Shown in pieces: positions 1 to 64,000 of a stretch of DNA of 64,000 bases. Each line of letters begins with the position of its first letter. The first letter of the stretch is position 1. The notes below the pieces were generated by a model. It did no database searches. It was given only the letters and a program-made list of their open reading frames with translations, and was not told where the DNA came from. This DNA comes from SAR202 cluster bacterium bin90 (GTDB lineage Bacteria > Chloroflexota > Dehalococcoidia > Lucifugimonadales > JADFKI01). The stretch covers positions 1-64,000 of the forward strand of contig MPND01000015.1 in assembly GCA_002238855.1 (NCBI GenBank), in the 5' to 3' direction. A program made the translations under genes and the position numbers.

Positions 1-1797
1 CGCCCCGCGAGGTCTGCGAGCTCGCCTTGGCCCACGTCAACGGCGCCCGCGTCGAGGCCGCCTCCCGCCGCAGCGACAGCGGTTCCCGCCGCAACTGCCG
101 CGCCAATCGTTCGACAGGCCGCAGAGGAGGTCGCCAAGCCCGTAGGTACGCTGATTACATCAACTGTGAGCGTGCATACACCCAGTGGCTTCCCCACAGA
201 CTGCCTCTGGTGCTCAACTCTTACATACGTAAATAACCAGGAATCGCTGCTCAAGGCAGTCCGCACCGAAAGTGGCGCGCTTACAGCGGCACCTTGGCTG
301 GCGAGAGCCTGGGAGACTGCCCCCGACCTCTCATATACTGACTTTGAATTGAACCAGGGCGTCATGTTCCACAAGGGGCATGGGGAAATGACAGCCAAAG
401 ACATCGAGTGGACATACAAAGCCCTATTGCCGTCGTTTACTCCCGAAGCCAGGCACGACACTTCAGGCAGCATTGACATCGCAATCGGAGACCTTGAGCC
501 TCTGGACGACTATAACCTCCGCATCACTTGGGACAGCTTCGCCGGGCACACGCTTGCTCAGATTATGACCGACATCAGCGAAGGCACGGGCATTTTCCCC
601 CACGTTGAGACCATTATGGAGGTCAACGGCTTTTCTACCGAAGAGGAAGCCCATGAGTGGATGAGGACCAACATCGTAGGTACCGGTCCCCTCGTGATGG
701 ACGGCTGGGTTGCACAGAATGGTATGTTCATGAGTGCGGTTATCGACCATTGGGAGAAGACTCCCTTCGTCGAGAACGTGCGAGCAATTGAAGTACCAGA
801 GCCATCCGTGCGTCGCGCTCAGCTAGAAACTGGCGAAGCTCATATCTCTGAGCTCGCGCTCAAAGACTGGAAGGCGATGCTGGATTCCGGTGAGTTCGCC
901 CTGGCTCCTGAAGGCATTGCGAACACCCACGCATTCCCGTTCGGCGGCAACTTCTGGGAGTACTACCACGCAGTGACTGGCGACAAGCTGGAAACCGTCC
1001 GTGAAACTCAGCTCCCTTGGGTAGGTGACCCATTTGAAGATGGTGGCGACCAGTTTAACCCTGACACCGCTTCCATGCAGAGTTCTCTCAAGGTGCGTAA
1101 AGCCCTCAGTATGGCGATTGACCGCGAAGTGCTCAATGAAGTCATTCTCGGCAATCTCGGACAGCCCGCATATCTCGCAGGACAGACACTTAACGATCCG
1201 GTAATGCTCGAGTTCGGAGACGAGTGGGCGCTGCCATACGACGTAGAAGGTGCAAAGGCACTACTCGCCGAGGCAGGCTACGCCGACGGCTTCGAAGTTA
1301 CATTCTGGGCCGGTCTCAGCAACGAAGACGTTGAACTATCGGACGCCATTGCGGCAGACTGGCTGAACAACTTCAACATTTCTGCCGTCCACGACCGTCG
1401 TACGTACAGCACAATCAGGCCGGGACTTGTAACCCGTACCTTCCCGGTTTTGAGGATGCACCCTTGCTGCGGTGGCCCCTCGACTTGGCCGCTCGAACAG
1501 ATTTGGAGCAGCTACGGACGCAACGGCTACAACCACGGTATTGAGTTGCCGAAGGCAGCCGAGGTAAACAAGATTAAGAACGAAACTGCTGACCAGGATG
1601 CCCTGTATCAGGCGACCGTGGATATGCGGAAGTACTTCCATGAGTGGGCGCTTATGCCCGCCATCATCGAAGCGCCTTCAAACGCGCTTTACAACGTAAA
1701 CAAGATTGACGGAGAAACCTGGGCACAGGGAATGCGCCCAATGCTACAGTTCCGCAACGGCGGCATCAGCGAGATCGAATGGATCAAGCTGAAGTAA
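1..1797 (+). CDS. Peptide ABC transporter substrate-binding protein, 5' end cut by window edge
   Basis: Extracytoplasmic solute-binding protein of the SBP_bac_5 (DppA/OppA) family; it would capture peptides outside the membrane and hand them to the two permeases downstream. The frame is open from base 1, so the GTG at 166 is not the true start: the upstream codons give an Ala/Pro-rich linker (PAATAVPAATAAP), the usual stretch after a lipobox, and the signal peptide lies beyond the left edge. Family features are the conserved 'VRKALSMAIDRE' segment in the second half and the closing Trp/Tyr-rich peptide-pocket region. Two close Cys pairs (DCLWC near the start and HPCC at about three quarters) are uncommon in this family. 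Strong confidence in the family; the real ligand (peptide, sugar or nickel) cannot be read from sequence. Confidence 0.9.
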   Translation, partial: RPARSASSPWPTSTAPASRPPPAAATAVPAATAAPIVRQAAEEVAKPVGTLITSTVSVHTPSGFPTDCLWCSTLTYVNNQESLLKAVRTESGALTAAPWLARAWETAPDLSYTDFELNQGVMFHKGHGEMTAKDIEWTYKALLPSFTPEARHDTSGSIDIAIGDLEPLDDYNLRITWDSFAGHTLAQIMTDISEGTGIFPHVETIMEVNGFSTEEEAHEWMRTNIVGTGPLVMDGWVAQNGMFMSAVIDHWEKTPFVENVRAIEVPEPSVRRAQLETGEAHISELALKDWKAMLDSGEFALAPEGIANTHAFPFGGNFWEYYHAVTGDKLETVRETQLPWVGDPFEDGGDQFNPDTASMQSSLKVRKALSMAIDREVLNEVILGNLGQPAYLAGQTLNDPVMLEFGDEWALPYDVEGAKALLAEAGYADGFEVTFWAGLSNEDVELSDAIAADWLNNFNISAVHDRRTYSTIRPGLVTRTFPVLRMHPCCGGPSTWPLEQIWSSYGRNGYNHGIELPKAAEVNKIKNETADQDALYQATVDMRKYFHEWALMPAIIEAPSNALYNVNKIDGETWAQGMRPMLQFRNGGISEIEWIKLK

Positions 1798-1830
1798 CAA
1801 AATTTGAACTTCTAGTTTGAAATAGCAACT

Positions 1831-1864
1831 ACCAGGACTGCGGCCGCGCGACCGCAGTCCTGGT
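1831..1864 (+). other. Intercistronic hairpin between binding protein and permease genes
   Basis: A perfect 13-bp inverted repeat (1831-1843 with 1852-1864) encloses an 8-nt loop, with no T-run after it. Such hairpins after binding-protein genes usually protect the upstream mRNA or attenuate read-through, so that the binding protein is made in excess over the permeases. That role is inferred from position. Confidence 0.75.
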
Positions 1865-1899
1865 ACACCTCAAAAGTCCCCTACGACTGGTGCAGACTT

Positions 1900-2835
1900 A
1901 TGGCTAGCTTCATCGTTCGAAGATTCTTCACATCACTCCTAGCCCTCGTCGGGGCAACACTCATAATCTTCAGCGTCTCGCGCCTGTTGGGAGACCCACG
2001 CGTACTCCTGCTACCTGACGATGCCTATGGCATAACGGAAGAGACCTGGGAAGAACTATCTCGGCAACTTAACCTCGATAAGCCCATACCGGTCCAGTAC
2101 GCGCTGTGGGTCTGGGACCTGATGCGGGGCGATCTGGGAAGAGATCTCACCGACCGCCACAAGATTGCGGACAAGATTCCAGTTAAGATCGCACCAACCC
2201 TGAAACTCGCCGTATCTGCTTGGATACTCGCTACGCTAATAGGCATCCCACTTGGGGTCTTATCCGCCGTCAAACGCGGAAGCATCCCAGATTACATCGG
2301 ACGTACGTTTGCCCTCTTGGGGCAGACTCTACCGGTCTTCTGGATCGCAATTCTGAGCATCCTCATATTCGCGGTCTGGTTAAACTGGCTTCCAAGCGGC
2401 ACAATGGGTGAAGGCTTTTCGCTGAAACACTACGTCTTGCCCACTTCGACATTGGCTTGGTTCGCAGCGGCGGGTTATGTGCGGCTGGTGCGCTCAGCAA
2501 TGCTTGAAGTCCTCGACTCGGAGTTCATAAAGCTGGCACGAGCGAAGGGTGTCAAGTATAACTCGGTTATCTGGAAGCACGCATTTAAGAACGCTTCCAT
2601 CGCACCACTTACATATTCCGGCGTTCTGCTCGCCGGATTTATCACCGGTTCGATTTCGGTCGAGGTGGTGTTTGCGTGGCCCGGACTTGCAAGGTTTGCC
2701 GTTGAAGCCGTCTGGACAAACAACTTCACAGTGCTGGCAGTTGTTACCTTGATGTTCACCGCCGCATTCATTGCTACAAACTTCCTTGTGGATATCTTGT
2801 ACGCCTTCATTGACCCTCGAATTCGATACTCATAA
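1900..2835 (+). CDS. Dipeptide/oligopeptide ABC transporter permease, DppB type
   Basis: Inner-membrane permease subunit of a peptide importer, 311 residues, the normal length for DppB/OppB. It begins with the family's N-terminal segment (FIVRRFFTSLLALVGATLI), shows six hydrophobic helices, and has the cytoplasmic EAA loop that docks the ATPase ('EFIKLARAKGVKYNSVIWKH'). It ends in the typical 'DILYAFIDPRIRYS'. It is 15 nt upstream of the second permease gene and 102 nt after the binding-protein gene, separated from the latter by a strong hairpin. No ATPase gene follows, so the ATPases must be upstream of the window or elsewhere. Confidence 0.93.
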   Translation: MASFIVRRFFTSLLALVGATLIIFSVSRLLGDPRVLLLPDDAYGITEETWEELSRQLNLDKPIPVQYALWVWDLMRGDLGRDLTDRHKIADKIPVKIAPTLKLAVSAWILATLIGIPLGVLSAVKRGSIPDYIGRTFALLGQTLPVFWIAILSILIFAVWLNWLPSGTMGEGFSLKHYVLPTSTLAWFAAAGYVRLVRSAMLEVLDSEFIKLARAKGVKYNSVIWKHAFKNASIAPLTYSGVLLAGFITGSISVEVVFAWPGLARFAVEAVWTNNFTVLAVVTLMFTAAFIATNFLVDILYAFIDPRIRYS

Positions 2836-2850
2836 GGAGAAGTCTGAAGA

Positions 2851-3762
2851 ATGGCGCAGGTACAGACGCAACAGGACTTCGAGGTCAGGCTGGCCGCCCG
2901 AAACTCAAACTTGTTCCTCCGCGTGCTTCTGTTCATCAGAAATTGGCCGATACTGCCGATCGTTATCTTGGCCGTAATGGTCTTCGTCGCGGTGCTAGCT
3001 CCCCTCGTATCGCCACACGATCCTCTCTTCAGTAATCTCCGCAGCCGAAATGCACCGCCGGTATGGTATCCGGATGGCACATGGACTTACGCTCTCGGGG
3101 CGGATACCATCGGGCGCGACCTCCTCAGTCGACTGTTCTATGGCGCTCGCATATCCCTGATGGTGATGGCATTCTCCCTGGTGTTCGGCACGATAATCGG
3201 CACGGCTCTAGGCTTGATCGCCGGCTACTTCGGCGGATTTATCGACGAAGTCATTATGCGCCTAGTTGACATCTTTCTCGGACTGCCCTTTGTGCTAGTC
3301 GCCATGGTGCTAGCGCTTGTGCTTGGCACAAGTTTGACGACCATGATTATTGTACTTGCGGTACTCACATGGGCAGGATTTGTACGAAATGTGCGAGGCG
3401 AAGTATTATCGCTCAGGGAACGTGACTATGTGGCACTTGCGCGCATTGCAGGCGCATCCCTTCCACGCATACTGCTGATGCATATTCTGCCGGGTGTCAT
3501 AAACACCGTGCTCGTCATCGCTACGCTTCGCTCTGGTCAGCTAATATTGGCGGAATCATTCCTGAGCTTCCTTGGCGCGGGCATTCCCCCGCCCACTCCG
3601 ACTTGGGGCTCCATGATTGCCGACGGTCGCAATTATCTGCGCGACGCTTGGTGGATTTCTTTCTTCCCGGGAGTGGCCATCTTCCTCACCGTTATGGCTC
3701 TGAATTTCATAGGGGACTGGCTTCGCGATAAGCTCGATCCTCGTCTGCGTCAGCTCACATAG
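2851..3762 (+). CDS. Dipeptide/oligopeptide ABC transporter permease, DppC type
   Basis: Partner permease of 303 residues. The N-terminal cytoplasmic segment and first helix (about residues 25-50) precede a periplasmic stretch with the DppC hallmark 'LGADTIGRDLLSRLFYGAR', then five helices and the EAA loop 'DYVALARIAGASLPRIL'. The C-terminus 'GDWLRDKLDPRLRQ' is the family ending. The start has AAGGAG about 10 nt upstream, overlapping the end region of the dppB-type gene, so the two are co-transcribed. A strong terminator-like hairpin follows, which makes this the last gene of the transporter operon; the usual DppD/DppF ATPases are missing here. Confidence 0.93.
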   Translation: MAQVQTQQDFEVRLAARNSNLFLRVLLFIRNWPILPIVILAVMVFVAVLAPLVSPHDPLFSNLRSRNAPPVWYPDGTWTYALGADTIGRDLLSRLFYGARISLMVMAFSLVFGTIIGTALGLIAGYFGGFIDEVIMRLVDIFLGLPFVLVAMVLALVLGTSLTTMIIVLAVLTWAGFVRNVRGEVLSLRERDYVALARIAGASLPRILLMHILPGVINTVLVIATLRSGQLILAESFLSFLGAGIPPPTPTWGSMIADGRNYLRDAWWISFFPGVAIFLTVMALNFIGDWLRDKLDPRLRQLT

Positions 3763-3791
3763 ACACGCAGTTACTAACGAACGAACACTCG

Positions 3792-3827
3792 CATCGGGAC
3801 GCCTTCAACTACTGAGGCGTCCCGATG
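3792..3827 (+). terminator. Hairpin ending the peptide-transporter operon
   Basis: A perfect 13-bp stem (3792-3804 with 3815-3827) and 10-nt loop lie 29 nt after the last permease stop. The T-tract after it is poor (TGCATTATTC), so termination strength is uncertain, but position and stem quality fit an operon end. Confidence 0.7.
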
Positions 3828-3858
3828 TGCATTATTCAAGCTGAGACGCACAATATTC

Positions 3859-3888
3859 TTGACCGCACACGGCGCCCCTCGCTAAAAT
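3859..3888 (+). promoter_or_regulatory. Predicted sigma-70 promoter of thrS
   Basis: TTGACC (3859-3864) and TAAAAT (3883-3888) are 18 bp apart, each matching five of six consensus bases. Transcription would start near 3895 and give a leader of about 235 nt before the thrS start codon. Together with the hairpins on either side this accounts for the 367-nt gap between the permease gene and thrS. Confidence 0.55.
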
Positions 3889-3977
3889 GCAGAAAGCGAC
3901 AATCACCGGACAGCAGTGAGAGTTCACTCTTGGGAACCGTATAGTACGCTCATATCAAGACCATCACTTAACTACGC

Positions 3978-4012
3978 AGCCTCCCGTTGCCCTCGGCGCA
4001 ACGCGGGAGGCT
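3978..4012 (+). promoter_or_regulatory. Attenuator-like hairpin in the thrS leader
   Basis: AGCCTCCCG (3978-3986) pairs with CGGGAGGCT (4004-4012), extended by TTGC (3987-3990) with GCAA (3998-4001) across a 2-nt bulge; the sequence after it is TCTGTTTG. A stable terminator-like hairpin inside the long leader of an aminoacyl-tRNA synthetase gene suggests attenuation. I could not find the conserved T-box core (AGGGTGGNACCGCG), so the control mechanism is open. It could also be a simple mRNA-stabilising stem. Confidence 0.45.
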
Positions 4013-4129
4013 TCTGTTTGAACTGTGGAAATAACCATAATTCACTCCGCATAGAATCGTATCAGAGCGAAGGCACGGCTTACGCTGCATGATAGCCGAC
4101 TCACTCAACAGGCATTGGAGGACAACGAA

Positions 4130-5872
4130 ATGACCCTTAAACAGGATTCCGATCTCGCAGACCTGCGGGAACGCATTCGCCATTCAGCAGCTCACGTTAT
4201 GGCGGATGTCGTAACGCAGCTGTACCCGGACATCAAGCTCGCCATCGGACCGCCCACTGAGGACGGCTTCTACTATGACTTCCTTGCGCCCAAACCATTC
4301 CGCGACGAGGATCTGGAAAAGATAGAAGAGCGAATGAGGGCTGTAATCGCTGATGACTTCACATTCGAGTACAGCGAATACCCGCGAGATCAGGCATTGG
4401 AGTTGAATGCCGACGAACCACTGAAACTGGAAATCATCAAAGAGATTCCGGACGACGAGGCTATCTCAACCTATAAGCATGGGGCGTTCGAAGACCTGTG
4501 CGCGGGGCCTCATGTGGAGTCCACCGGCAAAATACCGGCGTTCAAGTTGCTCAGCGTCGCTGGCGCGTACTGGCGTGGCGACGAGAAACGACCGATGCTC
4601 CAGCGAATCTACGGCACCGCTTTCGAGACGCAAGACGCGCTCGACGAACACCTACACCGCCTCGAAGAGGCGAGGCGCCGGGACCACCGGCTGCTCGGGA
4701 GAGAGCTCGACCTGTTCTCGATGCATGACGAAACAGGTCCCGGCCTGATCATCTGGCATCCAAAGGGCGCTCGGCTGCGTGGAATCATCGAAGAGTTCTG
4801 GAAGCAGGAGCACTACAACGCTGGCTACGACCTCGTGTACACGCCGCATATCGGGCGCTCGACCCTCTGGGAGACCAGCGGTCATCTCGACTTCTACCAG
4901 GAGAACATGTACGCCGCAATGGACATGGACGGTCAGGACTATTACCTCAAGCCCATGAACTGTCCCTTCCACATAATGTACTACGGCACGGCAATGCGAA
5001 GTTACCGCGACCTGCCGATGCGTGTCGGCGAGCTTGGGTCGGTCTACCGTTACGAGCGCGGCGGTGTGTTGCACGGCCTGCTTCGTGTGCGCGGGATGAC
5101 TCAGGACGACGCCCACATCTTCTGCCGACCCGACCAGGTGGTCGATGAGGTCAACAGCGTACTGGATCTCAACTTTCACCTCCTCGAGGCGCTGGGGTTC
5201 AGCGAATTCGATGTGATGCTGTCCACACGCCCGGAAAAAGCTGTCGGCGCGCCTGAGCAGTGGGCACTCGCGACCGATTCGCTGCGGCAGACGCTGGAAC
5301 AGCGCGGCATACCCTTCGAGGTCGATGAGGGTGGCGGCGCGTTCTACGGCCCTAAGATAGACGTCCACATCCGTGATGCCATCGGCAGGCTCTGGCAATG
5401 TACAACCGTGCAATTCGACTTCAACCTGCCGGAGCGCTTCGGTCTGACATACATAGGCGAGGACGGACAGGAACACCGGCCGTATATGGTCCACCGCGCG
5501 CTACTTGGCTCGCTTGAACGCTTCATAGGAACGCTCATCGAGCATTACGGCGGCGCCTTCCCCGTATGGCTCGCCCCGGTCCAAGCGGTTGTAATTCCCA
5601 TCGCGGACCGCCACATCGAATACGCCGACTCCGTGCTGGCACAGTTGGATGCTGCCGGAATCCGCGCGCACACGGACGGCCGCAATGAGCGTATGAACGC
5701 CAAGATCCGCGAGGCTCAGCTGCAGAAGATACCTTACATGCTCGTCGTTGGCGACCGTGAAGCAACGGCAGAAGCCGCGGCTGTACGCCTCCGCTCAGGC
5801 GAAAATCTGGGGGCCATACCCGTCTCGGAAGTCGTCGAGCGCATAGCAGCAGAGTCCGCCCAACGCAGTTAG
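4130..5872 (+). CDS. thrS: Threonine--tRNA ligase, short form without TGS domain
   Basis: Charges tRNA-Thr in the cytoplasm. The ATG at 4130 is chosen over an in-frame TTG at 4115 because GGAGGA (4117-4122) sits 7 nt upstream. The 580-residue protein starts directly with the editing domain (HSAAH zinc-like motif near residue 18, 'GPPTEDGFYYDF', editing Cys in 'CAGPHV'), so the roughly 60-residue N-terminal TGS domain of E. coli-type ThrRS is absent. The class II core follows: 'MNCPFH' zinc Cys, motif 2 'RGMTQDDAHIFC', 'YGPKIDVHI', motif 3 'HRALLGSLERF', then the C-terminal anticodon-binding domain. Short ThrRS forms are known in several phyla. Normally thrS is next to infC; here a repeat-protein gene intervenes. 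Confidence 0.96.
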   Translation: MTLKQDSDLADLRERIRHSAAHVMADVVTQLYPDIKLAIGPPTEDGFYYDFLAPKPFRDEDLEKIEERMRAVIADDFTFEYSEYPRDQALELNADEPLKLEIIKEIPDDEAISTYKHGAFEDLCAGPHVESTGKIPAFKLLSVAGAYWRGDEKRPMLQRIYGTAFETQDALDEHLHRLEEARRRDHRLLGRELDLFSMHDETGPGLIIWHPKGARLRGIIEEFWKQEHYNAGYDLVYTPHIGRSTLWETSGHLDFYQENMYAAMDMDGQDYYLKPMNCPFHIMYYGTAMRSYRDLPMRVGELGSVYRYERGGVLHGLLRVRGMTQDDAHIFCRPDQVVDEVNSVLDLNFHLLEALGFSEFDVMLSTRPEKAVGAPEQWALATDSLRQTLEQRGIPFEVDEGGGAFYGPKIDVHIRDAIGRLWQCTTVQFDFNLPERFGLTYIGEDGQEHRPYMVHRALLGSLERFIGTLIEHYGGAFPVWLAPVQAVVIPIADRHIEYADSVLAQLDAAGIRAHTDGRNERMNAKIREAQLQKIPYMLVVGDREATAEAAAVRLRSGENLGAIPVSEVVERIAAESAQRS

Positions 5873-6037
5873 CCCCAACCCTGGACAGCCGCATTAAGTG
5901 AGAGGACAGATAACGCTGTTCAATGATAAACTAGTTCTCCATGTTCATCGTCCTCCTTGATGGGTGTAGAGTCTCGGAGATCGGAGCACACACCACCTGA
6001 AACGTTTGACAAACAGTTATTCGCTCGCATTCTTGGC

Positions 6038-6385
6038 ATGAATCGCATTCTTATTTCAGTGCGAGGGGTCATCGTTACCATTTCAGCACTGAGCTTCTTG
6101 ATGCTCGAAATTTCCTCCGTCCCTAACACTGCAAACGCGCAGGCTGAGGATGCGGCATCGGATCGTGCGGCTCTAATAGCCCTCTACAATGCGACCGACG
6201 GTCCCAACTGGGAAAATCAGACCAACTGTGGCTCAGCGACCTGCCAATCGGTCAATGGTACGGTGTCACCACTGGATACCCCCACAACTATCTCGGGCGT
6301 CTCGGCTGTTACTCCCTTTATGGGACCGGACCAGCCGAGGACAATGGCCGCGTTACGAGACTGGAACTTAGAGGCAACGGGCTGA
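6038..6385 (+). pseudogene. 5' piece of a frameshifted LRR surface-protein gene (signal peptide and N-cap)
   Basis: Reading from ATG 6038 gives a signal peptide (MNRILISVRGVIVTISALSF, then cleavage near 'ANAQA') followed by 'DRAALIALYNATDGPNW', the standard N-cap of bacterial LRR proteins. Just afterwards the frame loses homology. If one base is removed from AACTGTGGCTC (about 6225-6233), it continues as 'NWLSDLPIGQWYGV' and runs through the first LRR ('VTRLELRGNGLIGQVPPQL') into the long open frame that follows. So this segment and the next feature are one gene split by a single-base insertion. An earlier in-frame ATG at 5957 is less likely because it would precede the signal peptide by 27 residues. 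Sequencing error remains possible. Confidence 0.75.
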
Positions 6386-6423
6386 TCGGGCAAGTTCCGC
6401 CACAACTCGCACGACTTACGCAG

Positions 6424-8034
6424 TTGCGAGGATTGGACCTCAGACACAATCAACTGAGCGGACCGATTCCACCACAACTAGGCAACCTACAGAACTTGCA
6501 AACTCTGAGCCTCTTTGGCAACCGGATGAGCGGGCAGATTCCTCCACAACTCGCACGCCTTACTTACCTGCAAGCGCTGGAACTCGGTCGAAATCAGCTA
6601 AGCGGATCGATTCCGCCGCAACTCGCACAACTTCCCTGCTTGCGGGGTTTGAATCTCACAGTAAACCAACTGAGCGGACCGATTCCACCGCAACTGGGCA
6701 ATTTTTCTAACAACCTGGATTTCTTGGACCTCAGTGATAACCAACTGAGCGGGCAGATACCACCGGAATTAAGCAACATCTCCGACCTGAAATGGCTGGA
6801 ACTTGATGGTAACCAACTGAGCGGGCCGCTACCACTGGAATTGAGCAGATTTGCCAATCTGACGGTCCTAAATCTCAGTCAAAACCCGCTGAGCGGGCAG
6901 ATTCCACCTTGGTTGGGCAACCTATCTAGTCTGGAGGCTCTGTCACTCGTTGACAATCAACTGACTGGACGGATTCCACCCGAGTTGGGCAACCTCTCTA
7001 ACTTGAAGTATCTAAATCTCTACGACAATCAGCTGACTGGACGGATTCCACCCGAGTTGGGCAACCTCTCAAACTTGCAGTCTCTAAATCTCCACGACAA
7101 TCAGCTGAGCGGGTCGATTCCATTTCGACTAGGTAACCTACTTAACCTCCAAGTTCTGCAGCTCGAATACAACCAACTGAACGGGCGGATTCCACCGGAG
7201 TTGGGCAGCCTGTCTAAACTGGAACGGTTGGATCTGCACTTCAACCAACTGAGCGGGCGGATTCCGCCTGAGTTGGGCAACCTATCCAACTTGCAGTATC
7301 TGATACTCTTCGACAATCAGCTGAGCGGACCTATCCCATCCCAACTGGGCGCCCTATCTAATCTGGTATGGCTCCGTATCAACGAAAACCAACTGAAGGG
7401 TCAGATTCCACCCGAGTTAGGCAACCTGTCAATGCTGGAATGGCTGCTTCTGAACCAGAATCAATTGGAAGGTTCGATCCCTTCGCAGCTGGGTGAACTA
7501 TCTAATTTGGAATGGCTGGTCCTAGGCGACAATCAACTGAGTGGGCAGATTCCACCGGAATTGGGCAATCTATCTAGTCTGACAACGCTGTACCTATCCA
7601 ACAATCAACTCAATGGACAAATTCCAAGCGAGTTGGGTAACCTATCTAAGCTAAAATATCTCTTCCTGAGTAGGAATGGGTTGACCGGGTGCATACCTGA
7701 AGGACTCCGTAGCATAGAAACCAACGACTTAGCCCGTCTTGAGCTGGACTTCTGCGCCTCTGACTCACAACCGGAACCGGAGCCTGAACCGAAACCCGAA
7801 CCGCAGCCGGAGCCACAGCCAGAAACAGGGTTCATAGCTATCAGTTCTGGCTCTAACCACGTTTGCGCGTTGCGCGAAGACGGCTCAATCGCCTGCTGGG
7901 GAGCAAACGATGTCGGACAAGCGGATCCACCGGCCGGTCGTTTTACCGCAATCAGGAGTGAGGCAAATCGTACTTGTGCCGTGCGCGAAAACGGTGCGAT
8001 CGCCTGCTGGGGCAAGTTCACGGTCGAATCTTAG
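6424..8034 (+). CDS. Leucine-rich-repeat plus RCC1-like repeat protein (3' part of frameshifted gene)
   Basis: The 536-residue open frame holds 18 consecutive 24-residue LRRs of the plant-like type (consensus L-x-x-L-x-L-x-x-N-Q-L-S-G-x-I-P-P-E-L-G-N-L-S); one more repeat lies just upstream in the same frame. A charged-proline linker (EPEPEPKPEPQPEPQPE) then leads to one and a half RCC1-like repeats ('FIAISSGSNHVCALREDGSIACWG'), ending abruptly after the second 'ACWG', shorter than a full seven-blade propeller. With the signal peptide encoded upstream, the product would be a secreted or surface adhesion/recognition protein. The TTG at 6424 is only the first start codon in frame, not a convincing start. 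Placement between thrS and infC interrupts a block that is adjacent in most bacteria. Function unknown. Confidence 0.85.
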   Translation: MRGLDLRHNQLSGPIPPQLGNLQNLQTLSLFGNRMSGQIPPQLARLTYLQALELGRNQLSGSIPPQLAQLPCLRGLNLTVNQLSGPIPPQLGNFSNNLDFLDLSDNQLSGQIPPELSNISDLKWLELDGNQLSGPLPLELSRFANLTVLNLSQNPLSGQIPPWLGNLSSLEALSLVDNQLTGRIPPELGNLSNLKYLNLYDNQLTGRIPPELGNLSNLQSLNLHDNQLSGSIPFRLGNLLNLQVLQLEYNQLNGRIPPELGSLSKLERLDLHFNQLSGRIPPELGNLSNLQYLILFDNQLSGPIPSQLGALSNLVWLRINENQLKGQIPPELGNLSMLEWLLLNQNQLEGSIPSQLGELSNLEWLVLGDNQLSGQIPPELGNLSSLTTLYLSNNQLNGQIPSELGNLSKLKYLFLSRNGLTGCIPEGLRSIETNDLARLELDFCASDSQPEPEPEPKPEPQPEPQPETGFIAISSGSNHVCALREDGSIACWGANDVGQADPPAGRFTAIRSEANRTCAVRENGAIACWGKFTVES

Positions 8035-8101
8035 AAAGAACGAACAGCATGCACGTTCCGACCCAAATAGTACGAAAGCATCGTTACGATGCGTATCACT
8101 A

Positions 8102-8130
8102 TTGCCTAGTCATAATCCTTATGCTATATT
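8102..8130 (+). promoter_or_regulatory. Predicted promoter of infC-rpmI-rplT
   Basis: An extended -10 element, TGC-TATATT (TATATT at 8125-8130), lies 17 bp after TTGCCT (8102-8107, four of six -35 matches). It would start transcription near 8137, giving a leader of about 45 nt. It makes the translation-factor operon independent of thrS and of the intervening LRR gene. Confidence 0.55.
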
Positions 8131-8182
8131 CTGTTGATAACAGGACTAATCAGGTCATAAATTATATGGAGAGGTGAGCAGA

Positions 8183-8755
8183 ATCCCACCAAGAGAATAC
8201 CGAGTCAATCATCGTATCCGTGTGCCGGAAGTCCGGCTCGTGGACGACCGCGGAGAGCAGTTGGGCGTTATGGAGACGCGCCAGGCAATTGAAATTGCCG
8301 ACGAAAGAGGCCTAGACCTCGTAGAAGTCGCGCCCACAGCAAGGCCACCCGTGTGTCGCATAATGGACTACGGCAAGTTCAAGTACGACAACACCCGCAA
8401 AGAACGCGAAGCGCGCAAGGCTCGTAAAGCCAAGGCAATGCAGGAACTGCGGGAAGTCCGAATGAAGACCCGTATCGGGCAGCATGACTTAGATTCAAAG
8501 ACTCGGCTGGCAAAGCGGCTGCTGAACAGCGGAGCCAAGGTCAAAGTATCCGTCATGTTCCGAGGTCGCGAAATTGCTCACCCGGAACTGGGCATGCAGT
8601 TGCTGCGCACCGTGGCGAACGACTTGGTGGACGAGGCACTTCTCGAGCGTCCTCCCGCATTTGAGGGACGCTTCCTTGCCATGACACTTGTGCCTAACCC
8701 AAATAAAGAAAAAGACGAAGAAACGACCCAGGAGAAAGAAGTTGCCCAAGCTTAA
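8183..8755 (+). CDS. infC: Translation initiation factor IF-3, probable AUC start
   Basis: IF-3 binds the 30S subunit and enforces correct start-codon choice. The N-domain ('REYRVNHRIRVPEVRLVDDRGEQLG'-like opening), lysine-rich linker (about residues 75-95) and C-domain ('VKVSVMFRGREIAHPELG') are all present, with an acidic tail. Start choice: an in-frame GTG at 8174 lies inside the Shine-Dalgarno GAGGTGA (8171-8177) and cannot use it. ATC at 8183 stands 8 nt after GAGG and gives a protein beginning PPREYRVN, matching the usual IF-3 N-terminus. Rare start codons (AUU in E. coli) on infC are a known device for autoregulation by IF-3. The gene overlaps rpmI by 14 nt. Confidence 0.93.
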   Translation: MPPREYRVNHRIRVPEVRLVDDRGEQLGVMETRQAIEIADERGLDLVEVAPTARPPVCRIMDYGKFKYDNTRKEREARKARKAKAMQELREVRMKTRIGQHDLDSKTRLAKRLLNSGAKVKVSVMFRGREIAHPELGMQLLRTVANDLVDEALLERPPAFEGRFLAMTLVPNPNKEKDEETTQEKEVAQA

Positions 8756-8945
8756 GACTCATAAAGGAGCGCGCGCCAGGTTTCGCGTAACCTCTACCGG
8801 AAAACTCGTACGCATGAAGGGACATCGGAGCCATCTGCGCCGGAAGAAGTCCAACAAGGTCAAGCGTCAGTTTAACGGCAAGATAGACGTAAGCCCGGCA
8901 GATGCGCCACGCATCAAGAAGCTGCTGCCCTACGGAGTGGCATAG
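8742..8945 (+). CDS. rpmI: 50S ribosomal protein L35
   Basis: A 67-residue basic protein of the large subunit. The start is TTG at 8742, because the product then begins (M)PKLKTHKGARARFRVT, the universal L35 N-terminus, and GGAG (8731-8734) lies 7 nt upstream. It overlaps the end of infC by 14 nt, consistent with translational coupling. The 'RRKKSNKVKRQ' core and 'RIKKLLPYGV' C-terminus are standard. Followed after 113 nt by rplT, with a hairpin in between. Confidence 0.95.
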   Translation: MPKLKTHKGARARFRVTSTGKLVRMKGHRSHLRRKKSNKVKRQFNGKIDVSPADAPRIKKLLPYGVA

Positions 8946-8991
8946 CCTCGAAGCCACAAACAAAGAGTGGCGTTCTTCCGCGAAAACAGGA

Positions 8992-9035
8992 TATAATTAA
9001 CGAACCAGGCGTACTGCATTAGTCGCCTGGTTCGT
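8992..9035 (+). promoter_or_regulatory. Hairpin and possible -10 element between rpmI and rplT
   Basis: A perfect 12-bp stem (9000-9011 with 9024-9035) with a 12-nt loop lies 24 nt before the rplT start. A perfect TATAAT (8992-8997) abuts it, but no -35 hexamer is recognisable, so promoter activity is doubtful. L20 represses its own operon in several bacteria by binding structured mRNA, and this stem is the obvious candidate site. A processing or partial-termination role is also possible. Confidence 0.45.
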
Positions 9036-9058
9036 ATGTTCAAAGGAGAAATGAACCG

Positions 9059-9424
9059 GTGACCAGGATAAAGCGCGGCACCAACAAGCGCCGCCGACAC
9101 AAGAAACTACTTAAGGCGACCAAGGGACATCAGGGCGTACGGCATACTCTATATCGCCGCGCCCATGAGTCGATCATTCACGCACTCGCCTACTCCTACG
9201 CCCACCGCAAGGAGAAGAAGGGCGATATGCGGAAGCTCTGGAATATCCGCATCAATGCTGCCGCGCGCGCAAATGGCACAAGCTATAGTCGGCTAATTCA
9301 TGGCCTCAAGCTTGCTGGTATCGACATTAACAGGAAGATGCTGGCCGACATCGCCATCCGCGACCCGGAAGCATTCACCAAGATTGCCGAACAGGCAAAG
9401 TCGCAACTCGAGCCGGCTCAATAG
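9059..9424 (+). CDS. rplT: 50S ribosomal protein L20
   Basis: An early-assembly protein of the large ribosomal subunit, 121 residues. GTG at 9059 gives (M)TRIKRGTNKRRRHKK, the standard L20 opening, with GGAG 10 nt upstream; the nearer ATG at 9051 opens only three codons. The conserved middle ('YSYAHRKEKKGDMRKLWNIRINAAAR') and 'YSRLIHGLKLAGIDINRKMLADIA' are all present. Last gene of the infC-rpmI-rplT unit; it converges on the SCO gene with only 29 nt between stop codons and no obvious terminator. Confidence 0.96.
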   Translation: MTRIKRGTNKRRRHKKLLKATKGHQGVRHTLYRRAHESIIHALAYSYAHRKEKKGDMRKLWNIRINAAARANGTSYSRLIHGLKLAGIDINRKMLADIAIRDPEAFTKIAEQAKSQLEPAQ

Positions 9425-9453
9425 CCCGGACTTCACGCATCCCCCGCTGTCGC

Positions 9454-10164
9454 TCAACCGCCTACCAGCTTGACGTCGTGGATGACATCCTGCCATTCAA
9501 AAGGCAGTGTGAATGCCGACCGCATTAACGCCTCACCGTCAATAATGTAGATCGGGGCCGAGTGAATGACGCGCCCGGACTGCTCAACCAGTGCGCTCAC
9601 ACCGCCTGATGGTCTGTCAGCAGACTGCGCCACGGGCGTCTCCACTGCCCTGCCAGGTCCGTGCACATAAGGGTCGATGTAGTACGCCCTCCACACCTCT
9701 TTGAGCTCAGCCTCTTCCCCCACCAGATAAGTCCATCTATCGGTCATCTTCCAGCGGTTAGAGTATTCGAGCACGCTATCAACCGTATCGCCCTCAGGGT
9801 CCACGCTGACCACGACGATCTGCGCTTCAGAGCCTTCTTCCTCCAATACGGTAGCAATCTCACGCAGGTGATTCGCCATAACTGGGCAGACATCCGGACA
9901 CTCCGTGTACAAGAATGTCAGCACCACAACCTCGCCGGCGTAATCCCCATGCAGCGATCTTGAAACGCCGAACTGATCGGTCAGGGCAAAGTCTTGCGCT
10001 TGCCTTTCGTCCCTGAACGCCGTTCCCTTGAAGTCCTCTCGTGTCGGAAGAGACGAGCAGGAAAGCAGGAATACGACCAGTACGAAGACTGGCAAGGTGA
10101 GGGATAGCGGAATGCTGGAGTTCAATCGAGTGTCCGGAACATCGATTAGCCTACGCAACTGCAT
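9454..10164 (-). CDS. SCO1/SenC-family copper chaperone for cytochrome oxidase
   Basis: Membrane-tethered thioredoxin-fold protein that delivers copper to the CuA centre of subunit II. The copper-binding CPDVCP motif lies in the first half of the fold and the third ligand His is in 'HSAPIYIID'. The N-terminus is a lipoprotein signal (hydrophobic run ending 'LLSCSS'). Start taken at ATG 10164; the frame stays open to a TTG at 10221, but neither has a clear ribosome site. It is the last gene of the oxidase cluster, 110 nt after a small membrane-protein gene, which supports a role in assembling the oxidase encoded beside it. Confidence 0.9.
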   Translation of the reverse strand: MQLRRLIDVPDTRLNSSIPLSLTLPVFVLVVFLLSCSSLPTREDFKGTAFRDERQAQDFALTDQFGVSRSLHGDYAGEVVVLTFLYTECPDVCPVMANHLREIATVLEEEGSEAQIVVVSVDPEGDTVDSVLEYSNRWKMTDRWTYLVGEEAELKEVWRAYYIDPYVHGPGRAVETPVAQSADRPSGGVSALVEQSGRVIHSAPIYIIDGEALMRSAFTLPFEWQDVIHDVKLVGG

Positions 10165-10274
10165 GCATGAGCGGAGCGGCAAGAATGAGACATCAGGTAT
10201 GCTCGCGTAGCGGCGAGACAACCAAGGTTCACCGTACTAATTTCTGCCCAGCATCGATGCAACCTTGGAATCGG

Positions 10275-10484
10275 TTAGTTCTCCTTCTCAACCGCATTCT
10301 GCGCCAGAAATGCGACAAGCGGAACCCCGACAACCAGCGCCATGCCGAGTATTACCACGCCCCAAGGATTATGCATCGCGTGATGGACACGAACGAAAGT
10401 AAAACCAACCGTGCCGGCATACGCGGCAATCACCACCAGCGAGAGGAGTGGAATTGCTATTGCCAAAAGAAATCGCTGCATCAT
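10275..10484 (-). CDS. Small two-helix membrane protein in the oxidase cluster
   Basis: A 69-residue protein with two hydrophobic helices (about residues 3-25 and 40-62) and a short charged tail (NAVEKEN). It overlaps the end of ctaG by 4 nt (ATGA), so the two are translationally coupled. I do not recognise the family. Position argues for a small oxidase subunit or assembly helper of the membrane-bound complex; that is inference only. Confidence 0.7.
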   Translation of the reverse strand: MMQRFLLAIAIPLLSLVVIAAYAGTVGFTFVRVHHAMHNPWGVVILGMALVVGVPLVAFLAQNAVEKEN

Positions 10485-11359
10485 CTGTAACTGTCCTCCA
10501 AGGCAGGGCCGTCCGCCCAGCCGTCGTCTTCCTTCTTACCGTAATGTTCTTCAGAGTCCAATTTCCTAATGGCTTCTTCCTGTTTAAACCACTTGAAGAA
10601 GATTATTATCATCAGTGTGACGAAGTAAACGCCGCTGCCGACCTTCATTATAATGCCGCCGAGCTGCTGGTCCAACAGTGGCGACAGGCTCCAAATTCTG
10701 GGAGCCTGTACATAGAATTCGTAGATCGGCTCCTCGGCGAATGTAATTATAGCAAATACGATTATCTGGGCTATGGACAGGATGAATAGGTAGCCCATCT
10801 GGAATGGGTAATCTAGGCGTGGCAGCTCCGAAAGGTTACTGGTGAGCGGCCACCACATCAAAACCGCAGTTGAGACCATCATAACGTGCTCGACCGCGTG
10901 AACGACTTCGCTGTGGAGGGAAGAGTTGTAAAGGGCCGGGATATGCCAGATGGAGAACACCACATTGAAGGCTGCGAACGCGGTCACCGGATGAGTCAGC
11001 ACGCGTGCGATGCGAAAGGACCAGTTCGGCCGAAGCAGAGGCCTCAAGAGCCAGTCCGGTGTGCCGAGAATGAGCAGGGGAGGAGCGACCAAGGTGAGCA
11101 GGACGTGCTGCGACATGTGCATGCTGAACAGGAAGCGCTCACTCAATATGTGCAGAGGCGACGCAAGTGCGAAGAATATGACCACCACGCCGGCGCAGAA
11201 GGTCGCTATCTGACGGGGCTCCGCGTAATCGGCAAGCCGGTATCGCTCCCTTAGGGGGCCGACGCCATAGAGATATGCGCCTAACAGCAGGGCAAGTCCC
11301 GCCATCGCGTCCCAGTGGGCCTCCCATTGGAGCCAGAGCGAACCAGCAATCTCGTTCAA
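10481..11359 (-). CDS. ctaG: CtaG-type cytochrome c oxidase assembly factor (caa3 family)
   Basis: Polytopic membrane protein of 292 residues belonging to the CtaG_caa3 family, needed in Bacillus for a functional caa3 oxidase. About seven helices are visible. Typical conserved residues are His/Met-rich: 'MHMSQHVLLTLVAPPLLILG', 'WHIPALYN', 'HAVEHVMMV'. The C-terminal tail is charged and cytoplasmic. It follows the subunit IV gene by 108 nt and overlaps the next small gene, so it is part of the oxidase operon. Not the unrelated Cox11-type CtaG of proteobacteria. Confidence 0.9.
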   Translation of the reverse strand: MNEIAGSLWLQWEAHWDAMAGLALLLGAYLYGVGPLRERYRLADYAEPRQIATFCAGVVVIFFALASPLHILSERFLFSMHMSQHVLLTLVAPPLLILGTPDWLLRPLLRPNWSFRIARVLTHPVTAFAAFNVVFSIWHIPALYNSSLHSEVVHAVEHVMMVSTAVLMWWPLTSNLSELPRLDYPFQMGYLFILSIAQIIVFAIITFAEEPIYEFYVQAPRIWSLSPLLDQQLGGIIMKVGSGVYFVTLMIIIFFKWFKQEEAIRKLDSEEHYGKKEDDGWADGPALEDSYR

Positions 11360-11467
11360 GCTATGCTCCTAGTGTGTTCTCAGGGGCATTTGGGAGCTGC
11401 CTGTGATGTCGAATGATGCTGCCATAGTTCGCGTTCTTCGATAGAGAGCTCCGCGAACTCTTAGCAA

Positions 11468-11830
11468 TCAACTGCCGCCTGTAAAGAAGGCGAATAATCC
11501 CATTAGCGCGAATACGACGCCGGCAGCCACCACGAGCCCTGCCACGAACATCAGTGAGAATATGGGGACGTCCCTGCCAAAGATCGCGATACCGACTCTG
11601 TCATATTTGAGGTGCATGTAGAACATCGCTACCAGCAGGAACTTCGCGGCGGATAGAAATCCCATGATAGGTATAATGGCGTAGCTCAGCCATTCCAGAT
11701 AAAAGAGGCCGAACTCAAACGCCGTAAGCACAGACAGCGTAATGGCTACCTTAAAGTATGTGAGGGGAGTGGGATGCCCGTTATGGGCCCCTTCCTCCAC
11801 ATGTTCTCCTGCGACTTGGTGTTCTTGCAT
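11468..11830 (-). CDS. Cytochrome c oxidase subunit IV
   Basis: Short hydrophobic protein (120 residues) with a His-rich amphipathic start (EHQVAGEHVEEGAHNGH) and three helices, the layout of prokaryotic cytochrome oxidase subunit IV (CtaF/CoxD). 'YFKVAITLSVLTAFEFGLFY' and 'FYMHLKYD' are the family's conserved segments. It lies 45 nt downstream of the subunit III gene. Function in the complex is accessory stabilisation. Confidence 0.88.
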   Translation of the reverse strand: MQEHQVAGEHVEEGAHNGHPTPLTYFKVAITLSVLTAFEFGLFYLEWLSYAIIPIMGFLSAAKFLLVAMFYMHLKYDRVGIAIFGRDVPIFSLMFVAGLVVAAGVVFALMGLFAFFTGGS

Positions 11831-11875
11831 TATTCGCGTTTCCTCAAGGTGGTGAAATCAGTGCTATCCGAATAG

Positions 11876-12610
11876 CTAGAATCCGGGGAATACTCCAAAT
11901 AGATACACTACGGTGAAAATGACGATCCATACGACATCAACAAAGTGCCAGTAAAGGGCGGCTAAGTCGAGGTCCAGGTCCCTTTCCGGCGTAACCATCC
12001 CTTTCTTGAAAGACAGGAAGAACAGCGACAGCAGCCACACAATGCCCAACGTCACGTGAGCGCCGTGGAAGCCCGTAAGCGTGTAAAAGGTCGAACCAAA
12101 CAGATTGGTCTTCGGCGTCAGGCCCACGACCTCTTCGACGACGCCGTTATGTTCGGCTTCAGTGCCACACTTCATTGCAAGTTGTTGCTTGACAGGCGAG
12201 AGTTCGCTGATATCTACTACCTCGGCACAATAGACTTTGTGCTCATAGTTAACGAAGGTGTAGAACTCGTACACTTGAAACGCGATGAAGGTTGCCCCCA
12301 ACATACAGGTTGAAGCCAACCAGATGCGGAATGCCTTCATGCTATTGCGCCTTAGCGCGGCATAAGCCAGCACCATGCTCATACTGCTCATCAGCAGGAC
12401 GAAAGTGCTGACGGTCGTTACGGGGATGTCGAACACATCCACCGGCAGGGGGCCCGCAATACTGCGGTTCTTGTACACCAGATAGGTCGCGATCAGCGAA
12501 CCGAAGAACATGCAGTCCGACCCCAGGAATGCCCACATGAGCATCTTCCTGTGGTTCAGGCCGGTTGTCGTCGGCTCGTGTTCGTCGTGGTGCGCCGTTG
12601 CTTGTGCCAC
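11876..12610 (-). CDS. ctaE: Cytochrome c oxidase subunit III
   Basis: Membrane subunit of 244 residues with the family signature 'NLFGSTFYTLTGFHGAHV' and C-terminal 'ALYWHFVDVVWIVIF'. It has the seven-helix core. Unusual: a loop of roughly 45 residues with two Cys (VYCAEVV ... AMKCGTEAEH) is inserted between helices just before the signature, where most homologues have a short turn. It sits 17 nt after ctaD and shares its operon. Subunit III stabilises the catalytic core and proton uptake. Confidence 0.94.
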   Translation of the reverse strand: MAQATAHHDEHEPTTTGLNHRKMLMWAFLGSDCMFFGSLIATYLVYKNRSIAGPLPVDVFDIPVTTVSTFVLLMSSMSMVLAYAALRRNSMKAFRIWLASTCMLGATFIAFQVYEFYTFVNYEHKVYCAEVVDISELSPVKQQLAMKCGTEAEHNGVVEEVVGLTPKTNLFGSTFYTLTGFHGAHVTLGIVWLLSLFFLSFKKGMVTPERDLDLDLAALYWHFVDVVWIVIFTVVYLFGVFPGF

Positions 12611-12627
12611 TTAAATTAGCCTCCGGG

Positions 12628-14493
12628 TTAGTGAGCCGCCTGCTCTTCGCCTTCTTCAGGGTCATTCACCGGCTCGAAGGCCCAGGAGTACACCCCAACC
12701 GTCCCGATAAAGACACCCAATATTGCAATCGAATAGTATCCCACTGGGTAAACCAGTCCAAAGCCACCAATGAAGATGCCGATAGCAACCACAAGCGGCC
12801 AATATGACGGCTGTGGTAAGTGAATCCCGTGTCCCTCATCATCGCCGGACCCACCGGCAACGGGCACGGCGCGCCTGACCTCTCGACGCTTGCGCGCCCA
12901 CCAGTCGTCCCTGTCATAAACAGTCGGAATCTCTTCAAAGTTATACTCAGGCGGCGGCGACGGTATAGACCACTCAAGTGTCCTTCCGTCCCAGGGGTCG
13001 CCGTCCGCAAGCTCTCCCTTGCGCCAGCTTCGCACCATGTTGTGCATGAAAACAAGGATTCCGATTGCCAGTATTATTGCGCCAAGAGTGGACACTCCGT
13101 TCCACAAGTTCCAGCCCATACTCGCGTCGTAGGTGTAGATGCGACGGGGCATTCCGTCCAATCCAAGGAAGTGCTGCGGGAAGAACGCAATGTTGAAGCC
13201 CACCATCGTAATCCAGAAGTTAATCTTGCCGAGAGTCTCGTTGTACATTCGGCCAGTTATCTTCGGGAACCAATAGTAAATGCCGGCGAATATCGCGAAT
13301 ATCGCGCCGCCAAACAGCACATAGTGAATGTGCGCAACGATGAAATAGGTGTCCTGTTGCTGCGCGTCGGACGACGCCATAGAGTGCATCACGCCGCTGA
13401 TGCCGCCAATCGTGAACATGGCAACAAATCCCACGGCGTATAACATTGGCGTTCTAAAGTCCATCGCACCTCCCCACATGGTGCCCATCCAGTTAAACAC
13501 CTTGATGCCAGTGGGTACGGCAATCGCCATCGTAGTAATCGTGAACACCGTGACCGGGATCGGCCCGAGACCAACGGTGAACATATGATGGCTCCAAACC
13601 ATCCAACCCATAAAGGCAATGATGGCTCCTGCCAGCACAATCGCCGGGTAGCCGAAAAGCGGTTTCTTGGAGAAGGTGGGTAGTATCTCCGATACGATGC
13701 CCATCGCCGGCAAAATGAGAATGTACACCTCCGGGTGACCGAACACCCAGAAGAGATGCTGCCAGAGGACGGGATCACCACCTCGCGCGGTATTGAAGAA
13801 GTTCATCCCAAAGCCGCGGTCAAAGTACAACTCGATCAGCGCCACTGTTATCACCGGGAACGCGAGAACAATCAGGATGTTCGTAATGAAGGTCATCCAG
13901 GTGAACAGCGGAAGCCGCATGAAGGACATTCCGGGCGCCCTCATGTTGATGATGGTGACCATGAAGTTGAAAGACGCCGCCAGAGACGCAATACCGAGCA
14001 CCTGCAGGCTCACGATCCAGAAGTCGATTCCGGTGCCTGGGTTCTGCTGCACGCTGGTGAGCGGCGCATAGCCGAACCAGCCTGCATTGGTCGCGCCGCC
14101 GGTAAACCAGCTAATCTTCAGGATTATCGCGCCCGCGAGGAAAGTCCAGTAGCTGAATGCATTTAGACGAGGGAATGCCACATCCCTTGCGCCGATCTGC
14201 AGCGGAATGACGTAGTTAAAGAAGGCGGCGCTCAACGGCATGATCGCCAGGAAGATCATCGTCGTCCCGTGCATTGTGAACAGCTGATTGAAAACCTCGG
14301 CGCTTACAATGTCCTGCTCTGGCCCCACAAGCTGAATACGCATCAGCAGAGCCTCGATGCCGCCTGTAAGGAACAGAATAAACGCCGTGACGCCATACAG
14401 GATGCCTATCTTCTTGTGGTCGATAGTCGTGATCCAGTTCCAGATACCTGTTGGGTGTGTTGGCCTGGGTATGGGGAACGCCAGTGTTGTCAT
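12628..14493 (-). CDS. ctaD: Cytochrome c oxidase subunit I (A1-type), with C-terminal extension
   Basis: Catalytic heme-copper subunit, 621 residues. Ligands are visible in order: low-spin heme His in 'MHGTTMIF', CuB His with cross-linked Tyr in 'GHPEVYIL' (its Glu marks the A1 proton-channel type), the CuB His pair 'WSHHMFT', and the heme a3/heme a His residues in 'VAHIHYVLFG'. About twelve core helices are followed by a hydrophilic segment and two extra helices near the C-terminus, longer than the usual 530-550 residues. 73 nt after ctaC. Together with subunit II carrying cytochrome c this is a caa3-like terminal oxidase pumping protons during O2 reduction. Confidence 0.96.
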   Translation of the reverse strand: MTTLAFPIPRPTHPTGIWNWITTIDHKKIGILYGVTAFILFLTGGIEALLMRIQLVGPEQDIVSAEVFNQLFTMHGTTMIFLAIMPLSAAFFNYVIPLQIGARDVAFPRLNAFSYWTFLAGAIILKISWFTGGATNAGWFGYAPLTSVQQNPGTGIDFWIVSLQVLGIASLAASFNFMVTIINMRAPGMSFMRLPLFTWMTFITNILIVLAFPVITVALIELYFDRGFGMNFFNTARGGDPVLWQHLFWVFGHPEVYILILPAMGIVSEILPTFSKKPLFGYPAIVLAGAIIAFMGWMVWSHHMFTVGLGPIPVTVFTITTMAIAVPTGIKVFNWMGTMWGGAMDFRTPMLYAVGFVAMFTIGGISGVMHSMASSDAQQQDTYFIVAHIHYVLFGGAIFAIFAGIYYWFPKITGRMYNETLGKINFWITMVGFNIAFFPQHFLGLDGMPRRIYTYDASMGWNLWNGVSTLGAIILAIGILVFMHNMVRSWRKGELADGDPWDGRTLEWSIPSPPPEYNFEEIPTVYDRDDWWARKRREVRRAVPVAGGSGDDEGHGIHLPQPSYWPLVVAIGIFIGGFGLVYPVGYYSIAILGVFIGTVGVYSWAFEPVNDPEEGEEQAAH

Positions 14494-14566
14494 CCCTCGC
14501 CTCCCATTCTGTTCCGTCGGTCAGGACGGCGCTGTTGCTGCTCGTCCAATAATATCGTTGTCATCA

Positions 14567-15784
14567 CTATTTCAGCGTCATCAGATACGCGACCAGCGCA
14601 TCTATCTCTTGCTCCGTCAGGGTGTTGGCCGGGTCGATGTACGGCTCTCCGTCCCTTGACATCAGGTTGCCCGGCTTCAGAGACTCCGGATCCGTTATCC
14701 AGACCTTCAGGTTATTCTGAAGCATCGCCTCGTTGACGAACGGCTGCCCGGTGTTCCGGTCCGTCGGTATGCCCTGCGAGTTTACATATAGCTGCCGGGA
14801 GCCGCTCATATCCTCGAAGTCCACATCCGAGTTGCGATATATGCCAAGATGGTTCAGGCGCGACGCGACATGCGTCAGGATCGGTCCGGTTCTCCCCGGA
14901 ATTCTCCCTCCATCCTCTCGCAGTTTGATGATACTGCTGCTGTCGGCATGACAGCCCGAGCACCCCTCGTCTCTGAAGAGTTTCTTACCCTGCGCCGCCA
15001 GTGCACCCGAAGGCTCCGGCGCAGGATTGGCCTGGTGCATCAGCCACGCATCGAACTCCTCGCGCGGCACGGCCACAACCTTGAAACGCATATTCGCGTG
15101 CGACACGCCGCAGAACTCAGCGCACTGCCCGAAGAATTCGCCCGGTACATACGCCTCGAACCACATCTTGTTGTCGTTGTTCGGGATCATGTCAACCTTG
15201 CCCGCGAGTTTCGGGACCCAGAAGCTATGGATGACATCTACCGAATCAAGCAGGAAAATTACCGGCTCGCCGACCGGAACATACATCTCGTTGGCGACTG
15301 CAATCTGCTCGCCCGGATTGACCGGGTGCGGATAGCGGAACTCGAACCACCACTGGTGGCCTATCACGTCTACCTGTAATTCCTGCGAAGCGCCGTTGGA
15401 GTCAATGAATCTGCCGGCGTCAGCATAAAATATGCCATCAATCGTCGGGACGGCAGCTACAATCAGCACGATAACCGGGGCAATGGTCCACGCGATCTCG
15501 ACGCGCGTATTCCCATGTGTTTGCTTCGGATCTCGGTCGTCTCTGCGCTTGAACTTGAAGACCATGTAGAGCAGCGCGCCTTCGACAGCGATAAAAACGA
15601 CCAGGCCAGCCCAGAAAATTACCCAGAAGATGAACAACTGGTTTTCCGCGACCGGACCAAGGGTGTCGAAAGTAGATTGAGAATGATCTGGCGTAACTAC
15701 ATTACAGCCCGTAAGCAGAGCGGCTAACGCGCTCAGCAACGCCGCGCTCATCAGTCTTTTCAAGCTCACTGCGCTTTTCAGCAT
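14567..15784 (-). CDS. ctaC: Cytochrome c oxidase subunit II with fused cytochrome c domain
   Basis: Electron-entry subunit, 405 residues. A lipoprotein-type signal ends 'ALLTGC' (Cys 27); two helices follow at about 50-80 and 95-115. The periplasmic cupredoxin domain holds the CuA ligands H186, C221, E223, C225, H229 and M232 ('CAEFCGVSHANM'). After residue 260 a class I cytochrome c domain carries 'CSGCH' (C275, C278, H279) and a candidate axial Met near 'GNLMSRDG'. The fusion is typical of caa3-type oxidases. First gene of the structural block, with its own predicted promoter 130-155 nt upstream. Confidence 0.95.
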   Translation of the reverse strand: MLKSAVSLKRLMSAALLSALAALLTGCNVVTPDHSQSTFDTLGPVAENQLFIFWVIFWAGLVVFIAVEGALLYMVFKFKRRDDRDPKQTHGNTRVEIAWTIAPVIVLIVAAVPTIDGIFYADAGRFIDSNGASQELQVDVIGHQWWFEFRYPHPVNPGEQIAVANEMYVPVGEPVIFLLDSVDVIHSFWVPKLAGKVDMIPNNDNKMWFEAYVPGEFFGQCAEFCGVSHANMRFKVVAVPREEFDAWLMHQANPAPEPSGALAAQGKKLFRDEGCSGCHADSSSIIKLREDGGRIPGRTGPILTHVASRLNHLGIYRNSDVDFEDMSGSRQLYVNSQGIPTDRNTGQPFVNEAMLQNNLKVWITDPESLKPGNLMSRDGEPYIDPANTLTEQEIDALVAYLMTLK

Positions 15785-15911
15785 ATCGTTACTTATGCCC
15801 TCTCGTTAGTTGCCTACTTCAACTCGCTTCGACGAACTGCCTGTTGGCCGAATTGTGCCGTCTCCGCCCGCCTCTCAATGCGCCTACCATTCACCAGCGC
15901 ACCGAGTAGAA

Positions 15912-15940
15912 AATCTATCAGAGCGTTTAGACTCAGTCAA
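15912..15940 (-). promoter_or_regulatory. Predicted promoter of ctaC
   Basis: On the minus strand TTGACT (15940-15935) precedes TAGATT (15917-15912) by 17 bp: five and four consensus matches. A TATAAT just upstream of the -35 (15947-15942) has no matching -35. The 185-nt gap between ctaB and ctaC holds no gene, and this is the best promoter in it. Confidence 0.4.
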
Positions 15941-15969
15941 GATTATACGCGCCCAATCTGTCATTCGAG

Positions 15970-16890
15970 CTATATCCACGAGTACCACGTAACCTTATAT
16001 AGGCTATCGGCAATAATCACCATAAAAAGTGCCGCAAGGTAGAGCAGCGAATATAGATACAGCGGCTTTGCCCCCTCGATCCCGGGACGCCGCATCAGTC
16101 GCCACGCATAGTAAATGAACAGCACCCCCAGCGCAGCGGAAGTCGCCAGATATATCAGCCCGACAGCGCCGGTCAATGCGAACATAGTCGTCAGTGCAAG
16201 CATCAGGAATGTGTACAGAAGTATGGATTTCTTTGTAACGTCCACGCCCGCAACCACAGGCAGCATCGGCACATTCGCGCTTGCGTAATCGTCCTTCAAA
16301 AGCAAAGACAGCGCCCAGAAATGCGGCGGCGTCCAGAAAAACACTATGGCGAAAAGGTAAATCGCCGGCAGATCAAGCGAGCCGGTTACAGCAACCCAGC
16401 CGACAGCCGGAGGAATCGCGCCTGCAGCTCCACCAATCACAATGTTCTGCGTGGACGTGCGTTTCAGCGCCATCGTGTACACAAGCACATAAAACAGTGT
16501 CGCACACAGCGTCAACACTGCGCTCAGCAGGTTAACCATCGAGCCGAGCATCGCAAAGGCGACAACATTCGTCAGGATGCCAAAAGCGATTGCGTGGCTT
16601 TTGGGAATCGTCCCCACCACCACAGGTCGCTTTCGAGTGCGGCTCATCGCCTCGTCGATGTCCCTGTCAAACCACTGGTTCAGCGCATTCGCTCCAGCGG
16701 AAGCCAGCGTCCCCGCAGTGAGCACGACAAGCACGACAAGCACATCAGGGGTTCCCTGCGCGGCAAGGAACATTCCCCCAAGCGCCGTAAACAGAAGCAG
16801 CAGTATAATGCGCGGCTTCGTCAGGTCCACATATGCCTTCAAGAGACTCTGTGTGGGAGCAGCAATCTGTGAATTCGTCTGTGTGGTCAA
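15970..16890 (-). CDS. ctaB: Protoheme IX farnesyltransferase (heme O synthase)
   Basis: UbiA-family integral membrane enzyme, 306 residues, that adds a farnesyl group to heme B to make heme O. The first Asp-rich motif 'NQWFDRDIDEAMSRTRKRP' (about residues 67-85) binds the prenyl diphosphate through Mg2+, and the second loop 'LKDDYASANVPMLPVV' completes the site. About nine helices. It overlaps the end of ctaA by 4 nt (ATGA), so heme O and heme A synthases are made together, upstream of the oxidase they serve. Confidence 0.95.
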   Translation of the reverse strand: MTTQTNSQIAAPTQSLLKAYVDLTKPRIILLLLFTALGGMFLAAQGTPDVLVVLVVLTAGTLASAGANALNQWFDRDIDEAMSRTRKRPVVVGTIPKSHAIAFGILTNVVAFAMLGSMVNLLSAVLTLCATLFYVLVYTMALKRTSTQNIVIGGAAGAIPPAVGWVAVTGSLDLPAIYLFAIVFFWTPPHFWALSLLLKDDYASANVPMLPVVAGVDVTKKSILLYTFLMLALTTMFALTGAVGLIYLATSAALGVLFIYYAWRLMRRPGIEGAKPLYLYSLLYLAALFMVIIADSLYKVTWYSWI

Positions 16891-17870
16891 GCCCGCAAGC
16901 CCTCCATCTGCGCAGTGTCTCCCAACTCAGGAGCATCGAGGCCACCGTCAAACTCTGAAGGCACCCATGCGAGTGCGGCAACGAATACAAGCGCAATCCA
17001 TACCAGAGTTGCCATGCTGAGGTGTATCGCCTTTATCTCCGGCGTAAAGCCCATCCAGACAGTCAGCGCGCCTACTAGAATCTGAGCCGAGAAGGCAGCG
17101 AACAAAAGTAGTCCGCTCAACCCTGAGCCCGGAATATGAAGCCTCTTCTGCCAGGCTGTGTACGCGACTGCCAGCACCAAGAGACCAACTATCACCGCAA
17201 AATACCGATGTGCCATGTGCTCGATGTAGGCCCTCCCCTCAGGGAAGAGACTGCCATTGCAAAGCGGCCAGGTCCCGCAAGAAGACCCATATCCCGCGCC
17301 CACTATATATGACCCGGACAGGATCAGAAGAAATACTCCGATCAGCGCCGCTGTCGTGAGCCTGCTCTTTCCCATTTCCCCTCTATTCGCAGTATCGGCA
17401 GATTCTTCCCTGCCAACACGCCAACTGACAATCACTGCAATAACCAGGGCGGCGACAACACCCTCTGCAATCCCAAGGTGCAACAGTCGCAGCCACCACG
17501 CCAGTTCGGTCAGTACCGTCGCCCCACCCAGTACTGCTGCAACCAGCACAAGGGCCAGTGCTATCAGTGCCGAGTTCTTGCCCCAACGATTACGCCTGTA
17601 GCGCAGCAACACAACTATTACCGTAGCCAGAACCAGCACACCCAGCAAGGATGCCGAAAGCCTGTGGCTATACTCGATGAGCGTGGCAAACTCAAATGGT
17701 GGGATAAGCTGTCCGTGGCAGAGAGGCCAGTCCGGGCACCCTAGGCCCGATCCGGTTACGCGAACGACGCCGCCCAGCGTAACCTGCGCGAAAGCGGCCA
17801 CAAGTGAAGCCACCGCCAACACGCGAAATAAAGTACGTCCTCCCTTGTCAGGTTTTCGAGTCAGGGACAT
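16887..17870 (-). CDS. ctaA: Heme A synthase
   Basis: Oxidises the C8 methyl of heme O to formyl, giving heme A. 327 residues, eight helices in two homologous four-helix bundles. Conserved heme-ligand His residues appear in 'YSHRL', 'LHLGIAEG', 'AHRYFAV' and 'IHLSMAT'. Each half also has an external Cys pair (GCPDWPLC and SCGTWPLC), as in Bacillus-type CtaA. First gene of the heme/oxidase block; a well-formed promoter lies about 110-140 nt upstream, divergent from tRNA-Lys. Confidence 0.95.
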   Translation of the reverse strand: MSLTRKPDKGGRTLFRVLAVASLVAAFAQVTLGGVVRVTGSGLGCPDWPLCHGQLIPPFEFATLIEYSHRLSASLLGVLVLATVIVVLLRYRRNRWGKNSALIALALVLVAAVLGGATVLTELAWWLRLLHLGIAEGVVAALVIAVIVSWRVGREESADTANRGEMGKSRLTTAALIGVFLLILSGSYIVGAGYGSSCGTWPLCNGSLFPEGRAYIEHMAHRYFAVIVGLLVLAVAYTAWQKRLHIPGSGLSGLLLFAAFSAQILVGALTVWMGFTPEIKAIHLSMATLVWIALVFVAALAWVPSEFDGGLDAPELGDTAQMEGLRA

Positions 17871-17939
17871 TGACGCTATTTCGCTCTACTTACCACCCGT
17901 CTCAACGGTTTAGTGAGGTACTCGATGCTTCGCAAACCT

Positions 17940-17983
17940 ATGCACAAGAATGTGCATCTTTTCACGAATGCAATTCACGAATG
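17940..17983. repeat. Operator-like repeats in the ctaA leader and promoter
   Basis: A 7-bp inverted repeat ATGCACA-AGAA-TGTGCAT (17940-17957) lies downstream of the predicted ctaA start point. A direct repeat TTCACGAATG occurs at 17961-17970 and 17974-17983, touching the -10 region. Both could bind a regulator of heme/oxidase synthesis; no regulator gene is adjacent. Confidence 0.4.
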
Positions 17984-18012
17984 AATATAGCACACGCCCT
18001 AATCACCGTCAA
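17984..18012 (-). promoter_or_regulatory. Predicted promoter of ctaA
   Basis: Minus strand: TTGACG (18012-18007), 17-bp spacer, TATATT (17989-17984), with an extended -10 TGC just before it. Both hexamers match five of six bases. It points at ctaA and abuts the tRNA-Lys promoter. Confidence 0.6.
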
Positions 18013-18018
18013 TCAACC

Positions 18019-18048
18019 TTGACGCAGTTTACGGCGCGGGGCTAGAAT
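18019..18048 (+). promoter_or_regulatory. Predicted promoter of tRNA-Lys
   Basis: TTGACG (18019-18024), 18-bp spacer, TAGAAT (18043-18048), five of six matches each. The start point would be near 18055, about 50 nt before the mature tRNA. Its -35 is only 6 bp from the -35 of the divergent ctaA promoter, forming an inverted repeat CGTCAA-N6-TTGACG. Confidence 0.6.
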
Positions 18049-18106
18049 AATCTCTACGGCACGACTGAAATTAGCGTGCAGGTTCCCAGAGAACGCATCT
18101 CAAAGT

Positions 18107-18183
<77 letters not shown>

Positions 18184-18333
18184 CTCCCCTACCTCCCTGG
18201 TGCATCCTTTGCACTGACACACTGTATTCCTCCTCACCCCGCGCACCCCCTTGTCAGATTGCCTCATTGCGCCTAATCTAACGGGGCACATTCGCAACTG
18301 CTTCATATCGCGCCGCAACGAGGAGGGCTGACA

Positions 18334-19536
18334 ATGTTCTTAATGCGATTCACCGAGCGCGCGTACTACCACTACACGGAAGAGGACGTGCGCAACAGCT
18401 ACCGCAGTGCCGTCAGGCTCACCTTCCCGAACTCGCACTTTGACACTGCCAAAGCCTCCCACATGTACAACTACTATCTCGATGAGTACGAATACTCGGA
18501 AGAGGTCGGCTTCGACGGTCTTATGCTCAACGAGCATCACAACACTCCAACATGCATGGGTGCGGCGATGAACCTCGAAGCCGCAATTCTAGCCCGCACA
18601 ACCAAGAAGCCGAAAATCGTGCTTCTCGGCAATCCCCTCCCCATACAGGAAAACCCCATAAGAATGGCGGAGGAACTTGCCGAGATCGACCTTATCTCTA
18701 AAGGCAGGCTCGTATCCGGCTTCGTGCGTGGCACCGGCGTCGAGTCATGGGCAACGAACACTAACCCTGTCCACAACCGCGACCGCTTTCAGGAAGCTCA
18801 CGACCTCATCATCAAGACATGGACGACACCCGGCCCATTTCGCTGGGAAGGCAAGCACTACGAGTTCCGCGTGGTAAACCCATTCGTGCGCCCACTTCAG
18901 ACTCCGCATCCGCCAGTCTGGGTGCCCGGCAGCGCAAGCCCAGAGACGATGATATGGGCCGCGCAACGCCATTATCCGTACGTCTTCCTCGAAGCCGACC
19001 CCGATGTAGTCGGCGACGCAAAGCGCATCTACGCCGATGCCGCCAATGAAGTCGGCTATGAGCCTGGTCCGCAGAACTTCGGCTACCTGTTCCGCGTGCA
19101 TGTGCAGGACACGGACGAGAAGGCTTACGAAGTCGGCAAAGGCTTCCTCTCTGGCAACGCCGGAGTCGGCCGAGTACCGATGCCGATGGAGTACATGAAT
19201 CCGCCGGGTTACAGCTCAGTTGAGGGCCGCAGAAGGCTCGCCAATATCAACCTGCGCCCCGACCGCTTAGTCGGCGGTGTCGATTCCGCAGGCTATGACC
19301 GCGTTGTGCAGCTCAACCGCATCGTCGTCGGCAGTCCCGACACGGTCATCAAGAAACTACGCGAGGTCTTGTCGGTGGTCCGCCCCGGCATTCTTGCCGT
19401 CTGGACAAATGACGGCAGCATCAGCCATGAAGACACAATGCGTTGCCTTCGCCTAATGAAGGATGAAGTGCTGCCTGCCATGCGCGAGCTTGGCAAGGAA
19501 CTTGAACTTCCCGGACCATTCGAGGTTGACCCGTAA
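18334..19536 (+). CDS. LLM-class flavin-dependent oxidoreductase (luciferase-like monooxygenase)
   Basis: Bacterial-luciferase-like TIM barrel of 400 residues using reduced FMN (or F420) to oxygenate a substrate. The ATG has AGGAGGG 7 nt upstream. Conserved features: 'EEVGFDGLMLNEHHNTP' near residue 60, 'LLGNPLPIQENPIRMAEELAEIDLISKGR' region split over residues 95-125, and 'GFVRGTG'. Long insertion and C-terminal extension resemble the alkanal/alkane monooxygenase-like group. It heads a four-gene + strand run with a hydrolase, an HpcH/HpaI aldolase and an enolase-superfamily enzyme, suggesting oxidative attack on an organic substrate. Substrate unknown. Confidence 0.9.
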   Translation: MFLMRFTERAYYHYTEEDVRNSYRSAVRLTFPNSHFDTAKASHMYNYYLDEYEYSEEVGFDGLMLNEHHNTPTCMGAAMNLEAAILARTTKKPKIVLLGNPLPIQENPIRMAEELAEIDLISKGRLVSGFVRGTGVESWATNTNPVHNRDRFQEAHDLIIKTWTTPGPFRWEGKHYEFRVVNPFVRPLQTPHPPVWVPGSASPETMIWAAQRHYPYVFLEADPDVVGDAKRIYADAANEVGYEPGPQNFGYLFRVHVQDTDEKAYEVGKGFLSGNAGVGRVPMPMEYMNPPGYSSVEGRRRLANINLRPDRLVGGVDSAGYDRVVQLNRIVVGSPDTVIKKLREVLSVVRPGILAVWTNDGSISHEDTMRCLRLMKDEVLPAMRELGKELELPGPFEVDP

Positions 19537-19593
19537 ATCCGGACATCGACTAAAGAAATGGCGAAGCGAACATAGTCACGCTATGAGGAGAGC

Positions 19594-20370
19594 ATGTCAG
19601 ACACCAATACATCCGGAGATCATGTCGAAGTCGCGGGCGCGAAAATCCACCTGCTGAAGTCCGGCAGTGGCGACGCAATTCTGTCACTGCACAGCATCGA
19701 AGGCAACTTGGGTCTTCTGCCCTATCTCGACGCCCTGTCGCAGTCCGCCTGCGTGTACGCGCCAACCCATCCAGGCTTCGGTTCATCAGAGCGCCCGGAC
19801 TGGCTCGAGACAATTGCCGACCTAGCGCGCTTCTACCTGTGGATGCTCCAGGGTATTGAACTGGACAAAGTGCATCTCATGGGCGGATTCATGGGCGGCT
19901 GGGTTGCGGCGGAAATGGCAGTGATGAACCCGGATATCCTGCAGAGCCTCACGCTCATTGGCACCGCCGGTGTACGCCCAAGCGAAGGAGAAATCGCGGA
20001 CATATTCCTGCTCGGCGACGAGCAGACCACGAGCCTCTCAATCGGTAACCCCGACCTTCTTACGACAGCGATTGAGCCGGAAGACCCCTTTGTGCGTCTG
20101 CGTGGACGCGAGATGACCACCCGCCTCTGCTGGAAGCCATACATGCACAGCCCAAGCCTCATCCATCTCTTGCCTCGCGTGCATGTCCCCACGCTGATTT
20201 TGTGGGGCGAAAACGATCGAATTGTCCCCGTCAGTGCGGGAGAGCGCATAGCTGACGCAATGCCAGACGCCCGCCTTGAGATTATCGCGGGCGCGGGCCA
20301 TCTGCCCCATATTGAAAGACCCAATGAGGTCATCCCATTGCTGCAACAGCACATGGGCCTGACCGATTAG
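19594..20370 (+). CDS. Alpha/beta-hydrolase-fold protein lacking the nucleophile serine
   Basis: 258 residues with the alpha/beta-hydrolase fold: oxyanion-region 'LLPYLDALSQ', strand-5 elbow, acid residue in 'LWGENDRIVPVSAGERIADA' and catalytic His in 'GAGHLPHIERPNEV'. The elbow, normally G-H-S-M-G-G, reads 'MGGFMGGWVAAEMA': the nucleophile codon is TTC (Phe) where Ser TCC would be expected. So Asp and His are kept but the Ser is gone, and the protein may be a non-hydrolytic relative (lyase, oxygenase-like or binding role) or an inactive copy. It follows the monooxygenase gene by 57 nt and precedes the aldolase by 31 nt. Confidence 0.88.
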   Translation: MSDTNTSGDHVEVAGAKIHLLKSGSGDAILSLHSIEGNLGLLPYLDALSQSACVYAPTHPGFGSSERPDWLETIADLARFYLWMLQGIELDKVHLMGGFMGGWVAAEMAVMNPDILQSLTLIGTAGVRPSEGEIADIFLLGDEQTTSLSIGNPDLLTTAIEPEDPFVRLRGREMTTRLCWKPYMHSPSLIHLLPRVHVPTLILWGENDRIVPVSAGERIADAMPDARLEIIAGAGHLPHIERPNEVIPLLQQHMGLTD

Positions 20371-20401
20371 ACATTCCTGACAAGTTACTAGGAGAACGCA
20401 A

Positions 20402-21160
20402 ATGTCAGTCAACACCGCAAAACGGAAAATGCTAGAAGGCGAACCCGCATTCGGCGCGGAAGTGAACCTCGGCTCATACTTGTCCGCCGAACTTCTGTCG
20501 CCGCTTGGCTTTGACTTCATACTTGTGGACAACCAGCACGGCGCCTGGGACGACACGACCTCGATGGGCGCATTCCGCAGCATCGGACTCGGTTCGGCAA
20601 TGCCCATGGCGCGCGTCCGCCGCAACGAGTTCGGCGCAATAGGAAGGCTGCTCGACCGCGGCGCAATGGGAATCGTTGTGCCGATGGTCAATTCCGTTGA
20701 AGAGGCAGAGGCAGCAGTTGAAGCCGTCCGCTACCTGCCGCTTGGCGGGCGTTCAGCCGGAGCGTTCGGCACTGGATTCCTCGGCGGCAATTACATGGAG
20801 TGGGCGAATGACGAAGTATTCTTAGCAGTGCAGCTTGAATCGGTGAGGGCTGCAGAGAACGCTGAAGCCATCCTATCAGTCGAAGGAATCGACGGTTGCT
20901 GGGTTGGCCCAGGTGATCTGATGTACTCAATGGGGGTGAATCTATCCGACCCCGCCGGCTGGAAGGCGCACGACGACCTCATCGTGCAGATATTCGAGGC
21001 GACCAAGCGCGCCGGTAAGATACCGGGCATCTACACGCCAAGCGCATCCGAAGCTCTCCGCCGCGCCGAACAGGGCGGCCTGTTCCTCACGGCAGGCGGC
21101 GACGGTCCCTGGGTCGTCGAAGGCGCCCTCAACACCTTGAAGGAGCTCGGACGAGTCTAA
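20402..21160 (+). CDS. HpcH/HpaI-family aldolase/lyase
   Basis: Class II (metal-dependent) pyruvate-type aldolase of 252 residues. 'FILVDNQHGAWD' carries the base-region His, 'VQLESVRAAEN' has the metal-binding Glu, and 'WVGPGDLMYSMG' the metal-binding Asp. Members cleave 2-keto-3-deoxy or 4-hydroxy-2-oxo acids to pyruvate plus aldehyde. AGGAGA stands 8 nt before the ATG. In this operon it could split a keto acid produced by the enolase-superfamily dehydratase encoded next. The precise substrate is not readable. Confidence 0.9.
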   Translation: MSVNTAKRKMLEGEPAFGAEVNLGSYLSAELLSPLGFDFILVDNQHGAWDDTTSMGAFRSIGLGSAMPMARVRRNEFGAIGRLLDRGAMGIVVPMVNSVEEAEAAVEAVRYLPLGGRSAGAFGTGFLGGNYMEWANDEVFLAVQLESVRAAENAEAILSVEGIDGCWVGPGDLMYSMGVNLSDPAGWKAHDDLIVQIFEATKRAGKIPGIYTPSASEALRRAEQGGLFLTAGGDGPWVVEGALNTLKELGRV

Positions 21161-21244
21161 CAGGATGTACAGAACAAATATCATGGGATAGACTGAATAG
21201 CCAACCAACCGAATCGCTTATAAGCCCAATAGTCGAGGTGAAAT

Positions 21245-22369
21245 ATGAAAATTACGGACATCAAGGTCAACCAGCTACGCAGCTTCCTGACTCCCGATGA
21301 ACACTCATTCGTAGGACAGAGCGGTCGCCTCATCGTGCGCGTCTATACCGACGAAGGAATCACCGGCATTGCCGAAGGCTCACGAGGGCTGGACATCTTC
21401 CAGGCATACGTTGACAGCATGATTAAGCCCCTGCTCGTCGGCGAAAACCCGTTGCAGCCACGCCAGATATGGGAAAAGCTCGCGCTCGGCACAGGCCAGC
21501 AGGCAACGCGCATCCCACCACAAATCGCCGGCGCGATCGACATCTGCTGCTGGGACATCATGGGCAAGGCAGCAGGGCTGCCGGTCTATGCGATGCTCGG
21601 CGGCGCTCACCGCACCGAAATCCCCCTGTACTGGAGTCGCGGCAACGGCTGGCGCAAGTCCCCCGGCGAAATGCTCGAAGAGGTGCAGGAAGGCTACGAG
21701 AAGGGCTTCCGCGCATTCAAGGTCCGCATGGACTGGCGTGACTACCGGCAAGACGGCAACCCACGGAACGACTTCGAGATATTTAAGGCAGTAAAAGAGT
21801 GGTTGCCTGACGACATTCCCGTCGGCTTCGACGCCAACAACGGCTATTCCGTCCCAACGGCGATCCAGCAGGGAAGGAAGCTGGAAGAGGTAGGCGTGGC
21901 GCACTTCGAGGAACCGCTTCCGCAGTACGACCTTCGCGGGCTGCGGCAGGTCGTGGACGCCCTCGACTGCGCCGTTTCCACGGGTGAGCAGGAGACTTCC
22001 GCCTGGCGCTTCCGCGATCTGATCGACCTGTCCAATCCTGACATCCTGCAGCCCGACATCCTCAACGTCGGCGGGTTGTCTGAGATCGTCAGGGTCTATG
22101 AGATGGCTGTCTCCGACAACAAGGTCATCATGCCGCACAGCCCCAATGTTGGCGTCAACTCGGTCGCCAGCCTGCACGCCTACAGCACCGTAACAAACGC
22201 GGTGCGCCCCCACGAGTTCTCGGAGGAGTTCACCGGCCCTGCGGAGCGTGTAGCATCGCTGTTTGTTGACCCTATCATCCCCGAAAACGGCGTCATCAAG
22301 CTCCCGGATCGTCCTGGATTCGGCCTAGAATTCGACGAAGCCGAACTCGAAAAGGCAATCATCGCGTAA
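21245..22369 (+). CDS. Enolase-superfamily enzyme, mandelate racemase/muconate lactonizing group
   Basis: 374 residues: N-terminal capping domain (about 1-125) and barrel domain. Barrel residues: 'AFKVRMD' (second-strand base region), metal ligands in 'GFDANNGYS', 'HFEEPLPQYD' and 'STGEQE', and the His of a mandelate-racemase-type His-Asp dyad in 'MPHSPNVG' with Asp in 'QPDILNVGG'. Such enzymes abstract a proton alpha to a carboxylate, most often dehydrating sugar acids or racemising. The ATG has GAGGTG just upstream. Last gene of the + strand run; a terminator follows. One of three enolase-superfamily genes in the window, not especially similar to the other two. Confidence 0.92.
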   Translation: MKITDIKVNQLRSFLTPDEHSFVGQSGRLIVRVYTDEGITGIAEGSRGLDIFQAYVDSMIKPLLVGENPLQPRQIWEKLALGTGQQATRIPPQIAGAIDICCWDIMGKAAGLPVYAMLGGAHRTEIPLYWSRGNGWRKSPGEMLEEVQEGYEKGFRAFKVRMDWRDYRQDGNPRNDFEIFKAVKEWLPDDIPVGFDANNGYSVPTAIQQGRKLEEVGVAHFEEPLPQYDLRGLRQVVDALDCAVSTGEQETSAWRFRDLIDLSNPDILQPDILNVGGLSEIVRVYEMAVSDNKVIMPHSPNVGVNSVASLHAYSTVTNAVRPHEFSEEFTGPAERVASLFVDPIIPENGVIKLPDRPGFGLEFDEAELEKAIIA

Positions 22370-22387
22370 CCCAGAATCGAACTGAAA

Positions 22388-22422
22388 CGGGCGAGTTAGT
22401 CTTTACGCAGATAACTCGCCCG
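22388..22422. terminator. Bidirectional terminator between convergent genes
   Basis: A perfect 11-bp stem CGGGCGAGTTA / TAACTCGCCCG (22388-22398, 22412-22422) with a 13-nt loop, followed on + by CTTTGCGTTTCC. It lies in the 80-nt gap between the converging enolase-superfamily (+) and NHL-repeat (-) genes. Confidence 0.8.
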
Positions 22423-22449
22423 CTTTGCGTTTCCTTGAAATCGGCTCGG

Positions 22450-23472
22450 TCAGCGCACCACACGAATGCGGTGGTTCTCGCTGTCCGCGATATACATCGC
22501 GCCCTCGCCGTCCACAACCACCCCATGCGGACGCGCAAGACCTGCACCAACTGCAGGTCCGCCATCTCCGTCCGGCCCTTCATGCCCGCCTGCAACGGTC
22601 GAAATAATGCCGCTGTCGGCATGATACTTCCGGATTGCGTGGTTCTCCGTATCCACGATGAGCACATTCCCGTCCCCGTCGCAACGAATCGCCTTCGGCC
22701 CGTTGAACTTACAGTCAATCGCCGGTCCACCATCCCCCGAATAGCCCGTCGCACCAGTACCCGCTACTCTGGTTATAATGCCGTTCGAGTCTATGCGTCG
22801 AAGCGTATTGCCCTCGCGCTCGCAGACATAGGTATTGCCTTTACCGTCCACACACACGGCACGCGCGCCAAATATCCCAGCCTCTATCGCCAGTCCGCCA
22901 TTGCCGGTATGTTCCTTCTCACCAGTACCTGCGAATGTGCTCATCATGCCGCTGGCGATGTCCAGCCGCCGAATTCGCTGGTCCTGTATGTCTGCAATAA
23001 GCAGGCCGCCATTGCCATCCAGTATGCAGTCGTTCGGCTCCCTCATCTGCGCCTGTATCGCAGGCCCCCCATCACCGCCATAGCCCACCGTCGTGTCACC
23101 CGCTACCGTGCTGATGATGCCGGTCGCAATGTCAATCCTACGAATAGCAGGATTGAATCGCTGCAAGATATAGACATCCCCGTTGTCGTCCACCTGTATG
23201 GCATAAATCTCATCAATCTTCGCTTCAGTCGCGGGACCGCCATCGCCTGTGTGTCCCCCTTCGCCCGTTCCGGCGAATGTCGTCAGCTCTCCCGATTGCA
23301 TGTCCAGTCGCCGTATCGCATAGTTGAAGCAGTCCGCGATGTACAGCCAGCGATATGACGGGTCGAACTCCACATGAAACGGATTGTCCATCGTGGCAAG
23401 AGTCGCAGGCCCGTCATCTCCGCTATAACCCTGCTCGCCATTACCAACTATGCTCGTGATGCTTGTGGTCAT
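22450..23472 (-). CDS. NHL-repeat beta-propeller protein
   Basis: 340 residues made almost wholly of six NHL repeats, each of the form (I/L)-S-T-V-A-G-x-G-x-x-G-Y-S-G-D-G-G-P-A ... D-G-x-G-N-x-x-I-A-D-x-x-N-x-x-I-R-R-I-D, which should close a six-bladed propeller. There is no signal peptide, so it is probably cytoplasmic. Propellers of this type bind ligands or act as lyases/lactonases; no catalytic residues can be assigned. It lies 31 nt downstream of the first acetyltransferase gene and is likely the last gene of a long minus-strand run. Confidence 0.85.
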   Translation of the reverse strand: MTTSITSIVGNGEQGYSGDDGPATLATMDNPFHVEFDPSYRWLYIADCFNYAIRRLDMQSGELTTFAGTGEGGHTGDGGPATEAKIDEIYAIQVDDNGDVYILQRFNPAIRRIDIATGIISTVAGDTTVGYGGDGGPAIQAQMREPNDCILDGNGGLLIADIQDQRIRRLDIASGMMSTFAGTGEKEHTGNGGLAIEAGIFGARAVCVDGKGNTYVCEREGNTLRRIDSNGIITRVAGTGATGYSGDGGPAIDCKFNGPKAIRCDGDGNVLIVDTENHAIRKYHADSGIISTVAGGHEGPDGDGGPAVGAGLARPHGVVVDGEGAMYIADSENHRIRVVR

Positions 23473-23503
23473 TGTGTTTAATTCTCCTTGTCGATCTCAG
23501 ATT

Positions 23504-24707
23504 CTAAAGTTGGTGCGCCCACCATGGCTTTCGCCGCGTCCTGAACATCGCATCGGCAAGCTGCACTGCTTCAGGCGAGGCAACCTCCGCGCGTGAAGCG
23601 TGTTCCAACGTGCTGAACGATACGCCGTCAAGGTATGCCGCTCCCAGGTCCGCCGCCGATAGCGTGATGTCCGGAGTGGCGGTTGTAGCCTCGCAGCGTG
23701 CGCCCTCCGCGCCTCCCTCCAGTTCGTATCGCCCCTCGTTCCACGGACAGAAATCGTCCCGCACCTCAAGGACGATGCGTCCCTCTCTGGCATAAGTGCG
23801 CGCTTCGAGCGCCTTCCGCACATCCAGAACGCGGAGCCACATCCCATCGCGAAGAGTGCGCTGCAGCCTGCGCGGGTCAGCCAGCATCCAGGGCAGCGGA
23901 TCATCCACCGGGCGGTCATCACACTCAATGGTCGTTCTGAGGTCAATGCCAAAGCAGAATCTCCACAGCGCCGCGTGCGCCGCATCGGTTCCTGCCATTA
24001 AGTCCATCACCTTAACGGTCTGACCTTGCAGCCTGTAAACCACATAGCCGTCTATCTCGCCATCCTCCTTATACACCACGAAGTGGAACGCGCTCCCTCC
24101 CCTTCTTTCGTGTTCGAAGTCCGCCAGAAACTCGGACCAGTGATCAGGATGCAGTGCTACAAACGCAGATCTGTCTGCGCAAACTCGCACGGCAACCGCA
24201 GGCAGCAACTCCGCGGCATCGTCCTTGTCGATGAAGCGAAGTCGGCCCGGCGATTCAGGTGCGTACGCCAACTCAGTGTGTCGCCTGTCAATGCTCCAGC
24301 TCTCAATTATCGATGCGATTCCATAGCCATAACGCCCGTATATGATGCTCTCCGACGCGCCCAGCATCGCGAAGGTTTCGTCATTCTCGTGCGCCTCCCG
24401 TAGATGCATATCCATCATTCGCGTCAGGATTCCACGCCTTCGATGCGTTGGCAGCACCGTAACGCCCGCCACCACCGCCGCCGGCGCGCTCCGACCTTCG
24501 GGTATATTCATCTGCATCGGGTACACGACCGCCGTGCCGACAATCTCGTCGCCATCCAGTGCGGCAAGCGATCGCGCGACCCTCAGCGGGCGGGCGCTGA
24601 TCTTTACGTCGTCGTCTGTCATCGTTGCCCCGAAGCCCACCGCACATCGTCCTGAGAAACGCAGGCCGCTCAATCTCCCCGATAAAGCGCAATTCTATGT
24701 CAGCCAT
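23504..24707 (-). CDS. Eis-like GNAT N-acetyltransferase, copy 1 (frameshifted near its start)
   Basis: Acetyl-CoA-dependent acetyltransferase of the Eis type: GNAT domain with 'VLPTHRRRGILTRMM' (acetyl-CoA loop) and the 'IYGRYGYG' Tyr, a second GNAT-like part, and a C-terminal SCP2-like domain ending in the free carboxylate '...WWAHQL'. Homology to the two neighbours begins at ATG 24707 (MADIELRFIGE), but after about 23 codons the frame changes: one extra G in the GGG at 24638-24636 separates it from the main frame, which reads on as 'GFGATMTDDD'. Without that base the N-terminus aligns with its paralogues. Internal restart at 24622 would lose about 28 residues. Substrate unknown; Eis acetylates amines including aminoglycosides. 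Confidence 0.82.
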
Positions 24708-24940
24708 GAATCAACTCCGTAAGCTACTAGGGTTCCTATACACTGATCTTCATTACGTTGTATCCACATGTTGCGTCCACGAAAGAACTATCTCTGAGCG
24801 CCACTCCGAACGCACCATTAGTCATTCCTCACTGCGTCCGGAATCTCAAATCGTTGCAGTAAGCTTGTTTTCGACTTCAGATTTCTCGCTTCACTCGAAA
24901 TAACAAATAATGATAGCCTGCTACCTGATGTCAACAGAAC

Positions 24941-26137
24941 CTAGAATTCGTGCGGCCACCAGGGCTTCAGGCGGGTGCGAAACATGTCATCCGCCAAATA
25001 CATCGCTTCCCTTGTCGTTGCCTGCGCTCGTGATGCGAGAGTCAGCGCGCTCAGTTCTACGCCGCCCAAGTAGATGGACGCGAGCGAAGCGGCCGGCAGC
25101 GTGATATGTGGTGGCGCGGTCGTTGGCTTGCAGCGCGCCCCGTCGGAGCCTGCCTCCAATTCGTAGCGCCCGGCGTTCCATGGGCAGAACTCATCCAGCA
25201 CCTCGAACACGATGCGCCCCTCGACCGCGTAGGTGCGCGCCTCCAGCGCCTTGGGTACACTCAGCACGCGCAGCCACATACCGTCGAGCGGTGTGCGCTC
25301 CAGCCTGCGCGGGTCGGCGAGCATCCAGGGCAGTGGGTCGTCCACAGGTCGCTTTCCCGACTCGATTGTGGTTCTCAGGTCGATGCCGAATACGAACTGC
25401 CACAGCGCGGCGTGTGCAGCTTCGGATACTGCCATGAAGTCGAGCACGATAACTGTCCTGCCCTGAATTCGGTATATCACATAGCCGTCAGTCCCGCCCT
25501 GTTCCTCGTATGTTACGAAGAACGGCGCACTGCTGCCCGCTTGCCTTTCCTTGTCCGCCAGAAGCTCGTCCCAGAAGACGCCTCTGATAGATACAAAGCC
25601 GGGCCTCCTCGCGCATGCTCGGGCAGCTATCTCGGGAAACGCATCCTTCGTATCGCCCCTTTCGACGAAGCGCAGACGACCCAATGAGGGCGGCGAGTGC
25701 GCGAAGGCGGCATGACGCCTGTCAATCGTCCATCGCTCGTCGTGGGACGCTATGCCGAAGCCGTAGCGTCCGTATATCACGCTTTCGGAAGCGCCAAGAA
25801 TCGCTACCGATTCTCCCCTATCGTAAGATTCCCTGAGATGCGCCTCCATCATTCGGGTTAGAATCCCGCGCCTGCGATGTGTGGGCTGCACCGCAACGTC
25901 GGACACGATGGCGGTCAGCACTTCCCTGTCCTCGGAAGTGTTCATCTGACGAGGATAGACGATGGAACCGCCCACTATATCCTTGCCGTCGAACGCGGCT
26001 AATGACCTGCCATGTTTCAGCATTCGCGAGAACGAAACGATTGTCTCTTCGCTGGAATGGCCTCCGAACCCACGCCTGATTGCCTTGATAAACGGAATGT
26101 AATGCTCTTCCGTAATGTAGCGTAAGTCTATATCCAT
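24941..26137 (-). CDS. Eis-like GNAT N-acetyltransferase, copy 2
   Basis: 398 residues from ATG 26137 (MDIDLRYITEEH); an earlier frame start at 26212 only translates a duplicated scrap of the enolase-superfamily gene and is rejected. The GNAT acetyl-CoA motif is 'VQPTHRRRGILTRMM', the Tyr motif 'IYGRYGFG', and the C-terminus 'WWPHEF' supplies the catalytic carboxylate as in Eis. Clearly paralogous to copies 1 and 3 along the whole length. 233 nt, with no gene, separate it from copy 1; upstream lies the 56-bp copied fragment. Confidence 0.9.
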   Translation of the reverse strand: MDIDLRYITEEHYIPFIKAIRRGFGGHSSEETIVSFSRMLKHGRSLAAFDGKDIVGGSIVYPRQMNTSEDREVLTAIVSDVAVQPTHRRRGILTRMMEAHLRESYDRGESVAILGASESVIYGRYGFGIASHDERWTIDRRHAAFAHSPPSLGRLRFVERGDTKDAFPEIAARACARRPGFVSIRGVFWDELLADKERQAGSSAPFFVTYEEQGGTDGYVIYRIQGRTVIVLDFMAVSEAAHAALWQFVFGIDLRTTIESGKRPVDDPLPWMLADPRRLERTPLDGMWLRVLSVPKALEARTYAVEGRIVFEVLDEFCPWNAGRYELEAGSDGARCKPTTAPPHITLPAASLASIYLGGVELSALTLASRAQATTREAMYLADDMFRTRLKPWWPHEF

Positions 26138-26165
26138 CCTATCTGTCCTGTGTATCCTGTTAGTC

Positions 26166-26221
26166 TCCGCCCTACTGGTCAAACACCGAGCCGTCCCTGT
26201 GCAGGCGCACATTTATCTGCC
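26166..26221 (-). repeat. 56-bp copied fragment of the enolase-superfamily gene 3' end
   Basis: This segment matches 27629-27684, the last codons and stop of the enolase-superfamily gene, with about four mismatches. It sits between the start of acetyltransferase copy 2 and a short leader (CGGAGTTGAATCATGAC) that resembles the leader of copy 1 (CGGAGTTGATTCATGGC). It is a scar of the tandem duplication or recombination that multiplied the acetyltransferase genes. Confidence 0.85.
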
Positions 26222-26333
26222 AGTCATGATTCAACTCCGCAGATCATTAAGATTCGTTTACACCGGTCCCTATCAAGTCGTAGCCAGTAAGAAAACTGGC
26301 TCTGCGCTTCGATTTATCGATTCTTCATTGGCA

Positions 26334-27542
26334 TCATAGCGGATGCGGCCAGAACGGTATCTGACTCGAACGAAACATAGTATCCGCCAGCCCGACGACC
26401 TCCTGCGTATTTGCTTCCGCTCTCATTCCGCGAATGAGTGTGCTCAGCCGGGTGTCGCCGAGATACATCGACGCCATCGCGTCCGACGGCAAGACGACAT
26501 CAGGCGCCGCATTAGTGCGCCTGCAGCGTGCGCCTTCATCTCCGACATCCAGTTCGTACCGCCCCTCATTCCACGGGCAGAACTCGTCCCTTATCTCGAT
26601 GACAATTCGCCCTTTCTTCGCGTAGTCACGCTGCTCCAGCGCTCTCTCCACATCCAGAATTCGCAGCCACATGCTATCCGTTCGCCGTCGCTCAAGTCGC
26701 CGCCGGTCGGCAAGCATCCACGGGAGCGGGTCATCCACGGGGCGATTGGCTGCCTCGATTCGCGTTCTAAGGTCTATGCCGAACACAAACTGCCAGAGCG
26801 TGATATATGCGTCAGGCGTCGCAGCCATCAGGTCCAGCACTACAACCGTCATGTCCCGAAGGCGATAGATGACATAGCCGTCTGTCCGTCCGTCTTCTTC
26901 GTAGACCGCGAAGTTTAACGGTCCGCCGCCGCGCCTGTTGATTTCAAGGTCGCCAAGCAGTTCTGCCCAGTGCTCAGGCCAAACTTGCACGAAACCCGAC
27001 CGCGTGCCGTAGCTCCTCTTGACCACAGGTGGCAGCAGCGAGAGTACGTCGTCTTTCTCGATAAAGCGTACGCTACCCCGCGAAGCCGGCGAATTCACGA
27101 GAGCAGTCCGGTGCCTGTCGATCGCCCACATCTCCGAGTGCGTGGCGACACCAAAGCCGTATCGTCCATAAATTATCGACTCGGACGCCTCCAGAATTGC
27201 CAAGGCGTGACCTTCTTCATACGCCCTGCGCAGTTGACACTCCATCATCCGGGTCAGAATGCCGCGCCTCCTGTGCGTGGGCAGGACGGCGACGCCCGAA
27301 ATAGCGGATACCGGAACAAGTTGGCATTCGGGCACGATCATTTTCATCGGATTGGAGACGAATGTGCCCACAATGCCACTCTTGTCGCAGGCAGCCAGCG
27401 CGTATCCCCTATGTAAAGGGGGCTTCATCGCCTCAAAGGTCTCGTCGTCGAGCGGCCAGTCACCGAAACCGCGCCCCATGACATTCAGATACGGTCGAAA
27501 CTCATCCTCGCCGATAAACCTAAGTTCGATTTCTGATTGCAT
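26334..27542 (-). CDS. Eis-like GNAT N-acetyltransferase, copy 3
   Basis: 402 residues. 'VLPTHRRRGILTRMM' (acetyl-CoA loop), 'IYGRYGFG' Tyr motif, central 'VDDPLPWMLADRRRLERR' shared by all three copies, and C-terminal 'FWPHPL' with terminal carboxylate. It begins MQSEIELRFIGEDEF, aligning with the frame-corrected start of copy 1. It follows the enolase-superfamily gene by 92 nt, the same relation preserved as a scar in front of copy 2, so this is probably the parental position. Function: acetylation of an unknown amine. Confidence 0.9.
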   Translation of the reverse strand: MQSEIELRFIGEDEFRPYLNVMGRGFGDWPLDDETFEAMKPPLHRGYALAACDKSGIVGTFVSNPMKMIVPECQLVPVSAISGVAVLPTHRRRGILTRMMECQLRRAYEEGHALAILEASESIIYGRYGFGVATHSEMWAIDRHRTALVNSPASRGSVRFIEKDDVLSLLPPVVKRSYGTRSGFVQVWPEHWAELLGDLEINRRGGGPLNFAVYEEDGRTDGYVIYRLRDMTVVVLDLMAATPDAYITLWQFVFGIDLRTRIEAANRPVDDPLPWMLADRRRLERRRTDSMWLRILDVERALEQRDYAKKGRIVIEIRDEFCPWNEGRYELDVGDEGARCRRTNAAPDVVLPSDAMASMYLGDTRLSTLIRGMRAEANTQEVVGLADTMFRSSQIPFWPHPL

Positions 27543-27634
27543 TTAACCTCCGCTACATCGTCCTCATGCAGCTTAAGCGGTCAATATCAGGACGTGCCCG
27601 TTGTCATTTGACCTGCTCGGCTCACACATCCGCC

Positions 27635-28780
27635 CTACTGGTCCACCACCGAGCCGTCGCGGTGCAGGCGCACATTTATCTGCCCGTAGGTCCGCGGCGG
27701 CGCTTTCTCCTGCGCATCGTCCGCAATCTCGATGCCGATTCCCGGCGCGTCCGGAATAATCAGGAAGCCGTCCTCAACCGCAATCGGCTCCTTGACCATT
27801 ACATTCTTCGGGAACTCGTGCTCACCCGTCGGGTATTCCTGTATGGCGAAGTTCGGCGCGCATGCCGCGATCTGCAGGCACGCCGCAGTGCTGATCGGCC
27901 CCAACGGGTTATGCGGCACGACGCCCACATAACTTGCCTCTGCCAGCGCCGCGATCTTCTTTGTGTGCGTGATGCCACCAGCCAGGCACACATCCGGGCG
28001 AATATACTGCACCGCGCCGCGCCTCAGCAGCATATCGAATTCGTGGATAGTCTGGAATCGCTCCCCCGTAGCAATTGGCACAGTAATCTGGTTCGCCACA
28101 AGTTCCATCGCGTCATAGTGCTCCGGCAGGATGGGGTCTTCGTAGAACATCGGGTGGAATTCCGCGATCCCCTGCGCCAGCACGACGGCTTCGGCGGGTG
28201 TCAGCCTGCGGTGAATCTCGATGCACAGATCAACTTCGTTGCCCGCCGCCTCGCGATACATCCGCACAGCGTCAATGGCATCCGCCATCTTGTCAGAGTG
28301 CGACTTGTAGTACGGCACCGAGCGGTCCTCGTCGAGGAACGGCGTCAGATGCCCGACGGCAGTGAACCCCGCTTCCTTAGCCGCCTTCACACCCGTCACG
28401 AGCTCCTCGCGGGTGGAGCCGAATACATGGTAATAGACACGCGCCTTGTCGCGGACCTTGCCCCCCAGTAGCTGGTACACCGGCACGCCGAAATGCTTGC
28501 CCATAATGTCCCAGAGCGCAATGTCAATTGCGCTGATGCCCGCCATTATCGCCGCGCCCCGGAAGTGCCCGGTGCGGTACATCGTCTGCCAGTGGTGCTC
28601 GATGAGCAGCGGGTCCTTGCCGACTAGATACGGCGCGAACTTCAGACGGATCGCGGCTTCGGTGGCCTCCAGGTGCCCCCATGCGCCCGCCTCGCCGTAG
28701 CCAGTAATTCCCTCGTCAGTATGCACTTTGACGAACAGATACCTGTCAACTGGGTAAGTTTCAACGGATGTTATTTTCAT
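27635..28780 (-). CDS. Enolase-superfamily sugar-acid dehydratase-like protein
   Basis: 381 residues. Metal ligands and catalytic residues of the mannonate/galactonate-dehydratase-like group: 'CIEIHRRLTP' after strand 3, 'FYEDPILPEH', 'ATGERFQT', then 'VVPHNPLGPIST' with the catalytic His. The N-terminal cap has 'VHTDEGITGYGEAG'. Such enzymes dehydrate aldonic acids to 2-keto-3-deoxy acids. It lies 84 nt after the TauE/SafE gene block and 92 nt before the acetyltransferases. The 3' end has been copied to 26166-26221. Confidence 0.92.
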   Translation of the reverse strand: MKITSVETYPVDRYLFVKVHTDEGITGYGEAGAWGHLEATEAAIRLKFAPYLVGKDPLLIEHHWQTMYRTGHFRGAAIMAGISAIDIALWDIMGKHFGVPVYQLLGGKVRDKARVYYHVFGSTREELVTGVKAAKEAGFTAVGHLTPFLDEDRSVPYYKSHSDKMADAIDAVRMYREAAGNEVDLCIEIHRRLTPAEAVVLAQGIAEFHPMFYEDPILPEHYDAMELVANQITVPIATGERFQTIHEFDMLLRRGAVQYIRPDVCLAGGITHTKKIAALAEASYVGVVPHNPLGPISTAACLQIAACAPNFAIQEYPTGEHEFPKNVMVKEPIAVEDGFLIIPDAPGIGIEIADDAQEKAPPRTYGQINVRLHRDGSVVDQ

Positions 28781-28864
28781 AGCGTCTCCTCGCAGAAATG
28801 ATTGAGTTATGCTACCACACGCTCACCGGGCACTCACAGCTGACTCTTGCTCTAGCTACTTGCA

Positions 28865-29629
28865 TCACCCGGCCCGCAGAACCTTTAAGACCTCTGGCAC
28901 GAGAACCGCCATGCTCGATAGCCCAATTATGCCAAGCACGACGTAACGAAATATCTGCTCATTCATGCGTTGAATCAGCAGCGCGCCCGCTCCGAACCCG
29001 ACAAATGCAGGGATCAGAACTATGCCGACTAGGGTCAGCCGCTCCACGCTGTACAGCCCCGTGGTGGCATAAGCGACCACCCCGATCCCCGCAATGACTA
29101 GGAGGTAGAGCGCCATCGCCCCTCGCACAGACCGACGACCCAGGTTCCTAGCGAGCAGGAAAAGAACTATTAGCGGACCGCCGACAGCAAACGCCGTCAG
29201 GGTGGCTCCCACGACAAAGCCCGCCAAAACACCTAGCACAGTGGCGTAAGGTATTTCTCCTTTGTATTCCTTCAACGACAGGGCAGCAAGCAGCAGAATC
29301 AGCACCACAATGCCTATGCGAATTAGAGTGGGATCGGCAAACTTCAAGATCGCTACACCGAATGGCACTCCAAGCACGCCCGCCGCCACAATCGGGACTA
29401 CCTCCCGATAAGGAATATCCTTCCTCGCCTGAATGGCAATCAGAATCCCAGCGCTGACCCCGCCTGTGTTTACGACTATTACAGCCGTCTGAGGATCACT
29501 AATGGCGAGTAGTGAAATGGGCATTGCGGTCATGGCAATGCCGAATCCGGTAGCGCTATACACCGTGCAGCCGAGAAACAAAGCAAGCGCCAGGATTGCC
29601 ACACCGGTAAGCCCAAGTGTCAGTTCCAT
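28865..29629 (-). CDS. TauE/SafE-family anion exporter, copy 4 of the tandem array
   Basis: Integral membrane protein of 254 residues with about eight helices in two halves. Family features: 'GCTVYSATGFGIAMTAMPI' at the start and 'FVVGATLTAFAVGGPLIVLFLL' in the middle. TauE/SafE proteins export sulfite, sulfoacetate or related anions. Its start codon shares one base with the stop of the preceding copy (TAATG-type junction), so translation is coupled. Last of four paralogues in a row. Confidence 0.9.
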   Translation of the reverse strand: MELTLGLTGVAILALALFLGCTVYSATGFGIAMTAMPISLLAISDPQTAVIVVNTGGVSAGILIAIQARKDIPYREVVPIVAAGVLGVPFGVAILKFADPTLIRIGIVVLILLLAALSLKEYKGEIPYATVLGVLAGFVVGATLTAFAVGGPLIVLFLLARNLGRRSVRGAMALYLLVIAGIGVVAYATTGLYSVERLTLVGIVLIPAFVGFGAGALLIQRMNEQIFRYVVLGIIGLSSMAVLVPEVLKVLRAG

Positions 29630-30378
29630 TACAGGTACTTGCTGGCTTCTTTAGCCAGAACCAAGACGCTGGACACAATGATGATGCCGATGACTGTCAT
29701 ATTGAAGACTCGCTCATTCAGGCGTCTCATCAGGAAACTCCCAATGGCTATTCCCACCACAGACGGAATTATAATGACGCCGATCAGTGTAAGGCGAAGC
29801 GGTGTGTACAATCCATTGAGCGCAAAGAGTATTATGGAAAAACTCATCAACGCCAACAGGAAGAATGCCATCGCCGCCCGGACGGTCTGTCGCTCCCACT
29901 TCTTAGTCATGAGAAACAGCATCACCAGTGAGCCGGCAACGCCCGATGTCGGCAACAGTACGCCAACTATGAAACCCGCCGCAATTCCCACCGGCGTCGA
30001 GTAAGGGATCTCTCGCTCCACCTTCACGAACGACCCAATCGCAAAGAGAATTATCAATACGGCGATCCCGATGCTGAGAATGCTCGAATCTGCCGTCGTC
30101 AGTATGAACACGGCAATAGGCGCGCCACACAGGGCAGCTATGGTTATCGGCAATACTTCCCTGAAGGGCACGTCCCGCCACGACTTCGAGATTATCCATA
30201 CGCCTATCCCCAGCCCAGCCGTCCCTGCTACCACGATAACGGTTTGCGGTTCATAAACGAGCAGCATAAGTGGCGTAGAAATCATCCCGATCCCGAAGCC
30301 CGTTGCGCTGAAGACCGTAGAAGCCAATAACATCGCAAATACGACGACGACTGCTTCAAGCCATCCCAACTCCATCAA
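29629..30378 (-). CDS. TauE/SafE-family anion exporter, copy 3
   Basis: 249 residues, about eight helices; 'STVFSATGFGIGMISTPLMLL' and 'FIVGVLLPTSGVAGSLVMLFL' mark the two family repeats. The stop overlaps the start of copy 4 by one base and its own start overlaps the stop of copy 2 by four (ATGA). Divergent enough from its neighbours that the duplications are old, which suggests different substrates or hetero-oligomers. Confidence 0.9.
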   Translation of the reverse strand: MMELGWLEAVVVVFAMLLASTVFSATGFGIGMISTPLMLLVYEPQTVIVVAGTAGLGIGVWIISKSWRDVPFREVLPITIAALCGAPIAVFILTTADSSILSIGIAVLIILFAIGSFVKVEREIPYSTPVGIAAGFIVGVLLPTSGVAGSLVMLFLMTKKWERQTVRAAMAFFLLALMSFSIILFALNGLYTPLRLTLIGVIIIPSVVGIAIGSFLMRRLNERVFNMTVIGIIIVSSVLVLAKEASKYL

Positions 30379-31112
30379 AAGCTTCCCGCCTCTCTAGCCA
30401 GAATGATAACGCTGGACGATACGATTATCGTCAAGACCGCGTACCGAAATACTCGTTCGCTCATTAACTTTAGAATCAGCGCGCCGAGCCCCAACCCCGC
30501 CAGCATGGGTACCACCATGAGCGCAATCAGGATCAGCCTTTCTTCAGTGTACAGCCCTGCGACAGCATAGCCTGCTACGCTGAACACGTCCAGCACCAGC
30601 AGAAAGAATGCCATTGCCGCTCTGACGGATTCTCGCTGCCAGTTCCGGGTCAGAAGATAGAGAGTCACCAGCGGACCGCCAACGCCAAACGCGGGAAGCA
30701 CGACCCCGACCGTAAATCCGGCAATCACGCCGACTACCTTTGAGTATGGAAAGTCCCTCTGGATGCGAAAGGTCGCGGTCGCCGCCAGCACCAGAACGAG
30801 CACGGATATGCCGATCCGCATTATACTCGGGTCGGCAAATTTCAGAATGTACACCGCGATTGGCACGCCTAGGGCACCAGCAGCAGCAATTGACAATACC
30901 TCCCTGAAGGGTATGTCTCTTCGAGCCTGTAGAACTATCCACGCCTCCAGTGCAAGCGCGATCGTGTTCAAAACAACTACCGCAGTCTGCGGCTCCAGCA
31001 CGAACAGCAGGCCCGGCATTGCTACCACACCAATCCCGAAGCCCGTGGCGCTGAGCGCCGTGCAGCCCAGGAAGAGCATGAAGGCAGCCACACCAACCTG
31101 AATGGTACTCAT
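30375..31112 (-). CDS. TauE/SafE-family anion exporter, copy 2
   Basis: 245 residues with the repeats 'GCTALSATGFGIGVVAMPGLL' and 'FTVGVVLPAFGVGGPLVTLYLL'. Among the four it is closest in motif wording to copy 4. Overlaps copy 3 by four bases and copy 1 by one base. Membrane exporter of an undetermined anion. Confidence 0.9.
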   Translation of the reverse strand: MSTIQVGVAAFMLFLGCTALSATGFGIGVVAMPGLLFVLEPQTAVVVLNTIALALEAWIVLQARRDIPFREVLSIAAAGALGVPIAVYILKFADPSIMRIGISVLVLVLAATATFRIQRDFPYSKVVGVIAGFTVGVVLPAFGVGGPLVTLYLLTRNWQRESVRAAMAFFLLVLDVFSVAGYAVAGLYTEERLILIALMVVPMLAGLGLGALILKLMSERVFRYAVLTIIVSSSVIILAREAGSF

Positions 31113-31858
31113 TACAGGCTGACAACTTCCCGCACCAGCACAGTCATGCTCGTAACAACTATCGCTACTATCACCAGTCTCCTGAACATCACCTCATTGA
31201 TTCGCCGCAAAATCAGCAGCGCTAGACCCCAGCCCAGCACAACTGGCAATACCGCGACTCCAATGAGTTGGACGCGCTCGGCCGTCAGTAGACCGGAAGC
31301 GCCGTAACCAACGACGCCCGCTCCCTCAACCGCGAGGAAGTACAGCGACAGCGACCCTCGCAGCGCATGGCTTGACATTCTGTGCGACAGCCACGCGAGC
31401 ACCATCAGCGCGCCACCAACGCCGAACGCGTTCAGCATCACGCTCACCACGAAGCCCACGCCCAACTCCACCGGCGTCGACTTCGGCAGTGCCCATCGAA
31501 TGTTTAGTGTGGCAAGCAATGTGAGCGCGATGATCAGCGCAACTATGGCTATGCGAAGAAAGCCTGTGTCCGCATCCCGCAGAATGAAAATTCCCACGGG
31601 AACGCCTACCAGCCCCGCGCCGGCTACGGGCAGCACTTGGCGTACAGGAATGTGCCGCCGCGTCTGCCATATCACCAGCGAGAACATCAGCAGCGAGACC
31701 GAGTTGATTACAACGACTGCTGTCTGCGGATCCAGCAGCAACAGGAGCAAGGGAAACGATGCAACGCCGATGCCAAACCCGACCGTGCAGAAAACAAGCG
31801 CGCCGCCAAATACGATCGCGGCAACAACCAGGGTCTGCTCGACCGAAAGAGTGTCCAA
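31112..31858 (-). CDS. TauE/SafE-family anion exporter, copy 1
   Basis: 248 residues; 'ALVFCTVGFGIGVASFPLLLL' and 'FVVSVMLNAFGVGGALMVLAWL' give the family repeats. First copy of the array, starting 29 nt after the D-aminoacylase stop, so the five genes probably form one transcript. The first repeat has Cys-Thr-Val where the other copies have the Ser-Ala-Thr motif. Confidence 0.9.
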   Translation of the reverse strand: MDTLSVEQTLVVAAIVFGGALVFCTVGFGIGVASFPLLLLLLDPQTAVVVINSVSLLMFSLVIWQTRRHIPVRQVLPVAGAGLVGVPVGIFILRDADTGFLRIAIVALIIALTLLATLNIRWALPKSTPVELGVGFVVSVMLNAFGVGGALMVLAWLSHRMSSHALRGSLSLYFLAVEGAGVVGYGASGLLTAERVQLIGVAVLPVVLGWGLALLILRRINEVMFRRLVIVAIVVTSMTVLVREVVSL

Positions 31859-31887
31859 TCGCCGGGAAACCTACGGCGTCCGCGGCA

Positions 31888-33465
31888 TTACGGCACCGCC
31901 TGACCGGCAAACACGCCCGTGCAGCGCTCGCTGTCCACCGCGACCTCCCCATTTACCAGCACATACGGGATCCCTGTTGGGAATTGGCAAGGGTCATCGT
32001 AAGTCGCGTTGTCGTTTATTCGCTCGGCGTCGAATACGACGATATCGGCAAATGCGCCCTGCTCAATGCGGCCCCGTCCCGTCAGACCAAACCGCTGCGC
32101 CGCACTGTCCGTCATGCGCTGTACCATCTGTTCCAGCGTCAGCATCCCGAAGCTGCGCCTCAGCCGTCCAAGGAAGCGCGGGAAGCAGCCATAAGCGCGC
32201 GGGTGCGGCATGCTGCCCACATGAATCGAATCGCTGCCCACCATGTAGTCCGGGCGCGAGAGCAGTTCTACACAGTCTCGGCTAACCTGCTGCCACACCT
32301 TCACACTGTCCGGCGGGGCGCCCCGGTATCCGACCTGCAACTCCTCATCCTCGAGGAGCCACATCATCGTCTCCTCCATCGATTCTCCGCGATCGTCCGC
32401 GATGTCCCGCAAGCTCATGCCCTCCAGATGGTTGTTCTTCGGCAGATATGTGAACACGGCGGACGACAGGTCGTTTGAACCCGCCTGCATATACTCCAGC
32501 ATTCGCTGTCGCTCCTCGGGGTCGCGCAGCCGCTCCATCAGAGCTTCAGGTCCCCCGTTGTTCACCTCGCTTGGCAGATAGCGGATCGGGTAGCTGCTGC
32601 CCGTTGGATACGGGTAAAGCTCCAGCGTGCAGTCCACACCCTCAGCCTTCGCCTCATCGATGAGCCTCACTCTTTCGGCGACCTGCCCAGCGCTCTCAGG
32701 ATGCGTGCGGTAGTGTGAGAAATGCACCTTCACGCCTGAACGCCTGCCGATTTCCAGTGCTTCCGGCACATCACCGCCACCAAACCCGCGCTCGGTATTC
32801 ACATCGCGAAGGTGCGTCACATATACTCCACCGTACTCCGCGACAACCTTGCACAACTCCACAAGCTCGTCCGTGTCGCTCCACGCGTTCGGGAAATACG
32901 ACATCCCAGTGGCAAGCCCGACCGCGCCTTGCTCCATGCCCTCGCGGATCAGTTGCTTCCCCTTCTCCAGCGCGTCGCCCACAAGTGGCTTGTCGTAGAA
33001 CCCGACCGTCTCTAGTCGGATGGCGCCATGGGCGATGCAGTACGCGGTGTTGATGGCTGTCTTCTTGTGATAGTGCGAACGGAAGGCGGCGACACTGCTC
33101 ATATCCAGGTCTTCCGGCGGCTCACCCAGGATGCCCGCAAGATAGCGCCGGTTCATTCGGTAGTTTTCGGGAGAAAGCGGCGCATACGACAGCCCATCCT
33201 GTCCCAGGATCTCAGTAGTTATGCCCTGTCGCAGGCCGTCCGCATGCTGCGGGTCGATCAGCAATATGCCGTCAGAATGGGCATGCGTATCAATGAAGCC
33301 CGGCGAAACCGTCAGTCCGGTGGCATTTATGACGCGGCGCGCATCAGACTGCGACAGGTCACCAATCTCCACAATCCTCTCGCCCACGACCCCGACGTCT
33401 GCGCGATAGGCGGCGGCGCCCGTCCCGTTAACCACGCTCCCCCCAACTATGACAACATCAAACAT
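31888..33465 (-). CDS. N-acyl-D-amino-acid deacylase (amidohydrolase family 3)
   Basis: Cytoplasmic zinc amidohydrolase of 525 residues that frees D-amino acids from N-acyl derivatives or acts on related amides. 'GFIDTHAHSDG' has the metal His pair (H61, H63); further ligands are in 'YVTHLRDVNTERG' and 'KVHFSHYRTHPESAG'; the Asp region is 'MVGSDSIHVGSMPHPRAYG'. Normal family length. Heads the operon with four TauE/SafE exporters, an unusual pairing. A paralogue lies at 40833-42407. The 163-nt gap upstream has a possible TATACT -10 and a 6-bp inverted repeat (33549-33566) but no clear -35. Confidence 0.92.
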   Translation of the reverse strand: MFDVVIVGGSVVNGTGAAAYRADVGVVGERIVEIGDLSQSDARRVINATGLTVSPGFIDTHAHSDGILLIDPQHADGLRQGITTEILGQDGLSYAPLSPENYRMNRRYLAGILGEPPEDLDMSSVAAFRSHYHKKTAINTAYCIAHGAIRLETVGFYDKPLVGDALEKGKQLIREGMEQGAVGLATGMSYFPNAWSDTDELVELCKVVAEYGGVYVTHLRDVNTERGFGGGDVPEALEIGRRSGVKVHFSHYRTHPESAGQVAERVRLIDEAKAEGVDCTLELYPYPTGSSYPIRYLPSEVNNGGPEALMERLRDPEERQRMLEYMQAGSNDLSSAVFTYLPKNNHLEGMSLRDIADDRGESMEETMMWLLEDEELQVGYRGAPPDSVKVWQQVSRDCVELLSRPDYMVGSDSIHVGSMPHPRAYGCFPRFLGRLRRSFGMLTLEQMVQRMTDSAAQRFGLTGRGRIEQGAFADIVVFDAERINDNATYDDPCQFPTGIPYVLVNGEVAVDSERCTGVFAGQAVP

Positions 33466-33628
33466 TTCAGGTTCCCTCTTTTCGAATGGAAGTTCAATAG
33501 CGCGCAGTATAACACAGCGGTCTCAGAATTCTGCCCACGAGCCGCGCCAACCTTTACAACAAGGTTACAACGCTTGGAATCATCCCCTCCGCACGCTACC
33601 GCGCCTTAATCAACACCCTGTATGCCAG

Positions 33629-36600
33629 CTATTTCACCACCCTGAACATATACTCAGGGGCAGGAGACAGATTTTCCGGCGCAATGCGAGATTCCGCTTG
33701 TCCCGGCGGCGTCCACAGCACCTCGAAGCGCGGAGAACCGGATGCCGCAACATATTCCAGGCGGATGCGGTTCCTCCCCGCAGAAAGCTCAACCTCCGTT
33801 TCTCTGTCAGACCGGGAATCGATTATCGTCTCGCCATCCAATATCAACTTCATCTCGCCGTGAACTTCATTCAACCTTAACCTGTATAGTCCTGCCTCCG
33901 GGACATTCAGCACTCCATCCCAGATGGCAAGATGCGCGCCCTCAACAACCGAGTTATACCAGAACGCGCCGCCAATTCCCGGCGTAACGCGCTGAGCATC
34001 GGGCAGGACGCGATCTATCTCTCTGGGATCCTCAATTCCCCTGAAGAATCGCCCCACCAATCCCACAGGACGAACATCGCCGTGATAAAGATTGCTAGCG
34101 GAAATTGGCACCAGAGGCGGCTCGCTGACACTTTCCTGTTCAGTTGCCTGCTTGCCATCGTTGAGGGGAATTGGTGGTTGACGCCAAAGTAGACGCAAGA
34201 CGCCGTCCGTTTCCTCCACGCGCGACCTCACTTCAAGCTCATGCAGACCTACCGCCGGCTCGATCACAACAACCCGCTCGTTATCCGACAAAATCGGCCT
34301 GCCATCCAGCAGCACTTCCGATGAAGCGCCGCCTTCGAGCCTGAAGACATACTCACCAGGATGCGTTACGTGCAGTGTGCCCTTCCACTCCACATCAAAG
34401 GGCACGTTTAAGGCATTGACCTCCAGCTTCCAGACACTCTCCGCGCTTCGCAGTATTTCCTCGACAACTTCCCCACTTTCCAGGGTTCTGCGCGATATAA
34501 GCCCCTGCGCCGCTTCCAGCTCCTCGCGTCCCACATACGCGGAGTAGTACAGCACATTGCCGCCCATTGGCGGCCTTATCTCGCGAAAGTCTGCGGTCGG
34601 ATAGTACGCCCTCAGCGTATCGTAGAATCCCGCTTCCCGTGGTTCCAAATATATAGCCGCGCCCTGCCACACCATCTTCGGATCAAGGGGAATATTCGTG
34701 GGCGCAGCGATTGTCTGGCGAGGATAGCGATGTCCGAAAAGGCTCGCCACGAGGCTGTGCCGGAACTGCCGCGACACCATCGGACTGTATCCTCTCTCAG
34801 CCTGATCAGCCATATCCCTTGCCATCAGGGTATCGTCCGTCGAGTAAGAAGCATACACTTCAGGGTCATTCGCCTGCGCTACGAAGTAGGTATTTATGTT
34901 CGCATAGGCGATGACCGCGAGCAGCACTGCGATGAGCGCTGCAGTCCCCGTTCGCAGCACAGGCATTTGCGCCGACCGCCCCAGGTCCCAGATGAAACCG
35001 ATTGCCACCGTTACCAACGCTATGACTGCAGGTATGACCGTAATGGTGCGCAGCGACTGCGGCGCTTCCCACGGTATCGTCAACACGCCGGGCATAATCA
35101 TTACGAGTATCCAGACAGGCAATACTAGAAACGCGGCGATTCGCCACCGCCACACGGCAACCACCAGCCCCAGCAGCATAAGCAGACCCGAGAAGACATC
35201 CAGCATCGGCGCACCGGGCAAATTGTGCCGACCGTTTGGATCGCCCTCGAAGTGGAACATCCCCAGATGACGAATCAAGCTTTCTCTTATAACCCGCGCC
35301 GTATCTCCCTCGTCGGCAACTGAGAATACTGAAGTAACCGCCGTTCGATCAAAGAACTCTCCCGGCTGCGTTAGCACGAATTGCGCCAGAGGAAGAACGA
35401 CCATCGCAGCAAACACCGCCATGATGCCGATATTCTGCACCAGCCGCCCACGCCGCTTTCCCGCCGTGATCAGTCCATGAACGAGCACAAACCCGATCAC
35501 CAGCGGAAACAGGCGATAGGCCGCGTAATACCACATCCCCAGTCCCAGGGCAGTCCCCGCAACCGCGAAATCCGCTCTGCCTCCGTTGCGCACAGCGCGA
35601 TATGTGAGCCAAGCGGTAAGCGCCGCGAAGAACGGTGCGGTTATGCCGTGCATGCCCGTGCGGCTCCAAATCACATCCCAGCGCATGACCGCCGTCAGGA
35701 ACGCCGCAACCAGTCCCATTGCTGATCCCAGCATATGCCGCATCATCAGGAACATTGCAACCACGCCCGCAAGTCCGAACACGACAGCAACGAGCCTACC
35801 CGTAGTTATGGAGATTCCAGCGAACTTTATCACCACTGCTATCGGCAAAAGGAACAGGCTCGGCAACTCCGTGAATGGGACAAACACCGGCAGATAGCCC
35901 AGGTCATCGGCCAGTCGTCTCGCCTGGTCGAGGTTGTCAGCCTCGTCGAACCACAGGCCCGGCGGAAAGCCGTCCAGGTTGTACAGCCGAATGGCCAGTG
36001 CAAAGAGCAGTATGAAGGCAAGCGCAGCCCACGGTAACATTGCGCGAGGTTCGAAAGTAACCTGATACCCGCGTCGGAATCTGGCGAAAAACGCAGACCA
36101 GCCACCCTCGAAGGCTGGCATGGCACCCAGCATTAGCGCCACCGACAGCCCATAGCTCCACCACGCCACCGAGTAAGGCGGTCCCTTGGGGAACATATAC
36201 AGGCTGAGCGCCGCCGCAAGAAGCCCCGCAGCCACCATCACAAAGCCGGCATGCCTCTCCGAAATGCCCAGTATCGAAATTGGTCTGCTAGGTGCAGCCT
36301 CCGCAGACCTCTCGCTCTGGACGAATGTAGGCACCGATGGCGATGTTGTTGCGCCGCCAGGAACGGCGACTGGCTGAGCAACAATTGCCTGCGCTGACTG
36401 CCCCCTCACCTGTACTGCCGCGATAGTAGATTCTTCTGTTTGCGGGAATGAGCCGCCAAATGCTGTACGCAGGTCGAACCAGAACAGCGACAGCGCCCTT
36501 CCCGACATCCCGCCCATCGCAACTATGCCCGCCAGCAGGCCCACCGCAGAAGGAGCGACCGCCCACGCGATGCCGACCAATGCATAGGAGAAAAGCGCAG

Positions 36601-36988
36601 CCGTGAACAGTATCAGAGCAGACGCCAGCAGAACTAGTCGCAGTTGAACCCTGTTAGACATCGGCGCTTGGGAGATGGACGCCACCGGCGCCGGAGCCTC
36701 ACTCACTGGTTCAGGTAACTGCGCGCCAGCCTGCAGCACTCGTCCGCAATTCTCACAAAACCTATACCCTACTGCATTCTGTGCCCCGCACGATCCACAG
36801 ACTACATGCGAGGAAATTGAATCGGACGGCTCCTCAGAATCGGACTCGTCAACTGACTGCATCGACGCCGGCAAAGCGCCGTCACCACGCAAGTTGTTTC
36901 CGCAAACAGCGCAGGTCCCGTGGCTTCTGGGGTTCTGAACTCCACATGCTTCGCAGGTTTTAGATGTGGAATCGGAGTGGTTGGTCAT
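33629..36988 (-). CDS. Zinc-ribbon / GT-C glycosyltransferase / PA14 membrane protein
   Basis: Large 1119-residue protein with an unusual domain order. Residues 12-29 and 64-81 are two CxxC...CxxC zinc ribbons (C12, C15, C26, C29; C64, C67, C78, C81). Two hydrophobic segments follow, then from about 235 to 700 a polytopic GT-C region like ArnT/PMT transferases, with the acidic motif 'LWFDEADNLDQAR' near its first external loop. The C-terminal third is periplasmic and holds two PA14-like beta-sandwich modules ('LEGGASSEVLLDGRPI', 'LNEVHGEMKLILDGETI'). Likely transfers sugars from polyprenyl-phosphate donors to cell-surface glycan or protein, with PA14 modules binding carbohydrate. Adjacent genes give no substrate clue. 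Confidence 0.85.
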   Translation of the reverse strand: MTNHSDSTSKTCEACGVQNPRSHGTCAVCGNNLRGDGALPASMQSVDESDSEEPSDSISSHVVCGSCGAQNAVGYRFCENCGRVLQAGAQLPEPVSEAPAPVASISQAPMSNRVQLRLVLLASALILFTAALFSYALVGIAWAVAPSAVGLLAGIVAMGGMSGRALSLFWFDLRTAFGGSFPQTEESTIAAVQVRGQSAQAIVAQPVAVPGGATTSPSVPTFVQSERSAEAAPSRPISILGISERHAGFVMVAAGLLAAALSLYMFPKGPPYSVAWWSYGLSVALMLGAMPAFEGGWSAFFARFRRGYQVTFEPRAMLPWAALAFILLFALAIRLYNLDGFPPGLWFDEADNLDQARRLADDLGYLPVFVPFTELPSLFLLPIAVVIKFAGISITTGRLVAVVFGLAGVVAMFLMMRHMLGSAMGLVAAFLTAVMRWDVIWSRTGMHGITAPFFAALTAWLTYRAVRNGGRADFAVAGTALGLGMWYYAAYRLFPLVIGFVLVHGLITAGKRRGRLVQNIGIMAVFAAMVVLPLAQFVLTQPGEFFDRTAVTSVFSVADEGDTARVIRESLIRHLGMFHFEGDPNGRHNLPGAPMLDVFSGLLMLLGLVVAVWRWRIAAFLVLPVWILVMIMPGVLTIPWEAPQSLRTITVIPAVIALVTVAIGFIWDLGRSAQMPVLRTGTAALIAVLLAVIAYANINTYFVAQANDPEVYASYSTDDTLMARDMADQAERGYSPMVSRQFRHSLVASLFGHRYPRQTIAAPTNIPLDPKMVWQGAAIYLEPREAGFYDTLRAYYPTADFREIRPPMGGNVLYYSAYVGREELEAAQGLISRRTLESGEVVEEILRSAESVWKLEVNALNVPFDVEWKGTLHVTHPGEYVFRLEGGASSEVLLDGRPILSDNERVVVIEPAVGLHELEVRSRVEETDGVLRLLWRQPPIPLNDGKQATEQESVSEPPLVPISASNLYHGDVRPVGLVGRFFRGIEDPREIDRVLPDAQRVTPGIGGAFWYNSVVEGAHLAIWDGVLNVPEAGLYRLRLNEVHGEMKLILDGETIIDSRSDRETEVELSAGRNRIRLEYVAASGSPRFEVLWTPPGQAESRIAPENLSPAPEYMFRVVK

Positions 36989-37002
36989 CGCGGTGAGGAA
37001 TG

Positions 37003-39360
37003 CTACACTGCGGGCGGGTCTTCCGTGGTAAGGACGCCCTTCTCGTAAAGCTCATCAATCTCCACAGGCGAATATCCAAGTGAGGCAAGCTTCTCACGGT
37101 TGTGCTCGCCTAGCAGCGGGGTCGGCCTGCTATCGATGGCGCGCGTCTCTCCGAAACTGATGCAGTTCGCGCAGTAGTGCATTTTGCCATAAGTAGCATG
37201 CTCATGTTCCACAATCATGCCGGTTGCAAGGATGTGCTTATCCTCGAAGTAGCCCACGTTGTACTGCTCCGTAACATCTGCGCAGCGTACGCCCGCCTCT
37301 CTCAACCGGCGCACGCAATCACTCGCCGTCTCACCCTCGAACGATTCGGCGAGGAGTCCCCATAGCACCTCGTCATTCTCGACACGCCTGGACGCCGTCG
37401 CGAATCGCGCATCTTCAAGAAGGTCGTCGCGCTCCATCGCCGCGCACAGATTCTCCCACTCTTGCTGGCTCTCAGCAATGAGATACAGCCAGCCTTCCTC
37501 CGTCTCAAATAGCCTGTGCAGCGCGCTCAGACCGTACTGTCCGCCATCGGCAATGGGCGGCGAGGTCTTGCCCTCGTATCTCAGAAAGTCATCCTCCCTC
37601 AGCACTGCTCCCGCATTCAGCAGGTTGCAGTCAACCTTCTGCCCCACACCAGTGCGCTCCCTTGCATAAAGCGCCATTATCGCTGCCAGCGCAACCATGC
37701 CGCCGGACGAAAAGTCGGTCGGCGCGAGTTGCGCAAGGAACACCGGAGGATTACCACGCCCACCCTGAGCGAACTGCAGACCCATCCACGCCTGTGCCAG
37801 CGGGTCAACTCCCGGACGATGCGCGTATGGCCCAGACCACCCAAATGCCGTCGTATGCGCCTCTATCAGACCCGGATTGAGCGACTCCAAAGCTTCTGCG
37901 CTGAGACCCATGCGGTCGGTTGCGCCGGGCCGCATGTTCGCCAGCATGATGTCCGCCTCTGTCGCAATTCGCTGCGCTATCTCCTGCCCCGCTTCCGTCT
38001 TCGTGTTCGCGGAAACCGAGCGCTTGTTGGAGTTCAGATAGAGGAAGTACTGCATTCCCGCTGGTCTCGAAATATCTCCATAGGGCGGCTCAAACTTGAT
38101 AATGTCCGCGCCAAGGTCACCGAGACACTTCCCAGCCGCAGGCCCAGCGATTACATTCGTCATCTCCATCACACGCACGCCCTCAAGCGGTGGCGAGTCA
38201 TCCCTGATCTCTGCCTCCTCCGGCTCCGGCAACTGTACATCGGCAATCTCGGACAGTACACGCTCTGTATGCTGCCCACGCATTGGACGCGGCCCGCGAA
38301 TCTCTCCGGGCGTCTGGGTAAACTTGAGTGGATTGCCCATCTGCGTAACTTCGCCAACAATCGGGTCATGCATTTCGAACAGCATATCGTTGGCAATAAC
38401 CTGCGAGTTAGTCATCGCCTCGTCCGTGGAACTAGCACGCGCGTATGGCACATCGGCATCCTCGAAGATGCGCTCCCACTCGGCACAGGGCTTAGTCTTC
38501 AGTACATTCGCAACAATGTCGAAAAGTTCCGCCCGCGCCTCTTCGCTCTCCGGACGCCTCCCATCGCCATAGCGCGGATTCGCCAGCAGGTCGGCGATAC
38601 CCATCACGGTCGCTGCAATGTCAACGAAGCCCCCATGAATGCAGCCAATCTGAATCCAGTTACCGTCGGCGCACTCAAACACGCTGTAGAATGGCCCGCC
38701 GCCGGCAGTAGTCAGCTGGAACGGCCGCTGCTCCAGGCGTTCGCCTATCACCTTCGGCGCAAACATCATAGCTCCCGCCATCACCGATGTGTCCACCTTC
38801 CGACCATACCCAGTCTTTTCCCTCGCGTACAGCGATGCCGTTATGCCCTGCGCCGCCAGCACCGCAGTCCCTAGATTCACGACAGGATGCACAACATGCA
38901 CAGGTCCCTTCCGAAAGCCGGGCTGCGAGGCCAGAATACCCATGCGCGCCATCACCAGATGCTCGTCTCCCGGTTCGTCTCGCATAGGGCCTCGCTTGCC
39001 GTAGGCAGTGATCGAGCAATGCACCAGGCGAGGATTAATCCGGCGCAACCCACCATAGTCAACTATCGCCTGAAGCGGCGAGCTTGGCTCGAAGTCTTCG
39101 ATGAGCACATCGGCATTCACCACCAGCTTCCTGAAAGCTTCCTGCTCGGCAGAAATGTCTAGCTCGACGCTCTCCTTCCCACGATCCCAGACCATGTAGA
39201 TTGGCTGCGTCCGGTCATTGGCATCGTCCGGCGATTCAATGCGAATTACGCGCGCGCCATTATCGCAAAGAAACATGCCTGCTAATGCGCCAGGTCTGTC
39301 CCGCGTCAGGTCTAGTACTGTGATTCCGTCAAGCGCTCCGGGCATTTTCCTCAGTCCCAT
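37003..39360 (-). CDS. Double-domain class III CoA transferase (CaiB/BaiF family)
   Basis: 785 residues, about twice the usual length: two CaiB/BaiF domains in tandem (about 1-370 and 390-785). Each begins with the family opening ('LDGITVLDLTRDRPGALAG'; 'LEGVRVMEMTNVIAGPAAG') and each keeps an Asp in the right context ('KVDTSVMAG', 'KVDCNLLNAG'), so both active sites may work. Class III transferases move CoA between carboxylic acids. ATG 39345 is an alternative start with GAGG close upstream. Its 3' end is 14 nt from the glycosyltransferase start. Fused forms probably replace a homodimer or two-subunit pair. Confidence 0.9.
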   Translation of the reverse strand: MGLRKMPGALDGITVLDLTRDRPGALAGMFLCDNGARVIRIESPDDANDRTQPIYMVWDRGKESVELDISAEQEAFRKLVVNADVLIEDFEPSSPLQAIVDYGGLRRINPRLVHCSITAYGKRGPMRDEPGDEHLVMARMGILASQPGFRKGPVHVVHPVVNLGTAVLAAQGITASLYAREKTGYGRKVDTSVMAGAMMFAPKVIGERLEQRPFQLTTAGGGPFYSVFECADGNWIQIGCIHGGFVDIAATVMGIADLLANPRYGDGRRPESEEARAELFDIVANVLKTKPCAEWERIFEDADVPYARASSTDEAMTNSQVIANDMLFEMHDPIVGEVTQMGNPLKFTQTPGEIRGPRPMRGQHTERVLSEIADVQLPEPEEAEIRDDSPPLEGVRVMEMTNVIAGPAAGKCLGDLGADIIKFEPPYGDISRPAGMQYFLYLNSNKRSVSANTKTEAGQEIAQRIATEADIMLANMRPGATDRMGLSAEALESLNPGLIEAHTTAFGWSGPYAHRPGVDPLAQAWMGLQFAQGGRGNPPVFLAQLAPTDFSSGGMVALAAIMALYARERTGVGQKVDCNLLNAGAVLREDDFLRYEGKTSPPIADGGQYGLSALHRLFETEEGWLYLIAESQQEWENLCAAMERDDLLEDARFATASRRVENDEVLWGLLAESFEGETASDCVRRLREAGVRCADVTEQYNVGYFEDKHILATGMIVEHEHATYGKMHYCANCISFGETRAIDSRPTPLLGEHNREKLASLGYSPVEIDELYEKGVLTTEDPPAV

Positions 39361-39550
39361 CGCTTCTGTCTGTACTCGCCAAGTGGCGATTCACCGCCCA
39401 CATAGCCGATATCATTTAGGTCAAAAGATGCCGCAAATTGTAACATGGACACGGTGAGAATACAGGACATCTCACCCAGCATCTGGCACACGATTTGTGA
39501 TGCGCCGCCACTCAGTCTGAAGGCGAAACTATGTCCCCCCACAACACCGA

Positions 39551-40663
39551 TCACTCAAGCGTCGTCACGCGGTGTGCCTTTATCCAGTCCCAGTCCAGCT
39601 CCAACCCAAGGCCGGGAGCGGTTGGTGCTTTCAAAATACCCCTGTTTGGAGCGATGTCCTCGACCACCCCGAACTGGTGCGCCTCCGTCGGCAGCCAGTA
39701 CTCGTAGTAAGCGCAGTTCGACACCGAGCAGATTACATGCACGTTCGCGATGTTCAGTAGCGAGTTCCCTGCCGTGCCAATCTCGCAGTTCATACCAAAC
39801 CCTTCCGCCATCGAGCACAGCTTCTTCAGTCCTGTAATCCCCAGTTTCCGCGCAGTGCCTCGAACCAGCCGGAGCGCGCCCATGCTGATGTAGTGATAAC
39901 CCGTCTGAAACTGGTTCTCAGGCTTGTCGCTCATGCAGATTGGCGTAAGCAGACGCCTGCTGAGTTCAGCGATGTTGTCGTACTCGTGAGCTGGTATCGG
40001 GTCCTCGAACCAGTAAAATCCAAGATCGTCAGCAGCGCTTCCCACATCCAGGGCCTTGCGGAAATCGTACCCATTGTTGGGATCGAGCATCAGCTCCACA
40101 TCGTTCCCAACAATATCTCTGACACCCGCCATCATCTCGAACACGTCCGAGTTACCCATCACGCCCGGGTGTATCTTGTACGCTCGAAACCCAGAATCCA
40201 TCAACTGCTGCGCCTCCTCGAAGTAGCCCTCCGCCGACTCATGCCGTGGCGGATAGGTAGCATAGACCTCAGTCTCGTCCCGATTCGCACCCAGAAGCCT
40301 GTATACCGGCACTCCCGCCGCCTTCCCCGCAATGTCCCACAGGGCCACATCCACCGGCGCCCATGCGTTCATATTCAGACCCCGCCGGCCGCTCAGTATC
40401 GGCAGCCGGCTCCACAGCCGCTCCCGCCCGAAGGCGTCCTGCCCCAGGATCTCCGGCTTCAGCACATTCAGAATCGGCCCGAACTGTCCGCCCCCACCTC
40501 CTCTGAAATCCCCTACAAAGCAGTTCCCCTCGATTCCCTCATCAGTCATGATTCGTAGTACGCCCTGCTCCACTTCGCCGTGAAACCGTCCCAGGTCTGA
40601 ATCCAGCCCTGTATCCGGCAGCAGGCGCCGCACGACCTCTATCTTCACATCGGTAATCTTCAT
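39551..40663 (-). CDS. Enolase-superfamily enzyme (mandelate racemase-like)
   Basis: 370 residues from ATG 40663, preferred over 40687 because GGAG lies 7 nt upstream and the product then opens MKITDVKIE like its relatives. Barrel residues: 'AYKIHPG' (base region, Lys-x-His), 'LDPNNGYDF', 'WFEDPIPAHEY', and 'CMSDKPEN', where the third metal ligand is not the usual Glu of GE. The C-terminus ends 'PGLGLELDWDWI'. Probably acts on a sugar acid. Divergently arranged with the D-aminoacylase gene at 40833; the gap holds an inverted repeat CAGGGCA-N10-TGCCCTG (40703-40726) that could be an operator. Confidence 0.9.
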   Translation of the reverse strand: MKITDVKIEVVRRLLPDTGLDSDLGRFHGEVEQGVLRIMTDEGIEGNCFVGDFRGGGGGQFGPILNVLKPEILGQDAFGRERLWSRLPILSGRRGLNMNAWAPVDVALWDIAGKAAGVPVYRLLGANRDETEVYATYPPRHESAEGYFEEAQQLMDSGFRAYKIHPGVMGNSDVFEMMAGVRDIVGNDVELMLDPNNGYDFRKALDVGSAADDLGFYWFEDPIPAHEYDNIAELSRRLLTPICMSDKPENQFQTGYHYISMGALRLVRGTARKLGITGLKKLCSMAEGFGMNCEIGTAGNSLLNIANVHVICSVSNCAYYEYWLPTEAHQFGVVEDIAPNRGILKAPTAPGLGLELDWDWIKAHRVTTLE

Positions 40664-40832
40664 CTCGTATCTCCGCCCTTTGCACATTTGACTTGCCGAC
40701 GGCAGGGCAACCCTCAGTCTGCCCTGAAAGCGCGCCTATTGTAGCAGACCGAATAATGCAACCCCCGCACAATCCAAAAGCCTGCTATCATCCACAACTG
40801 ACGATAACCCTCGCTCGGGAATGGAGATGAAG

Positions 40833-42407
40833 ATGCTGGATATTCTGATTGCTAACGGCCAGGTAATAGATGGGACTGGAAGCGCGGGTTACTACGCCGC
40901 AGTGGGTATTGAGGACGATACCGTCTCCATCCACAGGGGCGACATATCCCACATCGAAGCCGCGAGAACGATCGATGCTACAGGCTACGTGGTCTGCCCC
41001 GGCTTCATCGACCTGCACTCCCACGCAGGTCTGACGATGCTCGGCGCGCCGCACCACGACCCAAAGGTGCGGCAGGGCGTGACCACCGAACTCGTTGGCA
41101 TCGACGGCATCTCGCACGCCCCGTTTAAGTCTCAGGACGAGCTTCACCGCTACATCTGGCTGGACTCCGGACTGAACGGCTACCCACCGATGCCGGCGGA
41201 CTGGCTGTCAGTGGCCGACTACCTCGGCAAGTTCGACGACACCGTGGCCATCAACGTCGCCTACATCCTCGGCAACTCTCCCGTCCGAATCTGGTCCGTC
41301 GGCTGGAACGACAGGCCACCCACCGACGCCGAGATGGCAGACATGAAGGCAGTCACACGCGAGGCAATGGAAGAGGGTGCCTGGGGTCTATCCACAGGAC
41401 TCGACTACCCGCCCGGCGCATACGCATCCACCGACGAGCTTGTCGAGCTGTCCGACACAGTGGCAAGCATGGGCGGCTTCTACCACACGCACACCCGCGC
41501 CAGTCTACGCGCTCAGGGACTGCTCGCCCCTTGGGAAGAGGCTATCGACATTGGGCGGCGGTCCGGCATCCCCATCCACCTGACCCACTATCGTCAGAGC
41601 GAGCAGGGCACAGGTAGTCACCTGGACTACCTCGGCCTAGTGGAAGACGCCCGCTCTGATGGCATGGATGTAACCTTCGACTGCTACACCTACCCATACT
41701 CAGGCACAACCATCACCATCGGCCTGCCCCACTGGGCAAAGGACGGAGGCCCCGAAAGACTGATGGCGGCACTCCGCGACCCCAACGACCGGAAGCGGAT
41801 GGCAGCCGAAGTCTCCCCCGATAGGCTTCGAGACAACTGGCTCACGAACTTCACCCAGCCGCAGAACAAGCAGTACGAAGGCAGGCTCATAACCGACATT
41901 GCCGAGATGCGCCAGCAGGAACCTGCCGAAGCGCTATTCGACCTCTTGCTTGAGGAGAATTTAGGAATATCAACCGTCGGGCTGGGCACCAACCCGCATA
42001 CTCTCCACGCCTTCGTCTCCCACCCTGCAGGCATGATAGCCTCCGACGCCATACTGTTCGGCGAATACCCGAATCCGCGCACATATGGCTGCTTCCCAAT
42101 CGTGCTTGCAGAATTCGTTCGTGCCGAAAAACACCTCCGACTCCCGGAAGCGATCCGCAAGATGACCTCGTTCCCCGCCCAGCGCCTTGGCCTGCCAGAC
42201 CGTGGCATCCTGCGAGACGGCTTCAGAGCTGACATCGTTGTATTCGACCCGGCGACCGTCAAAACCACCGCCACCCGCGAAGACCCGCACCACTACCCCA
42301 TTGGAATCGACTACGTCATCGTCAACGGCAAAGTCGTCATTGATAGCGGCGAGAATACCGGCGCACTGCCGGGACGCGCCCTTCGCAGGGGCCACGCGGC
42401 GACCTGA
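40833..42407 (+). CDS. N-acyl-D-amino-acid deacylase-like amidohydrolase
   Basis: 524 residues from ATG 40833, which has GGAG (40823-40826) 6 nt upstream; ATGs at 40821 and 40827 are in frame but lie in the ribosome site. 'GFIDLHSHAG' holds the metal His pair (H62, H64); 'FYHTHTRASLRAQG' and 'IPIHLTHYRQSEQG' give further ligands; the C-terminal 'YGCFPIVLAEFVRAEKHLRL' region matches its paralogue at 31888-33465. Lacks a signal peptide. The neighbouring genes on + are the broken cyclase; on - the divergent enolase-superfamily gene. Confidence 0.9.
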   Translation: MLDILIANGQVIDGTGSAGYYAAVGIEDDTVSIHRGDISHIEAARTIDATGYVVCPGFIDLHSHAGLTMLGAPHHDPKVRQGVTTELVGIDGISHAPFKSQDELHRYIWLDSGLNGYPPMPADWLSVADYLGKFDDTVAINVAYILGNSPVRIWSVGWNDRPPTDAEMADMKAVTREAMEEGAWGLSTGLDYPPGAYASTDELVELSDTVASMGGFYHTHTRASLRAQGLLAPWEEAIDIGRRSGIPIHLTHYRQSEQGTGSHLDYLGLVEDARSDGMDVTFDCYTYPYSGTTITIGLPHWAKDGGPERLMAALRDPNDRKRMAAEVSPDRLRDNWLTNFTQPQNKQYEGRLITDIAEMRQQEPAEALFDLLLEENLGISTVGLGTNPHTLHAFVSHPAGMIASDAILFGEYPNPRTYGCFPIVLAEFVRAEKHLRLPEAIRKMTSFPAQRLGLPDRGILRDGFRADIVVFDPATVKTTATREDPHHYPIGIDYVIVNGKVVIDSGENTGALPGRALRRGHAAT

Positions 42408-42440
42408 ATCCGCAGCTGGCCCTCCATTTTGTTCGTGCAA

Positions 42441-42469
42441 ATGACATCAGGACTGAATGGCGATATACT
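42441..42469 (+). promoter_or_regulatory. Predicted promoter of the cyclase-family gene
   Basis: ATGACA (42441-42446), 17-bp spacer, TATACT (42464-42469), five of six matches each. It lies about 80 nt before the cyclase start in the 143-nt intergenic gap. Confidence 0.5.
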
Positions 42470-42550
42470 TACCCGCGACTTAATTGAGACTCAGCCACGA
42501 ACTAGGCTGAAAACTGGCGCAACCGGTCAGCAGCACGAAGGAGATCACAC

Positions 42551-43574
42551 ATGCCAGCGCAGATTCCCACCGAAGAAGAAGTCCTGAGTTACTTTGACAC
42601 ACTGTCCAACTGGGGACGCTGGGGGGAAGACGATCAGCACGGCACGCTCAACTTCCTCACGCAAGAGAAGACGAAGCAAGCCGTATCACTGGTGCAGGAA
42701 GGAACCACGGTTTCCTGCTCGCGCACCGTCACCTGGACACCAGAAGCCGACCACATGTCCACTCCGCTGCATTTCATGCTTGAGAGCGGCGAAGGCTGGG
42801 CAAGCGGCGACAAGGTGACGAATCGCCCAAGCCAGGCTTCAACCGACTTCTTCGGTATGGCATTTGACGGCTACCACATCACACCCCCAGGCAGCACTTC
42901 GCCCCTTTTTTTTCTGGGGGGTGAAGTAAAAGCGAGCCACCGCCGACCACAGCACACACATGGACAGCCTTGCCCACTTCTTCTGGCAGGGCAAAATGTA
43001 CAACGGTCGCCCGACACATCTCGTCTCCACAGGCTTGGGAGCTACCGTAGAGTCAATCGAGCTGGCTGGTGAAGGTGTTGCGACGCGCGGCGTCCTTGTT
43101 GACGCGCCAATGATTCGCGGCGTCGATTGGATAGAGCGCGGAGAAGGCGTCATGCCCGAAGACATCCTCGCGGCCGAAGAGCGATGCGGCTTCACGATCG
43201 AAGAGGGCGACGTGCTTCTCGTACGCACCGGAAACCTGCACCGCCGCAATGTCGAGGGCCCCGTCAATCCCCGCGAAGAGGGCTCACCCGCGTGCCAGGC
43301 GGCGTGCCTCCCGCTGTTCCACGAGCGCGGCATCGCCGTTCTCGGCAGCGACACCGGCAATGACGTCATGCCCAGCCAGTATGAGAGTATGTCCAATCCC
43401 ATCCATCAGGTTGGCATCGTAGCTATGGGACTTTGGATACTCGACAACCCCAATCTCGAAGACTTGGCGGCAGCCTGTAGGGAACGCAACAGGTGGGAGT
43501 TCATGATAACCATCAATCCTCTGCGCCTGTCCAACACCACCGGCTCGCCCGTCAACCCAATCGCGATCTTCTAG
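42551..43574 (+). pseudogene. Cyclase / kynurenine-formamidase-like gene broken by a 73-bp insertion
   Basis: Two reading frames together make one cyclase-family metal hydrolase. The first (from 42551) runs MPAQIPTEEEVLSYFD... to 'DFFGMAFDGYHIT'; the second resumes as 'HMDSLAHFFWQGKMYNG' and continues to the normal C-terminus 'TGSPVNPIAIF' at 43574. The foreign 73 nt between them (42885-42957) change the frame and separate the first His of the metal motif HxDxxxH (HMDSLAH) from its upstream context. Translation of the first frame ends out of phase at 43072; the 3' frame has an internal ATG at 42960 but lacks that His and the N-terminal half. Intact relatives hydrolyse N-formylkynurenine or related amides/lactones. 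Assembly artefact cannot be excluded. Confidence 0.85.
42885..42957 (+). other. 73-bp insertion with T8/G6 runs and stem-loop
   Basis: Sequence absent from the expected gene, bounded by CACAC on the left (42880-42884) and on the right (42955-42959), compatible with a short target duplication. Inside, ACTTCGCCCC and GGGGGGTGAAGT can pair (10 bp, one G-T) around a loop with eight T; an alternative stem pairs CCCCCAG (42884-42890) with CTGGGGG (42914-42920). I saw no second copy in the window. Could be a tiny non-autonomous element, a repair insertion, or an assembly error. Confidence 0.6.
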
Positions 43575-43589
43575 ATAGTCTGCTATTTG

Positions 43590-43622
43590 CCTCAGCCGGC
43601 TGCCTCATCAAGTCGGCTGAGG
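43590..43622 (+). terminator. Possible terminator for the cyclase gene
   Basis: A 9-bp stem CCTCAGCCG / CGGCTGAGG (43590-43598, 43614-43622) with a 15-nt loop begins 16 nt after the cyclase stop. It lies within the last codons of the converging trehalose-phosphatase gene and has no T-run, so its role is tentative. Confidence 0.4.
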
Positions 43623-44413
43623 AACGCAGCAACTTCCGGCACGCCATCAAGACTGTAATCGGCGTATTCCAGTACGCTTTCTGGTGTGCCGTCCTGCAAG
43701 ACCGCAATTCCCAGACCGCTGATCTTGCCGGCATCCCTCCGCTGCCGAAGCACTCTCAGTGCATCCGCGTCAGTGGTGTCATCGCCCAGGAATATCACGC
43801 TGCTCGGGCACCAGTCACTTATCAGCCTGTCCAGAGCAACGCCCTTGTCAACGCCATCCCTGCGCCTAATCTCCAGGATCTTGTTGCCCCAGAAGACTTC
43901 GAAATCTCCCATATCAGGCATAGATTCCAGGGCTAGTTTTAAGCGCTCGACAACTCCCTCTTCGTCTGTCGCCTGCCGGAAATGCAACGATGCGCTGAAC
44001 CTCTTGTTCTCAAGCACAAGACCACCGTCGTTGGCAGCCCTCGCGAGCGTCTCTAGCCAGGCTTGCAGCTCGTGTTCGGCATCGGATACATTCTCCGCCG
44101 CGCATACCGCTCCATCCGCGATGAACTCTGCGCCGTGATTGCCGACATAAACGATCCCCTCGATGCCTACCCGCCGCTCCACATCCCGCGCCGCCCTGCC
44201 GGACATCACGGCGACCAGCGCCAAGCGTTCAGCATGGCGTCGCAGTGATGGAACAATGTCGGGGAGGATGACAGCGTTTTCGAGAACAGGCACAAACTCC
44301 GACATCGTGCCGTCGAAATCCAGCACGAGACCAAGACTCTCCAGTGTCAGACCCTCAATCGCAGCCTCAATGTTCGCCAGCAGATTTGGCGGAATGCTGA
44401 CTGGTCGGCTCAC
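43592..44413 (-). CDS. otsB: Trehalose-6-phosphate phosphatase
   Basis: HAD-superfamily phosphatase of 273 residues that removes phosphate from trehalose 6-phosphate. Motif I 'LVLDFDGTMSEF' (nucleophile Asp), motif II 'AVMSGRAARDVERRVG', the cap substrate region 'YVGNHGAEF', motif III Lys in 'DGVDKGVALDRLI', and motif IV 'FLGDDTTDADALR'. No trehalose-phosphate synthase (OtsA) is next to it. It overlaps the molybdenum-hydroxylase FAD subunit gene by 4 nt, so it is the last gene of that operon, an odd pairing. Confidence 0.9.
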   Translation of the reverse strand: MSRPVSIPPNLLANIEAAIEGLTLESLGLVLDFDGTMSEFVPVLENAVILPDIVPSLRRHAERLALVAVMSGRAARDVERRVGIEGIVYVGNHGAEFIADGAVCAAENVSDAEHELQAWLETLARAANDGGLVLENKRFSASLHFRQATDEEGVVERLKLALESMPDMGDFEVFWGNKILEIRRRDGVDKGVALDRLISDWCPSSVIFLGDDTTDADALRVLRQRRDAGKISGLGIAVLQDGTPESVLEYADYSLDGVPEVAAFLSRLDEAAG

Positions 44414-45411
44414 TGAGATGCGTCCGACGCGCCGTCATTGAGGAGAGTTCTCACAGCGCGTGAAACTAAGCCGGATGCCAGGCGCACCTTATAGCCGTTG
44501 TCTGAAAGTGGCGAAGCCCCCTCCACCGCAATCCGCCCAACCTGCTCCGGATCGATGTTTCCGATTCCCATTCCAATCAGAGCATTCTCAGCATCCCGCA
44601 CCCTACGGGGTACTGGCGCCACTCCACCCAGCACAACGCGCGCATCCTTAACTGAGTCCCCATCCACTTCCAGCGACACCGCCACGCTCGCAAGCGCGAA
44701 GTCCATCGCCTGCCTCTCCTTTGCCTTCAGAAACAGGCTGCGGGCGTTCGGAGACGCCGAAGGAATCACAACCTGACCCAGAATTTCGCCTTCCTCCAGC
44801 ACATTCTCCCGTGTAACATCTACAGAGGGCGCCACAAAAAAGTCCTCGATCGGCAGCATCCGCGCGCCATCCCAAGTTAACAGCAATACGCGCGCGTCGA
44901 GGGCTTCAAGCGCCACCGCCGTATCAGACGGATGCACAGCGGGACAGCTCCCCGTATCGAAGATCGCATGGAACTTATTCGCGCCTTCAAATGCGAAGCA
45001 CTTCTCCCCGCCCTTCTTGTGGCAGTCGAATAGAGGACTACGATAATACCAGCAGCGCGGCCTCTGGCAGAGATTGCCTCCGATCGTGCCTACATTGCGA
45101 ATCTGTGGAGTCGCAACCGAATCACAGGCTTCCGCGAGTGCTGCGTACTGCGCTCTTATCTCTGAATTCGCCCCAATATCGCTAATCGTCGTCATGGCCC
45201 CGATGAGTGCGCCTTCGTCATAGATTCGAACGCCTCGAAGGTCATCTATTCCCTGAAGGCTCACCAGCCTGTCAGGCAATACCGTCCGCTGCTTGATCTC
45301 GCCTAACAGGTCAGTCCCGCCTGAGATGACTCGGACGGTCGCGCCGTTTCCGTTCAGCAATTCGCTTGCCTGTTCGACGTCTGCCGCGCTTACGAACTCA
45401 AACCTATGCAT
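44410..45411 (-). CDS. Molybdenum hydroxylase FAD-binding subunit (PaoB/CoxM-like)
   Basis: 333-residue middle subunit of a xanthine-oxidase-family enzyme, carrying FAD and passing electrons onward. FAD-binding segments: 'VISGGTDLLGEIKQ' near residue 35 and 'NVGTIGGNLCQRPRCWYYR' near 110. Four Cys around this point (in LCQRPRC, DCHKKGGEKC) match the pattern that in E. coli PaoB/YagS binds an extra [4Fe-4S] cluster. C-terminal CODH-flavoprotein domain present. Overlaps the large-subunit gene by 8 nt and otsB by 4 nt. Confidence 0.92.
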   Translation of the reverse strand: MHRFEFVSAADVEQASELLNGNGATVRVISGGTDLLGEIKQRTVLPDRLVSLQGIDDLRGVRIYDEGALIGAMTTISDIGANSEIRAQYAALAEACDSVATPQIRNVGTIGGNLCQRPRCWYYRSPLFDCHKKGGEKCFAFEGANKFHAIFDTGSCPAVHPSDTAVALEALDARVLLLTWDGARMLPIEDFFVAPSVDVTRENVLEEGEILGQVVIPSASPNARSLFLKAKERQAMDFALASVAVSLEVDGDSVKDARVVLGGVAPVPRRVRDAENALIGMGIGNIDPEQVGRIAVEGASPLSDNGYKVRLASGLVSRAVRTLLNDGASDASQ

Positions 45412-47707
45412 CCTCCTGCACCCCCTCTTGTTCGCGAAGAGCGTCCAGCACCTTGTCAGGAGTTGCAGGCAGATCGGTTATGCAAACACCCACAGCATCG
45501 TAGATAGCATTTATCACGGCAGGCGCAACACCAACGCTCGGTGGTTCACCCAGTGCCTTAGCCCCATACGGCCCAATCGGATCGACCACATCCGCGAATA
45601 TCACCTCAATCGGCGGATATTCCTGGATCGTCGGACTCTTGTGTTCGAGGAAACTGGCGTTCAAAGTAACGCCGCTATGCGGATCGGTCAGCATCTCCTC
45701 CGACAGCGTGAATCCAAGCATCTGCGACACTCCGCCTTCAACCTGATTCGTGGCAAGTTGCGGGTTCAGAATGCGTCCTGAATCATGCGCCGCTACATAC
45801 CGCAGCACTCTTACATTGCCCGTCTCCGTGTCCACCTCCACCTCTGCAAAGTGCGCTCCGAACGAATTAACAATGTGATCCCGGCTCCCCGGCATCACCG
45901 ACGCCATAGCTTCCAACTCCTCCGCGCCGGCAAGCGCCGCAATATCCTCAAGCGCCAGCCGCACATTGCCGTCCTCTGACAAAACGGCTCCATCGACAAC
46001 GCTTAGTCCGATCACATCATCATCCAAATGAGTGGCGACAACGCCGAGAATCTTCGCTCTCAGTTCTTCCGCCGCCTGTTTCGCAGCAGTGCCCGTCGAA
46101 AATGTCGCAGTTGAGCCCGCAGTAATCGGCGCCTCAGGCGTATCGGCAGTATCCCCGAATGTAACGCGAACGCTCTCGTAGGGCACACCAACAGCCTCCG
46201 CCACAATCTGCGCGATGACCGTCGTGCTGCCCTCACCCACATCCATCAGACCGGCGATTACTTGCACGCTGCCGTCTCCATTGAGTCTGACGCGCGCCGC
46301 AGATCGCCCGCCGGGCCCTCCTCGATAAATCAGCATGCTCATCCCGCTGCCAGTCTTCAGTCTTCCTTCGGACTGTGACTGTGACTGTTGTTGTGATTGT
46401 GACTCTCGCTTGGCCGCCTCTCTGTCCTTCCATCCAAACGCATCCGCACCTCTTTCAAGGCACTCCCTTAGCCCGTTCGACGAGAATGGTATGCCGCCCT
46501 CAACAGGCTGCGTGTCGATAATCTCATTGGCAGGCGTAACTCTCTCTCCGGCCTGTCCCTCGATTCCCACATGGTTCCGCAATCGGAACTCCAGCGGATC
46601 GATGCCAAGCTCATCAGCGATATGGTTCATCGTCACTTCGAGCGCAAAGTGCCCCTGAGGTGCGCCGAGTGCGCGATAAGACGCCGCCGAAGGCTGGTTC
46701 GTATAGACAAGGTGGCCGTCGTACCGGACATTCGCACAGCGGTACAGGTACAGCGCCGCCTGCCCTGCCCGCCTCACGACTCCGGGCCCCGAAGCCAGGT
46801 ACGCGCCCGTGTCCATTAGAGTGGTCGCGTGAATGGCAGTTACCGTGCCGTCATTCTTCACGCCCACCTTCACCGCCGTCTCCGTAGAGTGGCGCTTCCT
46901 ACCTGCGACAAACTCTTCCTCTCGCGTCGCCTCGATTTTCACCGGCTTCCCCGCCCTGCGCGCAAGTTCCGCCGCGATAACTGACAAGCGAGACTCGTCC
47001 TTGCCGCCAAACCCCGCGCCAAGTGTCGCTCCAATCACCCTCACATCATCGCGATGAACGCCTAGCGCAGAAGCAAGACTCAGCCTATCCGCATGCACTC
47101 CGCGCGAAGTCTTCCACACCGTCAGTTTCCCGTCCTCCCACATCGCAACGGCGGCCCTTGGCTCAAGTGGCGCAGGCGAGTGTGCCGGAGTGCTGAATGA
47201 CATGCTGAAAATGCGGTCAGCCTCTTCGAAGCCCTCATCGACATCGCCCCTCGTAAGCGCAAGGGGCTCGCCACCCACCAGATTGCCCTCGGGATGTACC
47301 AGCGCATCCCCAGACTCCAGCGCCTCGCGCGCCGTCGTAACGAACGGCAATTGCTCATAGCGCACTTCAAGCAGGCTCGCGGCGTACTCCGCAAGGTCCT
47401 CGTCATCCGCCGCCACGGCCGCAACTTCGTCGCCCACAAAACGCACTTCCAGGTCTAGAATCGGCAGGTCGGGCGCGAGCCTGCCGCTCGGCACATCGAA
47501 CGGCGTCAGAACGGCATGCACCCCATCCAGATTCTCCAAGTGCGAGGCGTCAATACTGGTTATCCGGGCATGCGGATGCGGACTGCGGACAATCTTGCCA
47601 TGCAGCATTCCCGGCAATTGAATGTCGCTCGCATACCTCGCCTCACCCGTAAGTTTCCCAGGCAAGTCATGCCGCGCGACCGATGTCCCTATGACCGAAT
47701 TCACCAT
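45404..47707 (-). CDS. Molybdenum hydroxylase large (molybdopterin) subunit
   Basis: 767 residues from ATG 47707, which overlaps the stop of the [2Fe-2S] subunit gene (TGATG); a longer frame up to 47875 only translates that gene in the wrong frame. Opening 'IGTSVARHDLPGKLTGEARY' and 'GAGFGGKDES' are family marks; the active-site stretch reads 'YRALGAPQGH', not the Cys-containing loop of form I CO dehydrogenase; catalytic Glu in 'LGEPPSVGVAPAVINA'. So an aldehyde or N-heterocycle hydroxylase is more likely than CO oxidation. A Ser/Gln-only stretch (near residue 435) is inserted between domains. Gene order S-L-M with the subunits on either side. Confidence 0.93.
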   Translation of the reverse strand: MVNSVIGTSVARHDLPGKLTGEARYASDIQLPGMLHGKIVRSPHPHARITSIDASHLENLDGVHAVLTPFDVPSGRLAPDLPILDLEVRFVGDEVAAVAADDEDLAEYAASLLEVRYEQLPFVTTAREALESGDALVHPEGNLVGGEPLALTRGDVDEGFEEADRIFSMSFSTPAHSPAPLEPRAAVAMWEDGKLTVWKTSRGVHADRLSLASALGVHRDDVRVIGATLGAGFGGKDESRLSVIAAELARRAGKPVKIEATREEEFVAGRKRHSTETAVKVGVKNDGTVTAIHATTLMDTGAYLASGPGVVRRAGQAALYLYRCANVRYDGHLVYTNQPSAASYRALGAPQGHFALEVTMNHIADELGIDPLEFRLRNHVGIEGQAGERVTPANEIIDTQPVEGGIPFSSNGLRECLERGADAFGWKDREAAKRESQSQQQSQSQSEGRLKTGSGMSMLIYRGGPGGRSAARVRLNGDGSVQVIAGLMDVGEGSTTVIAQIVAEAVGVPYESVRVTFGDTADTPEAPITAGSTATFSTGTAAKQAAEELRAKILGVVATHLDDDVIGLSVVDGAVLSEDGNVRLALEDIAALAGAEELEAMASVMPGSRDHIVNSFGAHFAEVEVDTETGNVRVLRYVAAHDSGRILNPQLATNQVEGGVSQMLGFTLSEEMLTDPHSGVTLNASFLEHKSPTIQEYPPIEVIFADVVDPIGPYGAKALGEPPSVGVAPAVINAIYDAVGVCITDLPATPDKVLDALREQEGVQEDA
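46371..46405. repeat. GACTGT simple repeat inside the large-subunit gene
   Basis: Imperfect tandem GACTGT/GTGACT units encode the run S-Q-S-Q-Q-Q-S-Q-S-Q-S between domains of the molybdopterin subunit. Looks like slippage-prone low-complexity DNA; length could vary among strains. Confidence 0.7.
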
Positions 47708-48180
47708 CAACGCTCCACCGTCGCCCGCTTCACAGATTCTATTATGCGTCCGTATGCATTGCACCTGCACAGATTGCCCGACAACGCCTGCCGGATCTCC
47801 TCCTCCGTCGGATCGGGAGTTTGATCCAGAAGTGCCTTGGCGCTCAGCAAAAAGCCCGGAGTGCAGTAGCCACACTGCCCGCCGTCATTATCGAGAAACG
47901 CCTGTTGGACCGGATGCAGATTGTCACTGTCGCCCAGCGCCTCTACGGTCGTGATAGTACGGCCCACGGCTTGCATGACCAGGATCTGGCAAGCATAAAC
48001 AGGACTGCCATCAAGCAACACTGTACACGCGCCGCACTCGCCTCTGTCGCAGCCGCGCTTCGCCCCCGTCAGCTGTAGAGACTCCCGCAGCACGCGCAGC
48101 AGCGTCCAGTGATGCCGAACATCGACTGTGCTGACCTCGCCATTCACATCCAGTTCAATCTGCGCCGTAAAGTCTAACAA
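47707..48180 (-). CDS. Molybdenum hydroxylase [2Fe-2S] subunit
   Basis: Small iron-sulfur subunit of 157 residues. The N-terminal plant-ferredoxin-type cluster is 'CDRGECGACTVLLDG' with a later Cys in 'YACQILVMQA'; the C-terminal helical cluster domain has 'CGYCTPGFL' and 'LSGNLCRCNAYG'. Transfers electrons from the molybdenum centre to FAD. It starts 18 nt after the SDR gene and overlaps the large-subunit gene by one base. Confidence 0.94.
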   Translation of the reverse strand: MLDFTAQIELDVNGEVSTVDVRHHWTLLRVLRESLQLTGAKRGCDRGECGACTVLLDGSPVYACQILVMQAVGRTITTVEALGDSDNLHPVQQAFLDNDGGQCGYCTPGFLLSAKALLDQTPDPTEEEIRQALSGNLCRCNAYGRIIESVKRATVER

Positions 48181-48198
48181 GTTGCAACCCCACTTCCC

Positions 48199-48948
48199 CT
48201 ACTGTGCCGTAACGCCCCCATCTATTACCAATTCTGAACCGGTCATAAAGGAAGCCTCGTCAGACGCCAGGAACAACGCCCCATAAGCCACATCATCCAC
48301 AGTCCCGATTCTATTCAGCGGAACGCGCTCCACAGACGCCGCCAGTCCTTCAGGAGTCCCGATGTTGTCCGCGATCATCTCGGTGTCGATCGGCCCCGGA
48401 TGAATCGAATTCGCCCGAATGCCGTCTGGAGCCAGTTGAATCGCCGTGTTCTTCGTAAAAAGCCGTACACCGCCCTTGGACGCCGAGTACGCCCCACCTC
48501 TGGGACTGCCGACCAGACCCGCCGTGGACGATATGTTGATGATGGACCCGCCGCCCGCTTCACGCATCGCCGCTATCGAATGCTTGGTGCCCAGAAACAC
48601 GCCCTTCAGGTTGATGTCAATGATGCCGTCCCATTCCTCTTCAGAAGCATGCTCAATCGGCACTCGGCTGTATATCGCAGCGTTGTTCACGAGTATGTCC
48701 AGCTTGCCGAAGGTCTCGACGGTCTTATCCACCGCCGACTGCCAATCGCTGGATTTCGTGACATCGAGGTCAACGAACAGCGCCCTGCCGCCTGCCTCGT
48801 TGATCTCCGCTTCCACCTGCTTGCCCTCATCCTGAAGGATATCCGCAATGACGACCACGGCTCCCTCCTGCGCGAAGAGCTTCGCTTCCGTGGCACCCTG
48901 CCCTCGCGCGCCTCCGCTTATCAGAGCCACCTTGCCTTCAAGTCTCAT
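48199..48948 (-). CDS. Short-chain dehydrogenase/reductase
   Basis: Classical SDR of 249 residues. 'ISGGARGQGATEA' is the nucleotide-binding glycine motif, 'LVNNAAIYS' the NAG-type stretch, Ser in 'NISSTAGL' and the catalytic 'YSASKGG' Tyr/Lys. C-terminal 'GSELVIDGGVTAQ' is standard. Asp in 'VIADI' after strand 2 suggests NAD(H) preference. GGAGAGG lies upstream of the ATG. First gene of the SDR/molybdenum-hydroxylase/otsB operon; it could supply or remove an alcohol/aldehyde that the hydroxylase oxidises. Confidence 0.93.
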   Translation of the reverse strand: MRLEGKVALISGGARGQGATEAKLFAQEGAVVVIADILQDEGKQVEAEINEAGGRALFVDLDVTKSSDWQSAVDKTVETFGKLDILVNNAAIYSRVPIEHASEEEWDGIIDINLKGVFLGTKHSIAAMREAGGGSIINISSTAGLVGSPRGGAYSASKGGVRLFTKNTAIQLAPDGIRANSIHPGPIDTEMIADNIGTPEGLAASVERVPLNRIGTVDDVAYGALFLASDEASFMTGSELVIDGGVTAQ

Positions 48949-49232
48949 AACTCTACCTCTCCTGGTTTACGGGCATTGTGCATAGAAATTCCATCAAGCC
49001 TGCCACCACCAACCCGCCTTCCATCCATTCAAGTCAGCAGGATTTTAACACTTATGCTAGTACAAGACAAAGCAGAGTATTCAAGATACGTCATCATCTA
49101 AACGAAGATTCACCGTCCTCATGCACACCATTAAACGGCATTTCAAGATGACTTCCAATTCACACCATCCGTACTCAGCAGGATGAAACTCAGGCAGTCA
49201 GCCCGCATTTTTCCCAATGTCGCAAAGTGGTA

Positions 49233-49262
49233 TTGACAGGAACGATCGTTCTGTTCTATTAT
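49233..49262 (+). promoter_or_regulatory. Strong promoter with GAAC-N4-GTTC (SOS-box-like) palindrome in the spacer
   Basis: Consensus TTGACA (49233-49238), 18-bp spacer, TATTAT (49257-49262). The spacer contains the perfect 12-bp palindrome GAACGATCGTTC (49240-49251), close to the Bacillus-type LexA box CGAACRNRYGTTYC; a bound repressor would block RNA polymerase. The roughly 280 nt between this promoter and the SDR start upstream show no gene or other clear feature. Confidence 0.7.
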
Positions 49263-49290
49263 GTTCTATAAGAGATATGTTCTATAACAT
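49261..49290 (+). repeat. ATGTTCTATAA direct repeats downstream of the promoter
   Basis: ATGTTCTATAA occurs at 49261-49271 and 49277-49287 (16 bp apart), a shorter GTTCTAT at 49253-49259 stands 10 bp before the first, and the last copy extends to the inverted repeat ATGTT-CTAT-AACAT (49277-49290). With the upstream palindrome this makes four GTTC half-sites over the transcription start. Probable operator array or leader structure. Confidence 0.6.
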
Positions 49291-49307
49291 TTTCGGAGGT
49301 GCGCGAA

Positions 49308-49574
49308 ATGGAAAGCGCGAAGAATGACTCCAACATTATCCAGCTCCGACTGCCCGGCATGCGCACACACCGCAGCGCGCCGGCATCCGCAAACTGCTGC
49401 AGCGTCCACGTCGGCCAGCAGGTCGTCTATATGGGCAGCATCAGCGGCGGTCCCAGATTCGGCAGCAGCGGCGTAGTAACAGAAGCGCTCCAACGCAAGG
49501 CTGTCGTGGACATGGGCGAATCCGGCATTTGGAACATTCCGTACCATTTCCTGACACTCCCCCAGGCCGCATAA
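49308..49574 (+). CDS. Unrecognised 88-residue protein upstream of ftsZ
   Basis: Start at ATG 49308 with GGAGGTG (49295-49301) 6 nt upstream; the in-frame position 49299 lies in the ribosome site. A polar, basic N-terminus (about 1-32, with a CC pair at 30-31) leads to a compact glycine-rich part 'HVGQQVVYMGSISGGPRFGS' and '...AVVDMGESGIWNIPYHFLTL', which looks like a small five-strand SH3/KOW-type barrel. I do not recognise the family. It is the first gene behind the SOS-box-like promoter and precedes ftsZ by 64 nt, so a role tied to damage response or control of division is a fair guess but no more. Confidence 0.65.
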   Translation: MESAKNDSNIIQLRLPGMRTHRSAPASANCCSVHVGQQVVYMGSISGGPRFGSSGVVTEALQRKAVVDMGESGIWNIPYHFLTLPQAA

Positions 49575-49638
49575 CTCCGCCCTCAGAACTGCCACACCGT
49601 AGCAGCGCCAATCACTCATTCAGAACGAGGTCAGCCTA

Positions 49639-50775
49639 ATGTTACAGGACATCATCAAGTCTATCGCTTTCGGACGTAATCCAGAAAACCAACCCGCCGA
49701 TCATAACGCATCCTCGGATATCAAGGTGAAAGTAATCGGTGTTGGAGGTGCAGGCGGAAATGCCGTTTCCCGCATGGTTAGGACAGGGCTAACCCAGGTT
49801 GACACCCTCGTTCTCAATACGGACATTCAGGCGCTGGCAGCGTTAAGATCCATCCCGTCTTACGCGATTGGCCCTCAGACGGTCAAAGGCATGGGCTCCG
49901 GGGGACGCCCGGAGGTAGGACGCCGCGCAGTCAGGGAAAGCCAGGCGCATATTGCCGAAATGCTGGATGGCTCGGACATGGTATTCATCACCGCGGGAAT
50001 GGGCGGCGGCACCGGCACCGGAGCTTCTGCCACAGTCGCGGATTTAGCGCGCAAGAAAGGCGCCCTGACCGTTGGCGTCGTCACATTGCCGTTCTCGTTT
50101 GAAGGCGCACGAAGACGCGAGGTCGCCGAGCAGGGCCTTCGCAGCCTCAGCCAGAAGGTAGATACGCTGGTTGTTGTGGAAAATGATCGGCTGCTCCCGT
50201 CTCTCAATGGCAAAGTATCCCTCGAACGAGCATTTGACGCGGCAGACGACGTACTCCGGCAGGGCGTAAAGGGAATCTCCGATATTATTACCGTCCCTGG
50301 AATGATCAACGTGGACTTTGCAGACGTCCGCTCCGTCATGGGCAATGGCGGCCCCGCGTTTATGGCATACGGCGAAGGCAAGGGCAGATGGGCAGCAATG
50401 GAAGCGGCACGCTCCGCCCTTGCGAATCCGCTCTTCAACTCGCCGCTGCAGGGCGCGACAGGCATACTGTTCAATGTAACCGGTGGAAGAGACCTTACGC
50501 TCGGACAGGTTCACGAAGTCGCGGAGATTATCCGCAAGGCGGCAAGATCCGACGCTAATGTGATCTTCGGCGTGGTCCAAGAACGACAGATGAAAAAGCG
50601 CGTCGGCATCACGCTGATAGGTACTGGCATCGGCACCAATGTTGAGCCCGAATCTCCTGTCGTAAGTAATAGCCGCGTCACACTATCAGACGCCGAACTA
50701 AGCAGGCTGATTAGCGCCCCAAACACCAATGGTCATGCACATGCGGAACTGGCGCACACTGCAAGACTGCTGTGA
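49639..50775 (+). CDS. ftsZ: FtsZ cell-division GTPase without conserved C-terminal peptide
   Basis: Tubulin homologue of 378 residues that polymerises with GTP. 'VGGAGGNAV' (about 35-43), the tubulin signature 'GMGGGTGTGAS' (120-130), 'PFSFEG' and the T7 catalytic loop 'NVDFADVRSVM' (224-234) are all intact, so GTPase and polymerisation should work. After the C-terminal domain the tail is short ('LSRLISAPNTNGHAHAELAH') and lacks the usual D-I-P-x-F-L-R peptide that binds FtsA, SepF or ZipA. GAGG lies 8 nt before the ATG. No ftsA/ftsQ/mur genes are nearby. It may be a second FtsZ, or the main one in a lineage with a different tether. Confidence 0.94.
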   Translation: MLQDIIKSIAFGRNPENQPADHNASSDIKVKVIGVGGAGGNAVSRMVRTGLTQVDTLVLNTDIQALAALRSIPSYAIGPQTVKGMGSGGRPEVGRRAVRESQAHIAEMLDGSDMVFITAGMGGGTGTGASATVADLARKKGALTVGVVTLPFSFEGARRREVAEQGLRSLSQKVDTLVVVENDRLLPSLNGKVSLERAFDAADDVLRQGVKGISDIITVPGMINVDFADVRSVMGNGGPAFMAYGEGKGRWAAMEAARSALANPLFNSPLQGATGILFNVTGGRDLTLGQVHEVAEIIRKAARSDANVIFGVVQERQMKKRVGITLIGTGIGTNVEPESPVVSNSRVTLSDAELSRLISAPNTNGHAHAELAHTARLL

Positions 50776-50786
50776 CCTCCAGGATG

Positions 50787-51248
50787 TTATAGCTGCCCGG
50801 TTGACGACTTGTAGCTCTCGATGCCTTGCGTCAATGCAGAAAGTGGCAGTAGCGCGCACTTGATTCTGACAGGGTAGTCACGCACACCCGCGAGATTGGT
50901 TAAATCACCCTCGGCGTGCAGCATCGCCTCCGCTTCGTCATCGCCCCGCATCATCCTGCGAATCAACTGCACAAGCGAGTCCACCTCGTCCAGGGCTTTG
51001 CCCCGTATCGCTTCCGTCAGCATCGAGCCTGCTGCCAGGTTGATTGAGCATCCCTCACCCTGTAGCCCCACGCCACTGATTCGCTGCTCATCATCAAGGC
51101 GAAGCTGCAAGTGGATCTCGTCGCCGCAAAACGGATTTATCGCATCTCCCGCTATGTCGGGAGCGCTCAGGGGTTCGTGATTTCTCGGGCTGCGACGGTG
51201 GTCGAGTATCGCGTCTCGGTACAGGCCGTCAAGCCTATTTAGCTCCAT
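50787..51248 (-). CDS. sufU: SufU-type Fe-S cluster assembly sulfurtransferase, second copy
   Basis: 153 residues of the SufU/IscU fold. Zinc/active-site residues: C41 and D43 in 'NPFCGDEI', C67 in 'GEGCSIN', and a later Cys in 'VRIKCALLPLSAL'. SufU accepts sulfur from the desulfurase SufS. It lies 69 nt after sufS and is the end of the SUF operon, converging on ftsZ with an 11-nt gap. Paralogue of the copy at 53562-54008 but clearly diverged. Having two sufU genes in one operon is unusual. Confidence 0.9.
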   Translation of the reverse strand: MELNRLDGLYRDAILDHRRSPRNHEPLSAPDIAGDAINPFCGDEIHLQLRLDDEQRISGVGLQGEGCSINLAAGSMLTEAIRGKALDEVDSLVQLIRRMMRGDDEAEAMLHAEGDLTNLAGVRDYPVRIKCALLPLSALTQGIESYKSSTGQL

Positions 51249-51317
51249 TTGCTGCCCTGCTCACAAAGTCAGTCTTGCGCGTGAACTCAAGGCGCTCTTC
51301 CTGCATGCCGGAGTCCA

Positions 51318-52550
51318 TCACGCTCGAAAATACCTCAGCGCCTCCTTGAGCGCGTCCACCAACTCGTCAACCTCTTCCTCTGTGTTATACAGGTACATGC
51401 TCGCCCGGGCAGTTGCCGGCACCCCGAGGCTGCGAACCATTGGCATGGCGCAATGGTGGCCCGTGCGTATCGCGATGCCGCGCCTGTCCAGCACGGTGCC
51501 TAGGTCGTGAGGATGTACGTCCGGGTGATGGAACGACACTATACCGCCCTGCTTCTCGGCATCCTTCGGCCCGTAAACATCCAGCTCTTCTTCCAATTCC
51601 TTGAAAGCGTCCAGCGCATATTTCGTCAGGCTAATCTCATGCCCGCGCACATTCTCCATCCCAAGCGCCTGCAGGTAGTCCACCGCAACGCCAAGTCCGA
51701 TGGCATCCGCTATGTTCGGTGTGCCCGCCTCAAAGCGCATCGGCAGGTCATCCCAGGTCGCGTCTTCATAGGACACCGAGAGCACCATCTCTCCGCCTGT
51801 CAGGAATGGCGTCATCCGCTCCAGCACATCCAGCTTGACATACAATCCACCTATGCCGGTGGGTCCCAGCATCTTATGCCCGGAGAACGCGAGAAAATCA
51901 CAGTCTATGTCCTGCACATCAACTGGCATGTGCGGAACGCTCTGCGCTCCGTCAACTAGTACGGCAGCTCCGACAGAGCGAGCCTTCGCCGCAAGCTCCT
52001 TGACCGGATTTATGGTTCCCACTGCGTTCGACTCGTGCGACATCGCCAGCAAACGGGTTCGCGGCCCAATTATTCGATCGACCGCCTCCATGTCCAGAGT
52101 GTGGTCATCCTCTAGCGGCAGGATTCGCAGCTTCGCATCCTTCTTCATCGCGACCTGCTGCCATGGCACCAGATTGCTGTGATGCTCCATCGCGGTTACG
52201 ACAATTTCATCGCCGGGCTTGATATTGTCCATAGCCCAGCTATTGGCTACAAGATTGATCCCCTCGGTCGTGTTGCGCGTCCATATCAGACTCTTGGCGC
52301 TCTCCGCGTTTACGAAGTCCGCGACCTTTTGCCGCGCCTCTTCATACCGCCCAGTGGACTCCACGCTGAGCGCATGCACTCCACGATGAACATTCGCGTT
52401 GTAACCCTCATAGTAGTCAACAAGCGCCTGAATGACCTGGCGCGGCTTCTGAGTGGTCGCTGCCGAATCAAGCCATACCAGCGGCTTGCCGTCATAGACC
52501 TTCTTGGAGAGAATCGGAAAGTCCTCTCGGATCTTCATTACATCTAACAT
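51318..52550 (-). CDS. sufS: Cysteine desulfurase SufS
   Basis: PLP enzyme of 410 residues that takes sulfur from cysteine for Fe-S assembly. PLP Lys in 'FSGHKMLGPTGIGGLY', cofactor-contact 'TAMEHHSNLVPWQ', and the persulfide Cys in 'IRTGHHCAMPMV' without the long flexible loop of IscS, which marks the group II SufS type that partners SufU. 147 nt separate it from the upstream Rieske gene, with no visible gene between. Confidence 0.94.
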   Translation of the reverse strand: MLDVMKIREDFPILSKKVYDGKPLVWLDSAATTQKPRQVIQALVDYYEGYNANVHRGVHALSVESTGRYEEARQKVADFVNAESAKSLIWTRNTTEGINLVANSWAMDNIKPGDEIVVTAMEHHSNLVPWQQVAMKKDAKLRILPLEDDHTLDMEAVDRIIGPRTRLLAMSHESNAVGTINPVKELAAKARSVGAAVLVDGAQSVPHMPVDVQDIDCDFLAFSGHKMLGPTGIGGLYVKLDVLERMTPFLTGGEMVLSVSYEDATWDDLPMRFEAGTPNIADAIGLGVAVDYLQALGMENVRGHEISLTKYALDAFKELEEELDVYGPKDAEKQGGIVSFHHPDVHPHDLGTVLDRRGIAIRTGHHCAMPMVRSLGVPATARASMYLYNTEEEVDELVDALKEALRYFRA

Positions 52551-52697
52551 ATCGTTACCTGTAGTGCCTCTCTGCGCGGATTAAGCTGCATTTACCGGAA
52601 ATGATGGGTAAAGTAACTCTCATTCGTCCTGAGCTTGTCGATGGGCTGAGCGCCTCAGCAATCCACTCCAGAGAGTGCGCCAATCATTGGCGCAAGC

Positions 52698-53003
52698 TTA
52701 AACATCAACCTCAATAGCGTCGCCCTCTACCCGCACAGGGTAGGTGTCAACCGGCACAACGGCAGGCAGTTCAGTTGCCGATCCGTCTCGTACATCAAAC
52801 CGGGCGCCGTGCCTTGGGCACTCGATCTCGCAGCCGTCCAATTCGCCCTGTTCGAATGATGCGCCGTCGTGCGTGCATACATCCTCGATGGCATACAGGT
52901 CACCGCCCACATTGCACACCGCAACCGCCTTGTCGCCTACCTCGAACACCTTCGTCACGCCAGGCGGAATGTCGCTAGCGTTCGCAACTCTCTGAAAAGC
53001 CAT
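52698..53003 (-). CDS. Rieske-type [2Fe-2S] ferredoxin
   Basis: 101-residue soluble Rieske protein. Cluster ligands are C-x-H ('VCTHDGASF') and C-x-x-H ('ECPRHGARFDV'). The form lacks a membrane anchor and matches ferredoxins of non-heme oxygenases; in SUF operons of several phyla such a protein sits beside sufS/sufU and may serve as electron donor or cluster sink. 58 nt after the Rrf2 regulator gene. Confidence 0.9.
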   Translation of the reverse strand: MAFQRVANASDIPPGVTKVFEVGDKAVAVCNVGGDLYAIEDVCTHDGASFEQGELDGCEIECPRHGARFDVRDGSATELPAVVPVDTYPVRVEGDAIEVDV

Positions 53004-53061
53004 CCTGTTCCTCCCAAAATGTTTGGCTCAAAGTCCTAATTTAGTAGTCTTGAAACTATTC

Positions 53062-53526
53062 CTAAACTGCTGTTTTCAGTGTGATGGGCAGCACGCCCTT
53101 ATCATCGTGCTCCGGCAGAATCGGAGTGCTGTTCACCAGGTCCTCGATCGTTGTCGAGTCAAGTATGTTGAACACCGCCTCAGCCACCGTCCGCCACACT
53201 TCACGCTGCGCGCACGCAGGCGAGTGTATGCAGATCGTGTTGTCCGCAAGGCAAGCCACCGGCGACTCCGTAGCCCCCAGGCTCATCATTACATTGCTCA
53301 GTCTGATTTCAGAAGGCTCCATCGCGAGGAAGTGACCGCCTCGCGGCCCTCTCTGGCTCCCCGTAAAACCGCTCTTGTTCAGCGAATGTAGAACCTGTGC
53401 AAGATACTGTTCCGGTATGACCGTGCGCTTGGCTATCTCACTGGCCCGAACCGGGCCACCTGACCCATTCAGCGCAAGGTCAACTAGCGCGCGAACGCCG
53501 TAATCAACCTTAATTGGAATATACAT
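53062..53526 (-). CDS. Rrf2-family Fe-S-sensing transcriptional regulator
   Basis: 154 residues from ATG 53526, preceded by AGGAGAG; the longer frame to 53637 has no start evidence. N-terminal winged helix ('ASEIAKRTVIPEQYLAQVLHSL') and dimerisation helix. Three Cys at 92, 99 and 105 (C-x6-C-x5-C) stand almost exactly where IscR binds its [2Fe-2S] cluster (92, 98, 104). It probably represses the suf operon when clusters are plentiful; an inverted repeat just downstream of the sufB promoter is the likely target. 35 nt after the first sufU. Confidence 0.92.
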   Translation of the reverse strand: MYIPIKVDYGVRALVDLALNGSGGPVRASEIAKRTVIPEQYLAQVLHSLNKSGFTGSQRGPRGGHFLAMEPSEIRLSNVMMSLGATESPVACLADNTICIHSPACAQREVWRTVAEAVFNILDSTTIEDLVNSTPILPEHDDKGVLPITLKTAV

Positions 53527-53561
53527 TGGCCACTCTCCTGGCCGCCTTTTCGCCGACGCCC

Positions 53562-54008
53562 CTATTCGGTAGTAACGGTCGCCCCTTCGCCTTCGCCAAG
53601 AACGGAATTGAGCGCGTGCCACGACAATGCGGCGCACTTTATCCTCGCCGGATACCTCGACACGCCCTCCAACAGTTCAGCATCCCCAAGCACATCGGGA
53701 TTAAAGTCCTCCTGCGTGATCATGCTGCGAAACTCGTTGAACACCTTCTCGGCATCCTCGAGGGACAGCCCTTTCACGCTCTCGGTCATCATCGATGCCG
53801 ATGCCTTGGATATCGCGCACCCCATCGCCTGGAAGCCCACATCAGCAATCATGTCGTCTTCCACAGCGAGATACAGCGTAATTTGATCACCACACAGCGG
53901 ATTGAACCCCTCGGCCTCTCGGTTCGCATCGCTCGGCTTCCGAAAGTTCCGCGGTCTCCGGTTGTGGTCCATTATCACTTCTTGATATAGGTCGTCCAGA
54001 TCGTACAT
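53562..54008 (-). CDS. sufU: SufU-type Fe-S cluster assembly sulfurtransferase, first copy
   Basis: 148 residues from ATG 54008 (MYDLDDLYQEVIMDH), with AGGG upstream; the longer frame to 54101 would overlap sufD and lacks support. C39 and D41 in 'NPLCGDQI', C64 in 'AMGCAISKAS', and Cys in 'RIKCAALSW' complete the SufU metal site. It begins 7 nt after sufD and is the SufU copy in the usual position, so it is the likelier partner of SufS; the second copy at 50787 may be a specialist. Confidence 0.92.
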   Translation of the reverse strand: MYDLDDLYQEVIMDHNRRPRNFRKPSDANREAEGFNPLCGDQITLYLAVEDDMIADVGFQAMGCAISKASASMMTESVKGLSLEDAEKVFNEFRSMITQEDFNPDVLGDAELLEGVSRYPARIKCAALSWHALNSVLGEGEGATVTTE

Positions 54009-54015
54009 TTCAGCC

Positions 54016-55344
54016 CTAAAACTCGAACTTGTAGCTTGGTAATGAATCAAGGAAGAGCCGCTCAAGATAACTCCGCAGGTCGTCGTCTTCAACGGTATCA
54101 ATGATTTCGCTGGCGAAGCCGTATATCAGCAGACGGCTCGCCGTCTCAAGGTCAATGCCTCGGCTCCGCATATAGAACACGGTGTCCAGGTCTATATTCC
54201 CCGCCGTCGCGCCGTGCCCGCACTTCACATCATCCGCCCAAATGAACAGCGATGGCTTGCTGTCAACCTCGGCATCAGGCGACAGCACCAGGTTCTTGTC
54301 CTCTTGGTGCGAGTCCGTCTTGATCGCGCCCGGCTGCACATACACCGTGCCGCCGAAGACCGCCCGCGACCTGCCGTCCAGTATGCCCTTGTAAAGCAAA
54401 CGGCTCGTGCAGAACGGCTTCTCATGGTTGATGTTGATGTAGTTGTCCATGTGCTGCCTGCCGGACGTGAAGTACAGCCCCTTCAGGTCGCACGAAGCAT
54501 TCTCGCCGTCGATGCTGGTGTACAGGTCAAACCTACCCAGCCCAACCTGTCGCTCGAACACCTTCGAGTTATACGCGCTGCCCGACCCCTGCTTCACCCG
54601 CGTCACGCCCACGTGGTACGCGTCCTCACCCTCCATCAGCAGCCTGTAATGCTCAAGCGTAGCATCATCTTCCAAGACAATCTCAGCAACAGAATTCGTA
54701 AGGCACTCGTTGCCCGGGACGCCGATATAACTCTCCACGATTGTCGCGCTGCTGCCGCGCCCCACTGAAACCAGAACCCTTGGATGCGAGACGGTCTGCT
54801 CCCCATCCGTCGAAACGAAAACCAGATTCAGCGGAGACTCCGCCGATAAACCCTCTGCAATCTCGACAACCGCCCCATCATTGATGAACGCTGTGTTCAG
54901 CGCGATGAAGCCGTCCTCCTCCACATCCGCATACTGCCCCAGATATGAAGAGACCGCCCCATTGCCAGACTCGACCGCCTCGGCAAGGCTGGAAATAGTT
55001 ACACCGCTTCCGGCGCTCTCCGTATCCGATAGCTCCTCCGAAAGAAGCCCGTCGATAAATACAAGCCGCGCGCTGCCTTCGCGAAAAGGCGCAATCTCGC
55101 CAAGTTCCTCAGCGCTGAAATCGCCGACCCCATCCGTCGCCAGTGCAAGTTCGGCATCTGCAATCGGCGCCACATTCGTGTACTTGTAAGGCTCGTTCCC
55201 CCGCCGTGCCGTAGGCAGTCCCACCTCTTGGAAGCGTTCCCAAGCCGCCGCGCGTATTTCACGCAGCCATTCCGGCTGGTCCGCGCCATCCAGATAGATA
55301 TAGTCCGATGTGTACTGTTCGTATCGTGTAAGTGTCTGTGTCAT
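54016..55344 (-). CDS. sufD: Fe-S cluster assembly protein SufD
   Basis: Scaffold-complex subunit of 442 residues. ATG 55344 gives MTQTLTRYEQYTSDY; a TTG at 55380 is in frame but less likely. The central parallel beta-helix and the conserved 'ETASRLLIYGFASEII' C-terminal region with 'WADDVKCGHGATAG' identify SufD. Works with SufB and SufC as the SufBC2D complex. 110 nt after sufC, 7 nt before sufU. Confidence 0.93.
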   Translation of the reverse strand: MTQTLTRYEQYTSDYIYLDGADQPEWLREIRAAAWERFQEVGLPTARRGNEPYKYTNVAPIADAELALATDGVGDFSAEELGEIAPFREGSARLVFIDGLLSEELSDTESAGSGVTISSLAEAVESGNGAVSSYLGQYADVEEDGFIALNTAFINDGAVVEIAEGLSAESPLNLVFVSTDGEQTVSHPRVLVSVGRGSSATIVESYIGVPGNECLTNSVAEIVLEDDATLEHYRLLMEGEDAYHVGVTRVKQGSGSAYNSKVFERQVGLGRFDLYTSIDGENASCDLKGLYFTSGRQHMDNYININHEKPFCTSRLLYKGILDGRSRAVFGGTVYVQPGAIKTDSHQEDKNLVLSPDAEVDSKPSLFIWADDVKCGHGATAGNIDLDTVFYMRSRGIDLETASRLLIYGFASEIIDTVEDDDLRSYLERLFLDSLPSYKFEF

Positions 55345-55454
55345 AAGAGTTTGTCCACCTGCCAGGTCTTCCGTGTTCAAGCCTTCAGAGAACAGAAATT
55401 TCGCGCATCACTACTATTTCAACGCGTGACCCTGCTCACTTTCAGCAATACCAG

Positions 55455-56237
55455 CTAGGCAGGCACCACCTCCCGCAACCACTCGTACCCCTTCTCTTCA
55501 AGCTCCAGCGCAAGCTCGCGCCCGCCCGACATTGCGATGTTGCCGTCAACAAGCACATGCACATAGTCCGGCGTGATGTAGTTCAAAATCCGCTGGTAGT
55601 GCGTCACCATCACGATCGCGCGTTCCGCCGACCTATACTGGTTCACCCCGTTGGACACGATCCGAAGTGCATCAATGTCCAGCCCCGAATCCGTCTCGTC
55701 CAGCAGTGCAAGCGTCGGCTCCAGCAACGCAAGCTGAAGTATCTCGTTGCGCTTCTTCTCGCCGCCTGAGAACCCCTCGTTGACCGACCGTCTCACGAGG
55801 TCACCCTCGATCTCCACAGTCTCCATCGCCGCCTCGAGCATCCGGTCGAACTCTCTGACCCGAAGCTCCTTCTCGCCACGGTGCTGCCGTATCGCATCAA
55901 CCGAAGACTTCAGGAACTGCCATGAGCGCACGCCCGGCAACTCCACAGGATATTGAAACGCAAGGAACACGCCTTCACGCGCCCGCGTCTCCGGGTCCAT
56001 CGTCAGAAGGTCCTCTCCCTTGTAAATCACCTCGCCGCCAGTAATCGTGTACTCCGGCCTGCCCGCCAGCACATTCGCCAGCGTGCTCTTGCCGGACCCG
56101 TTCGGCCCCATAATCGCATGCACCTCACCTATGTTCACCGTGAGGCTTATACCCTTCAGAATCTGCGTATCCTCAATGGATACTTCCAGATTCCGGACTT
56201 CCAAAAGCGGTGTGTCGTTACCGTTTGCCTGTGTCAT
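55455..56237 (-). CDS. sufC: Fe-S cluster assembly ATPase SufC
   Basis: ABC-type ATPase of 260 residues without membrane partner. Walker A 'GPNGSGKSTLANVLAG', signature 'GFSGGEKKRNEI', Walker B with 'ALLDETDSGLD', and 'THYQRIL' His switch. The extra 'ALLD(E)TDSGLD' wording is typical of SufC. Only 2 nt separate it from the sufB stop, so the two are coupled. Drives conformational change in SufBD during cluster building. Confidence 0.96.
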   Translation of the reverse strand: MTQANGNDTPLLEVRNLEVSIEDTQILKGISLTVNIGEVHAIMGPNGSGKSTLANVLAGRPEYTITGGEVIYKGEDLLTMDPETRAREGVFLAFQYPVELPGVRSWQFLKSSVDAIRQHRGEKELRVREFDRMLEAAMETVEIEGDLVRRSVNEGFSGGEKKRNEILQLALLEPTLALLDETDSGLDIDALRIVSNGVNQYRSAERAIVMVTHYQRILNYITPDYVHVLVDGNIAMSGGRELALELEEKGYEWLREVVPA

Positions 56238-56239
56238 TC

Positions 56240-57700
56240 CTAACCTACCGTGCCCTCCAGATTGACCCTCAGAAGCTGCGACGCCTCCGCCGCAAACTCG
56301 AAGGGAAGCTCCTTAAAAATACCCCGGCAGAAGCCGTTGATTATCATGTAGTTCGCCTCTTCAAGGCCGATGCCGCGCTGCTGCAAATAAAACAACTGGC
56401 TGTCATCAACCTTCGAAGTCGTCGCCTCGTGCGCCATCTGCGCCGTCGGATTTCGTACCTCGATATACGGCACCGTATGCGCGCCGCAGTCGTCGCCGAT
56501 GAGCAGCGAGTCACACTGCGTGAAGTTCCGCGCATTCCGCGCCGAGGGCATTATCTTCACCTGCCCCCTGTACGTATTCTGCGCCTTGCCCGCCGATATG
56601 CCCTTGGCGATTATCGTGCTCTTCGTGTTCTTGCCAATGTGGATCATCTTCGTGCCGGTGTCCGCCTGCTGATAGTTGTTCACCAGCGCCACAGAATAGA
56701 ACTCCCCTACCGAGTTGTCGCCCTGCAGTATCACGCTCGGGTACTTCCAGGTGATGGCCGAGCCGGTCTCCACCTGCGTCCAGGAAATCTTCGAGTTCTT
56801 GCCCCGTGCTGCGCCCCGCTTCGTCACGAAGTTATAGACGCCGCCGTTGCCCTCTTTGTCTCCCGGATACCAGTTCTGAAGCGTCGAATACTTTATCTCC
56901 GCATCATCCAACGTAACCAGTTCAACCACTGCGGCATGAAGCTGGTGCGTCTTCCGCATCGGAGCCGTGCACCCTTCGAGATAGCTCACATACGCGCCCT
57001 CAGCCGCGATGATAAGCGTCCGCTCGAACTGCCCAGTGTCCAACTCGTTGATGCGGAAGTAGGTCATCAGCTCGATCGGGCAGCGCACTCCCGGCGGCAC
57101 ATATACGAACGACCCGTCGCTAAAGACAGCCGCATTAAGCGCCGCATAGAAATTGTCGGTATAAGGCACAACTGAGCCGAGATACTTCTTAACAATCTCC
57201 GGATGCGTCTTCACCGCCTCGCTCACCGAGCAGAATATGACGCCCGCTTCCTCAAGCATCTTGCGATAAGTCGTCGCGACCGAAGCGCTGTCCAGCACCG
57301 CATCTATCGCAACACCCGTCAGCCGCTTCTGCTCTAGGAGTGGTATTCCCAGCTTATCGAAGGCTTCCCGTATCTCCGGGTCAACGTCATCCAGGCTCTG
57401 CGGCGCATCTGCCTGAGACTTCGGCGCGGCGTAGTAGATGATGTCCTGAAAGTCGATAGGCGGGTACTCGATATTCGCCCACTTCGGCTCTTCATTGTTG
57501 AGCGTCAGCCAGTGGCGATACGCCCTCAGCCGCCACTCCAGCATCCAGTCCGGCTCGCCCTTCTTCATCGAGATAAGCCTGACAATATCCTCGCTCAGTC
57601 CGCGCGGCGCGATGTCCGACTCGATATCGAAATCGAAGCCCCACTTATACGCCTGTTCCTCCACCCCCGTCTCACGCGAGATGACCTGTTGTGTCGTCAT
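56240..57700 (-). CDS. sufB: Fe-S cluster assembly protein SufB
   Basis: Scaffold protein of 486 residues. Typical stretches: '[12 protein letters not shown]', '[15 protein letters not shown]', '[20 protein letters not shown]' with the conserved cluster-related Cys, and the C-terminal '[20 protein letters not shown]'. First gene of the SUF operon, behind a clear promoter. The operon order B-C-D-U-Rrf2-Rieske-S-U is complete for sulfur mobilisation, scaffold and control. Confidence 0.96.
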
Positions 57701-57753
57701 ATTCGCTGCCTTTCGTCTTTACCGCCAAATTGCATTAATACCCATCAAAGTGT

Positions 57754-57776
57754 TTGTTGATCAAATCAGTCAACAA
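57754..57776 (-). promoter_or_regulatory. Candidate operator for the Rrf2 regulator
   Basis: A 7-bp inverted repeat TTGTTGA-N9-TCAACAA (57754-57760, 57770-57776) lies just downstream of the predicted sufB transcription start (about 57781). Position fits a repressor site blocking early elongation or promoter escape, and the operon itself encodes an IscR-like regulator. Binding is inferred. Confidence 0.5.
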
Positions 57777-57787
57777 TACGCATTAGC

Positions 57788-57816
57788 AATATATCAACTC
57801 CACTAGCGCAGGTCAA
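57788..57816 (-). promoter_or_regulatory. Predicted promoter of the suf operon
   Basis: Minus strand: TTGACC (57816-57811), 17-bp spacer, TATATT (57793-57788), five of six matches each. It lies about 90-115 nt upstream of sufB in the gap behind the nucleoside hydrolase gene. Confidence 0.6.
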
Positions 57817-57848
57817 TAATTTTTCGGAACGGCGAATTGCACCTGACC

Positions 57849-58748
57849 TTACCCCCTCAACAACCCTCGCATTACCGCCAGTGCCTCCGCGCTCTCCACT
57901 CCCACCGCCAAATCCACACTGCCGCCGCTCTCATAGTCGGCTCTGACCTCACCAACACGCTCCCCCTCAGTTTCAACCCTTAGTGTTGCCGCCCGCGTTT
58001 CTATCAGGTCAGGCCGCAGCGCCGCCATAACCGTCACCGGATCATGCAGGCTGAACCTTGCCCGGTGCTCCTCCTCGTCCAGATCGAACCACTTCTCAAG
58101 AACCTGCGCCGCCAGCCGCTCTCCGGGCGTCTCGCCACTCATCCACGACTCGTCATCCCGTGCCACGGATGTCTGACGGGATATGTTCAGCCCCAGCAGC
58201 GTCACCGGCACCCCCGATCCGAACACCACGTTCGCCGCGTATGGATCGTCCCAGATGTTGAACTCCGCGTATGGCGTAACATTTCCTGAACCATCGCCCT
58301 GTCCGCCCATGATGTACACGCGCTGCAACGCGTCCTTTAGTCGCCCTTCCTTGTTCAGCGCCCGCGCCACATTCGTCAGCGGGCCGACTGCGAACAGCGC
58401 CAGTTCGCCCGGCATCGCCAGCGCAGTCTCGACGATGAAGTCCACCGCATTTCCATCCGCGGGTCGCACGTCCGTGTCCGGCAGCCGCACCGTCAGTCCC
58501 TCCTCCCCGTGCACTTCGTATGCGTGATGGAAATCCCCTTCCAGCGGCGTCGAAGAGCCAGCATACACCGGAATCTCCGTGCGCCCCATGTAGTCCAGCA
58601 GCCGCAGCGCATTCGCGGTGGTATGCTCCAGCAACGCGTTCCCCTCCACGGTGGTCAGCCCCAATATTTCAAGCTCAGGGCTATTCAGCGCCATTATCAG
58701 CGCCAGTACATCGTCCGCTCCAGGGTCAGTGTCGATTATGCACTTCAT
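57849..58748 (-). CDS. Inosine-uridine-preferring nucleoside hydrolase family protein
   Basis: 299 residues. The N-terminal calcium motif 'CIIDTDPGADDVLALI' defines the nucleoside hydrolase family; 'LALFAVGPLTNVARAL' and 'YIMGGQGDGSGNVTPYAEFN' shape the ribose site, and 'FSLHDPVTVMAAL' carries the catalytic His-Asp pair. Cleaves a nucleoside to base plus ribose. It is the last gene of the minus-strand sugar cluster, 46 nt after the epimerase gene. Confidence 0.93.
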   Translation of the reverse strand: MKCIIDTDPGADDVLALIMALNSPELEILGLTTVEGNALLEHTTANALRLLDYMGRTEIPVYAGSSTPLEGDFHHAYEVHGEEGLTVRLPDTDVRPADGNAVDFIVETALAMPGELALFAVGPLTNVARALNKEGRLKDALQRVYIMGGQGDGSGNVTPYAEFNIWDDPYAANVVFGSGVPVTLLGLNISRQTSVARDDESWMSGETPGERLAAQVLEKWFDLDEEEHRARFSLHDPVTVMAALRPDLIETRAATLRVETEGERVGEVRADYESGGSVDLAVGVESAEALAVMRGLLRG

Positions 58749-58794
58749 GAATTGCTTGTCCTTCCATCTCGATCAGAATAATTCAGCCAGCCTA

Positions 58795-59760
58795 TTATCT
58801 TGTATCGCCGTTGCGAGATACAAACGCCTCCCATGCTTCCTCAGAACTGCGCCGCGCTCCAAGCCCATGCTCGCTCTTTAACTTCTCGCCGCCGACCACC
58901 CAGGGGTATCTGATGAAGTCCAGTCCACACGCCGGCGTGCTACTCTGCAGCCCCAGCCTCCAGGACACTTCCGTAGCACCGTACAGCAAAGGCGCCGGAA
59001 TCTGCAGCAGCCTGCTCCCGGCAATGCGTGCCATATCGCTCATCCGTATGTGACCGCGACCGCCAAAGTTATAAGTCCCCTCGACGCCGTTCAGCAGACA
59101 ATGCGTCATAATTTCTGCCGCATCGTCCTCGTGCAAGAACTGCATCGGCGGATCATATCCGGCGACAGACACCAGCACCCGACTCGCCAGGTTTCGTGCC
59201 ACAAAATTATCCGCACCCACGCCAAGCACCGGGCACGCCCGCAGTACGCATATGTTCAGACTGTTATGGCGTATCTCGAACCCGCGCAGTATCGCCTCCA
59301 CCTCAACCTTTGCCTCACCATACTGAAAACCGGGCACCGGGCGTAGTGGGAAGTCCTCTGTCAGCACCGCGGGATTATCTGCATGCGCTCCGTAAACTGT
59401 CGCGCTGCTCATGTACAGAACATTCTGAACGCCCACCGCAGCGCACGCGCTCATCACATTCGAAGCGCCGTCCACATTCACCCTGCGCGCTCCCCCGGCA
59501 TTGCGGTCCGGCTGAATCACGAACGCCAGATGAGCCATAGCATCTATACCGTTGTCCGCAAGAATGTCGGTGATGTCCGTCGTAATGTCGCGCCCGACAA
59601 ACGCCACATTCCGAGGAAGTTCTCCCGGCATCGGTCGGACATCAATTCCGAGTACCCGTTCCACCCCCTCGCACTGCGCAAGCCTCCTCACGAGCAGCCG
59701 CCCAAGATACCCCGAAGCACCCGTCACCGCCACACGCCGAACCGTTTGCACCGTCCCCAC
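58795..59760 (-). CDS. NAD-dependent epimerase/dehydratase family protein
   Basis: Extended SDR of 321 residues. NAD motif 'VTGASGYLGRLL', Asp after strand 2 in 'VLGIDVRPM', Ser/Thr in 'YMSSATVYG', and the catalytic 'YGEAK' Tyr/Lys. The substrate part is less typical of sugar-nucleotide epimerases. GTG start at 59760 shares a base with the TAG stop of the gene before (TAGTG), so translation is coupled. Substrate unknown. Confidence 0.88.
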   Translation of the reverse strand: MGTVQTVRRVAVTGASGYLGRLLVRRLAQCEGVERVLGIDVRPMPGELPRNVAFVGRDITTDITDILADNGIDAMAHLAFVIQPDRNAGGARRVNVDGASNVMSACAAVGVQNVLYMSSATVYGAHADNPAVLTEDFPLRPVPGFQYGEAKVEVEAILRGFEIRHNSLNICVLRACPVLGVGADNFVARNLASRVLVSVAGYDPPMQFLHEDDAAEIMTHCLLNGVEGTYNFGGRGHIRMSDMARIAGSRLLQIPAPLLYGATEVSWRLGLQSSTPACGLDFIRYPWVVGGEKLKSEHGLGARRSSEEAWEAFVSRNGDTR

Positions 59761-60125
59761 TACTCGACAACATCGGTGAAATCAAATTTCAGCGTCCCCA
59801 GCCCCGGCACGTCAAACCCCATCCCGATGGTGTGCGTTCCCGGCGATAGACTTGTCCCCTCCACCTTCACAACGATTGTCTTGTTCATCGCCAGCGTGAA
59901 TGTATTGTCTCTGCTGACGGTATCAAATGGCGAAATGACCCCATCGAGCACGAATGCCGTTGCCTCCGGAGACACCTCGTCCCCATCAACGACAAGCGGC
60001 AGCATCCCATGCGCGTACCCCGATCCCAACCGGTTAGCAAGCAGAAATTCAAAGCCCGTCTCAGTGTTCTTCAGGCTGCCTCTCTGATACAGCCGCCTCA
60101 GCAGAAACCCCGGAACACTTACCAT
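59760..60125 (-). CDS. Hypothetical beta-sandwich protein in the sugar cluster
   Basis: 121 residues, no signal peptide, no Cys, alternating hydrophobic strands. 'GFEFLLANRLGSG', 'VVDGDEVSPEATAFVLDG' and 'LSPGTHTIGMGFDVPGLG' faintly resemble small subunits of C-glycoside-cleaving enzymes (DUF6379-like), but I would not assign that without a profile search. It is coupled to the epimerase gene and follows the class II aldolase by 30 nt, so it takes part in the same pathway. Confidence 0.7.
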   Translation of the reverse strand: MVSVPGFLLRRLYQRGSLKNTETGFEFLLANRLGSGYAHGMLPLVVDGDEVSPEATAFVLDGVISPFDTVSRDNTFTLAMNKTIVVKVEGTSLSPGTHTIGMGFDVPGLGTLKFDFTDVVE

Positions 60126-60155
60126 TCAGCAATAGCCTCCATCCATACCGGCAAC

Positions 60156-60827
60156 CTATCCTTCAAGGCTCTCCCGCCGCATCTCAAACACCGCCATTTC
60201 CGCCTCTAAGACATCGGAAGGCAGGGACGTCGCGCCGCCGAGCATGCTAGCGTACACCATCACCCGCGCCGCATGCTCCACCAGCTCACACACCTTCAGC
60301 GCCTCTCGCAGGTCCGCACCCACACCCACAACGCCGTGATTGCGCATCAGCGCAGCATTTCGCCCACCTAGAGCCTTCCGTACATTCGTCGCAAGCGCCT
60401 CACTACTCGGAAATGCGTACTCCGCAACTTTGACATCACCGCCGACAGTTAGAACCATCTCGTCAATGATTGGCAGTATATCAAGCCCTGCCACCGCCAC
60501 TGCCGTCGCAAACGCCGAGTGAGCGTGCATCACCGCGCCCACATCTCTCCTATGCCTGTATATCTCCGCGTGCAGCATCGCCTCGCTCGAAGGCACACCG
60601 CAGCCCTCCACCGGCTCAATATCCATGTCGGTAACCAGAATGTCCTCAGTGTTCAGAATATCGTACTCGATACCTGAAGGCGTAATGGCCATCAACTCCC
60701 TTTCATCGGAGTCCACATCCACCCGCATGCTCACATTCCCGCTCGTGCCCACGACAAGACCCAGAGCCGCCATCCTTTGCGCAGCCTCCAGCACCGCCCT
60801 GCGCTCTTCCTGCCAGTTCAATCTCAT
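60156..60827 (-). CDS. Class II aldolase/adducin-family protein
   Basis: 223 residues from ATG 60827, with AAGG from the end of the kinase gene about 8 nt upstream (GTG 60830 is an equal alternative). Zinc ligands: His pair in 'VMHAHSAFATAV' and His in 'LMRNHGVVGVG'; 'GTSGNVSMR' binds phosphate and 'ITPSGIEYD' follows. Relatives are L-fuculose-phosphate aldolase and L-ribulose-5-phosphate epimerase. Directly behind an FGGY kinase gene (10-nt gap), which fits phosphorylation then cleavage of a ketose. Confidence 0.92.
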   Translation of the reverse strand: MRLNWQEERRAVLEAAQRMAALGLVVGTSGNVSMRVDVDSDERELMAITPSGIEYDILNTEDILVTDMDIEPVEGCGVPSSEAMLHAEIYRHRRDVGAVMHAHSAFATAVAVAGLDILPIIDEMVLTVGGDVKVAEYAFPSSEALATNVRKALGGRNAALMRNHGVVGVGADLREALKVCELVEHAARVMVYASMLGGATSLPSDVLEAEMAVFEMRRESLEG

Positions 60828-60837
60828 CACATACGCC

Positions 60838-62355
60838 TTACAAGCTGACCTTGTCCATCCGTTCCGCCAACTCAAGCCATTGTCGGTAGAAAAGCTCATA
60901 CTCCGCCGAAACATGCGGATTCGGCTCAACTGCGCTCGTACGCTCCTTCGCCCAATCCGCAGCCTCATCCAGCGTTGTGAACCCGCCGCCCGCACTCTCC
61001 GCGCAAAGCCATGCCCCCAGCCCACTCGCATCCGGTGACTGCGACATCCTGATCTCCCTCCCCAAGACATCTGCCACGATGGGCGCGAGAGTCCGGCTCC
61101 GTATCATCCCTCCGCCCAGCGCCACAGTCACTGCCGTCCGAACACCAACCAACTCAAGAGCATCCAGGTTCGCCCGGATACCGTAAGCAGCAGACTCGAG
61201 AGCAGCTCGCGCAAAATTGCCTCTCCCTAGTTCGCTCAGAGTCATAGGCACCGGAAAGACAAACCCACCTGTCCTCATTCTGGGACTGCTGTACTGCGTT
61301 CTCGCGCTTCCCATAATCGCCTGCACGCCTTCGCTGCCCGCTGAAACTCTGCCCGCAGCCGCATCCATCGCCTCGAATCCATCAGTCGCATCGCCGCACA
61401 GCATGTTCACCAGCCACGAGTATGCGTTACCCAGATCGCCAGCGCTGCTTTCCGCAACCCACCTGTCCGGCACAGGAAAGCGCCCGACCCACGAGCTCGC
61501 ATCCATCGAATACATTGGAGCTTCCGTTATCATCTGCACGGGCGCGCTCCATCCCGCCACAATCCCAACCTCACCCCTCTCATGGACCCCAATCCCCAGC
61601 AGCCCACACTGCGTATCCGCCCCGGCGGCAACCACTGGTTTTCCCTCATGGAGCATTGTTTCTCCCGCCGCAGTCGAACTCAACCTTCCCACCACGCTCC
61701 CTGCATCAACCAGTCTCCCAGTGTCAAACATCACACCAAGCTCTGACAACAGCGAATGACACCATTCCCCACTGCCAATGTCAAGCAATCCCGCTTCCCC
61801 CGCAAGCGTCCGCTCGTTCGCAATCTCGCCCGTAAGCCGGTAAACCAGCCAGTCGCCAAGCGCCAACGCCTTGGACACACGCTCATACACCTCTGGTTGG
61901 TGGCGAGCGAACCACTTCAGTTTCGCTGGGACAAACAGAAAGGAAGGCAAATGACCCGTAGTCCGATACACCAGGTCCGTGTAGGCATCGTCAATCTCAG
62001 CCCCCTCGAAGAACGCCCTCAGATCGAGATTCGGCCCCGCGTAAAGTGTATAGCCTTCCCCATCGAGAAACACCATCGCCTGCCTCTGACTCGTAACCGC
62101 GACCGAGCCGATGTCCCCGCGAGCAATGCCACTGCCACACACAGTCTCCTTGATGAGTTCGCAGAACGCCCTCCAGAGCGCCTCAGGCTCCCACTCTCTC
62201 GCCAGTGAATAAGCCTCGCCCGACTCCACGAAATCCCACGCCCGTCTGCTCGACCCGACAACGCGCCCTTCATCGTCGTACACAAAGCACTTCGCGCAGC
62301 TCGTTCCAGCGTCCAGCACCAGCGTGTACCGTCTATTCAAGTCGCGCTCGCCCAT
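60838..62355 (-). CDS. FGGY-family carbohydrate kinase
   Basis: 505 residues from ATG 62355, which overlaps the stop of the upstream dehydrogenase gene (TGATG); a TTG at 62358 is in frame. 'LVLDAGTSCAKCFVYDDEG' is the N-terminal phosphate loop, 'VAVTSQRQAMVFLDGEG' the second, 'AAGADTQCGLLGIGV' carries the catalytic Asp, and 'VALGGGMIRSRTLAPIVADV' the C-terminal ATP site. Phosphorylates a ketose or sugar-like alcohol; xylulo-, ribulo- and fuculokinase are all possible. Confidence 0.92.
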   Translation of the reverse strand: MGERDLNRRYTLVLDAGTSCAKCFVYDDEGRVVGSSRRAWDFVESGEAYSLAREWEPEALWRAFCELIKETVCGSGIARGDIGSVAVTSQRQAMVFLDGEGYTLYAGPNLDLRAFFEGAEIDDAYTDLVYRTTGHLPSFLFVPAKLKWFARHQPEVYERVSKALALGDWLVYRLTGEIANERTLAGEAGLLDIGSGEWCHSLLSELGVMFDTGRLVDAGSVVGRLSSTAAGETMLHEGKPVVAAGADTQCGLLGIGVHERGEVGIVAGWSAPVQMITEAPMYSMDASSWVGRFPVPDRWVAESSAGDLGNAYSWLVNMLCGDATDGFEAMDAAAGRVSAGSEGVQAIMGSARTQYSSPRMRTGGFVFPVPMTLSELGRGNFARAALESAAYGIRANLDALELVGVRTAVTVALGGGMIRSRTLAPIVADVLGREIRMSQSPDASGLGAWLCAESAGGGFTTLDEAADWAKERTSAVEPNPHVSAEYELFYRQWLELAERMDKVSL

Positions 62356-63344
62356 CAAGCCCGCGCACGAGACCAGGCATCACGATTGACGATGTTCACC
62401 GGCATCTCGCCGCGCCCGAACCGTAGCAAGTCCGATGTCATCATCTGCGAATGCCGCCGGACCGTCTCCTCAGTCGCGCCGCCAATGTGCGGGCTGAGAA
62501 TCACATTGTCCAGGCCAAGGAGCGGGTTCTGCGGCGACACCGGATGCGACTCGAACACATCCAGCGCAGCCCCCGCAATGCGGCGCTCCTTCAACACGTC
62601 CGCAAGCGCGTGCTGATCGACCACCGCCGCATCCGACGCGCTCACCAGGTACGCCCGCCGCCGCATCAGCCCCAGCATCCGCGCATCCAGCATCCCCTCA
62701 GTCTCCCCGGTCAACGGCGCATGCACGCACACGAAGTCCGAAGAACTCATTAGCCCTTCTAGCGAGACCGACTCCACACCATCAAACAAGCCTTCAGCGT
62801 AAGGGTCGTACGCCAGCACCTTCATTCCCAGTGCCACGCACATCTCCGCCACCCTCCGCCCAATCGCACCCAGCCCCACAATTCCAGCCGTTCGCCCTCG
62901 CAGCTCCACTCCCTGAAAGGCGATGTACGGCTCCGTCGGCGCTTGCCACTCACCTGCCTGCACATACCTATGCGCCGCCGGTATCCTCCTCGCCAGCGCA
63001 AGCATCAGCCCAAGCGTATGCTCGGCGACAGCATTCGCATTGCGCCCGGGCGTGTTCACGACGACAATGCCCTGCGCCGTGGCATACTCCACATCCACAT
63101 GATTGACAGCAGCGCGGCAGACACCGACAAATCGCAAGCCCGGCGTCAGTTCCAGCGTATCCTCAAACACAAAGTCCGACTCCACGACAACCGCAGTTAC
63201 CGCTTCTTCATTGATTCGCTCGGCAAGTTCCAATGGGTGATAAAGCCTCTGAGTCTCCGTCCAGCTCTCGTGACTGACGCGCATAGACTGCCGAAGCAAT
63301 CCAATACTCTCAGCTTCAAACGGGCACAGGATCAGCGCATGCAT
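62355..63344 (-). CDS. D-isomer-specific 2-hydroxyacid dehydrogenase
   Basis: 329 residues of the phosphoglycerate-dehydrogenase-like family. NAD motif 'GIVGLGAIGRRVAEM', substrate-site 'NTPGRNANAVAEHTLGL', 'HAPLTGETEGML', the catalytic Arg in 'YLVSASDAAVV' region is not obvious (usual N-x-x-R-G replaced by S-A-S-D), and the acid His in 'SPHIGGATEET'. The replaced Arg motif means activity or substrate may differ. First gene of the sugar cluster seen here; the next gene upstream ends 27 nt away. Confidence 0.88.
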   Translation of the reverse strand: MHALILCPFEAESIGLLRQSMRVSHESWTETQRLYHPLELAERINEEAVTAVVVESDFVFEDTLELTPGLRFVGVCRAAVNHVDVEYATAQGIVVVNTPGRNANAVAEHTLGLMLALARRIPAAHRYVQAGEWQAPTEPYIAFQGVELRGRTAGIVGLGAIGRRVAEMCVALGMKVLAYDPYAEGLFDGVESVSLEGLMSSSDFVCVHAPLTGETEGMLDARMLGLMRRRAYLVSASDAAVVDQHALADVLKERRIAGAALDVFESHPVSPQNPLLGLDNVILSPHIGGATEETVRRHSQMMTSDLLRFGRGEMPVNIVNRDAWSRARA

Positions 63345-63371
63345 ATTGCGAACCGTACTATCGAAGACCGG

Positions 63372-64000
63372 CTAATTCCTGCCGAACGCATTCGGAAACA
63401 GGCTCCCTGTCCACAGCCTCGCCAGCAATAGCAGTTTCGTTCCCGTGCTGATTCCGATTCGCCGCTCGAACACATCGTAGTCCGCCTGCTCAATCCGCTC
63501 CAGAATGCCGCTGTATGTAGCATGCATCAGCTTCGGGCACGTCCGCGCATCCGCCGAAATCATCGGAAACAACGCGCGGCTGCTCTCAAAATACCCGCGC
63601 GCCCGACCAGCCTGGTACGCCATAAGAGCCCGAAACCCATCCGTCAGCGCACCCCGCGCCAACTCCGCCTCCGTGTATTCGTACCGTTCCATCTCGTCCT
63701 GCGGAATGTATATGCGGTCGCGCTCCGCATCCTCCTTCACATCGCGCAGGATATTCGTCAACTGCATCGCAATCCCCATATCAACCGCATGCTCTTCCGC
63801 CTTCGGGTCGTCGTAGCCGAATATCCTTATACAAACGAGACCGACCACGGAAGCCACCTTGTAGCAGTATTCGCGCAACTCATCGAAACTGGCAAAACGG
63901 TTCTTCACCATGTCCATCTCAACGCCCTCAAGGATTTCCTCGAAGTACCTGTACGGAATCTCGAATCGCCAAGCGGCGTCATGCAGAGCGCGAAACATAG
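63372..64000 (-). CDS. Squalene/phytoene synthase family protein, 5' end cut by window edge
   Basis: C-terminal 209 residues of a trans-isoprenyl head-to-head synthase that joins two prenyl diphosphates. The second Asp-rich motif is complete ('NILRDVKEDAERDRIYIPQDE' region, D-x-x-x-D), with 'YCYKVASVVGLVCIRIFG' before it. The first Asp motif and N-terminus lie beyond the right edge; the ATG at 63998 is internal. HpnC/HpnD-type hopanoid or CrtB-type carotenoid synthesis cannot be told apart without neighbours. Confidence 0.9.
   Translation of the reverse strand, partial: MFRALHDAAWRFEIPYRYFEEILEGVEMDMVKNRFASFDELREYCYKVASVVGLVCIRIFGYDDPKAEEHAVDMGIAMQLTNILRDVKEDAERDRIYIPQDEMERYEYTEAELARGALTDGFRALMAYQAGRARGYFESSRALFPMISADARTCPKLMHATYSGILERIEQADYDVFERRIGISTGTKLLLLARLWTGSLFPNAFGRN

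Follow-up and report, generated by a model that had tools for sequence, protein, structure and literature searches.

Four predicted TauE/TSUP carriers in a conserved catabolic block: a genus-level expansion with signs of exchange between species

Carriers of the TSUP family are found very widely and have been poorly characterised. In the DNA analysed here (the window, a 64,000-nucleotide stretch from the SAR202 bacterium bin90), four genes of the TauE/SafE type stand in a row, which raises the question of why one operon would hold four such carriers and what they would transport. The initial annotation offered two answers, a hetero-oligomeric exporter or separate exporters for several anions, and pointed to sulfonate degradation.

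Array architecture and neighbouring enzymes

An ORF and Pfam profile check found four intact ORFs (T1 to T4) running head-to-tail from 31858 to 28865 on the minus strand, in agreement with the initial annotation, which had described four diverged TauE/SafE genes at this place. The genes of the block are, in their 5′ to 3′ order:

31888..33465, minus strand, D-aminoacylase-like amidohydrolase of 525 aa, probable first gene of the block (PF07969, 84 bits)
31112..31858, minus strand, T1, predicted TauE/TSUP carrier (PF01925, 69.9 bits), TTG start
30375..31112, minus strand, T2, predicted TauE/TSUP carrier (PF01925, 86.8 bits), not in genomes G002 and G004
29629..30375, minus strand, T3, predicted TauE/TSUP carrier (PF01925, 87 bits), ATG start with an alternative TTG at 30378
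28865..29629, minus strand, T4, predicted TauE/TSUP carrier (PF01925, 79 bits), in 5/5 genus genomes
27635..28780, minus strand, mandelate-racemase/enolase-superfamily dehydratase (NCBIfam NF010624, 353 bits), conserved partner 3′ of the TauE gene(s)
26334..27542, minus strand, Eis-type GNAT acetyltransferase (PF13527/PF17668/PF13530), conserved outer neighbour

All four carriers belong to the PF01925 family: each matches at 70–87 bits over profile positions 2/3 to 234/235 of 237, the curated Pfam cut-off being 32.6 bits. T2, T3 and T4 share 35–40% identity with T1. The genome from which the window comes has seven PF01925 genes in total, and two of its other TauEs score 129–150 bits on the profile, versus 70–87 for T1–T4, which form a low-scoring branch. 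The reported overlaps of 1 or 4 bases can be read from the junction letters: TAATG at T1/T2 and again at T3/T4 (1 base each), and TTTTGATGG at T2/T3, where the overlap is 1 base from the ATG and 4 bases only with the TTG start. The TTG start of T1, kept in all five genus genomes, follows the amidohydrolase stop after a 29-bp gap with no overlap, and T4 is separated from the dehydratase by 84 bp. A single mRNA beginning at the amidohydrolase, as first suggested, is plausible, but a promoter scan found no sigma-70-like site on the minus strand within the region, and the block runs on beyond the carriers into the dehydratase. At its outer end, the window holds three tandem Eis-type GNAT paralogues (23504–27542) where the other genus genomes give one match; between species, the GNAT is 49–54% identical to that of the window and the adjoining dehydratase 95–97%.

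The array had been placed behind a D-aminoacylase. An amidohydrolase does lie directly 5′, and its closest PDB relative is the D-aminoacylase 1m7j (E 2e-70). D-aminoacylases (subtype V) are recognised by a Cys/His/His metal site and by a catalytic Asp with an HxH motif. The HxH, the two metal His and the catalytic Asp positions are kept in the window's enzyme, but Asp90 replaces the Cys ligand (GNCG of 1m7j aligns with GQDG), as Asp does in every amidohydrolase orthologue covering the position; the name D-aminoacylase is therefore no guide to its substrate. Elsewhere in the window, a second D-aminoacylase-like amidohydrolase (40821–42407) likewise carries Asp at the position of the Cys metal ligand, and two overlapping ORFs in different frames (42551–43574) resemble the two parts of a single cyclase-type protein, perhaps split by a frameshift. 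The dehydratase scores 353.4 bits on the galactonate dehydratase model NF010624, above the NCBI equivalog cut-off of 311 bits, with 3rr1 as its closest PDB entry. Subtype V relatives include GlcNAc1A deacetylases (PMC12017989), and from this kinship and the sugar-acid-type dehydratase together one may reasonably guess that organic or sugar-acid anions are the transported substrates.

Alternatively, T1–T4 could export sulfite or sulfonates as part of organosulfur degradation, as their PF01925 membership might suggest. A TauE that functions as a sulfite exporter would be expected beside genes for sulfonate dissimilation, Xsc among them. The sulfonate link of the initial annotation was not recovered in a search for Xsc and TauD: across the five genus genomes no Xsc reached the curated cut-off (best 314 vs 676 bits) and TauD had no match. 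The block itself contains no sulfonate enzyme, its carriers lying next to an amidohydrolase and a sugar-acid-type dehydratase. On the other side, sulfatase-family matches number 6–13 per genus genome, and SAR202 group III has been proposed to oxidise molecules that perhaps include sulfonates (PMC6946804). In genome G163 a frameshifted T3-like TauE (locus L089, 8376–9099), either a pseudogene or an assembly error, lies directly 3′ of two ORFs that look sulfatase-like on sequence inspection, which also speaks for export of this kind. Weighing both sides, we consider sulfite or sulfonate export unlikely.

Distribution and origin of the copies

The array is present in each of the five genus genomes sampled, with unchanged gene order, between the amidohydrolase and the dehydratase. 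It is complete in G000, G001 and G003; G002 and G004 carry T1-T3-T4 without T2. The dN/dS values of 0.05–0.21 obtained for every copy indicate purifying selection. Because gene order is shared by 5/5 genomes and each copy is so constrained, the array is not a product of chance, and its divergence together with the dN/dS values rules out recent duplication or decay, a point on which the initial annotation had called for phylogeny. Within the genus, the amidohydrolase is 87–92% identical to its orthologues and the dehydratase 94–99%.

Other families of the order have the block of amidohydrolase, TauE, mandelate-racemase-type dehydratase and GNAT, or large parts of it, with one TauE. The dehydratase beside these single-copy TauEs is 72–74% identical, and in several families a GNAT follows it. 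No other tandem set was found among matches (E 1e-38 or better) to a profile built on T1–T4 in 250 genomes of the order, and the literature library searched contained nothing on tandem TauE arrays. Since the same block occurs elsewhere with one TauE, the array is read as a genus-level expansion. Orthologous loci with only one copy had been named beforehand as a finding that would count against the array; they do exist in other families, but they do not make it meaningless. In the same phylum, genomes G330 and G338 each have at least nine PF01925 genes among the matches listed, with an adjacent pair on contig C84 of G330.

Relatives of T2 and T3 occur as solo genes in other families at about 70–75% identity (about 71% for the T2 relatives at loci L122 and L123, 70% for the T3 relative in genome G164), and the solo relatives of T1 are more distant. 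The contig records matched in the search are all from Chloroflexota, part of them named Dehalococcoidia. At L122 (6001–6738), the solo T2 relative lies between an EthD-like and an amidase-like ORF in bin125, which is recorded as Chloroflexia and comes from the sponge Aplysina aerophoba (PMC5649159); this location suggests transfer beyond the order. Going by record names, the window's own genus may come from sponges as well. In G164 (locus L081, 8224–10121), the solo T3 relative stands beside an ORF resembling an IS-type transposase on sequence inspection, which suggests that the carrier is mobile.

A first tree of 59 rows gave T2–T4 100/100 support as a clade, in which the G164 solo gene fell within T3, and joined this clade to unlinked singletons of genomes G056 and G037; T1 grouped weakly (83/79) with the single-copy block TauEs. 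When the solo T2 relatives were added, T2 took in the L122 and L123 genes, T3 took in the G164 gene, and the placement of T1 was unresolved. Forcing T1–T4 and the solo copies into one clade cost 27.8 log units, and one in-place quadruplication was rejected by the AU test (p 0.0098). With T1 apart from T2–T4 and a common clade rejected, we conclude that the array combines two lineages. T1 is probably the native gene, that is, the positional orthologue of the single TauE in other families. The second lineage split as ((T3,T4),T2), so the absence of T2 from G002 and G004 is most simply a loss.

These results bear on the idea that T1–T4 are subunits of one hetero-oligomeric exporter whose stoichiometry is fixed by coupled translation. 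Such a complex would agree with the stop/start overlaps at most internal borders across the genus and with purifying selection on all four copies in three genomes. However, the supposed subunits do not always occur together, T2 being missing from two of the five genomes; T2 and T3 have solo relatives, other families have just one TauE in the slot, and a common origin of the four is rejected. We consider the hetero-oligomer, weakened in this way, quite unlikely.

Divergence and exchange between species

The flanks of the array are mostly 0.88–0.95 identical in DNA between G001 and G002 on both sides, whereas the array itself is mostly 0.63–0.81 identical, the transitions lying close to the amidohydrolase/T1 and T4/dehydratase junctions. 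The exception is one 150-bp patch of 96–97% identity at the T3/T4 border. Between the same genomes, dS is 0.26–0.36 in four flanking genes versus 0.97–1.64 in T1, T3 and T4. In four control pairs with a single TauE, the dS of the TauE was about equal to that of its neighbours or lower. The T3 tree is also discordant, setting G000 and G004 apart from G001, G002 and G003 against the other genes, and the dS of T3 between G001 and G003 is 0.67, compared with 1.2–2.1 for the other shared genes compared. These patterns are most simply explained by recombination, both of the array and of T3 by itself. The en-bloc replacement may be genuine, although it concerns one close pair of metagenome-assembled genomes, in which an assembly chimera is possible.

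Tentatively, and with rather less than even confidence, we propose that the array is a slot within a fixed catabolic operon where whole paralogous carriers are acquired, lost or exchanged between species through recombination at the slot's borders, with the effect that the substrate range would shift while the enzymes stay. Such a replacement island might instead owe its diversity to phages or hosts exerting pressure on exposed membrane proteins, transport specificity being secondary. Sharply bounded divergence between near-identical flanks, discordant T3 histories and the transposase-like ORF beside the G164 gene would all fit this pressure, but the dN/dS of the copies stays at or below 0.21, exchange is equally compatible with substrate niches, and we know of no phage-receptor role for the TauE/TSUP family. 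We regard phage or host pressure as a very unlikely driver.

Carrier specificity and comparison with known systems

TSUP carriers have eight transmembrane helices in two similar halves. The structural model, made for T2 alone (mean pLDDT 84), has ten helical elements, as expected for eight membrane helices of which one per half is broken, at about residues 24–26 (GFG) and 143–145 (GVG). A fold search of the PDB with this model gave no match (best E 0.017), and a sequence search gave no confident PDB relative. At or beside the helix breaks (residues 18–28 and 136–147) are positions fixed within each copy and differing between copies, as in the stretches NAFGVGGAL in T1, PAFGVGGPL in T2, PTSGVAGSL in the window's T3 and TAFAVGGPL in T4. 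Compared with all variable columns, the helix-break columns stand out (Fisher p 1.4e-4, for a region picked after the alignment had been inspected); compared with the other columns conserved within copies, the effect is gone (fixed differences in 10/18 vs 19/37, no enrichment). We therefore dropped a specificity switch at the helix breaks as proof, and divergence in specificity is not proven; in the light of the T2 model, the copy-specific residues fit differing specificities. Functional redundancy, with the array kept for dosage or by drift, would suit the absence of T2 from G002 and G004, where the block shows no other visible change, but is as improbable as the phage reading given the distinct fixed residues, long separate histories and low dN/dS of every copy.

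The reading we favour, in which we place an even measure of confidence, is an expanded, exchangeable transporter slot in a conserved catabolic block, filled by self-sufficient carriers of differing specificity that serve one organic-anion module. Across the order, the usual arrangement is a single TauE/TSUP carrier flanked by a D-aminoacylase-like amidohydrolase and a sugar-acid-type dehydratase. In the genus, the slot contains T1, probably native, together with the second TSUP lineage, and the added copies are old, under purifying selection and overlapping at stop/start junctions; on the simplest reading, recombination has moved the whole slot, or single copies in it, from one species to another. 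Each copy would act as a self-sufficient 8-helix secondary carrier, its anion specificity set by residues at the two broken helices, and jointly the copies would carry, by import or export, a number of small organic anions consumed or produced by the amidohydrolase/dehydratase pathway. Of the two original ideas, separate carriers for different anions remains the better one.

Overall, a known carrier family has genuinely expanded in this genus; the expansion is conserved, and its history of patchwork assembly and exchange is unusual. The locus offers related carriers in one operon and matched single-copy controls in sister families, so that their specificities are directly comparable. If exchange is confirmed in populations, the locus would be an instance of bacteria adjusting their transport through a change of carriers around unchanged enzymes.

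The four copies resemble the TauE/SafE family (PF01925; TSUP, TC 2.A.102; e.g. TauE of Cupriavidus necator) in scoring above the curated cut-off and in a predicted fold that is entirely helical, consists of two halves and has one helix broken in each; they differ in forming a low-scoring branch, in lying next to an amidohydrolase and a dehydratase in place of sulfonate genes, and in standing four in a row. The amidohydrolase shares its fold family, HxH, metal His pair and catalytic Asp with D-aminoacylase and with the GlcNAc1A deacetylase OngB, and departs from both in its Asp for the Cys metal ligand; moreover, the partner of OngB is an SSS-family importer, not a TauE (PMC9537276). The dehydratase, finally, is like enolase-superfamily enzymes of the D-galactonate dehydratase type in exceeding the NF010624 cut-off, and unlike them in lying within an amidohydrolase/TauE block.
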